Assembly: GCA_001692895.1 (NCBI GenBank)
Contig: KV748216.1
Span: 1,455,143-1,519,142 of the forward strand
Direction of reading: 5' to 3'
Source of the DNA: Cenococcum geophilum 1.58
Lineage: Eukaryota > Ascomycota > Dothideomycetes > Gloniales > Gloniaceae
Length of the DNA: 64,000 nucleotides
Shown: positions 1 to 64,000 of the stretch, piece after piece
How the letters are laid out: the number at the start of each line of letters is the position of its first letter
Numbering within the stretch: the stretch's first letter is position 1
The notes under the pieces: model-generated
The model's database searches: none
What the model saw: only the letters and a program-made list of their open reading frames with translations
What the model was told of the DNA's origin: nothing
Made by a program: the position numbers and the translations under genes

Positions 1-333
1 CACCCTGCAACTCCTCCATCAGGAGATCCCTGTCAAAAGGCATCCAGAATATTGAACCAAGCAATGCAGACCACATCCCAGCCAGACGGTAGACACTGGA
101 TTTCCTCTCACATGTTGAGCGAAGCTTGGGATGATATTGGATTGAAATACTTTATTGATGGCGTGGGCATGGACCTCGAAGACTGTGAAATAAGAAAACT
201 CAAACCCGACTTTCTTATCACCATTTCCATCCTGGTATCAATCAGATGGTCTGCTTGGAGTACATTCCGAGACAACTTCCTGCTAAATGCAGATGAAAAT
301 AGTTTGAGGGATAGGAATCTTCCCGTCTCTTGA
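1..333 (+). CDS. ORF fragment open to the left edge, unrecognised
   Basis: A reading frame is open from the first base to a TGA at 331-333. The first ATG is at about position 61, but the frame continues leftward without a stop, so this is probably the 3' end of a gene or a gene relic. The peptide is ordinary and globular-looking, with a hydrophobic stretch (ITISILVSIRWSAW) near the middle. I do not recognise the family. There is no intron signal I trust and no flanking gene in this window to give context. It may be a degenerated fragment, because the next 1.2 kb is repeat-like. Confidence 0.25.
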   Translation, partial: HPATPPSGDPCQKASRILNQAMQTTSQPDGRHWISSHMLSEAWDDIGLKYFIDGVGMDLEDCEIRKLKPDFLITISILVSIRWSAWSTFRDNFLLNADENSLRDRNLPVS

Positions 334-1537
334 TTCACACTACCAGCGCTAGCTCATTCTTCAAATTAACTTTCTGGATAACTGCCTTCCCTTGCATTTG
401 AACATCCACATACTTGAAGGCGGCCACGTGACGGCACAGTACGTCTTCCGAGTCCCCCAAAGTTACAAGGGGACGGTAGTGGTTATAACTGGATCACATC
501 GATATTAAGGGAAACCACCCGAGTAATATCGCTTAAAAGTTTATGACAGTAAGCGTAGTGCAGATGTGGTGCTATTTTTCAAGATTATTGACCGCTAACT
601 GGCACCAAAAGGACCGGTCCTATTAGCAACGCCAACTGGGACAATATATAGCCTCAAATTCCGGTCGACAAAGATCCACGATTAAGGCGACACATCACGA
701 ACTTTGAACGAGCGGCGGGCGTCGTGAGAAAAAGCCGTGGGACTGCAACATAAAATTATGCTTTAAATGAGATAGAAAGGAAGCTGTTGGCTCTATCGAC
801 GGAGCTGGCTGCAAAGGCTACAGGGAAGGGTATGAAACACAAGAAGAAATAAGCTAGGTTAAGAAATAGGCATGTGTATAACTAGGAGGTAATTTTTGAT
901 TTGAATGGAGTAGAAAATTATGCTGCTTTTACTAATTGTTTGGTGCAAGGACTCTTTGAACGTTGAATTGTGACGGTTGCTTCGGCCTACGGCTCGATTT
1001 CAATTCGTCCCCGAGGATCGGTGCAAAAAGTCGTGGCCGTTTTTGGGAGAAGCGCTACTACGTCGTAGTGGCAGAACTCCTTATCTATCCACGCGATATT
1101 TGTTGGTAAAGATATTACTAATTGGCACGCTCTTTGAGTTTTATACACAAAATTTATTTCCTCGGGCTCGTGTTATAGGTATATTCGTGATCAAGCAGCC
1201 AAAATTTCATCTTGGCCCTCGTGGGCAATTTCATCTCCACCTCAATAGAGGAAGATAGCACGTGGTAGTCTAAGTCATCAATTCAAATGGCTATGCAACT
1301 CCATCCGGATGAGTCCGAGTCCACAAGACCGTGTGGGGAAAGACAAGTCGAGCAAGATAAGATACAAACGAAAGGAAAACGACTAAATGCAAACATTGTA
1401 CAAGATATACACAGTCAATGTAGCATTCACGCTATGCAGAAGAAGCAGAATCCCCAACTCAATCCTCCGTCACAGCAGTTCTCTTGTCGCGATTAATAGA
1501 TGCAATTTGGGACCGTCTACTGCTTCGTCTCCCACTT
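334..1537. other. Gene-poor interval with one copy of a dispersed repeat
   Basis: No supported gene. The interval holds copy A of a dispersed repeat of about 70 bp (listed separately) and AT-rich sequence. Short ORFs at 977-1258 and 1287-1496 have no recognisable motif and start with non-ATG codons or are low complexity. The right part is the 3' flank of glycogen synthase. Confidence 0.5.
601..671 (+). repeat. Dispersed ~70 bp repeat, copy A
   Basis: This block starts GGCACCAAAAGGACCGG and ends GCCTCAAATTCCGGTC. It is closely matched in inverted orientation at 8020-8088 and in direct orientation at about 55489-55556. The three copies agree base for base over most of their length, with scattered substitutions, while their flanks differ. 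That indicates a mobile or transposon-derived unit, not chance similarity. The family is not identified. Confidence 0.65.
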
Positions 1538-3910
1538 CTACCCAGTCCCGTTAATTGCTAGAATTGCCGGTGATGCAGTTCCCGATCCGTTTGGCTTTTT
1601 TGTCTTGAGGGTCAACGGGAAGGGGTAGTCATCCGCATCTTCTTCCTCACTGTAGCACTGTTACTACATATCGAGTAGAGTATTCAGGATAAGACTTACG
1701 GTAGCTTCCATGCAATGTAATCCTCCGTGCTGAGTCCTTCACGGCCTTCTTGAAGGGATGCGAAATCGCCAGGAGTCATCATGCCGGACCTATCGCGCGG
1801 CGAACCAGGCTCGGACAGCGGCCGAGAGATCTTTATATCTTGCGAGCCGAAGAAGTCGGGTCCGATGTCGTCCTCGAACGCACTAGGATATGCTGTCATT
1901 GAAATTAGTGGTGTCAACAGAAAAACAGCTAAATATACTAACCCCTTCTAAGCGCCAATTGCCGTGCCTTGACGTATTCCATGCCCATCCGCTTCCAATC
2001 TAATAAATCGCTCAACCTCTCTGTCCGGTTGCGCTGATTGATCCTCTGTCGTTTGCTCTTCTTCGTGAAGTCGAACATGTAATTCGTAAGCTGATTAACA
2101 GAATCATCAACGCCCTTCATTCGTCGGTCCACAATATAGATTCCGTAGTCTTGTGCGTTTTCGATCAGTTCCTCCATGTAGCATCCGAATCCAGACAAGT
2201 TGGTTGTGATGCTTGGAACACCCATTACCGTGCACTCTGCTGGCGTATAACCCCACGGCTCATAATACGAGGAAAATATACCGAGATGTGTACCACGGAC
2301 AAAGTCATCGTAATCCATAGGAAGAACTGGGTTAGAAGAATTAAGGAATTCGGGGTGGAAGACGACCTTGACTCTGTCCGAAGGATGGTTGAATAATTGA
2401 CAACGCCGGATTTGGTTGAGAACTGGATCGTCGGCATCATTGACCATGTTATGCGTGACAATAGGTGGTAGGCTGTGTCGCTTCATGGCAAACAGACGCC
2501 GCCGTAGCATGATCTTGTCTGCAGGAGAAATAAGATCTTTGTCTTCTGGTAGTTCTTGTCCTTCATGCCAAGCAATAGACCTTTCGAAGAGCTTTTTGCC
2601 TACATTCTGCTCGATGATTTTGATGGTATCGTGGAGGGACTTGATGACCGCCTGTCCTTTCAGCGCCTCAACTGTCAGCGACTGTGTTTGAGCGGGCATG
2701 ATAATAAAGGCAACAACGGTCATGTTTGATCCCGAGCTCTTCATCCTGTGGTTCAGACGTGCTAGTGACTCGATGAACATGTCAACACCCTTATTTCGGT
2801 ATTCATATCTTCCGGAGGTGAAGAAATATAGCGTGCTCTCAGGATCGAAGTCGTTATGGCCATAGAAATGGCCTCGTACGAAATCATTTATCTTGACTTT
2901 CGCTTGTTGATGCAAGTTCTGGAATTCGTGCGTAGCCGAAAACTTCTTCACATTCAGGCCATTTGGTAAGACACCGTCCGGTTTCCTCTTGAGGAGATGC
3001 TCGCTTTCATATGCTGTGATGTGCGAGACGGTGGTGAAGACATCTGCTGAATGCGCAGCGCCTCGCTCAATGCAGTACCTATGGTAGATACCGCGTTTAC
3101 CAGCCTCAGCATCTACATCAAAGTATTGAAGATTATTATAAAAGTCGACGGAGCCAGCGCAGAGATAGCGCCCGAGAAGGGTTGCGTGTGTTGTGAAAAT
3201 TGTCGTGACATCAATTCGCCTCTTCTTGCATAGCGGAAGAGCCACACCTGCGAGCCATTCATGAAACTGCGCTACTACGGCCTTGCGCTTTTCATGAAAG
3301 ACGTACTAATTGAAATTAGCCAGGGTTTTATCACAAGACTGAGCGCTATTTACCTCGCCCAAGAACCAAGCAATCAGGTAGCCGAATACTATGGCCTCGT
3401 TCGTCTCAGCGTCGCTAGGAGGTGAGGGAATGCCTGCTGTAGACCATAGATCGCCTTTCCATTCATCGAGATAGCCATAAGCGGTGCCGGTGTCGAACAA
3501 GAGTACTCTTGGCGCGCCATCAATGAGCCATCTACCGTATAACGTCTTAATTCCTCGTTCGTTCATAGATTTAATTGTCTCAACCAAAGCAAGATCCTTA
3601 GGAGTCAGTTCCTCGACTTCAACAGCGGCCTGGGAATGACATGAGCAGTTATTCTATTAATACGAGGCGTGTTAAGACGTACGGAAGCCCTGTTGAGAGG
3701 GCCGAGTAGTGTGTATGACGACCCATACTCGGCCGTGGTAACCTGGGCCTTGGACTTTAGGACAGAGTAGATTCCTCCCACTGAATAGCGTCAGTATCAA
3801 GCGAGCTGTAGGAAGAGGTAGTCTTTGCGCATACCTCGATTTGCAACCTCCGTCGCGACTTCGAAAAGAACGTGATTAGTGACATCTCGTGTTGGTGCTG
3901 GGTCGGACAT
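1538..3910 (-). CDS. gsy1: Glycogen [starch] synthase
   Basis: Fungal/animal-type (GT3) glycogen synthase, which transfers glucose from UDP-glucose to the growing alpha-1,4 chain in the cytosol. Six exons: 3910-3835, 3780-3683, 3629-3354, 3305-1943, 1892-1700 and 1649-1538, giving 705 residues, normal for the family. The N-terminus has the substrate-loop motif [12 protein letters not shown], then [22 protein letters not shown] and [14 protein letters not shown]. The C-terminal half has the glutamate-bearing [17 protein letters not shown] segment typical of the active site. The last two exons encode the Ser-rich tail (RPLSEPGSP...) that carries regulatory phosphosites in relatives. The frame appears to end at a TAA at 1696-1698, but that TAA lies in a GTAAGT donor. 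Splicing to 1649 restores the conserved [10 protein letters not shown] tail, so I place the stop at 1538-1540. No neighbour suggests an operon-like link. Confidence 0.93.
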
Positions 3911-6214
3911 GGCGTCGGAAAATCAAAGCGAGATAACGATTGGTGGCTGAAATAGAGAGATTGAAGAATTAAACGGGTTGTCACGAGGATTTCGACAAGT
4001 CTGCTCAGCCGTCAGTGGTTAGAGTATGAAGAATTGAGTAAGCTCAGAGCTCTGGCAGGGATTTTCCCCACACCTGATTGTCGAGTTTTTGTCTGGATTG
4101 GAAGGCAAGAGGAGCGATTGAAGTTGAAGTAGGCGGCACAATTGGCTGCGCCGTCCTTCCGTTGCGGCGTGGAGAGGCCTAAATATAGGGAAAGGAAGAA
4201 GTTTCGAAGATCGACGGGAGGATTTCTGGCAGTGCAGCGAGAGATGAAACGGAGCTGTGCCGTTGAGGGAGGTGGAGATGGTTGGACGCTAAGCGCAGGA
4301 TAAAGATCTCCAATCCTTGCTCAAATTACATCACAGCCGTCTTGTGATTGCGCCTTGCAGCTTGTCACTGCACCGGAAAGCTCTTTATGTGTGAGCTCCG
4401 CCGATCGTATCGTTAACTACAACTTGCTCGAGGCCAACGGGACCAGCTATCCGCCACCACAAAGGGCCTAACCACCCTTGCCGGGATAGCTAGACAAAAA
4501 TGCTGGGTCAACAAAAATTGCCCTCTACGAGATATTCCGCTCGAAATCTTCCACTCCTCGACAAAATCGATCTTCAGTATTCTTTGACGCCCCTCTCTAG
4601 ATCTACGCTTTGCGTCATTGCAGCAGGATAGCTTTTAAGGTCTGCGGTGGAAATGCGGGGTGTGCTTCGCATGGAAAGTCGGAGCGACTGCAACAAAGCC
4701 GTTGGCAAACCTCAAAATTCCGAGTTCCCAACTAAGCCAAGCGGATAAGCCTCCGCTGCCCACCTAATACTTTTGTATCCCAGATAGGCAAGCCGTCGCT
4801 GCATCGGCAGGCGTCACGTCTGCAAAAGCTTGCTTGAGGCCCAACACTCGCTGCATTGAAAATATTTTCTGAGCTGAAGCCGGCGAACAGGTGCGGACGA
4901 GTCCATGGCAACGGCTGCAGGTGGCTTTCGTTTATGTGGCCAGTAATCGGCTTGCACAACGTTCGCTTCGACGGAAGAGGCCACCACTAAGGCTTATCTA
5001 AGTACTTATCAAATAAATCTAAGGCGTGATAGTCAAAGGGGGTCGCTTTATAGGGGCATATACAGCGGATCAGTAGGGGACAATTTCATCATCTGTGTCA
5101 CTCTGCATGATCAAATTTTTCTGTCTCACGCGCCAAGCTTTATATCCCCTATCCCAACACTCCCAAATTTAGCTGCCAAAGTCTCAGATCCTCTCACATT
5201 ACTATGTCAGGGCTCTATATCATGTACGTAAAGGATGGAGGATTCCTACAATGATTATTTGCATTGATCCTATTTTAGCGCTTACTCAACTGCCTCACCG
5301 CTCTCATGTATTTAATTCAATCAGATCTCTCCGATCAAAAGCGAGTAGCTGACTTGCTGAGCTAGAACGTGCCATGAAAATCTCGGCGCCCAATCTACTG
5401 TCGTAGGCCAGGGTGCAGCACTTCAGTCGCTATGTTTTGATTGAATCTTTCTAAGAGTTTATTAGATTCCGAACCTTGTAGATCTCCTGCAACTCGCTAG
5501 TAGAATACCCCATTTTTCCTTGTTTGCACCTCCGCCTCCTCTGCGTCTCCTTTTTATTAGCGGCTTCCTCTGGCTTCTACGTTAAGGAAATGCTCGCTAG
5601 GCATGCTAGCGCGTAAAGCTTGTAACCAAGGCGCGAGCCGTTCAATTGTCACCACAACATATACACTTGCGGCGAGCTGTCAAAGACTTCACAACCGGAT
5701 ATGGTAAGTAGCCTTTGCAAGTTGCTTAATAAAGTCTTGACTTATTCAAGGTTCTATCCCTTCCCACGCTGGTTTACGTCCACGCATATCGATAAGGGTT
5801 TGACCAATCACAGGCTCTCGTTCAACTGAAAGCTTGGCTCTGATGTTCATAGGCTTGGCGCCAAGCTGTGGACGACAGCGCGGGAAGGATAATCCACGAT
5901 CCTATGCGTTTCTAAGAAAGAAATCTGCATATCGGGTTGTTTACCAAGTTATCGCCATACCATGAGTTGTGGATAATGAAACCTTTACAACTTAATATAT
6001 AGGAGACTTTTACAATTCCCTAAGGTATCTGAAGCCATTCATAAGGACCTCCTAGACCACCAAAATCCAAGTGGGCGCCTAATCAGAATTTGTCTACGGT
6101 AGTGTATGTATACCAACGCTAACTCCTCCAAGGTCAGATCCTGACACCAACAACGCCTTAATCTTACGCTTATCTATGAAGCATAGCAGAAACCGTTACG
6201 ATTCAATTAACTCT
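3911..6214. other. Upstream region of gsy1 and gene-free AT-rich sequence
   Basis: No supported gene. The first few hundred bases are the promoter and 5' leader of glycogen synthase. From about 5 kb the sequence becomes rich in TA and looks like eroded repeat DNA. No ORF longer than about 75 codons shows a motif. Confidence 0.5.
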
Positions 6215-6778
6215 TCACGAAAAACGTGTAGCCTGCGCTCCCTTCACCACGGTTCTCCACGGACTTTGTAGTATATTCATACACCTAGTCTTCGGACCAA
6301 AAATACTATAACTGCTTCTTGGCTTCCTCTCGCGGTACAGCTCTGCGCACTTGATCCTTCGCCATTGATGATGTTCGTTCTTATCCAAATAGATTGCGAT
6401 AGTGTCGTCTGTCTTGGCGCCTTTCTCCCCACAATTGAATTTGGGTTTGTAGTTCTTCCCGTTGTTAGCTCTAGGATTATTCCATTCCCTGCCATTGCCA
6501 TTATCCGGTAACTTGTTTGGGACATGAAAATCGATGCCTTGATTCGCTACTTTGTATGGGGCTCTCGGTTTGAACTTTTTAGGGTTAATGACGATGTTGT
6601 TCGACTCACTGAGACAGGTCGGCCAGGGGGCTAAGAGACCATAGGACTCGATTTTCGAGTGTTTCCACGCGAAGATAGACTCATGCACATGGCTGTATGA
6701 CCGGCTTCCACCCCCCCTCTGGCAAAACTTTATTTCGCTACGGTATGCGGGCTCGCTCAATCGCCACCAACTGTACAT
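6215..6778 (-). pseudogene. Possible decayed retrotransposon gag fragment
   Basis: An open frame of 187 codons on the minus strand. It has an Asn/Gly-rich stretch (NGNGREWNNPRANNGKNYK) followed by CGEKGAKTDD, which resembles the linker and first half of a CCHC zinc knuckle in copia gag. The second half of a knuckle is not in frame. Recognisable copia integrase pieces lie 0.8-1.8 kb away. The family call is inference only; it could be a chance ORF in repeat DNA. Confidence 0.3.
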
Positions 6779-7585
6779 AGTAATTGTAGCGAACGCCTAT
6801 GGTTGTACGCACGGGCTATTTTGGTTGCCCTGGAGAATTATTCTGGTTGCCCTAAGGAATTGTCCTAGTTGGCTAGGGGATTCGAACTAAAGCAATTTAG
6901 AACTTACCTGACGTACGCTTCCTCTTTCTTCCCTTTTTACCCGCGCCTCTGGAACGCGAATACAACGCTGTCTCTGCAGAGAGGTTGATGAAATTTGGCA
7001 ATATCGTACGGGTGGAAACCTCACGATATTTGACAAAGATCACGACGCTGCGGAGGAAGGCCGATCGCAAACAGGGGCGTTTACTACGGTTGCCATGTGC
7101 GGCTGGTGGCAGTCGGGCGAAGTTGAATGTGTACCGAATTCGAAACCTGCGGAGGGGGTAGAAGCTGGTCATGCACATGGCTGTAGTCAGATTTCTTGTT
7201 GGCAAGATGAGTGATGTAATTGGTCTGGTTGGAGCCAAGTTAAGTAAGGTTTTATCAAATCTTTATATAAAATGATCCAAGACCTGGCGAACTTCAACAT
7301 TTTAAGCCCGTTTATATGGTAATATTTTTTCCCCGGCCGATATTGCAAAAATAGCTCCATAGAATTGTAGAAGACCCCTCCCCTGCGCTGTGCATCTACT
7401 TTGTAGCCTCGAGCGAGCTATCGTCGCGGAGGAGTAGCGATTGCAAGCTCTGGAGCTTTGCGAGAGCTCTGCGGAACTGTCGACTTGGTGCCGATCACTA
7501 CTATATTAGGGTTAGATCAGGGGTGACTGTGACTTATCCACCGTGTATATAAGTCTCTTTTCTTCGTAGACCAATCTACACAATT

Positions 7586-7785
7586 ATAGAGAAGGTTCGG
7601 TGCATGAGAATAGAGGCTCACCTACCAGAGGAGCTCTGGCACGAAGCCTACAGAGCAGCGGCATACCTGCTCAATCGAATGCCTAGCAGAAGGATTGAGT
7701 GGCAGACACCGTTTGAGAAGATCCAATCAGCAATGAATATATCATCACCGAAGCCCAATATAGCTCACCTACGAGCTTATTGGAG
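7586..7785 (+). mobile_element. Ty1/copia integrase-region fragment (plus copy)
   Basis: Translation gives MRIEAHLPEELWHEAYRAAA, then YLLNRMPSRR, TPFEKIQ and KPNIAHLRAY. This is the C-terminal part of the copia integrase region, where conserved Leu-Trp, Ala-Tyr-Leu-Asn-Arg and Pro-Tyr/Phe-Glu motifs lie. Only about 65 codons survive, and the frame breaks where it joins the inverted copy. Just upstream (about 7520-7585) is a TATATAAGTCTC stretch that could be part of an LTR or leader. A relic, not an active element. Confidence 0.7.
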
Positions 7786-8022
7786 CGATGGGATGTTATA
7801 TTTAAGCGGATAGGCCCTGCAACCATAGACTCGTAGGTGACCTATATTGGGCTTCGGTGGTGATATACTCATTGCTGATTGGATCTTCTCAAACGGTGTC
7901 TGCCACCCAAGTCTTCTGCTGGACATTCGATTGAGCAGGTATGCTGCTGCTTTGTAGGCTTCGGGCCAGAGCTCCTCTGGTAGGTGGGCCTCTATTCTCG
8001 TGCATCGAGCCTTCTCTATGTC
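7765..8022 (-). mobile_element. Ty1/copia integrase-region fragment (inverted copy)
   Basis: Read on the minus strand this repeats the peptide of the plus copy (RIEAHLPEELWPEAYKAAAY) and runs further, through HLRVYGCRAYPLKYNIPSL, the usual continuation in fungal copia elements. It is about 90 percent identical to the plus copy by eye. It faces it tail to tail, so a transcript through both would fold back on itself over some 180 bp. The junction lies near 7765-7810. Confidence 0.7.
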
Positions 8023-8088
8023 AGCCGGAGTTTGAGGCTATATATTGTCCTAATTGGCGCTGCTAATAGGACCGATTCTTTTGGTGCC
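8020..8088 (-). repeat. Dispersed ~70 bp repeat, copy B (inverted)
   Basis: Reverse complement of the block at 601-671. It abuts the integrase fragment directly, with no spacer. Substitutions against copy A are scattered. Its place beside copia sequence could mean it belongs to that element or was an insertion site. Confidence 0.65.
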
Positions 8089-8245
8089 CAGTTGGGGTCA
8101 ACGGGGACGAACCTCAGGGGGGAGCCATGCACGGAGCTCTATCGAGGCTCTGCGAAAGCTCTACACGAAGCTCCGCGAAAGCTCTACCACAGTGTGGTCA
8201 AGAGCAAGCGGTCAGCGCGCTAGCTGTGAAACCGATAGCTCGCTG

Positions 8246-8640
8246 ACCCAATCAGAGGTGCTCGCTGTACTCGCTAGCAGAATTAAGGTTGACGCTGAGC
8301 AAGCTGTCACCGCCTTCAGTATCGTTATTTTCAATACTCTCTAACCCTTGAGATGCGGTATGTACAGTACGTTCAACCTTTTCTTGGTTGAAGCTTTGAG
8401 CGTGTTCAACTTCACTAGATAGATATTCGCGTTCGCGCGCCACTACTAGGCTTCGATTGCATTCTAAACCGTTGGAGAGCACTTCAGGCTAGTTGTGGGC
8501 TACGCGGATGATCCCTGTCGGCTGAATGGAGTCACGATCTGGATCCGTTGTAGTAAGGGTGTATCCGCGGCCTCCGAGCATACCTGGAATACCGGAGTCT
8601 CCTGAGGTGAAGGACCGACTTCTGCATCTTCAACACTCGG
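8246..8640 (-). pseudogene. Decayed copia polyprotein linker region
   Basis: On the minus strand, short open stretches such as ILPSVEDAEVGPSPQETPVF and SNGLECNRSLVVARERE read like the variable acidic linker between integrase and reverse transcriptase in fungal copia polyproteins. Stops and frame changes interrupt it. It lies on the same strand as the inverted integrase copy, but upstream of it rather than downstream, so the order is scrambled relative to an intact element. The assignment rests on composition and context. Confidence 0.35.
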
Positions 8641-10032
8641 AAGTATTCTATCAGGCACTCCTGGCATTGCTTTTTCAACGGGCGATCAAAGCCTAGCTCT
8701 CGAAGAAGCTAAATTTGGATAGAATTAAGGGTCAAAGAGAGTAAAAATATTGGGTAAAGACAGCTTGTATAAATATTTGTAGCGCAGTGGGGTTATGATC
8801 TGGTAAAAGCTAAGTGGTGTCACTCAGTACCTTCCAGGCTTCCGCGAGCTTTACTTGAAAATTTAAAAATCTCTGATTTGATTTAAAGCCTCCGGTTGGC
8901 TCGCCTACCGGGACGCCTATCATGCCAGCGCATGAGGTAAGGCTGAAGCAGCCTGATAGGGGCTTGCCAGCCTGTGTTTTTGTTGTCAATGACCTAACAG
9001 CCTAGTTAGCTGTTTTGTGCACCCTACCACTTTATGGACGCGTCAGCCTTATAGGAGTCGGGGCATCTAGACTGTCTATCCCGTTACAAGATATTATTCA
9101 ACTTTGATAGAAAAGACGCTTGATTTTTTTAAAAATAGGGAATATTATACACATGGGCATAGCTTTAAAGGTAGTTAACTTAGACTTAGTATAACTTTTT
9201 GAAATAAAGGTAAAATTAAAGGAAGAGAATAGTAATTTTTTTGTAAACAACAGTGAGGTTAGCGGATGCCTAAGCGGGAAGTAACATCTAAAAACAAATG
9301 GAGGTCGACTAAACTTAGAGAGGCAGCGCACCTTGACGGTTGGCTTGCGCCGTCAAGTCCTGCCAATGTTCATAGCGACTGGGTCGCAGGGGCGATCTGG
9401 TCCTAGACCAGGAGTTTCTAGAGGGGGAAATACGCCAGGACAAAGTTCAAGACATGAAGCCTGAGGAGACTGTTGCATTTTTTGTAGAGGCCGGAGTGTG
9501 ATAAATATGAGAGACTTTGTAGCTAAGAAAAGTTCACGGGGCTCTGAAGAAATGTTATTCGTCCTGTGCTGCAATAAACATATAGCCTGACAATTAAGCT
9601 AGGCTCATACATGGCCTGGTAAAATGAATTTATAGCAGCATAGTTTGAAGGAAACCTGCAGCTGTCCAGTGATGTTGGCTTATTAAGAAGTGGAAGTAAG
9701 ACAGGAGGTTGAGTGGAGATATTTAAAGTAAGATGGAATCTCGATATATTAAGTCGAAGACATGGCGGTGTGCGCCATGAAACTTGAACTTTTGGCGGTG
9801 AGTGAGCGGGTCATAACCAATATCACATAGCGAATAGCTATGGGCTGCGGAGAAGCGGTCTCAACTCTGCGAATCGACGTCATCTGTCCTGGGCTTCGGA
9901 TATCATATCTATCTCTTTAGTAAGTATACACGGCAGAGATAAATCGTCCCTCTATCATATAGGCATATTATACAGACCTATCCAACGCCATGACGATCCA
10001 CTATGCATTTTATCGTTGATCCCTTTGGAATC
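8641..10032. other. AT-rich gene-free interval
   Basis: No supported gene. The stretch 9,100-9,340 is very AT-rich and resembles repeat DNA degraded by C-to-T mutation, as RIP produces in ascomycetes. The last 400 bp are the 3' flank of the bL19m gene. Confidence 0.45.
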
Positions 10033-10943
10033 TCATTTCCTGCCCCTCTTGGTATTATTCTTCTTAGCCGCATCCTTGCTCTTACTGCCTCCCGTCCCCA
10101 GCGCAGCCCTCTTGCGTTGATACTGCCGCACGATATTCTCGACCGATCCCATATCGTGCTTAGGTTTCCTGCAAGCGTAATTAGCAGAAAGTCCCAAAAA
10201 CCCGACACAAACCCCCAACGCATCCTTCCCCGACCCCAAGCTCTCTCCAAACGCAACTCCCTCCGCTTCTTCACCCTCCAGTTGAAGGAAAACGACCCAC
10301 CTCATATAATACAGCCTCGCCCTCCTCACCCTCTTCTCCCTCCTCTGCACAACCTCAATCCCCTCCACATTCGGACTATAAACCTTATACCACATCTCGA
10401 CCCCCACCCTAGTCAGCTGCCCCCTAAGCAAAACCCCGGTATCGATCCCGCGCCTCCTGATATTCAAGCAGACGCCGGCGAAGGGATCGCCGTTCCTCAG
10501 CCTGACGAGCAAGATATCGCCCACGCGCGCCGCCTCGGGGTTCTTCTTCGAGAAGAGCCGCGTGCGGGCTCCCGCCGGGTCGAGGAGGGCGAGCTGCGAC
10601 GACGTGACGGCGGCGATGGGGTCGCTGCAGGTTTTGCGCGCCGACGGCGGCGGCTGGAAGGTCGGGATTTCCTTGACGGGTTGGCGGGGCTTGGCTGTTT
10701 CGCGATACGTGTTAGCACCGTGCTGGTGTGTAGTGTGCTCGGGAGCTGGAGGGAGGGCTGGTGTGATCAATTGGGCTGAAGGGGGGTGGGGTACGGACTC
10801 AGGGCTGCGGGTGTGGGTGTCCAGGCCTGTACGGGCTCGGCGACGGTGGAGAGGAGCCGCTGCTGCTGCTTGTAGGCGCGTGAGAGACGGAAGAGCGGTT
10901 TTAGCCGTGTGAGCGGCCGCATTGTCGCGTGTGGTGCTGCCAT
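10033..10943 (-). CDS. Mitochondrial large-subunit ribosomal protein bL19m
   Basis: Homologue of bacterial L19 (yeast Img1/bL19m), a structural protein of the mitochondrial large ribosomal subunit. Three exons: 10943-10799, 10694-10301 and 10168-10033, giving 224 residues. The first exon encodes an Arg/Gln-rich, basic N-terminus (LTRLKPLFRLSRAYKQQQR) suited to a mitochondrial targeting sequence. The core has the family block RVGDILLVRLRNGDPFAG, GIDTGVLLRGQLTRVGVE and YSPNVEGIEVVQRREKR. Intron 1 carries CTAAC just before its AACAG acceptor. Intron 2 joins YYMR to KPKHDMGSV, as in relatives; without it the frame stays open and adds 44 residues that the family lacks. The C-terminus is Lys/Arg-rich. 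The upstream ATG at 10943 is the only Met that supplies a targeting peptide. Confidence 0.85.
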
Positions 10944-11610
10944 GATGTTGAAGATCTAATGTTGCATGGTTGGAATTGGTGTTGGTTGGTTTTCTGGATG
11001 ACTAAGCCACGTAATGAAAGTGCTGCTTTGGGATATGATATCCTGCTCGAAATGTATTCTGTAATACTCATGAATTTTTATGAACGCTCTAAGTGACGCA
11101 TGAAGCCGTCCCTGCATTAGGGAGCTCTAGTAAGAATTACTGAAATAGGTTAAGATTTTCCAAAATGTGCCTATGAAAATGCTTTTGACGAGTAGAGTGC
11201 ACAATGACATCAGGAGGGTAAATCAATATGGATAAATTAATTTCAAGTATATAATAATGACACGTTGAGTCCGACCGTGGCACTCAAATCACTCCATAAT
11301 GCCTTATGCTTCTCTGAGAGCCGAATGCCTTTCTTTGACCGCATGCCATTGCCCTCAACACCGTGTTTTGACGCACGCAGTTGGAAGAAACACCAAAGAT
11401 AATCCCTCCTAGTCTCTCGCCTCTGGAATGTGCATATAAGCGGAGGCGCCGAGCCGTCTACTTGAGAACCCCCTGGTAACTTATACTCTCTTCCAAGACG
11501 CCGTCATGCCCCGAGCCGAATGCGATGAACTTTTTTTGTTAAGAGACCAAACGCCATCGCAATGCTTATTGAATCTGTACTAGCCCGGCCGGAAAAAGTT
11601 TCCAGCCTTA
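10944..11610. other. Intergenic, between bL19m and nmrA
   Basis: No gene seen. It contains the bL19m promoter on the left and the 3' flank of nmrA on the right. Confidence 0.6.
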
Positions 11611-12720
11611 TTAGCAACTTCCCTGGAAGTCCAAATCCACCTCCCGCTGCGGCGTCTCCACCTCCTCCATCCACGTCAAACCATTCGCTGCTTCCTCAAC
11701 TGGGAAAACCTCGCGCGCGTACTCTTCAATGTCGCGATAACCTTCCCAGAGCTCTAGGGCCACCTTAGGGCAATCTTTCTCTAGATCGGGGCCAAAATAA
11801 GGCGCGCATTTCCGACTAAGCGTCTCTTCGAGCGCTTCAAGATGCTGTCGGTAACCAGCCGGCACAGGAACGGCAATTTCAATCGGGCCAAGCCGGTAGC
11901 GGACAGGTCGGGAGAGCCCGCGGCTGAATGCTTTGCAGACTTGTTTCGGGGTGAGCTGAGAGAAGGCAAGAGGGACGCTAAAGGGTTGAGGTTAGCAAAA
12001 GCTTATCATGAATCCTTCGCTTGAAGTGTAATAAAAGCGCTAGGAAGCGTGATCTAAAAGAGCGGCGAATGATGAATAATACGCGTACCGTTTGCCGGCC
12101 CACTCTCTTGGACCCTCCTTGAATATCTGCAGTACGGCCGGACCGACATCGTGCTCCGCGTCTAACCAGGGCAAAGGAATGTCCGGGTGAAAGGGCGCTT
12201 GCCATATAAAACTCCTATCCGGTTGGAGTTCGATGCGAAAGAGGGGGTAATTGAGGCTGGTGAAGTTATTGTGGTAGATGCCACAATAGATGAAGGTAGC
12301 AGGCAATCCAATTTGGCGGATGTAGTTCTCGATCGTGAATTTTTGCGCCCAGAGCGGCAGAGGCCTCCAGCCTCTTCCGTAGATGGAATGGTCGGGCATG
12401 CTGCTGTAGATGTAATGGTGCACACCAGCTTTCTTCGCGGCATCGGCCAGCGCCCGTCCCATTGCGACCTCATCCCCCCAGTGAGTCGTGTTTATAAAGG
12501 CTAGCTGAGCGTTTTTGAAAAGATCGTCTAGGAACTTGGGCTCCTGCAGGTTTCCAACGAAGACGGTGACATTGGGTAGGCTTGATAGCTCTTCCGCTAC
12601 GATGCCATTCTTGTCACGCATCTGAGCGCGCACATGCCATCCTACAGCGGAGGCGACACGAACGAAGCTTGCTGACTGGCGCCCATTGCTGTTAATGGTG
12701 ACTACCGTCTTGCGGGGCAT
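11611..12720 (-). CDS. nmrA: NmrA-type nitrogen metabolite repression regulator
   Basis: NmrA is a redox-cofactor-sensing, short-chain-dehydrogenase-like protein that binds the GATA factor AreA and damps nitrogen catabolic genes when good nitrogen is present. Two exons, 12720-12089 and 11977-11611, give 332 residues, close to the usual ~350. Visible features: the N-terminal dinucleotide-binding stretch VVTINSNGRQSASFVRVASA, FINTTHWGDE, HYIYSSMPDHS, YGRGWRPLPLWAQKFTIENY, IPLPWLDAEHDVGPAVLQIF, and the closing EEYAREVFPVEEAANGLTWM. All are hallmark segments of NmrA itself rather than of the wider NmrA-like family. I chose the ATG at 12720, just before the Rossmann strand. The frame stays open upstream to an ATG at about 12905-12936, which would add a His/Pro-rich extension. 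The active-site Tyr-Lys pair of true dehydrogenases is not evident. Confidence 0.85.
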
Positions 12721-14382
12721 GCGGATGGAAAAATTCTGACGACGTGTGAATTGCGAAGAAGACGGGGTGACAGGGGGGGGAGGCGTGCTTATAAGTAAGG
12801 GAGGTGCGGCAAAGACAGGGTCAGAGTATCTCGCGACGACGAATTGTCGAGAGTGGTGTGACGCTGAAATGCTCAGGATTGGAAGATGCCAGCGGTGTCG
12901 GTGTGCTCCTGCAGCGGTCCGCGTAGAATAATGCACGTGTTTGGCTGGTGGGGCTCCAAAAAGCAGTCATTGAATACGGAAAGCGCAGATGACAAGGGAA
13001 ACACGTGAGCTCAGAAAGGAAGCCTGGAAAGGAAACCTGGAACGGAGGGTAGGTGACGCGAAGGCGGGCTAGCCTGAGGCAAATCGGTGCAATAGTGCAG
13101 GGTATTTAGATGACAGGCGCAAAAGGCTAGTAAAGTGTGTGAGCGTCTCGGTAGTGAGGTAGTAGGGCGGGGAGGCAGTATTACGGTTGCGCCATTTGCA
13201 GAGCCCAGAAACAACGACTTGGGGAAGATGAGTGGAGAGTTAAAAAGTAGAGGGCCTAATAATAACGAGAGCGGAGATGAAGGAGAAAGCAGACTCATGG
13301 ACCGCCATCACGGCCAACTGTATGGGTTCTGCTCCAGCACGTCAAGGCAAAACCTCCTCAAAATTACCTAATAGCTGCCAGGCCGGGACGAATTGGAGGG
13401 GCCTTCCAATCCGTTCGTTCATTCCAGCATCTTCCGACGCGCCATCTCGTCAAAGGCCGCAAGGCCTCTTTCATGATGGCCGCCGCTGAGGCAGCGAGAT
13501 GGTGGAGCTTCGGCGAGAGTCACAATGGGTGCTGCTTCTCGTGACGCAGCCGCAGGCTGGGATAGGTTCATTGGTAATGCGGGGAAATGCAAGGCCGGGA
13601 AGGGGAAATTTAACAGCCAGCGCTTCCGCTCGAGTGCAGCGAGGAATCAACCCCGGGAAGGCTGCTGCCGCTCGAGATTATCGGACAATCCCATGCTGGC
13701 ATTGGAAAATGATGGATAGAACCGTCATTAGATGGCGGGGAGAAGATGAGCGGTCGCAGGCTGCACCCGACGTTCCTCGATGAGCGCCACACAGCTGAAG
13801 CGAGAAAATAAGCTTCGACGCCTGCAATGCAAACCAGGACGGAAATTCTGTGCACAATCGAAGAAATCGAAGATCTGCCCTTGACCCTTCAGAACGCACC
13901 CCAGTCACCTTAATTGGCTTAATAGGCCTAATTGGCTTAATAGGCCTAATTGGCTTGATCGGCCTAAATGGCAGCCTAGAGATGCAGTCTGCTCTGAATC
14001 AGACCTCTATTGCATAACATTGGGCAACAATTGTTCGATGCAGCTACGGAACCATCTCCACCAGAAAAAAACCGCTGATAACGGACTCCAATCCCATCTA
14101 AACCACGCGCAAGCACAACCTAGAACGCCTGCAGCCCTAGGCTGAAACGGATAAAGTCTAATATACAAGGGTTTTAGCTGCATTCAGCTGCATTCAGCGC
14201 GCAGGGCCAGAAAACCCGCCAGTGAATTCCCCCTTGTAGTCCGTCATTGACCCTATCCCAGCCATTCAAACTGCACTCTACACGCCCTTCTCCAATTTTT
14301 TTCCTCCTTTGAGGGTCTCAGTGCATATTCATCAGAGCCACAATTACCCGGTGACGCCTGCCTCGGCCCGTCTCAGCCCGTC
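12721..14382. other. Gene-free interval upstream of nmrA
   Basis: No supported gene. It contains the nmrA promoter/leader, GC-rich sequence at 13.1-13.8 kb whose ORFs on both strands lack motifs, and an 18-bp tandem repeat at 13914-13967. The last 100 bp are the 3' flank of the asparaginase gene. Confidence 0.5.
13914..13967. repeat. 18-bp tandem repeat, three units
   Basis: The unit TTGGCTTAATAGGCCTAA occurs twice exactly, followed by a third copy with two substitutions (TTGGCTTGATCGGCCTAA), then a decayed ATGGC. Each unit contains the palindrome TTAGGCCTAA or a close variant. Confidence 0.85.
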
Positions 14383-16526
14383 TCAGCCAGTCCCGACACC
14401 CGCGAGTTCCCACACAGCCCCGTCCGCGTCCGATGAGGCATGCAGCCTTGCGGCGGCCATCTCATCCGAATGCAGATGGGCGCCAGCTTCTATCAAAGTC
14501 TGCACCTGATCGCTCAACCCCGCTTGCGCTGCCAAGAAGAGCGGGGTGTTGCCCTCGCGATTGCGCAGGTGGACTGATCCACCCTGGGCGAGGAAGTCTT
14601 GTAAAATTTCGACGTTCGGTCCGCTTGCCGCGAGATGCTTTTGTACGAGAGTATGTCAGCAATGTGCCCCAAAAGCAAGTCCTTTTCCATGCCAACGGGA
14701 CTATTGTTTTTCCGATAATTCTTCCGTCGGTGAGGGGATTGATAAAGCCGGCAGGGTGCCATATGGCTTTGCTGGGTCTGAATGGAGCCGCATCGCGCTC
14801 ACGCCGCCGGCTTTGCCCTCTGACATGGAATTTCAGAGATATCGCTGACCTACAGTTTTCGTTTGAAGGCTCGTTTTTTCGTCAATGGTAGGACGAGTTC
14901 CATCCGATACCAGCCCACCGGACAATTTCGCCTTCCAAGACTGCACGTCCATTCGCGCTGAATGGCGAAATAGTCGCAATACGGACTCCAGAAGCCGTGG
15001 CGGTCGGTTCGTATGGCAGCATTCGCTAACGATGTTTTTCAAAAGATAGGAAATTTTACGCACCATGGGAGTAGAGCCAGCGTAGTCAGCATCGTTCAAC
15101 AGCCACCTTGATTCTCCTCGAATTACGTCTCGCGTGCCTTGCAAATCGCCTGCCTGTATCGAGTAGGCAAGGGCAGTCAAGGCTGACAATTCTGGAGTCA
15201 GAGTACCGCACTTGGGATGCTCGAAGTGCGTGCGAGTGGTTTCGGTCAGCTCACCACGTAGCGAGATCGACATGCGCTTGGATACCTCATCGGGCGTCGA
15301 ATCGGGCAGAGCGAGAAGATATGCTAATTTGGTGAGCGCAGCTTCAGTTGTCAAGTCCTGCCCAAATACCACTCCAGCCCGACCTAAAACCGTGGCGGGA
15401 GCATAAAGCGGGCTGACGCTGCCGCTGAGGCATTGCGTCACGTTCACTATAACAATTCCTCTTCTAACAGCATCAGCGAGAATCTTGGTCATGGCGGAAT
15501 CTGGGCCCCCGGGGGTGTTTCCGGCTCCAAAAGTTTCCAGCACGAGTCCTTTGAGACCTTCAAGCCGGAGGACGGCATCAACCATTTCCGGTTTCATTCC
15601 TGGAAAGACTCTGAGACACGCCACGTGCGCCGTGTTTAGTTTTGTCTGGATACTGAATGCATTTACCGACGTAGGCCGGTAGACAAGGCCCCACTGGACG
15701 TTCGTCCTGAGAGAGGAAATTGTAGCCAACGGCGGGAGGTTTGGACTAGCAAAGGCTGCAAAATCATCTGTAGATACCTTCTTTGTCCGGTTCCCTCTAA
15801 AGAGCCGGAAGTTGAAGAAGAGGCATACCTCCGGAATCATGAAATGACCTGCGATAATGAGGGAGCTCAACAAGTTATCCTGGGCATCATTCTGCAGTTC
15901 CATCATTGGCGCTTGAGAACCCGTAAGGATAACTGGCTTGCCCAGATTTTGTAGCATGAAGCTTAGTGCAGAGCACGTGTAGGCTAGAGAGTCCGTCCCA
16001 TGGAGTACTACAAATCCGTCGAATAGCTGGTAGTTCCGGAAGATTGATTTAGCTATGTGGTCCCATCCTGCTGCATCAATAGAGCTGCTGTCTAGAAGCT
16101 CGTCAAATTCTAGAACAGAGTACCTGACGCGACGATCGTATGTGCTGATGGGAGTCCTCAAGCTTTGGACGGCTTTACGACTGCCATTGTCATCTGTAAC
16201 TATTTCTAATGGCTCGGGGTAAGAACCATCATTGAAAGGGGGCCGAGGCGCCAATCCTGCTTTCAGAAAACCTTTGGCCTTTTGTCGCGAGTTAGAAAAT
16301 ATGCTAGCGTGTTGATTTCAGACAAAGAAGTTGTCGATTGTTGAGTCACAGGTATCATTTCTTACTGGAATAAGCCCGTCCTCTGATCGTCTCATGCATA
16401 TCGTGCCTCCTGTTTGAAGATGAGTGAGCTCAGCGCTTGGATGGATTGCTGAGACGGGAATTCCGTACCAGTAATAATGATTAGCACCCGCGATTCGGGA
16501 AACTGCAACTCAGGAAACGGGTCCAT
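14383..16526 (-). CDS. L-asparaginase with C-terminal ankyrin repeats
   Basis: Type I (bacterial-type) asparaginase that hydrolyses L-asparagine to aspartate and ammonia, presumably cytosolic as no signal peptide is seen. Four exons: 16526-16469, 16409-16366, 16278-15064 and 14637-14383, giving 523 residues. The first active-site motif TGGTIC is rebuilt exactly across intron 1. The second is GFVVLHGTDSLAYT (HGTD), followed by KPVILTGSQAPM. The substrate-loop region LVLETFGAGNTP is present. The last exon encodes two ankyrin units (HLAASGPNVEILQDFLAQGG and LRNREGNTPLFLAAQAGLSD), the usual tail of fungal and animal cytosolic asparaginases. The last intron (15063-14638) is 426 bp, far longer than any other here. 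If retained, the frame stays open to a stop at 14833, giving a protein without ankyrin repeats. Lying near nmrA, it fits nitrogen metabolism, though linkage may be chance. Confidence 0.9.
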
Positions 16527-17803
16527 CTCAGACGCAAAACGGCAAAGCGCAAAGTAATGGAATGTTTATCTAAAAGCGCAGGGAATTTGGAGGAGAACGA
16601 TATCGGATCGGAAAGGGGAGAGATATGGTCGAAAAGCAAGCAGTGAGACAGGTCGTTCACGCTCTAGAACGACGCCAGCTAAATAAGAAACGACCTACCG
16701 TCAGAGTGCGAGTGTACTTGATTTAGGTTTTCCTTTGTTGCACATTGAAAGGCAGCGCTCTGATGGCCATCTAGTTAAGTTTTCCAGCACCATGGTCTGT
16801 GATCTCATCGGCCCGGTGCGAGCTAGTTTTATCGTGCGATTCCGGCTTGTGATCCACTTCTTTAATTCACATTACCCCTTCAAAACTGAAAACTCTGCCA
16901 TCTGGCGGAAATTGCTTGTCAACAAGAGAAATCTTCCCCGTCGCGCATCACGCTTCGACTGTCGTTGAGTCAGAGAAGCCTCGCTTATCCTGGTTTGCTT
17001 CGAATTTCTTCGTTTCCTTCGTCAATCACAGTTTCATTCCTAATCGTATCAACAAGTTTCCTCACGTTGCGTTCGCGATAGAACGAAATCGCGCCATTCA
17101 AGCAAATCATCAAAACGGGAAGTGCAATTATCTGAAATGGGTATCTTTTACATTTCTACGCGACGGCATCTTCTCGAAACCATCACAGGGTTAGGTGACT
17201 GCACGTCTGCATTAGAACTGCCAACGCTCTCTTCACCACCTAAACCTACACGCCCTAGCTAAAGACCATCCAAACCCAGGAAACTGAAGCTGTCCTCCGA
17301 CTGCTACGTCACAATCCGGCCTCCCCGATTGGCTGATTTCTATGTAGGGTCTGCATTCGTCGGGTGCGTTCGGGCCAATCCTTAGTGCCCTTCTCCAGCA
17401 ACCCGGAATGTCGTCTACCAACGCTCTCCAATCCAACCTGTTCACCGCTGAATATTTTTCCTAGGCTCAAGCTGCAATTGCTGCCACTGGAATCCGGAGA
17501 AGCCAATGACAGTACTAAACGCCTCGTCTCTCCACTTCATTGCCTCCACCTGATCTACACTACCGCCGGCAAATTTTAACTCCAGGCATTTCTCCTTCTA
17601 AGTTCGCCAATTTTGGACTTGTGATCTTGCGTATCTCTACAAGCTCGCCGAGCGACCTCCGCCACATCTCTTTCTTCGGAAAACTACGGATGATCCGTAT
17701 GCCGTCAGCGAAGACAGCGAATTGGCCAACGACCCTGTGCCACCGGCAGCGAAAGCAAATCAAATCAATTCTGTCACAAGTTCATTGGTGAACTTGCGGA
17801 GAT
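16527..17803. other. Gene-free interval upstream of the asparaginase gene
   Basis: Promoter of asparaginase on the left; nothing recognisable on the right. ORFs of up to 98 codons on either strand lack motifs and overlap one another. Confidence 0.5.
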
Positions 17804-19600
17804 CTAACTATTATCATTGCCATCATCCGACTCATCCGGTTTAGACCAAATGGCTTTAGGGACCCGATAGTTGCTTTGGTCAGCTGCGATTGCGGCGTCT
17901 CGCACTTCAACGTCATACTTCTCATGGGATATTATGCTCGATGATGCTTTATCGAGTCTCTTAGGCGTGCCGCCGCAGATACGAAAATGATCATTCGGCT
18001 GTAATTCTGTCGGCTTCAACCCGGAGATTTGGTTAGTCCTCCACCGTGTGTCGGAATATCCAAGAATATATATTTCACCGGAGCGACTAGATGCCTGCAA
18101 TCGGTCAGCGCATGCTTAGTAATTGCCACATGTTCTCTGGCCTGCATTTTGGACTGGAAGTCACCAGTGGCCTACCTAAGAAGAACCACCTTATGAAAGC
18201 CGTTTAGCCTGAATGCCCATTACCGACTGATTCCAAGTCACTTACAGGTTAGAATCATCATGACAATCTTCAACGCGAAGCCCGCGGAGGTAAAAGCACC
18301 GATAGCGATACATATGCAAATGAAAAATAGCGTGGCTGCAGTCTTCTCTGGATATTTCCATTCATAAAAGCTGATTAAAACCTCCAAAAGCCTACGACGT
18401 CGCTGAGCTGCATCTAGGTTACCGGACCAACATCCTCAATCAACGGAACTATCCAATTAGCACTACCATGCCGTTTGATAAGTTCTCCAAATTTAAGTGC
18501 GGTTGTGCCTCGGTCGAGAGCCCTTTCATGGGATTCTCGAAGGGAATCAATGAAATGAGATTGGAGCCGATTTTGAACGACAATGAAGATGACATAGCAT
18601 AGCTAAATGCACCCTTAGATACTTTCAGGACACTCTAGGTGGGGAACTGATCATGAAAGATATCATGCAGTTTAAGTGCCATATAAGCATCCATAAAGCA
18701 AACCACCTCGCAGTGAGCATTGGATCTTCCCACCGATATATCTTACGGAGTCTGAAAAACCACGCCTGCTAGGGAGCGGATAACATAATGATGCGCTCCA
18801 AGTTCTATGTCAGTACATCTTGGTTGAAGGGCAGCTCCGCAGAGTCGTCGATGCAACGTGTTCCCGTGTCCTAGATAATGTAGAGCAGTAACTACAAGCC
18901 TAAAATATTAGCTGTCATAACGGATAGTAGCAAGATATCAATCAGAGCTTACATGACCAACCCACTTTTCCCATTGAAACCTGACAAAATTTCCACCTTG
19001 ATTAACTTCCCTCCTTAGGAAATCTGACTGAGGTTTGGGCATAACCCTCACTCTATGCGCGAATCGACTTATGGTCCAGGAAACTCTCATGCCTCCCTAT
19101 GCGCCTCAATATCATCCACGACCTTCTGCAGTCTCTGAACACTCTCCCTCTCCTCGGACATGGAACTGATAGACGACTGTGCCCTACTCAGCTCCCCTTG
19201 AGCATTCAGCGAAGCTCTATCGGCCTCCAAGGAAAGGTATGGTTGCTCCGTAGTTGCTAATGTTGAGGCAGTCTTCCTTTTGGCGTAGAGCTTCAGATGT
19301 AAAACTCCACTTCCAGCGACATTGTGGTTGGACTCAATCTCATTCTTGATGTCGTCGATCCGCAAAATCTTCTTAGTCTTGGATCTTGTCTTGCAACCTA
19401 AACTTCTAAGGCGCTCTTGTTGGAAGGAGAGATGCACTCAGTGTCGTCAGATGTGTCCGGCTCGTCAGCGTGTAGATCAGTGTCTACCGAACTGAGTGTA
19501 TTTGAGGCGGACAAAAGTGCATCCCAAAAGATATCAGGACTTTCGCCAGAGGTCTTGAGTAACGCTCACTCGAGGATGCCATAGGGTGTCCTGTCGCCGC
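17804..19600 (-). pseudogene. Decayed DUF3292-like membrane protein gene
   Basis: Read on the minus strand, pieces of one protein appear in order but in shifting frames. These are SGESPDIFWDALLS and a Ser/Thr-rich stretch (about 19,590-19,430); RISRFAHRVRV-like and DFLRREVNQGGNFVRFQWEKW (about 19,080-18,950); YRWEDPMLTARWFALWMLIW; QSHFIDSLRESHERALDRGT and FGELIKRHGSANW; then FYEWKYPEKTAATLFF with a hydrophobic segment; and HLVAPVKYIFLDIPTH. This order matches my memory of the fungal DUF3292 family (unknown function, membrane-associated). Between the pieces are in-frame stops and at least two frameshifts that no plausible intron removes, so it looks dead. The 98-residue ORF at 17804-18100 continues the C-terminus in another frame. 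The family name is from memory. Confidence 0.5.
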
Positions 19601-19923
19601 CTAACATATAGCAATAAATGACTGCTATACCATTTGATGCCAATTGAAGCTCACAGGCGATAGGTGGGAGATCGGACTATCGCGAAAGCGTATTGTTCTA
19701 GATGTATCCAGGCTGTTGTCGAGAATGGAGTGATGTTCAATTGTAGGATATCCTGTAGAGAAGGCCAAGCAGTCGCCTGGCCACGAAAGCCTAGCCATAA
19801 TCGAGAGCTCGTGGGAATTAGCGCGTTGATAGGCAATCTCAAATGGTGCCTAGTCCTAGCGCAGGCTGGGCGGTTGGTTTGGGGAACGATGAAAATGTGT
19901 GGCGCAGTGATCCACGATCGGTA

Positions 19924-20137
19924 CGGAGGTGCGTTGCAAAAGTCTTTGCCGGCCCTACCTAGGTTGAGCCTAAAGAGCCCGCATATAGCCGAAAATTGGG
20001 CGCATTCTAAGACGGTTCTGGGGGACCTTAGGCGCCATTGGGCGGCTTCTAACCCGTTGCCCTACCAACCTTAAGGCAGCCACCGCCCATAAGACCGCCT
20101 AATAAGGGGCGGCGAAGACTTTTGCAACGCACCTCCG
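19924..20137. mobile_element. 214-bp MITE, Tc1/mariner-like, TA target duplication
   Basis: The two ends are perfect inverted repeats for 23-24 bases, beginning CGGAGGTGCGTTGCAAAAG, and imperfect for some 15 more. Both ends are flanked by the dinucleotide TA (19922-19923 and 20138-20139), the target duplication of Tc1/mariner elements. The interior has no coding capacity, so it is a non-autonomous miniature element. The 136-codon ORF that crosses it is incidental. Confidence 0.8.
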
Positions 20138-20139
20138 TA

Positions 20140-20478
20140 AACACCTCAGACATGATTTTCGGGAGATTCTAATTAGACAAGATCAACTTGTGATGCTAAT
20201 ATCTTCTCCCACAACCACTCTACCCAGAGGCGGAAACCAGATCAGCTTGGAGCTCATCCCGAAAATCGTCAAAAGGGTTCGTCCAACCAGCAGCGACAAC
20301 CATACCAACCAAAGCTTCTCAAAACCTTCCATCACATGAGCATGTCCGCTCATGTGGAAAGTCCCCAACTCAGTGACCCAGTACGCGTACCAAATTAGAG
20401 CGCGGAGAACAGATGCACTTCCAGTAAATCCTTGTGTACGCCAATAAAAAAGCGGACTTTGCAACGAATATATTCATC
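20140..20478. other. Intergenic, 3' flank
   Basis: Only a 93-codon minus-strand ORF (20183-20464) with no recognisable motif. I regard it as 3' flanking sequence of the next gene. Confidence 0.45.
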
Positions 20479-21729
20479 CTAGCCTCCCCTTTCGACCCCT
20501 GACATTTCATTCGCGGGCTCTTCAGCAGTGAGATTCGATTCTAAGCATTTCTTCTTAACCCCACGCTCCCGTTTTTCATCACCAACTCTCCCCTTTTCCA
20601 GTGCCTTAGCTTCTTCCCAATGCGCTTCAACCCATTCTAGGATGCGTGCCTCGTCGTCCTTCCCACTATTATCCTTTACGCCTTCATTCGGCGTACTCTT
20701 GCCTCTGTGCATTTCCACGGACCAAATCAGTCGGCCCTCATGGCCCAGTTGCGCCTCAGACCTCAGTACTGGGTGGCCGTCGTCAAATCGAACCCATCTC
20801 TTAAGAGCTCTCAGAGCCACGCCAAGTGGAGAGTCCTCCAGCGGCAGGCATTTAGCAATATGCTTCCACAAGGTAGCTTCATTCTCTTGGATGCGGAAAT
20901 TATGCATTATTGCATCGTACTCATCATGCTTTCCAAAAGTAGTGAGAGCTTCTAAGAGAACTTCTTCCCTTGTCCACGTTTGATCTCCTGCGCCTACATC
21001 AGGATGAGTAGGCACCCACTCGTGTAGGAACCGTCTATACATGCCTCGCATAGCCGTACGACGTCTGTCATTGGCCTTTTCCGTCCTCTCCTCTATTATA
21101 TTGCGATTGAAGAAACGTCCTTGGGCAACCCAGGCGAACAATTCGTCTTCATTTCGAAAACCTGAATTGTACTTTGCGTCGTCCAACCCCAGGAACTGCA
21201 TTGTGCGGGCAGGGTCGTCTGTCAAGAATAGCATGCTTGCTTTTCGATTGATACCCTCTAGCTCCTGAACACGAACATTTAGTCCTTTATCGTTGCCAGT
21301 GATTCCCAGCGATCTATGAGCCACGCCAATGATTTGCCAGAGGTCTGAGTATGAGTTCATAAAGAAGTCCCATTTTAGGTGTCCGTCGTGACAAATGTGG
21401 ATATCTACCTGGACATATGAATCTTCCTGGTGAGGAAGAGGAACAGCATAACTCCGAGTGGGGCCGTTTCTTATATGGCGTTTTGCGTTGAGATGTTTAG
21501 CCACATCATCATTAGTCAGATCGTCTCGAGGTCCCTCGACGAGGAAGTCGATGTCCCCATGGTCTAGTTTTCCGGGCGCCTCGTGGGAGACAGCCACTAC
21601 GCGATAAATCTGCTGGAGGAGAGAGGTATACTCGGCTTTGAGTTTGTTGTAGACATCTGTTGTAAGGCGTGGCACGAGGAGAGGTGGGGCTCCGTTTGGG
21701 CCTGGAGTTGAAAATGCGAGGCCTCCCAT
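20479..21729 (-). CDS. Nucleotidyltransferase-fold protein, fungal family of unknown function
   Basis: A single-exon gene of 416 residues. Residues 45-65 read HEAPGKLDHGDIDFLVEGP, and about 55 residues later comes SYVQVDIHICHDG. Together these give the Asp-x-Asp plus third Asp layout of pol-beta-type nucleotidyltransferases (minimal NTase fold). The rest (MLFLTDDPARTMQFLGLD, a basic middle, an acidic/Lys-rich tail) matches no activity I can name. I know such proteins only as conserved fungal hypotheticals. The C-terminal 60 residues are Lys/Glu-rich and probably disordered. Its start lies 496 bp from the ATG of a divergent histone chaperone gene, so they probably share a promoter region. Substrate unknown. 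Confidence 0.6.
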   Translation of the reverse strand: MGGLAFSTPGPNGAPPLLVPRLTTDVYNKLKAEYTSLLQQIYRVVAVSHEAPGKLDHGDIDFLVEGPRDDLTNDDVAKHLNAKRHIRNGPTRSYAVPLPHQEDSYVQVDIHICHDGHLKWDFFMNSYSDLWQIIGVAHRSLGITGNDKGLNVRVQELEGINRKASMLFLTDDPARTMQFLGLDDAKYNSGFRNEDELFAWVAQGRFFNRNIIEERTEKANDRRRTAMRGMYRRFLHEWVPTHPDVGAGDQTWTREEVLLEALTTFGKHDEYDAIMHNFRIQENEATLWKHIAKCLPLEDSPLGVALRALKRWVRFDDGHPVLRSEAQLGHEGRLIWSVEMHRGKSTPNEGVKDNSGKDDEARILEWVEAHWEEAKALEKGRVGDEKRERGVKKKCLESNLTAEEPANEMSGVERGG

Positions 21730-22225
21730 TGCAGCTGAAGGGTTCTATGAAGGAGGATCGAAAAAGAGACTGAAAAATCTCGATAGAAGACCTCTAGCAG
21801 CTGAAATCCTCACGAGCTTCACAGCACAGCGGAGATTTCTAGAGCCTGCGCTCGTGACATGAATATAGGGAGTGAAGGAAGTTACATCAAGAAGCTACAG
21901 GATACAGAAGGGAGACCATCAAATAAATAATCATTGTGGCCTGTTTGCCTATGGTTTGATTTTTTCTATGACTGGGACAAGTCATCACGAGGGTGACTGT
22001 TGCAAGAGCAGCACAGGAATCACTCAGCCCTACAGGCCAACCGGTGCGGAAGCTTACTTGGCGTCACCAGTCGGGTGTGAAATAGCTTCCATCCCTGCAC
22101 CCAAAATTCTGGACTCCCAACAAATAATTTGACTTTGTTATATTTGCCTTCTACCCGAGTGCTTTCTTTTTCGCTAGTTCTCCCCTTACCTCAATATCTC
22201 ACTATCTTTGCACACCCGCCATATA
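21730..22225. promoter_or_regulatory. Divergent promoter between the NTase-fold gene and the NAP-family gene
   Basis: 496 bp separate two start codons pointing away from each other. A CT-rich tract (TTCGCTAGTTCTCCCCTTACC) lies about 40-60 bp before the plus-strand ATG, common near fungal transcription starts. No specific operator recognised. Confidence 0.5.
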
Positions 22226-23351
22226 ATGGCTGAAAACTCAGAAGAAATCCTCGCCCGGTTCGAGGAGCTAACCGTGCTTGAAGACGAGTTCGACGACGCC
22301 GAGCTTCAGATCTGTAAGACAACCTCGGCTCCAACATCAACAGTTACGGGCTGCGGTTATTCTTCATTCTAACCTAGAATGTTTACCCAGTGCGACAGCA
22401 GAATGCCGTCACCTCTCCTCTCTACGCAAAACGAGCCACCCTTGCAGCCAAAATCCCGCATTTCTGGGCCTTGGTGTTCGAGCAATGCCCGCCGGAAGTA
22501 GACCAGCATATCCAACCATCAGACTCAAAAGTCTTCTCAGAATGTCTCGAGACACTTGAAGTTTCACGTTTCGAGATTGACGACCCCAAAGGTTCACCGC
22601 GCAGCTTCTCCGTCAAGTTCGGATTTGGCCCCAACGAATACTTCGAGGACAAGGTGCTGGAGAAGAAATTCTGGTTTCGACGTGCACATGAAGGATGGAT
22701 GGGGCTGGTTTCTGAACCCGTCAAGATCCACTGGAAGAAAGGCAAAGATCTAACTGGAGGTCTCACAGATGCTGCAGTCAAGCTGTGGGATGCAAAGAAG
22801 GTTGCCAGCACAGCGAACGGTAATGCGAAAGCAAAGGACAGCAATTTGCCAGAGTACCAGGCATTGACGAAGAAGATTGAACTAAATGAGGAGACTTCAC
22901 TGAGCTTCTTTGCCTGGTTTGGATTCGTGTCAAGCTGGCGTTATGTCAGTGCTGAGGAGTCAGAAGCAGCCACTGCAGCTGAATCAGAACGACGGGAGAA
23001 GCGAAGGAAGGGACAAAAAGTGGATGAGGAGCCCGAGGAATCAGGTGATGACCATCAGCAAACGGAAGTTTATCCCCCTGGAGAGGAGATCGCTACCATT
23101 ATCGCCGAGGACCTATGGCCGCAAGCAATCAAGTATTACAGTACGTTTATAACTTCTATATCCTATGGACCTAGCTAATTCTCCGAATAGAGTCAGCTCA
23201 CGAGGTGGATGACGAGGAATTGTCCGACTTGGAAGTCGAGGACTATGACGATGAGAGTGACGAGGAGCTTGATATCAGAGGTCTGGTTCAGGGCAAGGGT
23301 AAAAATAGCAAAGGAGGAGAATCTCCTCCAGCTAAAAAGCGAAAGACTTAA
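22226..23351 (+). CDS. Histone chaperone of the NAP/SET family, Vps75-like
   Basis: NAP-family chaperones bind H3-H4 or H2A-H2B dimers; the Vps75/SET branch also partners the Rtt109 acetyltransferase in fungi. Three exons, 22226-22313, 22391-23140 and 23191-23351, give 332 residues. An N-terminal helix (EEILARFEELTVLEDEFDDA) is followed by RQQNAVTSPLYAKR, the SET/Vps75 dimerisation-helix signature. Then come IPHFWALVFEQCP, the NAP earmuff core with FGFGPNEYFEDKVLEK, and SFFAWFGFVS, the diagnostic NAP SFFxWF-type motif. The C-terminus is acidic (DDEELSDLEVEDYDDESDEE) and ends with a basic AKKRK nuclear localisation signal. I chose the acceptor at 22390 because the earlier AG at 22379 gives an immediate stop. 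SET and Vps75 cannot be fully separated by eye. Confidence 0.82.
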
Positions 23352-24339
23352 TCATGAAGATCTAGAGAGTCACATCGCCTCATGAATCGGATGTTCTCGA
23401 ATAGATAGTTTTGGGTCCGAGGTCTAATAGATATTACTTTACGCTGCCCTACGAATCTAATCATATATCCTAATCTTATTTGTCTCATCCGTCATGTCTT
23501 CCCTGGCTAAATGCAGGTGTTCATTAACTGGATGCTCGCTTGTACTACTCCATAATCACACTTAAAGACTGGATAAAATGTCAAACTACAGACATATTAC
23601 ACTTTCTTTACTACAACTTAAGAATTTGCAATATGAATTTCTACACTCCTGCAACCCCACCCATAGGAACGACTCCAGTTGTACGGCTGTGCCTGGCCAC
23701 ATTTCATTTGCGGAAATTTGTGAGGGTCCTAGCTCCTCGCTCCTTGAAGAGAGGCACAGCATCGGAACCCCACCAATACAATTTGATATACCACGATCAC
23801 GAATGCACTTATGTGATCAAGTCAGCCGATCTTTAGCGGAAATTAGGAGCAGTTTATGCAGGTCGCGGAATGAACCTGGGAAGAATTGCTACATACATCT
23901 GTTCCTGGCCTACTAGAATCGGCCTTTGCCCGAAACTAGCACGGAAGCATGGGCTTTTGCTCCGTTGGTGAGACACCGTTTAGCCGCAGATATTTTCTAC
24001 TTGCACGGAGATTTTCGTCATTGCAAGTCATTTCCTCTTTACTCTGTTTCCCTGTACAGATCGTGCTCCACCTTAGTTCAATATATTCGACCTATTACTA
24101 CCCTGGACTTCTAGCCTCCCTTGCAGCTATCCCGTTTCTTTTGTATCTTCATCCCCGTGTCTCTCATGCTACGTAGAGTGCGGCGATGGTAATCCCGGGG
24201 AAGAGAGTATGACATAATGGTCAATGCACAAATTGCAGGTTTAGACCTCATATAGTTAGAGATGGCCCAGCAGATCTGAATTGTCCTTCTTTTCCATCTT
24301 AGTCTATCTTCGGTTCTTTCCTTTCATGAGGATTTCAAG
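23352..24339. other. Intergenic, 3' of the NAP gene and promoter of the GH1 gene
   Basis: No supported gene; overlapping short ORFs in several frames have no motif. The last 100 bp before 24340 are TC-rich. Confidence 0.55.
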
Positions 24340-26485
24340 ATGGCTTCGGTTGCTTCTTGGATCCTAAATGCGTTCTTTATATCTGGTCTCCTGGTCACAT
24401 TAGCACCTACTGTTTTTGCTGTATCAAACGCAGGTGCTCTGATGTTCAAAAGTCCTCCTGGGTATTCATCGAAATCCTACAATGCGTCAGCCACCCCCAC
24501 AGCCTCTATGGCCAACAAGGACTTCTCAGATCAGGCATTGGCATTTCTATGGGACCAAGTTGGCCCAGTAGCTACTGGGCCAGTCACCACGACCGTCAGC
24601 CCAACTCCGGAACCATCATCCTACCCAAAGCCAGGTGTCTTGCACCCTCTCATACCAAGCTACGACACCAAGTTAGCTGGCATACAGCTGCCAAAGAACT
24701 TCAAATGGGGTGTAGCATCATCAGCTTTTCAAGTTGAAGGAGCGGCAAAAGACGAGGGTAAAGGACCGTCAATCTGGGATCTGCTATCGCACCGAGTACC
24801 CAACCTAGTTGCTGATAATACCACTGGGGATGTGGTGGCGGAACACTATTACCTATACAAACAAGACTTTGCTAGGCTAAAAAGCTTAGGCATTCCCTCG
24901 TTCAGTCCCAGCATAAGCTGGCCTAGGATATTTCCTTTTGGAAAAGGCCCCGTGAATGAAGCTGGAGTCAAGCATTACGACGATGTGATTGCTGAGTTGG
25001 TCAAGAACGGCATAACCCCCGTCGTCACGCTCTTCCACTGGGATACCCCACTCGCACTCTTCAACGAATATGGTGCTTGGACGGATCGCCAGATTGTCGA
25101 TGATTACTTTAACTACGCCAAATTCGTGATCGAGCGGTATGATCAATACGTCGACACCTGGTTCACCATCAATGAACCACAGTACTGCAATTGGCAATAC
25201 TCCTACTATCCAGCCGGAAAGTACTATCCCGCATACAATGGAGTCACTGGAGGCGTCAAAGCGCGATTTCTCTGTGGCCACTACACTCTCCTCGCGCACG
25301 CCAAAGTAGCTAAATGGTATCATGAAGAGTTCAAAGGAAGGGGACGCATTTCGTTCAAGAATTCTGGGAATTATTTCGAGCCGAATACCACTTCTCAAGC
25401 TGATCAAGTTGCGGCACAGCGAAATTACGATTTTTCTATAGGATGGTTTGGAGGTCCTTGGACAGATGGGGATTACCCACAGTCATTGAAAGACACTTTG
25501 GGAGATCTGCTTCCTCAGTACACGCCAGCAGAGAAGGCCTTGATCAAAGGATCCTGCGATTTTTATGCAATTGATGGGTAAGTTGTCAAAGAAAGAGAAA
25601 GGATCTTCTTAGATCATCGGCAGGTGCTACCGCGTCTGCAGAATTGCTTCACAAGCCTGCGTAGTGTCACCAGCTGGACCGCAGGATTACAAACTCCGGG
25701 AGATCTTTTTTCTTCAGAAAATTTTAAGATTTTGGCAAACTGACCGATGCCTTACAGGTACTCTTCCTTTTATGCTTTTGAGGTCAGCGGCGGAGTGGAA
25801 GCCTGCGCATCAAACCGCTCCAACACCAATTTTCCCGAATGTGCAGGCAGCACATCAACAGATCCCGATGGATTCCCTATTGGTCCAGCTTCTGATCCTG
25901 CCATGTCCTGGCTTTACGATACTCCCACTGGCATCCGCAGGTTCTTGAAGCACATTACAACGGTGCTATTTCCAAGCGTTCCCGACATCATGGTTAGCGA
26001 ATTTGGGTTTGCAGAACCGTTTGAGTCGCAGCTGACGAGCAAGAACGAGATTCTGTGGGACCTTCGCCGGGCTGTGAGTCTTTGAAGTAACATGAGTGGC
26101 TAGAAATATTAATATGTCTTAGAACTACTACCAGTATTACCTAGATAATATCCTTGCATCGATTGTTTATGACAAGGTTAATGTAACTGGTGCCTGGGCT
26201 TGGGCAATCTGTGAGTATAACAACTGCAGCCAAAAATAACGTCTGAAGACTGGTTTTAACAATTGGGTAGTTGATAACATAGAATGGAGCTCTGGCCTAA
26301 CGGTTAGATTTGGGTTGCAGTATGTTAATTATACAGACCTGACCAGGACTCCGAAGGCCAGCATGTTTCAACTTCTGAACTGGTTTGAGTGAGTGAAAAG
26401 GCTGTCTACTTGATCACAGAACCCTGCTAATATAAACAACAGGGAGCACACTGAATCCGGAAACTCAACGATGAAACTACTCTAA
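24340..26485 (+). CDS. Secreted GH1 family beta-glucosidase
   Basis: Glycoside hydrolase family 1 enzyme, probably cleaving beta-linked glucosides outside the cell. Five exons: 24340-25577, 25758-26073, 26123-26210, 26271-26388 and 26443-26485, giving 600 residues. A signal peptide (ILNAFFISGLLVTLAPTVFA) is followed by about 80 residues of Ser/Thr/Pro-rich sequence. The barrel then starts at LPKNFKWGVASSAFQVEG. The acid/base glutamate is in FTINEP (about Glu279) and the nucleophile in MVSEFGFAEP (about Glu494), where many relatives have TENG. The closing AWAIFDNIEWSSGLTVRFGL is typical of GH1. Potential N-glycosylation sites include NTT and NYT. The ~180-bp first intron (25578-25757) contains no coding motif. 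Substrate specificity cannot be read from sequence. Confidence 0.88.
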
Positions 26486-27636
26486 AGATATTTAGTCTAC
26501 TCAAAACGGAGCCTAACAGGTTTTATTGTATAATAGGCAGATATTAATAGACAAACACCTGTACCGAGCGGTTCGCCTTCGAGGCTTACCTTCAGCAGTA
26601 ATTCTCATATCAGTGTTCGCAATCAGCGCCCAAAGTTCCTCTGGGCAAATAAGAGCTCATATGCACTTACCCGCAGATGCCCCTCCAGATTCCCGAGAGG
26701 AAGAGGTGACTGTCTGGAGCAACTGAAGTGTCGGAGCGACGCTGCACGAGAATGACTACCTGAACGGCGACTTGCTTTAGTATTACGTCTAGAAACAACT
26801 TGTTGAGGAACTAATGGCAAGTTGGCGACGGCGTGCATGTTTCAAATGGGCTGCAGGGCTTGCCCCCTGTTTCCGAGTCAGATGCAAGCAGGCGAAGCTA
26901 CGTGAGCTTCCCCTGTTGTGGCTGGACAGCACAGCTGAGTTGTATGAATGGAAGCAAATAGAAGCTGGGCGGGCTGGTGACGGTGGTAGGCTCGCTCATG
27001 ACAGATCAGACGCAGGTGCTTCGGGGTCAGTGTGGTGAAATGTGGTGGTATACTACTAGCTCCCTGTTTCTTATCACCGCGGCCCCGCTAGTGTGCACTT
27101 GCCGGCCGTCAGTGATAGTGTACCTCGCAGAAGTCGTCGGCCATAGAAATAGTCAGATGATGAACACCTGTGAACCTGTAAACCTGTGAGAAACACGGGC
27201 ACAACCTCCTGTCCGTGCCATCTTTGTAAACGCTTTGGAAGGTCGTGCCTGTATTAGGTGCGTTGTCAGCGTGTGTTGAGTCCCAGTTTATCGCTTCCAG
27301 CCAAGCAGACCAGCCTCTCCCATCAACCCTCCGCAAGCTTGTGACGGGCTTACAACACCAGCTTCCTCACTCTCCCGACGTATCCTAAGACTTCACCACG
27401 CCCGCTACGAAACTTAAAGACTGCTGGAGTTTCGCCAGAGCTCTACTTACCAAGACCCGAAGCACAACTTTGTCCGCGGATCCTTGACTACCGCTCCTTG
27501 CTGGCGACATCGCAGAGCCCTTCCGACTACTCTACTCCACCACTTCCTATTTTCGACGTGTCGAACACTGCTCTAAACAACACTCTGCACTTCGCTGCAG
27601 CTCCAAAAGCATCAATCACTCGCGGATGCTGTTGCT
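26486..27636. other. Intergenic, leader of the WDR26/Gid7 gene
   Basis: No supported gene. The right part is probably 5' leader. It contains a five-codon upstream ORF (ATG at 27626, stop at 27638-27640) that overlaps the proposed TTG start. Confidence 0.5.
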
Positions 27637-30198
27637 TTGAGCCGGGATCGAAGCCATCAAAGCGACATCCCGTCTCCAAGTAATCAGTCCCGCAACAGCG
27701 CGGATTACTCCCATCAACCGTTCGTCCTGGCAGACGAAACCCCCCAGAACCTACCCACCCCATTCACCTCCGACCACCCAGCCACCTCGAATTCCCGATC
27801 TTCTAATACCCGATCAATCTCTGCCCATTTACCCCTCGGAATACTTTCCCAAAGCCCCTCAGGTCCGTCAGGCACCACTATTACAAACACAACAATACCT
27901 GCATCATCAAACAAGCGCAGGCGTAGTCTCTCTGGGAGTCCGGAAGACTCGGAAAGTTCAGAATACATAAACACCAGAGGCCGGCCCTCACACCACAGAT
28001 CGAAGCGTAGGCGCGGAGCAGACGGGACAATGCGCCTTGATACCGAGGCTTCACAACGGTCCCAGTCACCCTCACAAAACTACTCAAACGGTTCATCTCG
28101 CTCGCCGGGCCCTCGAGCGAGTCTCGGAAAGATTGCGAACGGTAATTCACACATCAAGACGGAGAGTAATGGCTCGGCAGCATCATACACCAACGGAAAC
28201 TCGGTACCTAACGGACGGTCTTTACCCCCAACATTTTTTGGACACGATCGGGAGGAAGTTACGCGAATATTAATACAAAGTTTAACGGATTTGGGGTATC
28301 ACGGTGCTGCTGGAGCGTTATGCCAGGAGAGCGGATATGAGCTAGAAGGGCCAACGGTAGCCGCATTTCGAAGTGCAGTTCTTCAAGGGGATTGGGCCGA
28401 GGCGGAGGTGTTGTTGTTTGGAACACGTTCTTATGACGATGGGGGTGGCATCGGTCTGGCTGATGGTGATGGGGGCTACAGCAAATCTCATGGGAAATCA
28501 ATTAAAAACTCCTGGTCACCAGCACGACACATTGGAGGCCTGACACTTGCGGAAGGCGCGAATGAAAATGAGATGAAATTCTGGATGAGACAGCAGAAGT
28601 ATCTAGAGCTTCTTGAAGGAAGGGATCTTGGAACTGCTCTCATGGTACTAAGACAAGAGTTGACACCTTTACATCAGGACGTTGGAAGGCTTCACGCATT
28701 ATCAAGGTAAATTTTATCAGGGTTTCTGCACCTGGTATATTTTCACTGTACTTCGACTAACGGTCCCCAGTCTCATGATGTGCCAATCCGCGGAAGATTT
28801 AAAATATCAAGCGCACTGGGATGGTGCAACAGGACAGTCTCGAATGCTTTTACTTTCTGAATTATCGAGTAGGCCTATTCCAAGTCCCAATTATTGTTTC
28901 AGGTTCTAACCTCTATAAAGAATCAATATCTCCCAGCGTTATGATTCCCGAGCATCGACTTGCAGTACTATTGGATCAGGTAAAAGAAGGCTGGATTTCG
29001 AACTGCCTATACCATAACACAGCGGCTTCTCCGTCACTGTATGTTGACCATGGCTGTGACCGCGACGATTTTCCATCGAAAGCCGTGCTTGAGTTGCGTC
29101 ATCACACTGATGAAGTGTGGTTCCTGCGATTCTCGCATGATGGCACCAAATTAGCCACAACAAGCAAGGATGCCACAGTCGTTATCTACGATACAACCAC
29201 ATTCAATGTTCTGCACACGCTTGCCACCGATAACGGGAGCGGAGTTTGCTATGTCGCTTGGAGTCCAGATGACACCAGGTTAATTAGCTGTGCTCAGGCG
29301 CAAGAGAACTCTGCTCGTGTATGGGATACCAAGGTGAGCATTTTACTAAGTCCTGTTGGTTCACTTTCCTGACAATTGGAATAGACTGGCCGATGCCTTT
29401 TCACAATCAGCGAGTTCAATTATGCGGTCTCATCAGCAGCATGGGCACCTAACGGCCAGACTTTCGTGATCGGTTCTCAGGATATACTAGGACTTGGCTT
29501 GTGGACTCTGGATGGCGAAAAGATTCACGAGTGGAAAGAAGAAAGCCTTCGAGTACACGACCTTGCCATTTCACCAGACGGACAGCGGCTTGTCGTACTA
29601 CTAGAACAGCGCATCCTCGTCTATGACTTCGTCACGCGGGAGAAATTATGCGAGTGGGTCTTAGAAGACGTCAAACTGACCTCCATAAACATCAGCCGGA
29701 ATTCACATCACATGCTTATTAGTATGAACGACAACAAGATACGCCTCATGGACATTGATACCGGGGAAGTTATACAGAGCTTTAGTGGCCAAAAGCAAAC
29801 CGAGTTCATTATCCGAAGCGCGTTCGGTGGAGCAGATGAGAATTTCGTTGTCAGCGGAAGCGAAGGTAACCCCATATTTCGATATCACTCTCATGTCAGT
29901 TCGTATTGACTTATTATTTTTAGATTCTAAGGTGTACATTTGGCGGACGAACGGTCATCTTGTTGAAGCTCTGGATGCTCATCATGGTTGCGTGAATGCG
30001 GTTGCTTGGCATCCTAAAGACCCACGAGTGTTCGCTTCTGCAGGGGACGATCACAAGGTTCGAATGTACGAAATTTCAAATTTTCCATATATGATCCTAG
30101 CCCCTAGTCATCTAACAAGACGACAGATGGAAACCTTCCCCTCAAATGATCCCGAGTTCGAACGGGTACGGCGGCCGATAGCCTTCCGATGTGAATAA
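27637..30198 (+). CDS. WD40 protein of the CTLH/GID ubiquitin ligase (WDR26/Gid7-like)
   Basis: WDR26/Gid7 is the WD40 subunit of the CTLH (GID) E3 ligase, which in yeast degrades gluconeogenic enzymes. Five exons: 27637-28706, 28771-28868, 28921-29333, 29385-29865 and 29924-30198, giving 778 residues. The first ~190 residues are Ser-rich and disordered, with a basic NKRRRSLSGSPEDSESSEY patch. Next is a LisH-like stretch (EEVTRILIQSLTDLGYHGAA) and CTLH-type helices (AFRSAVLQGDWAEAE, EMKFWMRQQKYLELLEGRD). Then SKSISPSVMIPEHRLAVLLD leads into WD blocks (EVWFLRFSHDGTKLATTSKD, VCYVAWSPDD, SARVWDTK, VYIWRTNGHLVEALDAHHG). No in-frame ATG exists between the upstream stop at 27574-27576 and residue 132 (28030). 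The start given is a TTG in the right frame; a missed 5' exon is equally possible. Confidence 0.82.
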
Positions 30199-31293
30199 TT
30201 GCCCGGATCTCTCTACAGACTTCCATTCCCACTAGCCCAAGTCTGTTAATTTTTTTTCTGTATCCCTGCTCCTTTATTGAATACGAAGCATTTGCACGGC
30301 GATACGGTCCAGCCATCATATCACATCATGTTTTGGAGTCTTGGTTTCTGGTACGTTTTGAGCAGCTCCATCATCCATCCGCACGACCGTTTAGATTTCC
30401 TTTTCTTCCCCTCTCTGTACCCATCGTTTCTTTCAAATGCCCTCTCAGGCAACAGGTTCGACTACTTGGAATGGAATATGATAGACGACTACGATTCTTC
30501 GGAGGGGGGGTGGCCTGGGCTTGAGGCGTTTCTTGTGGGTTGGGAGGCCAGGTCTGGGACGACGTCGGGGGACAGGCATTCGGGGAGGGCATTCGGCTTG
30601 CGGCTGGAAGGCCTTTGGAAGCTGTGCATACAAAGTATTGAGGGCTGGCTGTATGTAGAATAGTTTGCAATCCCTTCAGCACAATTTCGCTTTTCGTAGC
30701 GTTGCTCAGGCTTTTAGATTCTAACACCAGACACTATGTTGTTGAACCTAACGTTCGTAAATCAAGCCTCCTGTTACTCTCGTCTAATCTTTCAAAAGTC
30801 CACAAACATAGTAGTAAAGGAGCCCTACCTATATTATAACAGTTACCTTATAGTCTTCTTTTATATTAATAATATTATAGCTGTTTATAGGAAGAAATAC
30901 CTATTTAAACTCTAAGTCTTTAAGAAGCGCCTTATAAAAAAGTATAAAATTAAGGATCTAAGTAAGCTTACCTAGTTCTTAAATTTTTAAGCAGATGGCA
31001 GTGAGTCTTTTAATCAAGCCCGAATTGACTTGAATTGATTACAATGCTTCACGAAGCGAGGTTGGGCGGCTATTCTAGCGCACCGTTGCTAAGCTCGCCA
31101 AAGTCCCGCCAAAGGTCCTAAAATTTATTATTTATCCATCAATCAACACCATTATCTATTTCCATCTGTATGGACGTAGAAACTGCTTTATCTAGTTACT
31201 GTCCGGATCCTGACCGCCTATAAGACACTTAAAAGCAGCCACCGTTCCATACAAGACGGATCCAACGACCAAATTCCACCCGCCACACGTCAG
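30199..31293. other. Gene-free interval with AT-rich repeat-like core
   Basis: 3' flank of the WD40 gene, then about 30,780-31,000 very AT-rich sequence full of TATAA/TTATA words that resembles RIP-mutated repeat DNA. No gene seen. Confidence 0.5.
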
Positions 31294-32367
31294 CTATGTA
31301 TTGCGCTGGGCTTGTGCCTTTCTTTGAGCTTCCTCAGCCTCTATCCGCTCTTTTTCCTTCCTTGCGAGACGATCAGCCTCCCTATTTTTAGCGTGAACTT
31401 CCTGTTTGGCCTTTAAAATAGCCTCTTCTGCTTTCTCGACTTCAGTTCATAAAAAGGTCAGTAGTCTATCAAAGCGACGGCAGGCATATAGCAACTAAGG
31501 CGTTCGAAATACTCACCGGGACTCCGGTGGTTAGAACCAAACAGGCCACCAATTATCCTTTGGACTTTCCCCCCGGATGGAAAGAGCATATTAAAATTTG
31601 TTGTCATGAATTCTTTGCCTAGCACAAAGTCGTACCAGCCGTTGAGCGCCTCGCTGACGAAGAAGTCTCTACAGAAGATCTCCCTAGATCCTTTCAATCT
31701 GAATTGCATGCCACGAACGACGCCTTGGATAGACAATTCAGAGCCACCTAGCGCTCTAACACATGGGTGTTCAAACTCCGTGTCCATCTCCAACACTCTC
31801 CCATGTTCTTTGAGCCATCGCATTGACACACCGAACGCCAGGTCAGATCCACTGTCCAGGATTGCAAAGGCTAAAGCTGTGGAAGAGTCTCCTTTGCCCA
31901 GAACAACACATTCTCTATCGAAAAAATCCTAGCAAACGACTTAGTCATATCCATAGAGGTTAACAGATATAAGTTTTAATTACTTGATCTGACCCCTCAG
32001 TAAGCCCGCTTGCGCCGACACGATGTTCCTTGGAAGCTAGACGGGCTGAAGCGTCGGCGCTGTTAATACCCTCCTGCTGTTCCATAAACTGCGCAGTGCT
32101 TGCCTCGCCGGTGCTTCGATGAGTAAAACACGGACAACCCTCAGGGCAGGAGCATTCCGTGTGCCGATCTTTCAGTGAATCAAGCGCTAAGAAGTCTGCT
32201 GTGCGCAATCGCCTCGGAGACAAGGTCGTCAGGGATTGTAGTTCCGTGTCTCCTGTGTGTTGGCCTGATTTGTTTAGAGGAAGACTGGCTGGAGGTTGGG
32301 CGTTGAGAATTGGTGCTTCTTTGGATTCCTCGCAACCCGTTTTCTCCTTCGAGATACCACAACCCAT
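31294..32367 (-). CDS. Retropepsin-like aspartic protease domain protein with N-myristoylation signal
   Basis: Three exons, 32367-31984, 31928-31517 and 31439-31294, give 313 residues. Residues 1-9 are MGCGISKEK: Gly2 with Ser6 and Lys7 fits N-myristoylation, and Cys3 could be palmitoylated, predicting a membrane-tethered protein. Residues 10-128 are Ser/Pro/Glu-rich with a Cys cluster (CSCPEGCPC). The middle carries a retropepsin fold signature. This is CVVLGKGDSSTALAFAILDS-GSD (hydrophobic-D-S-G active-site motif), a flap region with GGSELSIQGVVRG, then DFFVSEALNGWYDFVLGKEF (the hydrophobic-LGxxF strand that closes retropepsins). The last exon encodes a highly charged helix (EKAEEAILKAKQEVH, ARKEKERIEAEEAQRK), probably coiled coil. 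Family members are usually retroelement proteases or domesticated derivatives (Ddi1, SASPase). No reverse transcriptase lies nearby, and three clean introns argue for a host gene. Function unknown. Confidence 0.68.
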
Positions 32368-33783
32368 AATTAGAGAAAAACCAACGAGTCTGTACCGTGC
32401 AAAGAAGTCGGAGAGAAGCCAGCCTTTTTAGGGAAAATAAGATATGTTTAGGTAAATAAAGGCTTTATAGGGTTAAAATTTTAAACGCATAAAAGAGTTC
32501 GTAAAGTTGTCACTTGCCCTGTTATTCCTTGCCCCGTTGGGTTCCTGGGAGAGTTCGTACCGAATCGACCGGTCCATCATCTTCCCTACCAATAGGTGAT
32601 CCGTGCTCACGCACAATTGTGACCCTTGACTTAGCCGTATTAGTTCTATTGGTGAGACTCTTATCGATAACCGTAGGACGAATTGTACCATTGGAAGGGA
32701 TAAACCCGGGGTGCTCGTGGCAGAAAATGTGAGCGCAGGCCGAAAATGCGAGGCAGAAAATGCGAGGCCAGGCAGCACGTACTGTTCACCGGGGCGTGCA
32801 ACGGCTGAACGCCATTGTTAATTATGGATTAACTGCAGAAGCCGGCCACAGTTAGAAAGAATTTATATTAATATAAGCCACCACCGTTTGCACGCCACTA
32901 CTGCTCTTGTTTTGTTTTTAAATTTTTTTAATCCCATACTCATTGTACCATACTACGTACAATACTGCGCATGCAGCCTCTAGGCTACGGCGCTATAGTT
33001 CTATATACACGAATCCTTTCTAGGCAGTTTAACATATACTAGTAGCTATGTCCTAGTAGTTTATAAACCTCTAAGCTAGGGGTTTACCGCTCCTTAGTGG
33101 AATACTAGGTTACTAGCAACTATTAGGTAGTAAGAAAACAGAAGAAAAGACTATAAGAAACCCTAACGTCTATCTCTGTACTATTTATGATTTGCTTCCG
33201 TCCTTTTACTTTCTCCTATCTATCTACTAGGGGGGAGACTGTGTCATGGATCACTTGATCAAGAACATGCTATAGTGAAACCCCGACTCTCCCAATATCG
33301 AATCGGCCTAAAGACCCAGTCGAGCAGATACCGACTGGGGACAATGTCACGCCAGACAGCTATTGTCATATCCGGATGTATGAACTCAACGAAATGAGAA
33401 TGGCGGTCAAACTCACAAAACGAGAAGGGCCGACCCTCCGACTACCCATAGCCAGATCGTTGACCAGAATACCACCAGATAGCCCCAAAGCAGCCACCAT
33501 CACCATCACCATCACCATCACCACAGTACTGTCATCACCATAGACACCTCCCAACAGACTCAATCCAGCCCAATCTCAATCTCGGAGATTCAAATCTCCG
33601 ATTTCACATCCCTTCACCAATTCCTACAGGAAATTCTTTACTGAGCAGAAAATGTGTGAATATCTTAGAGCTACGTTGACGCAGTGAAACAGTCTCTCTG
33701 CCACGACGAATAAAAAAAACCCTCCATCAACACCACCATCGCCTACTCCCCAACTTCACGCCAAGCGGCTCAATCACCACGCA
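32368..33783. other. Gene-free interval, AT-rich repeat remnants and microsatellite
   Basis: From 32,820 to 33,250 the sequence is AT-rich and repeat-like. It includes a purine tract (CTAGGGGGGAGACTGTGTCA at about 33,225), which looks like a polypurine tract followed by a TG-starting terminus, as at a retrotransposon 3' end; this is a guess. No coding motif. The last 200 bp lead into the next gene. Confidence 0.4.
33496..33523. repeat. ACCATC microsatellite
   Basis: About four and a half units of ACCATC/CACCAT in tandem. Short and probably unstable; intergenic. Confidence 0.8.
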
Positions 33784-34794
33784 ATGGGCTCTGAATCCAA
33801 CCCAGACCCCGAGCCGATCCCACCATCTCCCCTCAAAGGCCTCACCCTGAAACTGCACACCGCGACGACGAAAAAGGAAAACGCGGCGACAGGACCAACG
33901 ACAACAGAATCAGCGACAGGAGAACCCCAGCAGCCCTCCACGCCCTCCAGAGACAGCGACGTCGAAGCGATCGAGACACCCTACCTGGCAAGCCCTTTCA
34001 CTTTCACTCCCAACCCCACGGTGCGACCCCCCGACCGCACCACACGCAACCAGCCCTCCCGCAGGCCAGACGAAGAAGACAGCTACAACAAACCGGCCGC
34101 TGGCCTGAGCCGCGACCGCTCGCGCAATCACGCTGATGCCGACCCCCCCGCCGTCCTCGAAGCGCGCGACGGCGCCCTGCCAAATGCCGCGGTGCCGACG
34201 CCCCTGAATCGGCGCCTAAGGGACGCCGCGTCGCGCCAAGGTGCTGGATGGATTGACTTGCGCGGCATCGATGCGGCGTACGTGCGCGGGCGAGTCGCGG
34301 CTCTGCGCGGAGCCAGCCGAAGCGACAGCGTTGACGCGTGCGATGAGGAGCCCCGTCAGCGGCGTGCGGCTGGTCAGGCAGCTCGTGGCGATTCTCGCGG
34401 CGGGGCGGTCGGCCTCGATGCGGTGGTCGTGGATGAGGACCGCGATGTCGATACGGATGCTGTGGCGGGGACTGCTGCGGAGGGGGGAGAGAAGGTCGAG
34501 GATGGTGGGCAGCATCAGAGCCGGTATCAGGTTGACCCGGAAGACTTTACGGTCTTCAGCAAGATGCTGGCGCATGTGCCCGAGGACGCGAACTCCGTTT
34601 ATGTGCCCAGTGACGCGGAGTTTGCTTCGATGCTCCTCAACGCGCCGGTGTCCATCGATGTCGACGGCAAGCCCAGGGCGTTGGACGAACCTAGCTGGTC
34701 CGAGGAGAGGGCGGAGGTCGAGTACCTTGCCGATTACTTCGAAGCTAAATACCAAACAGATCCCAATGCCCTCAAGAAGCCTATGGCAGAATAG
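33784..34794 (+). CDS. Hypothetical acidic, low-complexity protein
   Basis: A single ORF of 336 codons, GC-rich compared with its flanks, with an ATG in good context after a pyrimidine-rich leader. The N-terminal ~200 residues are Pro/Thr/Arg-rich and probably disordered. The C-terminal part has a more ordered stretch (YQVDPEDFTVFSKMLAHVPE, EDANSVYVPSDAEFASMLL, AEVEYLADYFEAKY). I do not recognise it. Just past the TAG, another frame reads GGQQPQSGGPATTSRYRKRN-PVFQPVGFRFPSPTEEGYQGM. This could be a true C-terminus reached by a splice or frameshift I could not place. A 205-codon ORF overlaps in another frame; I prefer this one for its start context and ordered tail. Confidence 0.5.
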   Translation: MGSESNPDPEPIPPSPLKGLTLKLHTATTKKENAATGPTTTESATGEPQQPSTPSRDSDVEAIETPYLASPFTFTPNPTVRPPDRTTRNQPSRRPDEEDSYNKPAAGLSRDRSRNHADADPPAVLEARDGALPNAAVPTPLNRRLRDAASRQGAGWIDLRGIDAAYVRGRVAALRGASRSDSVDACDEEPRQRRAAGQAARGDSRGGAVGLDAVVVDEDRDVDTDAVAGTAAEGGEKVEDGGQHQSRYQVDPEDFTVFSKMLAHVPEDANSVYVPSDAEFASMLLNAPVSIDVDGKPRALDEPSWSEERAEVEYLADYFEAKYQTDPNALKKPMAE

Positions 34795-36536
34795 CAGCAG
34801 GCGGTCAGCAGCCCCAGTCCGGTGGTCCTGCTACGACTTCAAGATATCGGAAGCGTAACCCGGTGTTTCAGCCGGTGGGTTTCAGATTCCCCAGTCCGAC
34901 TGAAGAAGGTTATCAGGGTATGTAGTTTCTTTCGTTGAATTATTTTTTATGTGATTGAGTAGGAAAATAAGTTTCAAACGATATCTAACTTAAGAGATGA
35001 AAATAGCTGAAATGAATTCCAAAATGTCCTTCGACTACAACGGATGAGCAGGGATATATCATGGAAATTTCTTTCCATGTGACTTGATGTCGGATTCTTC
35101 TTGTCCTTTTCTGATAGCGAAGGTGTCGAGGTGTCTCGAGGTGTTGTGGTTGTTATGATTTTGGTTGCTATGCTTTTGTTGGACGGGTGGAGATGTAGTG
35201 CTCCCTTTGACATGTTCAGCACTGGTGCTGCCTCAAATTCAGGAAAGCCTGCGCTTGAGACCTAGCAGTATATTGATGAAGCTAGCGAGGGCGCTAGCCT
35301 AAAACTCTTCTATATACAATTAGCAAGAATTAAATACCATGGATTACATGACTGATCGTAAAGATACAGCTACCTAGCATCACAGAATGCAAATGTCCGT
35401 ATCCTCACCCAAGCTTGTTGAGAAATAATTCATGATTAATTCTTGGCGCATACCCTCCGCTCTTCCTCGGAGTGCGGAGGGTTGTGGTGGCATTAGGATA
35501 TGACTAAAAGAGCCACCAGAGTGGTTTTACGCAGCGAATACATGCATGCTTGAGGCGAGCATCGGGGCTGGGGAGAGCCTTAGTGGTCCGTCACCCACAT
35601 AAGACGTTCTTGAATCCAGCTCAGGCTGCAAAGTCAACCCTTCCTTCTCCAATGTCACTGAAATTTAGCCAGACAGCACGCCAAGGTAGAAGAGAAACTA
35701 GAGCACTAGGTAGGTATTAAGCGTATTAGTAGCTGTCACGGCCAAGGCTTGGTTCAGCTCTCGGCGGAAGAACGAGCATGTCAGCTGCGCTGCAAAGTAC
35801 CAGACTAAGAGACCTGCCGAGACGACTTCCATATAGGGAGGTGCAGAGTTTGGACGTGGAGGGTGATGATATGGCTTTCTTCGGGGGCTTTCCAGTGCTG
35901 CAGTTAACGTCTCAGGTTTGTCCCTCGCGTCGAATTTCCCGCGTCGAATTTCCCGAGTTCCCCTGTCAGAATCTGACGCACGGTTCAGGGGTTCCACACC
36001 ACAACGCCTTAGCCTGAACTTCATGTCATGGAAAGGGAGAGGAAAGAACTAGCCCACCAAGCTTGGGGGATTTTCCACCATCACATCACAAGTACCAAAG
36101 AGATCAAGAATCAAAGATCAAGTTTGTCATAGAATGCGCCACATAGGCTTTCATATTTTCGTTCGCTGTTCGTACAGATCGTCCGCAAAGTGTAGCCACA
36201 CCCACAGGCCAGCCAAGCACAACAAGGGCCTACCGTCTCAACCTTGGTCGAGACAGGCAAGAAAGAAAAGAAAAGGAGAAAGAAATTTCAGAATCAACAA
36301 TGGAAAATTGGCCGCCTAATCATGGGCAAGCCCTGTACTGTACATTGCCATGTACTGTTTGACAGAAGAAAACCCTTTGCCGTGCTCGTGATATGCGCAA
36401 TAATACAACCCATAAAATGCTAAAAACAACTCCGAAAATGCCACACTGCAAACATGTCAGGGGGCAAACCCTAGGCTAAGAGCTCACTGAAAGAAGCTCG
36501 AAGCAGAAAGAAAATTTACAAAGCCAAGCCGATTGC
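34795..36536. other. Gene-free interval
   Basis: No supported gene. It contains a 13-bp direct duplication (GCGTCGAATTTCC, about 35,929-35,955). The right end is the 3' flank of the AA11 gene. Confidence 0.5.
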
Positions 36537-37727
36537 TTAAAACTTTTGGGCTGCATGTCGACGATGGATGATCCCATGGGGTGGAATGCGGCGGACGATG
36601 CTTCGCTTGCCAATCGTTCCGTTCGAGCAGGTTGTGCCAGTGGCAAGGTCTTGTGGCATAGCGCAGCCGTAGTCGCAGATACCGAACTGGGTGGTACCAA
36701 TGCAGACAACGGCACCGTTGTTGGAGCAAGGGACGCATGTGCTTGAAGCTGCCGGTGCGGTACCAACACCAGTGCCACCGATAGGAGCGGCAACACTTGA
36801 AGGAGCAGCTGGAGCGGCAGCCGTGTTCGTAACGACAAGTGTTGTGAAAGATGTTGGAGCAGCAGCAGCAGAGGATGCACCTGGAGCAAAGATGCCACCC
36901 GGATTGGAGGTTGCCACAGGTGTAGAAACGGCGCTAGTAGCTGCTGGCGCGCTGGCAGCAGGGGAGGCAGCCCCGCCAGTTGCTACAGCCCCGCCAGCCG
37001 AACCCAAAGCTCCTGCTCCAGCACCCATATTAGTCATGGAAGCGCAGTTCCCACTAAGAGAAGTACCAATATCCGCTGCCTCTCGAGTCTCAACGGAGTC
37101 GCCGGGATTCGGGAATTGGTAGTTGAAATTCTCGGGAATGTTGCAGGTCTCGAAAGGAATGTTGGCGACAAACATATCCGGAAGCTTCTCCATGACTGAG
37201 TTGTCATTGCCGCCACCAGTCACCGTAATTGGTGCACAGTTCATGTACATCTCGCGGTTGCCGACCTTGTTAAACCATGTCCAGCCTAGAGTGTACTGAC
37301 CATTCGGCATACCCTTAGGAAGCGAATACTGGAAAACAGCGGCACCGTTACCGTTTGCATCTTCGGCAAGATTTCCAGTGACATTTGAAGGGCAACCGCC
37401 GATAATGCTATGGACCACTTTCCACTGACTATTCTTCGTGGGCTCCTTGTCCAAGGTAACACTGACCTGGCAGGAGCCCCCACCGTGGACCGCACTACCA
37501 ATGAAACTGAGCTCTTGAGGAACGCCCACTTCAATGTTGTTCATCTCTGAAATATCGTAAACGCCAGTGCGCTGCTTGCAGGGGAAATCGTCTCCCGTGT
37601 CAGCAAGGGGGCTGCTGTTGAGAGTGTCTTTGCCGTACGGCACAGGTGTGTTTAACTTCATATGCGCGTTGACTGATGCGAAGAGTGTGAGGGCCACAGT
37701 GGCCAAGGTAGTTGGTGCCAACATCAT
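36537..37727 (-). CDS. AA11 lytic polysaccharide monooxygenase (chitin-active family)
   Basis: Copper-dependent LPMO of family AA11, whose studied members oxidatively cleave chitin. A single exon encodes 396 residues. The signal peptide (LATVALTLFASVNA) is cut before His, giving the mature N-terminus HMKLNTPVPYGKDTLNSSPL. That His is the first copper ligand of the histidine brace. The second is in SAVHGGGSCQVSVTLD. FPCKQRTGVY, WTWFNKVGNREMYMNCAPI and PFETCNIPENF are AA11 landmarks. After the catalytic domain (about residue 225) comes a 100-residue Ala/Ser/Thr/Pro linker. Then a Cys-rich module (CVPCSNNGAVVCIGTTQFGI, CDYGCAMP) follows, of the X278 kind often fused to AA11. The ATG at 37727 is followed at once by a second Met codon; either could serve. 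Confidence 0.9.
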   Translation of the reverse strand: MMLAPTTLATVALTLFASVNAHMKLNTPVPYGKDTLNSSPLADTGDDFPCKQRTGVYDISEMNNIEVGVPQELSFIGSAVHGGGSCQVSVTLDKEPTKNSQWKVVHSIIGGCPSNVTGNLAEDANGNGAAVFQYSLPKGMPNGQYTLGWTWFNKVGNREMYMNCAPITVTGGGNDNSVMEKLPDMFVANIPFETCNIPENFNYQFPNPGDSVETREAADIGTSLSGNCASMTNMGAGAGALGSAGGAVATGGAASPAASAPAATSAVSTPVATSNPGGIFAPGASSAAAAPTSFTTLVVTNTAAAPAAPSSVAAPIGGTGVGTAPAASSTCVPCSNNGAVVCIGTTQFGICDYGCAMPQDLATGTTCSNGTIGKRSIVRRIPPHGIIHRRHAAQKF

Positions 37728-40410
37728 CTTGAGTTGTAAAGAGAGCGGAATGTGAAGATCAAGCAGACTATTGCTGAGAAATCGCTAGACCAGCTGAGCG
37801 ATGCGAGAGCTTTGTCGAATAGGTGTTTGCGTCTTAACGGATTGTTGCTGAAGATGCGATACCTTAGAAAGATGTTAGAATCAGAAGGAGTGAGCGTTTC
37901 TAAAGAGAGCAGGATTGACGAGCACTGAGAAGATTTTAAGTACGCTGTAGGATGTGCAATGTAAATAGACAGTGGCCTGGTGGGGGATAATAACAATAGC
38001 AGTATCAACTGACAATGCCACAATAGGATTCAGAAGAAATGGTGTCAGGGCATTGCTCGTGCACAATAGGAAAGCTTTGATCTGACACAGCACGGTTAAT
38101 GGCGGAAGAGATAGGACATACCCGAAAGATGAGTTGAGACGGCGATGGTGGTGAATGACCTGATTCAGACAATGAAGCGGGCGCTCTTTGAGTGCAATGT
38201 CAAAGTTCAGCAAAAGGAATGAGAGGCTCGAGAATTTCACAGAAACTCAAAGGACAGTGTGCGCTCTGCCGCTGGCAAGAGTGTAAAAGGAAAGAACAAG
38301 AATTGAAAAGAGGAAAGGGCTGGCCTGTATCCTGTGGTCGACTATGCGATGAAGAGAGAAGGCAATAGGATGGGACAGGCCACTCTTTATATTAGCTGTG
38401 AGATGCACCACCCTTCCCCTGAGGGGCAAGAAGCGCAAACAAGCTTCGTCCAAGGATAGTCATGCAAGGCACTAGCATTGGCAATTACAAAGGAAGCACA
38501 GGCTCTTGGTGTTAGTCAAGCGCATTCCCGCACCGAGGGTCTAAGCGGTTGTGTGGGCCTAGAAGAAGAATGCCCAGTAAAAAGCGTGCAGCTTCATGGG
38601 CGTATCTGTAGTGTGACAAACATCTAGTCCTGTGAAGGTAAGTAAGGGGAAACAGGATCCGCGCAAAAGATTCAATCAGGGACTCGGACGGCGTCCCGCC
38701 GTGTGGAGCATCACCGAGGTGTAAGACAGCCGAACGGATTGGCTCACGAAGAAGAGACTACGCGTTTCGAAACCAAGCGGCTGAATAGCGGTGGTCTAAG
38801 GCTATTTTCCGAGATTGGGTTGATGTTCAGAAAATTCATCCCCCTTTAGCGTGGCGGAGACCCGATATGCAGGCACGCGGCCGCGTATCGATAGGAGAGC
38901 ATGCTGCCGAGCGGGCTGATTCCCCCTGGCACTCACAGGCCAATCAGCCCGCGCAGGCCGCCTTTTGCACGACCGAGCCTCACCCAACGGCGTCAGCCTC
39001 GGCGGGGAGCGATGGCCAGAGTGGAAAACTTTGTCGTCCGTCAATTTGCTCGAAACGGTGAGCCCCTCACGGTCACTTCTTGATTGCTGTTGGTCCCCCA
39101 CACCGCCAGCTGAAACCTACCAACCAGTTTCAAGGCTTGGTCATGCCCGCTTTGAAGACCTGCAAGCCAGGTGTCGTGCGCAAGACAGCAGCTGAGAGCC
39201 AGAGCTACCCTGCGCACAAGTCCCATCTGCTGCTGAATGATCGTGACTCCCGTGCGAAAATCGTCTTGCGAACGATCACCTCAGATAACCTTTTGTGACG
39301 AGGACAACAGCATTGTTCCTTGAAACATGACCACAACAGCATGTCGCACACACAATAATAATTTATTTTTTATTTTTTAAAAAAAATCTCTATTCGCGAG
39401 CTTTCCCTAGGCCAGCCAGACGTTTCAGGAACTGGCCAAGGTTGCAGAAGCTCAGCACGCCCAGTACCTTCCCTCCGTGGCGCGCAGTGAAAATCTGAAA
39501 GAGGCACCAGCCCGAGCTGTTAACCTTCCATGTCCCTACTCAGCATCGCAGCCGTGTGCCTCTTCATCTGAAGGATCTAGAGGATCTTCCAATGTTCCAT
39601 GAAGTATTGTTGAACTGAGCCTGAATGCTTCCGTTTTAAGGGTGGAGGATCTCATAAAGCCGGCTGAATATCTCACACTGGCCCGAAATAGAAAAGTAAT
39701 CACTTTTATTAAAACTCGTTAATTGCGCAAGTTCATGTCTCACTGCCGCGCGCAACCTTTAACTCTGCACGCCATGCATTGTAAAATTATCGGGGAGTAC
39801 TGCAGCAAAGGCGAGTAGGCTTCTGCAAGAAATGAGAGATGGTCGTCGTTGGTTGGGCGGCCACAGCGCATGCGGCCTTGCGGCACAGCGGTTAAGCTCA
39901 TCCAGTCAGTCCCCACGGCCTGGAAACGGGAGACGATAAGAGTCCTACGTGCTGACTAAGTACTGGATCAAAGTCTTTGCGTCATTCATGCCGACAAGCT
40001 CTTGTTTCTTAGATTGCGTCTTCTTGCCGCTTGATTGGTTCAGAGTAGCCGCTGTCCACAGCCGAACATATTTCGAAACAATGGACAACCACATCACAAA
40101 GCACGGGCAGAGAAGAATCTATCATGTGGGGATTTCTCCTTTGCTGATTCGAGAAGTTGCGGTTTCTACTTATCCCCACACCGCTTGACTCCATCTACTT
40201 CCAGCCTGCTCCCATAAATGTTTCATCCTACAAGCCACAGGTTTCCTACAGAAGACAACACCAAGAGCAATCCGAAGTGTACACAATTCTCGAGCTCTGC
40301 ACGATACTAAAGCTAGCCCAAATTAACCATCCAATTCTTCCTAAACGCCAGCTCTATGTTACCAGAGTACACCGCGCTGTTGTGCTGTAAAATTCCTAGT
40401 ATCCCGATCC
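37728..40410. other. Long gene-free interval upstream of the AA11 gene
   Basis: The first several hundred bases are the promoter/leader of the AA11 gene. At 38.8-39.3 kb the sequence is GC-richer, with ORFs of up to 99 codons on both strands without motifs. At about 39,345-39,385 there is a T/A homopolymer-like tract. No gene supported. Confidence 0.5.
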
Positions 40411-43400
40411 TCAAATCCAACCCCCTTCCTGAACTGTTCCATATCGTTCTTTCTTCCAACTGCGAATTTTCGTGAATTGTTCCTTGATTGGGCTTCCCCT
40501 CTCTGTCCTGTCGTTGCTGAGCAGGGACTTGGTCCTTTTTCTGATAAACGAAGCACAAAAAGGCGCTTTTTCAATTCCAATGTGTACTTTCCCATCTCTT
40601 CCAATGAAAGTTCCGAAACCATAACGATTGTCCATACGCTCAACGATTCTATTACGTGTTCTTGTAGACATCCCTGACATTCCTGCTAAATCTTGGACTG
40701 CGTAGCTTGCTGCAAAATAAGCCACGATAGAAGCGATTGAGGTTGGCATCCGTGGGAGTATACGCCAAGGCCGACGGGAAAAGACTACCGCTGTGACGAT
40801 AACGTACAATCCCATTATGGTTTCTGCAATGATGAACATTGGCTTTGACATGAAGATTCGAGTCTCCGGCTTAATAATTACGCCTGCTAGAGTAACGTTC
40901 TTTGCTGCTGGTAGCATTATTGCCGCATTAGTGCTAATAATAACCGCAAAGAGCTTCGAATAAAGAGCTTCGAATAATGGTCCAGTTTCATTTATCAATG
41001 GCACAGGTAAGGCAGGGTCCAACAAACGATTGCTGTTGGTTGCCTTCTCAATCAGATAATGATAAAAGTCAGATGGAAACGAGTCGTTATGCCACGATCG
41101 TTGATAAACCCCGCTAGCATCTACCACAATACCACTGGTATCAAGAAGATTATGCACTTGTTGGATGAATGAGGGTGGTGTGTCTACCAGGAATTGTTTG
41201 ATGGAACTATTCGTAGAGTTCACTGGTGACGCTTCTTGGACTCTTCCAACCGCGTCTACTATAACTTTTGCGGTTCCGGTCTTCAGATTAGCGCGGCAAC
41301 CCATAAAAGAAGATTTGACAGAGTAAAAAGTCGCATTTCCTGGATCTGTTCCATATAGGCTGACAAGCGTTCCGGGGAGGGCTGATGTGTTGGCGTGTAT
41401 CCAACCGGCCATCATGTAGTCTTGACATGCAAACGTGACCAGCTCTAGAGCAACTGTGCCATTTGAGATATGCCCATTCATGGATAAGCTTTTTTGATCT
41501 GTGCAGGAAGAGCCAATCCCGTCGCCAATCGTCATACTGATATTGAAGGCAGCCGTCATTCCAGTCGTGTCAAACTTGAAGTTTACTGAATTGGGACCAT
41601 GCTCTAGCAGCGGCACACACTCTAGTTCCGCCCCAAAAGCTTGTGTTGTGGCTTCATACTGCCATGTCTCATTGTTCGCAGCCAATGTCTCATTGAAAGG
41701 TAGGTAGAACATTCGGTCGTCAGTCCAAGACGGTAAAGGTGTCCCAGCAGTGAGGTTGGACATAATTATCGCGAACTGATCAGTTCTTGTACGGTTCACA
41801 GCGGCGTCTGTATTATTGAGAGCTTTGCCGTCGAACAAGGGAATATATGGGAACGAGAGTGTGGCAGCGTAAGGGATATTGGCAGCATCCTCAAAGAATA
41901 TTCCGCTGAATGAGATAGTGAGTAGATTGGCGAGGAGCGCCATGAAACAAACTGCTGTCAGGATGATGTGCCCAGCTCTGAAGGATTTCCAAAAAACCAG
42001 TTGGGGAGGCAAGGATGTATAATCAACTGTGAGGGATTTTGAAGCGAGCGCCTTTCCATGCCGGAGCTCCTCGAACGGCTGTAGAATGCAAATCAACCGA
42101 TTGAGTACTACCCACACTGGTTCTATGAACGTAGCAACAGCGGTGGGGATGTAGTTCTCCACCAGTTGTCGAATAAAACGATTGGATGACGGTAGTGGAA
42201 ATCCATTCGATTGCTCGGCCTTCCAGAAAAGTACGGCAAAGAGTATCAGCATAGAAAGTTGGAATGCAAATAGTAAGAAACCGCTGAGCATTCGAAGGTT
42301 TTTAGGCCTTACTCCGATAATTTCCGATGAGCTCTGTGAGGCGGAAAGTTGGTTGGACGAATATAATGACGGCTCTTCTAGTTTCTCAGAGACTAGCTGG
42401 TAGCCACTGCTTTCCTTTGTACCGAGCCTCAAGGAATATTTTTTGTTACCAATAGCAGTTTCAATCTCCTTCTCAGAAGCACGGTCAAGTATCCTCAAGT
42501 CATCCAGTGTGCGAGGCTGGTCAGCAACCAAGGACATAAAAGTCGCTAGATTTGCCGGATCGGAGGCCAATTTCCTCGGCCTGCTCACTGACATATAGAG
42601 AAAGGCAGCAGTTAACAAAATGATAAGACCAAGTAGGCCTTCGACAACGTATGCGAAAGCGGGAACAACAACCACAGCCTGAGAGACGTAGCTACGTTTA
42701 CCCAACGATGTTGTGGTAGGATTTAGTTCTGCTCCAAGAATGTTTACCATTTGTCGAGCTAGAAGAAGCCGATAAGCAGTTTGATAAGAAGTTTGAAGAA
42801 GCTCGGGGTCAAGGTAGTCTGGTGCCGGTCGTTGATATGCCGAAATTGCAAATGCTGCCATGGGTACAAGATAAGTTAAATCAACGTCCATATTTTGGAG
42901 GTGGGATTTTTGATCAGGGAATCCGGCTCCAGGGAAATCTCCCCTATTAGCGTGCAGGGAGAGTCCGGAGTTTAAGGCCCATTCAAAATCCGAGATATTG
43001 AACATATCGCTAGGAATAGGAGATTTCGGTCCGATTGGAACAGCACTTACGACAGATTTGCGGGGTAGAGCGATGGTAGCGTTGACTTCTTGTTGATAAT
43101 ATGTGGGCTCACAATACAAAGCCGTTTCATTTATTGCCGTAGTGGATGAGGTATTCCAACCTCTGCCTCTCCATTGAACAAGGAACTTATGAAGCTCGCT
43201 TTGAGGGCACTTTTGAGATAGGTAGTAGTCGGCTTGTCCATTCTGGTTTTGGTAACCAACGTACAGGGTGGAATAATCCTTGATAGAAGGGGGCATAGTA
43301 GGTTTCAGATAGGTGCAGTTATCGAGAAGGTACAATGTATCCGTTTCTTTCGGGCGTTCGCAACTAATATCCACGGAATACAAGGTCGTAACCGCATTCC

Positions 43401-44381
43401 ATTTCTCTGATATCTCTAAAACGGCACTTTCATCTTGTCGGCCAAAGGGAGCAAGAGCATAGTCGCGTGTCATGAAACTTGGCAATGTTTCGTTTAGCCA
43501 TGCAATATTTGACACTGATTGAGCGTAACTGGCTGTAGAACTCGTTTGCTGTTGGCTTATAGTGAGATAGCTGGTGGACCTCAACATCGGGACTTCAGAG
43601 CTTTGAGTAATCGTCTGGACAGCAAAGATGCCAGACTGAGATGGTGTAACACCCCAGAATACCAATACCATGATAGCTGAAGCCGAGAATACAGTCCAAT
43701 GCCTATGACAGTTAGATTTACCTGTAAATTTTGAAGCTTTGGGGACTTACCCCTGTCGTATTGCTTTAAGTGGAACCAAAGCAATTGTGTCGAATTGATA
43801 CTGAAGCAGCAGCGAGTCCTTTGCCGAAGCTCCGCCATCTTGTGACAGTTGGAAGAATGGTTCAAGGCGTTTCGCGTCGAGGTCGATCCAGCTCCAAAGA
43901 AAACTGTAAATTACAGCAATGATGGTTGGTAGATACAAGTATGCAAAAGACCGGTTGAGCGGAAGCTCGTTGATATTTGCCGAAAATATAATACCATTAT
44001 TTCTCTGGCTAGAGATGAGGAGGTATTGTAGCATAACGATTAAAGCAGACGATACAAGCATAATGCTTAAAAGAAACGGTGCCTTAAGCGTCACTGGTTT
44101 CCAAGCTTGACGTCTGGCCATACCTGGTGAACGTCAGCAATATGGTTTTTTGATAGGCATCCTATATATCTGAAGACTTTTTTACCTGGATTGTTCCTTC
44201 GATGTTGAAATATAAGAGACGACGCTTTCCAGCAGCTCTTCCACAAGCTAGTCTCGGCATGGTGATCGAGCGATTCACCCGGCCTGTTTGTGTCCAAAGT
44301 GTTGTTACGGCGTAACGTTTCTCGTGTTGAACTGGCTTCATTAGCATGAAATGAGTCCTCACTGAGTGGCGGCTGTTCCAT
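40411..44381 (-). CDS. DUF3433 family large membrane glycoprotein
   Basis: Three exons, 44381-44186, 44123-43751 and 43702-40411, give 1286 residues. The N-terminus (residues 1-65) is hydrophilic. Then come WKPVTLKAPFLLSIMLVSSA (membrane span), SFAYLYLPTIIAVIYSFLWS and WIDLDAKRLEPFFQLSQDGG. These are the signature blocks of fungal DUF3433 proteins. WGVTPSQSGIFAVQ opens the large extracellular part. Further hydrophobic spans (YVVEGLLGLIILLTAAFLYM, LSMLILFAVLFW, FIIAETIMGLYVIVTAVVF) give two repeated halves, each a membrane block plus an ectodomain with many N-x-S/T sites. The protein probably resides in the plasma membrane or secretory pathway. Biochemical function unknown; the family is fungus-specific. 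Both introns (62 and 48 bp) have clean donors and acceptors, and the start ATG at 44381 is the first in frame. Confidence 0.82.
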
Positions 44382-45412
44382 AGGCACTGAAGGGAATCGT
44401 CAATAAATGGGATGAGATTGGCCCTTTCGATAAGTGTCCTTCCAAGGATAAAGAGCGACAGTTGGAGATGAGTCCAAATAGTAAGAAAGAAGCTACAGCA
44501 TAGCAGAACACTCGAGGAAGAATCGAAACTACCATAGTCGGTATTTGAGTACTAAAAAATGAAACGGAAGAATGAGGCGCAGTGGCAGCCGCTGAATGGT
44601 GATCAGGTAGCCGCCCCAACGCCGCATCAATGCACGCTCACCACTCATAGTGCCCAGTTCACCCCAAAATAAACTTCAATGTGGTGGGGAATCCTACAGC
44701 TTCATGGATCTGAAACCGTGACAGGCACCGATGGACGTTTGCTCTTCCGGGCTTGCTATGCGACTGCAGGCGTTCAGGGGTGTTACATACGTGATGGTTG
44801 AAAACCAAGAAATTGCATTGTATCGGAATGAAATCACAGTATCTAAGACCTATGATGCATGCGTTTCCATCACATTTTCCTTTTGAGGAGAAGAAACGAA
44901 AGATAATGCAGGGGTTGTGGTGCGATTGTTTGAGGTTGTTCGCCCCTGGCGCGTTGCAGTGCGCTACAAGCACGCTGCAGGCGTAGGAAAGTCCATGTCA
45001 CGTGAAAACATCTATTAGATATTCTAGACTCGGATGTCTGCTAATCAATTGGACTACTACGCTATGTCATTGTCCGTGGTCAGGATTTTGACTATGGATT
45101 TGTCAATTGGGGCCAGAATCCGTTTAGACGAAGGTTCCGTTCACCAAAACATTTTAATATAGCAACGCGAGGGGGTGCGGTTCCAGTTGGACGGATGACC
45201 GTGCACAGTTCTTGTCTCAGCTACAGTGCACAGAACATCGACTGCTTAGTTTAATAACATAGAGAATCACAGCTTTAGTAGGAGAGAGAGAGAGCAATAG
45301 TCCGCGAAGGGGTAATATATTGTGTGGGGCAGATTCTATAAGTAGAGGATCGTGTTCGTATCCCAAGTAGTACACATGACTGCTGATACCCATGCATTGG
45401 GCAGTGCAAGGC
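44382..45412. other. Intergenic, between the DUF3433 and MAT2B-like genes
   Basis: Promoter of the DUF3433 gene on the left and 3' flank of the MAT2B-like gene on the right. No gene seen. A short GA run lies at about 45,282-45,294. Confidence 0.55.
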
Positions 45413-46680
45413 CTAATGCTTGAATGCACGCACTTCCCTCCTCCTGGGCATTGTCAGTATCCTGGAAGTACGGGCTAAACGCGCGACATTGAAAACATAC
45501 CACCAGTTCGTGAATCCTACAGTGCTTACATCAATACCAAGCTTCTTCAAAGCGGTTGTGTCCAAGTGGCAGTCATAGGGCCTTTTAATGTCATCCTGTT
45601 GTTCCTCTTTGGGTTTATACGGCTCCAGCCCCTCGAGCGGTAGCCCTAGTATCTCGCCAAACGCCTCACATATCTGCCATTTGGTCATCTTGTCTTCAGA
45701 AGAAAATTGTAGTATAGTTGGTAGTTCCTTTCCTGTTGGAGGATTTAGGTATAGCTTGCAGATATCAAGACACACCCGTGCAACATCTTCGGTATTGGTT
45801 GGAAAACGTTGGGCGTAGTCATCGATCTTAATTTTCGGATCAGAAGGCTTTATCTCCTGCGATGCCCATACTTGTGACATTAACACATTCACAGCGCTTT
45901 CGGAAGGCTCACAGGGCCCGTATAAGATAGGGACACGGAGGACAATGCTTGGGATTCGTAGACCCTGATTTTTGCCGCTTTCGTCACGACTAGCCGCTCT
46001 GCTTGACACACCCAATATCGCTTTCTCTCCCTCAAGCTTTGTTTGACCATAGACGTTCGAGGGATCTGGGGTGGAGACATTTGTGTAAGGCGCTTCGCCA
46101 GGACGTCCGGGGAAGACGTAGTCTGTAGAGATATAGATGAGAAAGATGCCACGCGAGGAAGTTGTAGATGCGAGATTGCCTGACGCTGTTACGTTAAGGG
46201 CGTGTGCGGTATCTGGGTCGGCGGCACAGGAGTCTGGAGAGCGGTTTGCTGCGCCTATTCAAGACATACAATCAGCATTAAAGAGCACCAAAGAGGCTAG
46301 GAACCCCAAGGAATTCCATCCTAGATAAGTCGTGAGAAGAAAGCTCAACTTACAGTGAACGACAACATCCGGCCTTTAATGACCCTCATCACCAATCAGA
46401 TAGCTGTTCTAGTATTCCACTCAGTCCAACAAGATCGTCATACTTTACTTCATCTAGAACCCTCACTACATCGTCCGTGTCCAGTAAATCGAGCTTGACG
46501 GTAGAGGGTGGATTACATCGTGTCAGACCGGTGCCTACTGCTTCATATCCAGCACCTTCAAAGGCCTTCACGACCTCGCGACCAAGTAAACCCGTTGCTA
46601 CACGTATTGTTAAGAAAGCAGCATCAGCATATTGCAATTTTTAGGGATATCATACCGCCGGTGACAAGTGCCGTCTTCAT
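45413..46680 (-). CDS. MAT2B/RmlD-like NAD(P)-dependent reductase
   Basis: Extended short-chain dehydrogenase of the RmlD_sub_bind family, closest to MAT2B, the regulatory beta subunit of methionine adenosyltransferase; bacterial members reduce dTDP-4-keto-rhamnose. Five exons: 46680-46656, 46597-46444, 46373-46354, 46254-45501 and 45443-45413, giving 327 residues. Splicing restores the Rossmann motif TGATGLLG and then PDVVVHCAANRSPD. Next come FLIYISTDYVFPG and the catalytic YGQTKLEGEKA (YxxxK). RIPSIVLRVPILYGP and FTNWWRREVRAF close the fold. Exon 3 is only 20 nucleotides and encodes most of PDVVVHC. The final intron (57 bp) must be removed to obtain WWRREVRAF; read through, the ORF gives an aberrant longer tail. 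Whether it regulates methionine adenosyltransferase here is inference. Confidence 0.85.
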
Positions 46681-48307
46681 GGTGAAGTTGGAGGGTGCTT
46701 GGCTCGTCGCCCCGCTACTCCGTTGTGCCTCACCTCAACACGCTAATTCAAAACTCGAACTATGGAGTTACCTATGCTTGTCCAGCCCTTGGGCTAGTCA
46801 CCAAGGCAGGTTAGCTTCAATACACATGTACTTAACTATGCAAGGCTTCTTAAGGCTCGTCAGTGATCATGGCAATCTCTTCCTTGGAGTCTCACACAAG
46901 GTGAAAACATCAACGAAAAGCGGTTCTGAGAGGCCTTCACAGGTTGTTTTCCAAAAATTCCCAGCCGATCCGAAGACCAACAGGAGCAGTCAAATAGTTG
47001 TAGTTTTCAACTAGCAAAAACACGGTCTCGGACGAATCCTCACTGACACGCGTATGCCCTTGCACTAGGATGAGGAGTAGAAAGGGGACGGGGGAAGGGC
47101 GAGATTTATACAAAGAAAAATGCCAAGCCGCTAGGTATTAGCCAAGCTTTATCACGCGCTCACAGAAACACTCTAGGCAGAAGGAAAAATCATCCGTCGC
47201 GATGCATCCCGTTTACTTTGCGATATTGGAATTGAAGGATCCATAACAAAATGAGGCGTTACTCATTTTACCCGTTGCCAGCTAATTGGTCTTCTGCTTG
47301 GGCATTGGGCCTCCAGAGCGGAACACAAAAAATCTGTACAATTTTCTGAATTAAGTAAAGGCTCGTTCAGTGATCCCATCATAAGCATACTTTGAGCTGC
47401 ACATCCTCAGAGGCCAAATAAAAACAGCCTGCTCTAGCGATTCAAAGATGCACATGTTGAAATTCGAAATGATTATCTCCCTAAGTCTCCACGGTGCATT
47501 CTTTAATGCCCCTTTAGCTCTGCGTTCCAACCTTTATTTTTCATGTTCACGAATCCAGAGTTTGCTATCAGGACTAATAAGCCGTCCCGGGTTGACACCA
47601 CAACGTAAACAGTGTAGGAGATTGGTCCCCTCTCTCTTAATCCACAGCCGTGAACATATAAATCAAATCACGTCAATAATACTTAGCCTCGAATAGTTCA
47701 AGACTCTCCACCACGCCAAGCTATATCCATGTGACCGCTTGCCGAATGTGCCCCGCTGAAGCCTAAGTGCATGGTCAGTCTAGCCCATCAGAGCCGCATC
47801 GCATATCAAGCAAGACCTCCCTGTGAATGAGTTGTTCAGCCGCTTGCACTACCTTCGCCCCACGGCTTTTCGACTCCTGAAAAGATCAAGGCCATTGCGG
47901 GGAACTCATACCATTATACTTGATCTCTTCAACCCGCTCGCTGTCGACATCTACCCCTGCACGCGATTTCGCGATCCTTCAGGCAACTGCTTGCAGCAAT
48001 TTGCAACCCGGATCATCGCTTGCCTCCAGAATATCCCACTTTCTCAGCCCTAAGCCTCTAACACCCACCTCTTTGCCTTACCAACATACATCTTAACGCG
48101 CAACCTCCGCCTCTACCAAGGCCGCTATCGATTAGAAACTAAGTTGAATCGCACAGGTCACTTTAACGGCATCGCAGAGAGTCTTGGCTTCGTCATCTTT
48201 CCTCAGCCGCCACCCCTCAGGGTCTTGCTACCCTTCCTAACCCTCGTTTCCAACCGCCTATACCTGATATTCCTCACTCTTGTAACCGCCTTTAAATCAT
48301 CGCCACC
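46681..48307. promoter_or_regulatory. Divergent intergenic region upstream of the MAT2B-like and calcineurin genes
   Basis: About 1.6 kb between two divergent starts. The half nearest calcineurin is strongly CT-rich from about 48,190 to 48,300, a feature of many fungal housekeeping promoters and leaders. Short ORFs within it lack motifs. No specific operator recognised. Confidence 0.45.
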
Positions 48308-50353
<2,046 letters not shown>

Positions 50354-50765
50354 ATGAAATGGGTTGCCTATAGGTACTTGTTTAGTTTGAAGAGCACCAC
50401 TTTACGGTGTCAAATTTGGTTTTGGCTGGAGGAAATGTTCTGTTTGGGATACCACACTTCCATGTGAAATCGATAACCAGTACCACTAGAGAACTGTATC
50501 CAATGATGATTAATAATGAACGAGCTGTTCTTGGACATCACTGCTAGGAAATGCCGGTCGCGTCAGGGACGAGACTAGTATTCTCTTAGCAGTAGAATTA
50601 GCTAACTGTTCTCAATTTTGCACTAATTTATAGCACCACAAATGCTTGGGGTAGGAATATTTTTGATCTGAAATCCGAGTTTTGGTGATTCCCGTCCGAG
50701 CATTGCTTGGCGTTCTTAAATTTCATCGTCGGCAACATGAGCGAGGTTCACGGCCAATAAACTCA
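50354..50765. other. Short intergenic spacer
   Basis: 412 bp between two plus-strand genes; 3' flank of calcineurin and promoter of the mitochondrial protein gene. Nothing else seen. Confidence 0.6.
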
Positions 50766-52856
50766 ATGCCTCCACGGATACCCTCCGTGCGGCAAACCTC
50801 CAGGGCAACGAGAAATAGGCCGACCGACATTTTCTTCTGCCCCTCATGCTCCATCTGGAGACTCAACCAACCTAGAGTCGCTACGCTTAGAATTCCTCCG
50901 CAAGCCCGAGCTCTCTCACGTTTCCGGAATGCCTCTACACTCGTGTCTACAACAGCAATCAACCCACCATTGGAGGTTGCTGCCCACAACCAGGAGCTAT
51001 ATCGGACACTAGACGGGTTGAAACAGAATGCGGCGAACTATGTAAATCTAAGCCGGCTTCAATTGGCGTTGAGGGGGCTAGAGACAAAAGAAGCGGTGGT
51101 ACGGGTGGCTGGTAGGCATAACACTTCACGTCAAACGCTCTGGATAACGGAAAGCTGATGGAATGACTGCTCTAGTCCTCAGCATGGGCGATCAGAAAAT
51201 CGCACGAAAGCTGACTCGATTACTGCTCGTTGACCCGCTGGCCGCAGAAGGCGCTTGGGAGCAGCAACTGGAAGACACGAGGCTTGATGATGGGAGAGGA
51301 ATTTTATTACGGTTCTATCACCACTCATACAACTGTTGAAATAACTGCTTACTGGTTTCCTCAGCCATGGTGACGAAACCGACGTACACCCACCAAATCC
51401 ACTCCTACAAACCATTTCTCTTCCTTCCAGAGTCCTACACAAGAACAACCTTGAAGTTCTCATATATACACTTAATGTCAACGTAACAGGTCCAGGAAGA
51501 CCCACAGACTCAGATAGACCTAAGGATGCGATATTAGTACCCAGCCTTCAAACCCCAACCTCATCGTCTGGGAGGGTTACACTAGTTACGTACCCTGTTC
51601 ATAAAGCCATCGTCATTGGACAGGGAATTCGAAGCAGTGTAGCCTATGGTCGATATACAGCTGATACCGTCGAAGGTATCTCGCCGGAAATGGTAAAGGT
51701 TGCTATAGGTCTGCCAGCACCTCAGGACGAAGCTTTGCAAGACACTTCAGATGCATTCATAATCGTCGATGTGGACACCGCTGCAAAAGCGCTTTCAAAA
51801 TTTAGAGAATCGACAGCGAATTCCGTAGCTTACGAACAAGGATGGTTCAGGAGTGGAATGCCTGCGCTTACAGATTGGCTTGCCAATGGGGTTGAACAAT
51901 CTGAATCAAAAGTCAAACCTGCCGTCAAGAACTTGATTGCCTCGATACTAGATGATATCGAGGCAAACATCACTAAGGAAGATGCGCAGCGGCTAGAAGA
52001 ACTTGTTGCATCAACCGTTTCAGAGAGCACTAGACAGCCTATCCTCGAGTCCATCAAAGTGTGGGCTGAGCATGGGCATATCGAACTCCGAGATCAACTG
52101 GAAGGGGCTTTCGCTGGGAAAAACTGGCGGAAGATTGCCTGGTGGAAACTCTTCTGGCGCGTTGATGACGTTTGGATGATCGCCTCCGAAGTCTTGGAGC
52201 GACGCTGGCTTGTCGACGCCGAAAAGGAGTGTATTTACCTTGCTGGCCACATTGAACAAGCCGGACTCTTTAAAGAAGTTGAAAGATATAACGAAGACTT
52301 GCTGCGCAAAAGGCCAGAAAATGTTGACCAGCATACCCTCGGAACGTATCCACCTCTGCCACATGAAATTGTAGCTCTAGAAAAGCGTAAGGCGAAACTG
52401 GTGGACGATGGTGAAGTAAAATTCCCAGAACCCAAGCCGTGGCCCGCGCAGATTCCAATCACCCGCGCTCTCCTATTGAGCGAAACCGTTCCTCCGCTCC
52501 AAGCACTCGCGCAGAAGCTTGTACTTCAGACATTATCGACCACATTACTGACATCCGTTCTTTCGGCTTTGCTATACGTTTCGATCTCCACATCTCTTTT
52601 TGAAGCTGGAGCTGTAGCGGCGCTTGGCCTCGTCTTTTCCCTCAAGAGGATGCAAAAGAAGTGGGAAAGCGCCCGAGGCTTTTGGAAAGGCGAGATCAGG
52701 GAAGAAGGGCGGAAAGCGCTAAAAGATACAGAGGATAAAATCAGGCTTATTGTGCAAACCACCGGAATGCCAAAACTAGATGTTGACGGCGCAGAAGAAA
52801 AGAGAATTGCTAAAGAAGCTATCCAGAAGGCGAGGGAAGCACTAGAGAGTTCATAA
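50766..52856 (+). CDS. Mitochondrial membrane protein, Mmc1-like
   Basis: Three exons, 50766-51111, 51176-51311 and 51365-52856, give 657 residues. The Arg/Ser-rich N-terminus without acids (MPPRIPSVRQTSRATRNRPT) and RALSRFRNAST fit a mitochondrial presequence. The order AVLSMGDQKIARKLTRLLLV, LNVNVTGPGRPTDSDRPKDA and YPVHKAIVIGQGIRSSVAYG matches fungal proteins annotated as Mmc1/D5-like. In these the C-terminal half (WWKLFWRVDDVWMIASEVLE and so on) precedes a paired hydrophobic region (TTLLTSVLSALLYVSIS plus FEAGAVAALGLVFSL) and an amphipathic charged tail. Known members act in inner-membrane organisation in fission yeast; that is from memory and not certain. The intron 2 donor (GTTCTATC) is weak but needed to avoid a stop and recover HGDETDVHPPNPLLQ. 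Confidence 0.6.
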
Positions 52857-54594
52857 CGTTAACTCACAGGACGGCTTGTAAATTATCTGTATACCATAAA
52901 TACCTACTAATTGACAATGTATCATTTGGCTGCATAACTTTTGGTTTCTGCTGTGTTAAGTCTATGCCCGGTTTATATTTAGCTTCCTTTGCGCTTATTC
53001 GGAGTTTTGGGCGTATTATGTACAGTACACGTTTTACCCTTTCGTGACTTGTCGAGCCTGCACTCAAGTCAACCGGTTATTACTATGCCAAATTGTGTAG
53101 CTTACGGTGTCTTATCCATTATTTTCCTCATTCAACCTCTTTACCTCCTAATTTACTACAGTAATACACGTAGCCTCCCAGCCCTTTTAGCAAGCGCTGC
53201 TGTATCGCGGCATGCTCTCGAGTCTCAGCCCGCGATTTATACAGCTTAGAGGCCTAGCTTGACTTTTCCGACAGCCTATCTTATCCCTTAACACATTAAT
53301 CCGGGTCCTCAGGTTATCGATAAAGATCGACCAATCAGATCAGCTAAATTCGGTGCCCGTACTCAGGAATATATATGAATAAGCATTCCGAAGTACGCGT
53401 AGAGTACATATTAGCTACTGTCACACGGGAATGCAGGTGTATGGTGGTGTGAGGACTCCATAAGGTGGAGTAGTCTCGAAGGATGAGAATATATACAACA
53501 GACGAAAGCAATCACGTGATCTCAGGAAGCTCCTGTGGATGTCCACGTACCCCCCCCCTACCAACAGCTACCATATGCGTAGATATTCTGCTTCCTTGTC
53601 TAGCGGATAGAGCTCCGCGTGCTTATTTATCCACTCTACAAGCTTATCCATAATCTCATCCGTAAAGGATAGTCTAAATAACTCGAAAAGATTGTATATA
53701 TCAATGTTAGAAGGGAGGTTCGGTGAGCCATGGTCGTCCTAATTATTAATATGGAGAGGTTCGAATTCGGGCAACGGCCAGGGTTTGGGGGGAGCTGTTT
53801 TCGCCGTCTTATTTGAGGGAACGTTATATCGAGTCTTCTAAACAAGGTCTACATCAATTCTAACACGATTAGAAGGCATGGTGGCGGTATAATTGATGAT
53901 TGAATTCTATATAGATATACGCGTTGTCTTGAAAACGGTGCTCGCACGGACCACTTACTCTGAGGACCCTTACTCGAAATCTCCAACAGGCAAACATCCT
54001 TTAACCCAATCCGAACGAACCTTAGGTTAACACTTCCCGAAAAAACCAATATTCAGTGTCCCATAAATCTCACTTCCTAAGACCACAATTCCGTAAATTC
54101 TCAGATCAAGGGCCAAAAAAAGCAATGAACGATGGCGAATTCTAGAGTCGACCACTCAAACATCTCTTTCTGGTTCTTCTTATGCTGGAAGATTTTGTGC
54201 CCTTATGATCGATCGAGCTGTGAGAAGGGCGGCGCTCACCTTCAGCCTCGCGGCATAGATCCCTGGTGGAGCGGTCTTTTATCTAACATATTTTATCCTC
54301 CAAAGTTACAGAACGGACCGATAAACTGTGAAACTTACTGTGGAGACTGGGCGTCACCGGGTCGCTCTAACTGCTCCCTTTGGGTGCCCCCAGCTATGAG
54401 TATAATTCCCAGTGCATAGCACTGCCTTATGCGGCATAGGAAGGCTGACAAAATGTATACACTGTTAACTCCCCAATGAGGCCATGCTAAGGGCTTGTAG
54501 ACACTTAGTAGTACGAATACGCAGTGGTTCCTAAGGAAACCGAAAGTAAGGATATAAAGGACCACAGGCAACTTGCAGGTACCACGCAGGCGGA
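52857..54594. other. AT-rich gene-free interval
   Basis: No supported gene. ORFs up to 95 codons (such as 54132-54419) have no motif. The composition is AT-rich and repeat-like. Confidence 0.5.
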
Positions 54595-54602
54595 GCCCAA
54601 AG

Positions 54603-55061
54603 CAGTGATCTTTTTGGAGTGGAGTGGAGTGGATCTGGCATTGGATCCACTCCATCCAGATAGTAAATTATTTTACTCCAAGAGCTCCTTGGAGCTCCAA
54701 GTATATTTATATACTAAAAATATAAATACTTAGCGTTAATATAATACTATAAAAGAGTATAATAAAGGTAGTTTTAAGAAGAAATAAGTAAATAAGGCTA
54801 AAAGAGAAGGAATAGAAATAAGTATATAGAATTAGAGAAGAAGGAAAGAGGTAGGTAGAGGTAGATACAAGAAATAGGTGGTAAGCGTTTAGGTAAGCGA
54901 ACATGAAGGTACTTACACGTGATATACGCACGCACTAGATGTTTCCTTATTAGGTTGGATTTGGAGCTCTTGGAGCTCCACGGCCTCGAATCCACTCCAT
55001 CCAATCAAACTATGGCTCCACCACGGAGCTCCAGAATTAACCCAGTTCAAAAAGATCACTG
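54603..55061. mobile_element. 459-bp hAT-like MITE with 8-bp target duplication
   Basis: The termini are inverted repeats CAGTGATCTTTTTG...CAAAAAGATCACTG; CAGTG ends are typical of the hAT superfamily. Flanks are GCCCAAAG (54595-54602) and GCCCAAAA (55062-55069), an 8-bp direct repeat with one mismatch, also as in hAT. Inside each end are subterminal inverted motifs: GGAGTGGATC/GATCCACTCC and several GGAGCTC/CCAAGAGCTCC blocks, of the kind bound by hAT transposases. The AT-rich centre (54,715-54,900) has no coding capacity. A non-autonomous element; no transposase is visible nearby. Confidence 0.75.
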
Positions 55062-55069
55062 GCCCAAAA

Positions 55070-56987
55070 GTGGAGAGATAGAATACGGGGTTTTCTCAGA
55101 CAGAGTTTTCTCCCCACATGTATATAAGGCGTAGTCCGCGTGGGCCCGATACGGATTCGCATCGGAGGTTAAGCAATGAATAAATAATAATGGCACGAAC
55201 ACAGAGAGCCAGTTAGTGCAATATTGGTTGAGCTTTTTGAGAACAGCAACTTTTAAATACATGCTTTGCTGCATGCAAACTGCAATAGGCCATCACGCCT
55301 ATAGTCACCGCCTTATAAAATCAATTATGTTCTTAAAGGAATCTAGTAGACTTCATCCGAGCCATATCTTACTAATGCTTGCCATTAAGATGTCTTTAGT
55401 GTAGAACACTAGCATCACTGATAGTCATACAGGTTTATCTTTCTCTGAAGAAGTTAATCATTGCTACTATTTCTGTTGGATGCCAATTAACACCAAAAAG
55501 ACCGGTCCTTTAACAGCGCTAATTAGGACGATGTATAGCCTCAAATTCCGGTTAACAATTTCTCAATGGTGGTTATTGGGTTATTTAGATGCTAAAGATA
55601 ATGAAGGAACTGCCTTTATTCTATAATTCGGAGTGATACTGTAGGATGGTTGCCCGGAAATAACGGACGCCTGAGGGATTTGACTAGCTTTTATCTTGCC
55701 CAAGAGTACGCGATATTTAGGCCTCCGCGGCGAGTGACAGGAATGGAATCTACGGTTAAAGATAGTCGAGACTGGCAATTCTGGAGTTCCCTTTTTCTAG
55801 AATATATAAGTATTGAGATGTATTTCTCGAAGCCATTAATATGAAGGGTGCTCACGATATATAACGGGATCTGTGGTGTAACCGGCGGGTTGGTTGCAAG
55901 TGAAGAGCATGAACGTCCTGATTGCTAACTTTTCGAAGGAAGAGTTTACTCATGCGATCATGAGACGGTAAACGGAAATTGATTGGGGGCCATCCGGCTA
56001 CTCTGACGTTGTTTATTAGTGATCTATGTCTTACTGAACTTCTCGACATAGTTGGAGCGGGAACTGCTTCGTTGTTACGTTATTGCTGATCTTGTGAGCT
56101 TCCTCCAACCCTCCATGAATTGGAGGTATGTCCTATGCCACTGTTAGCTTATTTGCATAATCAAAGGTCGAGATGCGGCTCATAACCCGTGCTCTGATAT
56201 GCAGAACCGAATTGATGGATTGAAGTGATGGGAAATCTAAGTTTCATATTGAGAAGCGGAGGCAATGAGATGGCATGATCCACTCATCGATCGGTGCAAC
56301 AAATGCACATCAATGAGCCTTCCAGCGTTAAGTTGTTTCCTCTGCTGACTTTTGATATAATCCTGCTAATTTCGAGAACACCGTCAGGTTTTGAGTCCAA
56401 ACATTCGGCTTTTAAGTCTGGTATGTGGGGCCTGATTGCACTTGTACGGTTAATTTGGTTGACCGTCTTGTGGCTATGCGCAAAAACTTGAATCATCTAC
56501 GTCTTCTCTTCTAAACATATCGTGCTACTATCGAAAAGCATAGGAACTACACTCAAAGCTAGGTCTCTCGTAAATGAGGTAGTAATAAACTGGAGACAGC
56601 GCCTCTCTTACGGAAGGTGGTCGACGAATTGCAAATGGATTTGTCACATAGCATTGAAGAAACTTGCTGCTAGATTAAGAAGCACAAGTGACTCGCAAGG
56701 GATAGTAGGCTACTTTGTATACCTGACCAGTAGCTATTGGCTTTGGTGATATATATACCGAGATAATTTCTAGGATGTAGTATAGCAGCAAGAAAGCTCG
56801 AGGAACATAAAAAGGCGAAAAGGAGAGTTATTGGATCATAATTCATAATTTCCTACTTAGCGCGCCATGAAGTGCCCCAACTCGACTAACTCCCTCCGTT
56901 TATCCCAAACATTCAAAATTTCCCAATTTGCCCATAGCCTTAAAACGCTCTACAGAACTGCTTCAATTCCCTGAGAGTTACGACGGC
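55070..56987. other. AT-rich gene-free interval with dispersed repeat copy C
   Basis: No supported gene. Copy C of the ~70 bp dispersed repeat lies at 55489-55556. The last 100 bp are the 3' flank of the PMP3-type gene. Confidence 0.5.
55489..55556 (+). repeat. Dispersed ~70 bp repeat, copy C
   Basis: Starts AACACCAAAAAGACCGGTCC and ends CCTCAAATTCCGGTTAACA. Same order and spacing as copy A, with about 10-12 substitutions. Confidence 0.6.
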
Positions 56988-57483
56988 TTAGGCAGTGGCC
57001 ATGGTGCCGTATCCGCGTCCACCATTCTGCACGTGGTCGCTGTAGACACCAGGTGCAGGCCTGTTGTCGTAGATGCCAGCGCGTGCTTCGTCACGGCGCT
57101 TGTAGTAGACGTACTCAACGTAGAAGGCATGGATGTGGCCGGGGAAGTAGCTGTCAAACAACAATTGTTAGCTAGGTGTTCCCATAATGCCAGAGTGCTC
57201 AACTGGTTGAATGAAAGTTTGTTGGTAGTAGAAGAATGAGATTAATGTAAGTATTCCTAGGTTACGGGAATCGATACTGGGAGCTGGGGATATGATTTGG
57301 AGAGGAACAGACCCCAAGATAGTGAGCAAGATATTAATGAGCAGATCCGCACCGCAACCGGCGACAAGAAAGACGCCGATAGGAGGGACTAGTAGCGGAC
57401 CTGATTAGTGGTTGTGTAAACATCATCGTCTTCGCAAACTCACCGAAAATGGTTATGATGATGAGAAGAATAGCACTAATCAT
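56988..57483 (-). CDS. PMP3/UPF0057 small plasma-membrane proteolipid
   Basis: Members of this family are two-span hydrophobic peptides that affect membrane potential and salt tolerance (yeast Pmp3, Sna2-4). Three exons, 57483-57444, 57400-57313 and 57150-56998/56988, give 96 residues. The first span is ISAILLIIITIFGPLLVPPI, followed by the signature GVFLVAGCGADLLINILLTI (PPxGVxxxxGCGxDxxxNxxLT). The second span, LGYFPGHIHAFYVEY, is followed by a 40-residue hydrophilic tail (KRRDEARAGIYDNRPAPGVY) as in Sna-type fungal members. Standard Pmp3 lacks this tail. Too short and too split to show as a single long ORF, but every exon boundary is canonical (CTAATCAG and TTGACAG acceptors). The first exon is shorter than usual, so a few N-terminal residues may differ. 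Confidence 0.8.
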
Positions 57484-58202
57484 TCTGTCCTCGTTAGGCT
57501 AGTTCATTCGCAGCTTGCGTTATTCGTTTGAATTGGCGGAGAAGTTGACGCTCAGTAGTGTGGAAGACTATACAATGAGGTGTAGCGAGGTGTGAAATGA
57601 GAGGTTGGAGTTGTGTGAGGGCTTGATATTTGTATGGAGTCATTCAAGTTTGTATAGAGGGGCGAAACAGGTTTGCGTCACAATATGTGGCGATATTGTG
57701 GCTGTGATGTGGCGCGCAACAAGCCCGATCACGTGCATGAGCTTGGAGTAACTTCCATTGTTTACCTTGTGGATCCGTCTTCGTTCATATCTAAATATTG
57801 GTAAAGGCAATCATGGAATATATACGGAGCAAAAATGTATTTCTTTTTCCTTTTTGGGACTAGTGGATATCCCATAAGGTCGCTAAGTTAGAGACCCTCC
57901 AGAGAGGCCTAAAACCTCAGCAACCTTATGGGCACCTTATGGGGGGGGAACCGCTAGTCCCAAAAGGAAGGGGAAATCTTACTTTTAGGAGCGGATGAGG
58001 CTCTGCGATAAGATTTTGCCGTACGTTGATCACTACTTAATTGGTTGTAGATCAGGGTGCCTTGGTGTAGATCCTCATGTCTTGTTCTTATTCTTGATCT
58101 CCCATTCGACAGATTTGTATGATAATATTTTAGCTACCCTTCTACTACTCCACCATAAGCTATTAGATATCTAGCCATTTATAGGGAACGTAAATGATAG
58201 TA
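57484..58202. other. Intergenic, PMP3 promoter and a foldback repeat
   Basis: Promoter of the PMP3-type gene, then the foldback element at 57848-57970. At about 58,025-58,050, a GATCACTACTTAATTGG...GTAGATCAGGG stretch resembles one at about 7,494-7,525 (GATCACTACTATATTAGG...TTAGATCAGGGG). This may be two remnants of one retroelement terminus. Confidence 0.45.
57848..57970. mobile_element. ~120-bp foldback repeat (MITE-like)
   Basis: Left arm TCCTTTTTGGGACTAGTGG then CCCATAAGGT; right arm, read in reverse, TTCCTTTTGGGACTAGCGG then CCCCATAAGGT. The arms are inverted and nearly identical over about 35 bases around a short AG-rich loop. No coding capacity. A target duplication is not clear, so the superfamily is open. 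Confidence 0.6.
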
Positions 58203-58277
58203 CAGTAAAATCTCTTTAGCACGATACCGTTTGTTCGGCCAAGCGTATCGTAATACCAATGGTATTTGACTCAGCAT

Positions 58278-58373
58278 GCTCAGACCAAGAAACAGATGAA
58301 TATCCGCTGCGCGGATAATCGAATATCCGCAAGCTAACCTATTCGATCGATCCATCTGTTTCTTGGTCTGAGC
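58278..58373. repeat. Perfect 21-bp inverted repeat (hairpin) with two motif copies in the loop
   Basis: Arms 58278-58298 and 58353-58373 are exact reverse complements (core CAGACCAAGAAACAGATG). The 54-base loop holds two ATATCCGC copies and a GCGGATAA variant. It lies 170 bp upstream of the DUF6589-like ATG, so it could be an operator, a transposase-binding structure or a subterminal repeat. Confidence 0.85.
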
Positions 58374-58544
58374 CACTTTGGCAAGCTTTTGGAAGCCGAG
58401 CCGGTCTGTTTGTATGAGGCAAACCATCAACTTTAACGAAATTAATGTAAGCAACCGCCACGTCTATTATCCTGTCAATACCTGCATTAGAATTGCCTTA
58501 ATCAGCTCTCTAATCGATGGATTTTCCAGAACCAACTGCCAGCC

Positions 58545-61364
58545 ATGGGCGCATCTAAAAGGCGTCGAAGAAACCCCTCTATTTCGTCTAGCAGGAGCCA
58601 GTCTTCTCAAGCTTTTGACAATAAACTACCCTCTCTATTAACCAATACCGCTGGAGGATCAAGAGATACAGCGGATATAGTGCCCGAGGGCATCAGCCGT
58701 CTTGTCCCACCCCCATCATCTCCCCTATCGTCTCCCCCGTCGTCTCCCCCATCGCTATCCGCAGCTCAATGGCGGTCCTCAATAGCCTACTCACCACTGC
58801 CAAACTACATAGATCCCCAAGAGGATGAAGAAGCAGGAGTTGATGAAATACCCGCAATATCCGCAATATCCGCCGAGAAGATATCCGCTGCAGAGAAGGT
58901 CCGGGTAATTGTCGACCGTCTTAGGCCATGGCGGATGTCTATAGGAGACCTAGCGCTTGAATGGATTACAATGGCTGAAGGTTCACGCAAGGCACTAAAG
59001 AAAAAAAGAGCAAGGGAGCTCCTTAACAAACTCCTAGAGGATGCTGATATCCTAGATATCTATACTGAAGAGATGGAGAAGCGCGGCATAGTGGGTGCTA
59101 GTGTTGCTCTTACTATCCAGGGAGAGCTTGAAGAGCTAAGGGAGAAAGAGTCACTATTTGGCAGCTTTGACCAATATGCGGATATTGAGCAGCTTGACCT
59201 TGGGCAGTGCTATCAAGCCGTAAAGACTTACGCACCTACACTAGAGCATGTAATTACAGCATGTCAAGAGGGTCGACGCAAATGTTCTCCGCATGAAGGC
59301 CGTGCGGTTCTAATAGCTTCTACGCTTGCATTTGGCCTTTCACGAAACTCCGCAAACTGTATCCCACGGCTGCTAGGGATGTATCTCCAAGCCAACGGCG
59401 TTAAGCGCCGCGTGCTTTCTGTGCTCCATGGGCTTGGATTAATTGATGGTTATACCACTTTGAACCGGCAGAAGGAGCGGATAGCCCAGGAATCAAGGTT
59501 TAGCCCACAATCTCCGCGGTGCAGGTATATACTAACCTACATACAGGTGAAAATCCGCTTAATGGGTGCAGCTTCTAATACTATTGTTGTCTATGATAAC
59601 TTCGACTACCTCCAACGAGTTCAGCATCAAACACTTGGGGATACTGGGACGTTCTATTCGCGCACGACTGGCAAGCTTGTCTTTGGTGTAAGTATACCTA
59701 ATGGTGGGCTTCGACAGAGCATGCTTCGTGCGGATATTCCAATTAAGTTCTCGGATATTGCAGAGGCTCCAGGTAATTTACAAGACGAGATACAGAAGCA
59801 GATCTCGACAGCTTTAATCTATAAAGCCATTGTAGAGGCGTACCCAGGCCTTGATATATTACTCAGCAAAAACCCGCGGTTCAAACATCCACGTATGCCT
59901 TCTATTAATGTAATACCCGCTGCGCGGACGTCTAGGTTTAACCTAGGACCTATTATGACTGGAGAGGCTTCTATATCTGAAACCTATAAGGTACTAGACG
60001 ACATTTTTCTCCATCAAATGAATCTACAACGCACCGATAAAGCATTTGAGGAGCGACTGTTTCTGATCTATGGTGATCAAAAGACCGCAAAGCTTATTCG
60101 GTCATGTCAGGGAGAACGTACTGAGTCAATATCCGCCTATGATAGCCTGCGTTGGGCTCTGCCTATTCCAGCTCTTTGGCACCTAAAGCTGAACTACCTG
60201 TATATGGTTATACGGTATCACTATGGTGGCAAGCAATCAGCCCAAGAGTACTCTACGCTGTACACCCACATGAACCACCTAGGTCGAAGAAATATCCCAG
60301 CCGAGCGCGCGCCGTTTCATCATATGGAGGAGCTAATTCTCCATAGCTTCGACGCTCGTATCATAGCGTTGCTCCATACTCAGATTAAGGAGTCTTGTAA
60401 CACCAAGTCGCCTATAGATATCAAGCGGTACCTTAAAAGCCTATCTCCGCAACGTCTATTAGCAGTGGTCGAGGATATCCGCACAGCGGTTTTCGGTCAG
60501 GAAGTCTCTCGGGCGGCCAACCATGCCAGCCAGCCTGCGGAACCACGGCAAAAGGGTCACCTTAAGCAGGCTGGCAGTGCTGCATCCTCACAAACACTTT
60601 CTAAGCCTGCTGATGCAGAGTTTCTAACGCACGTCCGCTTTTTACAACTGGTAGAGACGTACAAGGTCCTCAAGCACGCCATCAAGCTTGCGGATATTGG
60701 CCTGCTCAGCCGCGTGCTCCCCCGCATTTGTATCTATTTCGCAGGTGGTCGAAACAAGAACTATCTACCAGAGATGTTACGTTTCTTCCAGTTAACTTCA
60801 ACAGATGCTTGTTCCCCTGAGCTCCAGCAAGCTATCCTAGTAAATAGTCTAGTGAATATCCGCGGCGAACAGGATAGTCACTACCCGATAGATCTCGACA
60901 ACGAGCTACTTAATGGGGAGCTAAAGCAGCTTATGCACACTCGTGGCAATTCGACATTTAACCTAGACTCACTCTTCCGCTGGAGCATTCATATGACTAA
61001 TTATACAGGGCCACTACGTGCAAAGTTTGAGATCACGTTCGGCGAACGGATGTCTACTCGACATACTGTTAAATCTCCTGCAGCGGATATTCAATCGCTT
61101 GCTAATGCGATTGCCGAAGGTTCTATTATCCGCCGTCAGGCACGGCGAGCAAAGATGGAAGCGCCGCCTCTACTACAACTAGGTATTGAACGACTTAATC
61201 AATCTGCCCTCAACGAGTTCAATTCACGGCTAGGCGGTGATCTTTCCGCCGTGTTTGATGAGCTTGATCTCCATGACGATGATAATGAGCTAGATGGCTT
61301 CGTACTCCCTGCCGACTTTGCTCAAACCCAGCTTCAACCTGCGTATGAGTTGCTCGATGAGTAA
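58545..61364 (+). CDS. DUF6589-like protein, possible mobile-element protein
   Basis: A single ORF of 939 codons with a good ATG context (GCCATGGGC). The first ~100 residues are disordered, with a basic KRRRR patch and Pro/Ser repeats. The central part fits fungal DUF6589 as I remember it: VYDNFDYLQRVQHQTLGDTG, an RTTGKL turn, ASISETYKVLDDIFLHQM, LIYGDQKTAKLIRSCQGERT, SLRWALPIPALWHLKLNYLY and EELILHSFDARI. The Asp in VYDNFD, the Asp in YGDQKT and a downstream Glu are candidate catalytic residues, by analogy with RNase H-like transposases; I cannot verify this. The C-terminus is acidic. Codons are shaped by the recurring DNA motif: GCGGATATT reads Ala-Asp-Ile, ATATCCGC reads Ile-Ser-Ala or Ile-Arg, so the protein is rich in ADI and ISA. 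It converges with a helicase gene. Confidence 0.7.
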   Translation: MGASKRRRRNPSISSSRSQSSQAFDNKLPSLLTNTAGGSRDTADIVPEGISRLVPPPSSPLSSPPSSPPSLSAAQWRSSIAYSPLPNYIDPQEDEEAGVDEIPAISAISAEKISAAEKVRVIVDRLRPWRMSIGDLALEWITMAEGSRKALKKKRARELLNKLLEDADILDIYTEEMEKRGIVGASVALTIQGELEELREKESLFGSFDQYADIEQLDLGQCYQAVKTYAPTLEHVITACQEGRRKCSPHEGRAVLIASTLAFGLSRNSANCIPRLLGMYLQANGVKRRVLSVLHGLGLIDGYTTLNRQKERIAQESRFSPQSPRCRYILTYIQVKIRLMGAASNTIVVYDNFDYLQRVQHQTLGDTGTFYSRTTGKLVFGVSIPNGGLRQSMLRADIPIKFSDIAEAPGNLQDEIQKQISTALIYKAIVEAYPGLDILLSKNPRFKHPRMPSINVIPAARTSRFNLGPIMTGEASISETYKVLDDIFLHQMNLQRTDKAFEERLFLIYGDQKTAKLIRSCQGERTESISAYDSLRWALPIPALWHLKLNYLYMVIRYHYGGKQSAQEYSTLYTHMNHLGRRNIPAERAPFHHMEELILHSFDARIIALLHTQIKESCNTKSPIDIKRYLKSLSPQRLLAVVEDIRTAVFGQEVSRAANHASQPAEPRQKGHLKQAGSAASSQTLSKPADAEFLTHVRFLQLVETYKVLKHAIKLADIGLLSRVLPRICIYFAGGRNKNYLPEMLRFFQLTSTDACSPELQQAILVNSLVNIRGEQDSHYPIDLDNELLNGELKQLMHTRGNSTFNLDSLFRWSIHMTNYTGPLRAKFEITFGERMSTRHTVKSPAADIQSLANAIAEGSIIRRQARRAKMEAPPLLQLGIERLNQSALNEFNSRLGGDLSAVFDELDLHDDDNELDGFVLPADFAQTQLQPAYELLDE

Positions 61365-61653
61365 TACAAGATATTAGCTATAAGCTATTACTACAACCGT
61401 TCAATATCCGCTATAGTTAGTAGCACTGGTACATATTCCCAAGTAATTGATATTATTAATTAATTAATCTATTTAGTTCCTGGGCCGCGCTTGCTAGGGG
61501 TGTAGGGTATAAGGGGAAGGGGGGGCGTCATCCTAATAGATATCAGCTACTATGGTTGCAATATCCGCTTGGCGGATATAAGGTAAACTCACCTAGTATT
61601 AGCTAACCCCGCCTGATATCAACTAACCTCGCCTAATATTAGCCCGCTGTATA
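61365..61653. other. Spacer between convergent genes of the candidate element
   Basis: 289 bp with three ATATCCGC/GCGGATAT copies, two of them as a tight inverted pair (AATATCCGCTTGGCGGATATA, about 61,562-61,580). It also has repeated CTAATATTAGC/CTGATATCAAC words and a G-rich tract. Shared 3' region. Confidence 0.6.
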
Positions 61654-64000
61654 CTAATTGGCGTTGCCGTTGATTTCCTGTAGTGCTCTTCGCATACGTT
61701 TGCCTCTGTTTAATCGCGCCGACCGCCTTTGCGGTACCAATAAAGACGTATCCAACTGGCGGGTTGCTGGCGGCATAGATGTATCTNACGGCTGGTATAA
61801 GGGTAATGATGGAGGAGTAGGAGCTGGAGACCCAAGAGTTGGCGAAGGCATAGGTACATCCTCTTCCTGAGTTATTGGCAAGAGGTCTATGGCTGACTGT
61901 TGACTAGCCTGCGATATATCAGCGCCACAGTGAGGCGCTGATTGCCACGGCGCTGATATTTCAAATCTCCTATCTGAAACCTGCGAAGCCCGTATAAGAG
62001 CCTGTGATAAGCGCTCATCCGCAGCAGCGTGCTGCTCTAACGCTTGGGAAAACCGCTCTGACATCTGCATAATTAACCCAGAAGAACCTGAGAGTTGCCC
62101 TATTTCTTTCTGTTTCTGCTTTCGTTCCTCATCTGCTAAAAGCTTAATAAGGGACGGAAGCTCCTCACCGAGGATATCAGGATCCCACTCAGGCATTGCT
62201 TGCCTTAATGATGCCGCATCTGGAACCCACCCTATGTTACAGAGGCGACAAAGCTGCTTATCCGGTATAACACAATTAACTGTAGGCGTCCATAATGTAT
62301 CCTGATACCTGGCCTCCGCCCATTGCGTAAACCACTTCTGTATATTGCTTAACATAGGCTCCCGGCGGGTTTTCGCAATATCCGCACTATGGCTAGTGCG
62401 GATATCGTACTCGCAATCCATGAATATTGCTGGGTTGCAGTTACTGCAACACAAGTCTTTACTAACAGTAGACTGTGGGTCTCCATAGTGTGTAAGTTGT
62501 ATTGCTCGTAAGCATACCTGATCCTCATTAACTAGCCGCCATAGGGTGAACGGCAGTTTACCACGCAACTGCGCATTAGTCAACCGCTTCTTTGGGCGTA
62601 GGGTCGGTACGATAAGCTCTTCAGGTAGGCGTACTGTAGAACCACCAGGGCTTAACCCACGCCCGCTTCTTGTATCTACCAACTGCTCAGTACTGACTGA
62701 CGCTATAGATGAAGCATCGCCCGCAATATCCGCAGTCTCTGCGTTTTGTCGCCCGCGGATATCATTGCGCAGCGCGCTTGCGCGAAGATCGCCTATACAC
62801 TGAGGTTGTGTATGCTTAGAACCACCTAATTCATCGCAAGGACCCCGCCAGCGGCTCTCAACCATAAAGATTGCTTCGCCTGAGAGGCCTTCTCCTCGGC
62901 CTGCCCGGCCAAACCGCTGTGCCAGCATATTACAGGATTTGTGGCGAGGCATTCCATATTGGATCGAACGGTAGATATCCGGGACATCTGCACCGTGTGC
63001 TACTGCATCTGATGCAACGAAAATTCGAATTCGAGACGTTGGGCGCGCGTATTCGGCGTACAAGCGGTCTTTGTCAATATCCGCAAGCGTTGCGTGGTAG
63101 CTCTGCACCGCTTCTCTAGCAACAGCAGCATCGTAGCCGCGATGGATCAACCAGCTGCGAATAGTATTACGACAGGCAGCTATCCACTCCTTAGAATCAA
63201 AGAAGATGATCGTCTTTGGAATCAGCTGAAGTTGATCGAACTGTTGGCGGTATGTCTGCTGTGCGGATATTAAGCGGCTTCTTGATTGCTCGCCTTCTCC
63301 TCGGTCACTATTACTAGCAGTGTGCGAATACACTGGAGCAGCAGCAATAGTAAAGTAAAGAGCTCGAAAGTCCTTCTTCTCTGGCGCGGTCATGACCCTC
63401 CGTATAATCTTTAGCTCCGGCCGATCGATTGGGGTTTTAATAACTTGTATATTAGGTTTAAACCCAGCNAGCTTGCATACAGTCCGAAACGTAGATGGGT
63501 CTAGTGTTGCGGTACATGCAAACCAAGGCTTATCAACTAAGACTGAACGTACTTTAAAGAGTTGTGTGTACGCTATACGGAAGGTCTCTCCCCAATCAGC
63601 AAGCAGGTGTACTTCATCAACCACCACAAGGGCAACATGGGAACGAAATATCGGGTCTATCAGAACCTTATGCAGCTTGTCACTAACCAAAAGCTCTGGG
63701 GAGATAAGGATATGTGTGTAGCTGCCCGTGCGGATATCCTCAATCAGCTCGGCGGATATTGTTTTCTCCCACACATGAACAGGTCGAACATAAGGTAGCT
63801 TTGCAATCTTTTTTACTTGCTCTGACCCAATCGCGTTAAGTGGAAGAACAATAATAACAACTGCATTAGGTACAAGACATGGTAGTGCTTGCATTATCAT
63901 ACTCTTGCCAAAAGACGTCTTTGCCACAAGCATGAGATCTCGCCGCTCAAATATCAGCACCCTCAGGGCCTCGAGCTGCTCCGTATGACCGCGGTACGGA
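61654..64000 (-). CDS. RecQ-like superfamily 2 DNA helicase, 5' end outside window
   Basis: The frame is open for 782 codons and runs off the right edge; the upstream residues YRGHTEQLEALR are still in frame, so the true start lies beyond 64000. Helicase motifs in order: LMLVAKTSFGKSMIMQ (Walker A), VALVVVDEVHLLADWG (DExH box, here DEVH), FACTATL (III), KTIIFFDS (IV), RIFVASDAVAHGADVP (V) and QRFGRAGRGEG (VI). This layout matches RecQ-like helicases carried by fungal repeats and subtelomeres (TLH-like). After the motor come a Cys cluster (CCSNCNP, CRLCNIG), a Gln/Lys helix and a basic tail (RRSARLNRGKRMRR), perhaps DNA-binding or nuclear-localising. Two unknown bases (61787, 63470) give X residues. 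There are no introns, and it carries at least seven of the recurring ATATCCGC/GCGGATAT sites. Its likely role in the element, strand separation during transposition or replication, is inference. Confidence 0.85.
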   Translation of the reverse strand, partial: PYRGHTEQLEALRVLIFERRDLMLVAKTSFGKSMIMQALPCLVPNAVVIIVLPLNAIGSEQVKKIAKLPYVRPVHVWEKTISAELIEDIRTGSYTHILISPELLVSDKLHKVLIDPIFRSHVALVVVDEVHLLADWGETFRIAYTQLFKVRSVLVDKPWFACTATLDPSTFRTVCKXAGFKPNIQVIKTPIDRPELKIIRRVMTAPEKKDFRALYFTIAAAPVYSHTASNSDRGEGEQSRSRLISAQQTYRQQFDQLQLIPKTIIFFDSKEWIAACRNTIRSWLIHRGYDAAVAREAVQSYHATLADIDKDRLYAEYARPTSRIRIFVASDAVAHGADVPDIYRSIQYGMPRHKSCNMLAQRFGRAGRGEGLSGEAIFMVESRWRGPCDELGGSKHTQPQCIGDLRASALRNDIRGRQNAETADIAGDASSIASVSTEQLVDTRSGRGLSPGGSTVRLPEELIVPTLRPKKRLTNAQLRGKLPFTLWRLVNEDQVCLRAIQLTHYGDPQSTVSKDLCCSNCNPAIFMDCEYDIRTSHSADIAKTRREPMLSNIQKWFTQWAEARYQDTLWTPTVNCVIPDKQLCRLCNIGWVPDAASLRQAMPEWDPDILGEELPSLIKLLADEERKQKQKEIGQLSGSSGLIMQMSERFSQALEQHAAADERLSQALIRASQVSDRRFEISAPWQSAPHCGADISQASQQSAIDLLPITQEEDVPMPSPTLGSPAPTPPSLPLYQPXDTSMPPATRQLDTSLLVPQRRSARLNRGKRMRRALQEINGNAN

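Follow-up and report, generated by a model that had tools for sequence, protein, structure and literature searches.

A short DNA word dense along a fungal DUF6589/helicase transposon is kept by selection on the DNA and resembles an element-wide recognition site

Bacterial DNA uptake sequences are short words that are kept in coding sequence, in several reading frames, by preferential recognition; they are spread over the entire bacterial genome and serve DNA uptake. Among mobile elements, AcademH transposons have target-site duplications of ~9-10 bp. The family, attributed to Kojima (2020), reportedly comprises fungal DNA transposons that encode a superfamily 2 helicase together with another protein and have terminal inverted repeats. 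Self-recognition by a dense short word along an entire element has been documented for VANDAL transposons of the plant Arabidopsis (PMC5735166). There, VANC21 binds a 9-base motif, and the density of the motif decides the targets. PMC5735166 and PMC10398659 add that VANDAL groups differ in their words, that these words are mainly non-coding, in one orientation and arranged as tandem repeats, and that VANC binding was shown. Here, we describe an 8-base word, ATATCCGC/GCGGATAT, that is dense in a fungal DNA transposon and lies largely within its genes.

The transposon occupies the right end of the window, the whole 64,000-base stretch that was analyzed, which is itself the right end of contig C41 in a 177.2-Mb genome of 162 contigs (Table 1). 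The contig stops at window base 64000, inside the element. Full copies are 6,443 bp long, with inverted termini (TTGACTCAGCATGCTCAGACCA and TGGTCTGAGCATGCTGAGACAA) and 9-bp target-site duplications; such duplications flank 12 of the 13 copies examined, repeated exactly in 9 and with a single C/T mismatch in 3, the 13th having been scored at a misplaced right end. The DUF6589 protein encoded by ORF1 is the putative transposase. In Pfam at E up to 1, it matches DUF6589 alone, with no known DNA-binding domain besides; a search of the PDB gave no convincing relative (best E 0.11), and a single-sequence structure model was unusable (mean pLDDT 35). ORF2 is cut by the contig end to 781 aa and forms an 883-aa open frame in other intact copies. 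Its best PDB relatives are the RecQ, WRN and BLM helicases, and its Pfam matches at E up to 1 consist of the helicase domains and three weak matches below the cut-off. A VANC-like protein or a MuDR transposase was found for neither ORF in Pfam at E up to 1. Compared by description alone, AcademH is the nearest named family. Kolobok and KolobokH, which have a TTAA target-site duplication, were rejected because the 9-bp duplications vary in sequence and none is TTAA. Helitrons, which are without terminal inverted repeats or duplications and encode Rep and a PIF1-type helicase, were rejected on account of the inverted termini, the 9-bp duplications and the RecQ-like helicase, and because neither Rep nor Helitron_like_N gave a match at E up to 1. 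Directly outside the element, at window positions 57852-57965, lies a foldback repeat with 22-nt arms that is perhaps a small unrelated inverted-repeat element.

Table 1. Features of the transposon in the window, and related features on other contigs (window positions unless a contig is named).
Feature	Position	Strand	Remarks
DNA transposon, left 5,735 bp of 6,443-bp element	58266..64000	.	homology of the copies begins at 58266
Left terminal inverted repeat TTGACTCAGCATGCTCAGACCA	58266..58287	+	differs at one base from the inverted right end in full copies
Left subterminal hairpin, 24-nt arms	58278..58373	.	arms 96% complementary (inverted repeat I1); contains the words at 58300 and 58323
ORF1, DUF6589 protein, 939 aa	58545..61364	+	PF20231 E 1e-68; 11 words
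Three-word local cluster	58857..58888	+	in ORF1
Spacer between convergent genes	61365..61653	.	words at 61404, 61561 and 61572, the last two forming an inverted pair
ORF2, RecQ-like superfamily 2 helicase, 8 words	61654..~64000	-	DEAD and Helicase_C domains
32-bp word palindrome	C1:1553152, C2:666571, C2:3758465 and others		
Intact helicase copies near contig ends	C9, C41, C42, C43, C70, C74, C149		

A genome search with a 401-base left-end query, in which the best 40 of 345 candidates were scored, gave at least 46 matches (40 strong left ends and 6 weak matches at the hairpin), which sets a lower bound on copy number. Among 20 loci examined, seven hold uninterrupted full copies that measure 6,426-6,443 bp (6,442-6,443 bp in six cases), and L048 is an additional full copy with an insert. 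Most of the family copies listed have been hit by repeat-induced point mutation (RIP). At least 59 genomic matches to ORF2 comprise 8 that are stop-free at 100% identity, 1 that is diverged and stop-free, and 50 with stops; at least 49 matches to ORF1 comprise 7 that are stop-free at 100% (5 of them partial) and 42 with at least 24 stops each. Of the eight intact helicase copies, seven are found on the margin of a contig or no more than ~4 kb from one of its ends (Table 1), and several of these are cut at the same element position; the eighth is on C88, whose ends fell outside the comparison. These positions probably arise from assembly breaks in young identical copies; they may also reflect a subtelomeric location. 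Three nonautonomous derivatives of ~1.47 kb (L036, L037 and L049), mutually 96-98% identical, retain ~350 bp from the left of the element and 309 bp from its right end. They contain two words each and have spread with their own target-site duplications.

Of the 26 exact matches to the word in the window, 24 fall in 58300-63759; dinucleotide shuffles of the whole window average 1.53 matches and never exceed 5. The original prediction, which was made from the letters of the window, had put about 24 copies into 5.5 kb of coding and non-coding DNA on both strands, exactly as counted here (13 on the plus strand and 11 on the minus strand). It had also noticed a single copy in the rest of the window; the rarity stands, although the number is two (28331 and 37069). 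The 24 words are distributed over the leader hairpin (2), the DUF6589 ORF (11), the spacer (3) and the helicase ORF (8), and thus 19 of them lie within ORFs. Their spacing is no different from random, with no even or helical spacing seen among the 24, and little sequence beside the word is common apart from an A before it in 17 cases and a C two before it in 13.

Across the genome, the word totals 15,430 occurrences (7,749 + 7,681), or 0.087 per kb, versus ~4 per kb in the element stretch, which excludes an equal density genome-wide. The same letters reversed occur 26,725 times, and the word is therefore uncommon in the genome. In the 20 loci, the 81,029 bases of family DNA contain 245 words (3.02 per kb), whereas the 116,891 bases of non-family DNA, made up of flanks and foreign inserts, contain 4 words (0.034 per kb), one of which sits at the deletion joint of a family copy. 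When the first 100 forward words in the first 2.0 Mb of C1 were considered, both DUF6589 matches there fell in the densest word clusters, each with 9 forward words in 5 kb versus 0.49 and 0.27 expected. Two other arrangements of the word were observed. A 32-bp palindrome that begins and ends with the word (ATATCCGC...TTGCGGATAT, GATTG/CAATC core) occurs on many contigs and is perhaps the hairpin of a further family. At C1:145786, 159323, 947206 and 1509031, which lie away from the DUF6589 matches listed, the word is repeated regularly every ~30 or 15 bp in a minisatellite-like manner.

What keeps the word within the genes? Synonymous codons were shuffled within each gene 3000 times with the protein and the codon counts kept. 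ORF1 contains 11 words versus 1.14 expected, and none of its 3000 shuffles reaches 11 (largest 7); ORF2 contains 8 versus 1.22 expected, and again none reaches the observed number (largest 5). Codon bias is thus excluded as a full explanation. An 8-mer scan of these genes revealed no unrelated top-ranked word with more than three copies. The coding words occupy several reading frames and both strands. The Ala-Asp-Ile (ADI) and Ile-Ser-Ala (ISA) tripeptides that had been predicted as the products of the word are present, but they are not its only readings: the genes of the window also read it as DIR and NIR, and a sister gene reads it as ADI, DIR, HIR and EYPR. Because DIR, NIR, HIR and EYPR occur besides ADI and ISA, a single peptide cannot account for the word.

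The sister gene was found independently of the word. A genome search for PF20231 ranked an intact gene at C75:756301-757560 first, and 1,601 bases at this locus (L051) were chosen as the top PF20231 match, regardless of the word. Across 526 aligned positions, the L051 protein and ORF1 share 54% identity. Outside the words, just 114 of 273 agreeing residues use the same codon, and silent sites are therefore well diverged. ATATCCGC is the commonest 8-mer of L051, with five copies versus 0.59 in synonymous shuffles, none of 3000 of which reaches five. Two word places match between the window and L051 (window 60475 and 60690), three words are present only in the window (59730, 60129 and 60856), and three only in L051 (17, 388 and 882, the first lying just before the BLAST-aligned part); the window word at 61083 falls at the L051 end, outside the position comparison. 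Two diverged families carry the word, and its positions have partly turned over between them. Selection on the DNA word itself, as originally predicted, is well supported by the synonymous shuffles, by the several frames and both strands in which the word occurs, and by a sister family that has the word at partly different positions.

At ~5 kb beyond L051, on the opposite strand, an open frame of 1184 aa includes a stretch (C75:763018-765078) with 48% identity to the helicase. The two genes likely belong to one element, and a helicase lies beside the DUF6589 gene in both the window and the C75 locus. Within C75:753800-771600, the intact DUF6589 gene and the diverged intact helicase gene adjoin a RIP-hit copy of the window's family. 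The L051 family has at least 44 matches in the genome, including fragments (best 40 of 148 candidates scored). Among the 11 family copies on C1-C23 that reach the L051 left end, three (C3, C4 and C18) have an exact inverted word pair with a two-base A/T spacer ~1.0 kb upstream, and the remaining eight are without such an upstream pair.

Comparison within the window's own family bears on a different question. Of 5593 differences between the window and eight full copies, all but 11 (5582) are C>T or G>A changes, with CpA accounting for 3749 and CpG for 1461; this is RIP on an almost unchanged master. Because the copies differ almost solely by RIP, conservation of the word within the family is uninformative on selection; the proposed check of word conservation between diverged copies was for this reason rejected as a sign of selection. 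RIP is less frequent inside the words than expected from sequence context. A trinucleotide-context model over eight copies gives 68 RIP hits in words versus 145.3 predicted (ratio 0.47), and a logistic model over 15 copies gives 114 versus 215.4 (ratio 0.53), hairpin words being included in both. In the logistic model, none of 5000 random sets is as low, and the hits fall short of prediction in 20 of the 24 words and in 14 of the 15 copies. Counts in matched contexts over 26 copies, which include the two hairpin words, show that the sixth base of the word is mutated in 24 of 325 cells versus 55 of 246 elsewhere in TCCGC (site-level P 0.0026) and the fifth base in 5 of 325 versus 31 of 376 elsewhere in TCCG (P 0.0044). 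The opposite-strand cytosine of the word showed no clear protection in these copies (41 of 325 versus 51 of 246, P 0.11).

The hairpin words at 58300 and 58323 are each intact in 25 of 26 copies. They were rejected as footprints because the entire first 100 bp of the element (58266-58365) is depleted of RIP, with 22 hits outside words versus 203 predicted in the 15 longer copies, and because the copies were found via that end. This sparing may stem from ascertainment, from weak RIP at repeat edges or from ends needed for mobility. When the terminal part was dropped and local rates were added, the 22 internal words had 113 RIP hits versus 173.4 predicted, a ratio of 0.65 (~35% below prediction, bootstrap 0.48-0.85), with 16 of the 22 below prediction. 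The word is the most RIP-depleted of 11 8-mers tested (z -3.7, where z has a standard deviation near 1.3 for words generally), but some shorter words are more depleted (CCGAA, z -4.5; ATTCG, -4.1; CGAATA, -3.9). An open word scan that preceded these corrections showed an overdispersion of 2.33 and other RIP-depleted words besides ATATCCGC. Parts of the word that occur outside it displayed no consistent deficit, with RIP ratios of 1.16 for TCCGC (16 sites), 1.53 for ATCCGC (6), 0.96 for TATCCG (6) and 0.76 for ATATCC (6). A strong footprint claim was softened in view of the ratio that remained after these corrections and of the equal or greater depletion of shorter words. The mutation pattern is suggestive of something having occupied the words when RIP acted, as a footprint that is not unique to the word.

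A dense word that is confined to one lineage and has persisted while the proteins diverged and some of its positions changed resembles an element-wide recognition site. We propose, with roughly even confidence for and against, that the word is the site of an element-encoded DNA-binding protein that marks the whole element as self in a VANC-like manner. A sequence-specific DNA-binding protein would recognize the word, and this binder is most likely element-encoded, as either the DUF6589 protein or the helicase. The words of the terminal hairpin would probably serve transposition, and those across the genes and the spacer would let the protein mark the entire element as self. By analogy to VANC on VANDAL, such self-marking would most likely keep the element expressed or shielded from host silencing. 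Several results speak against this proposal: most family copies listed were hit by RIP even so, some shorter words are depleted of RIP as strongly as the word, its opposite-strand cytosine is not clearly protected, and ORF1 matched no known DNA-binding domain other than DUF6589. A protein on dispersed sites, as the original prediction envisaged, is plausible, and the fewer RIP hits inside the words lend it modest support and hint, if weakly, that the words were occupied in the cell.

The protein need not be the element's own. The word could be the site of a host DNA-binding protein, for example an activator, an insulator or a factor of replication or chromatin, from which the element would gain expression or open chromatin. 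A conserved host protein explains one word common to two families at 54% protein identity no less well than a co-evolving element protein does, which makes a host factor a fair rival, and the footprint, if real, is silent on whose protein left it. However, the word is rare genome-wide, and the flanks and foreign inserts in the 20 loci hardly contain it, so that it is not a generally used host site there; on balance, we consider exploitation of a host factor rather unlikely. A host silencing factor is a less likely form of this explanation because the element would be expected to lose such sites. It is also improbable, in our estimate, that an element-encoded protein, when bound to the words, protects them from RIP or from silencing linked to it as a sequence-specific anti-RIP system. 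Equally improbable is that the spared cytosines in dead copies are the footprints of such a system.

The words might instead serve transposition, either as extra transposase sites that compact the element or block self-insertion or as Chi-like sites at which the RecQ-like helicase is loaded or paused. Such a role would accommodate the words in the terminal hairpin, the overrepresentation of inverted word pairs genome-wide (336 versus 86 for the reversed pattern, and 131 places versus 0 with a two-base A/T spacer) and the six inserts inspected by eye in family copies, whose ends are unlike those of the window's family. It is nonetheless unlikely to be the main one: equally common orientations and random-like spacing are unsuited to a Chi-like site, and the three derivatives moved with two words each. 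The dense internal words are therefore unnecessary for mobility as such, which favors expression or protection as their role rather than cut-and-paste transposition. A passive effect of local word duplication, codon or peptide preference, or composition is the explanation to which we give very little credence. The three clustered words in ORF1 (58857-58888) resemble a local short repeat, but the synonymous shuffles, the several frames and both strands, the random-like spacing with little common sequence beside the word, the new places of the same word in the sister gene and the modest copy numbers of unrelated top-ranked 8-mers in these genes all speak against such an origin.

If marking of the element as self by its own protein is the true function, such systems exist under RIP defense, in fungal DUF6589/helicase elements, with words in coding sequence and in diverged families. 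The word constitutes a concrete probe sequence for the function of the DUF6589 protein. RIP patterns in dead copies might, moreover, serve as footprints of proteins bound in the cell. A literature search found nothing on DUF6589 or on such a word; the AcademH paper lay beyond that search, and an earlier description is possible. AcademH transposons are named in PMC10799480.

The element shares features with several described systems. Like AcademH, it encodes a helicase besides the putative transposase and has terminal inverted repeats. Like DNA uptake sequences, its word is short and kept in coding sequence in several frames, but its density is restricted to a transposon lineage. The likeness to VANC and VANDAL consists of a short word that is dense only in one transposon lineage and whose density would mark the element. 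The words here differ from those of VANDAL in that 19 of 24 are coding and that they are dispersed over both strands (13 and 11) with random-like spacing. VANC binding is demonstrated, whereas here we infer binding, and the host defense in Arabidopsis is DNA methylation, in contrast to RIP in the present case. Unlike the words of VANDAL, finally, the word of this element is common to two families whose proteins have diverged to 54% identity.
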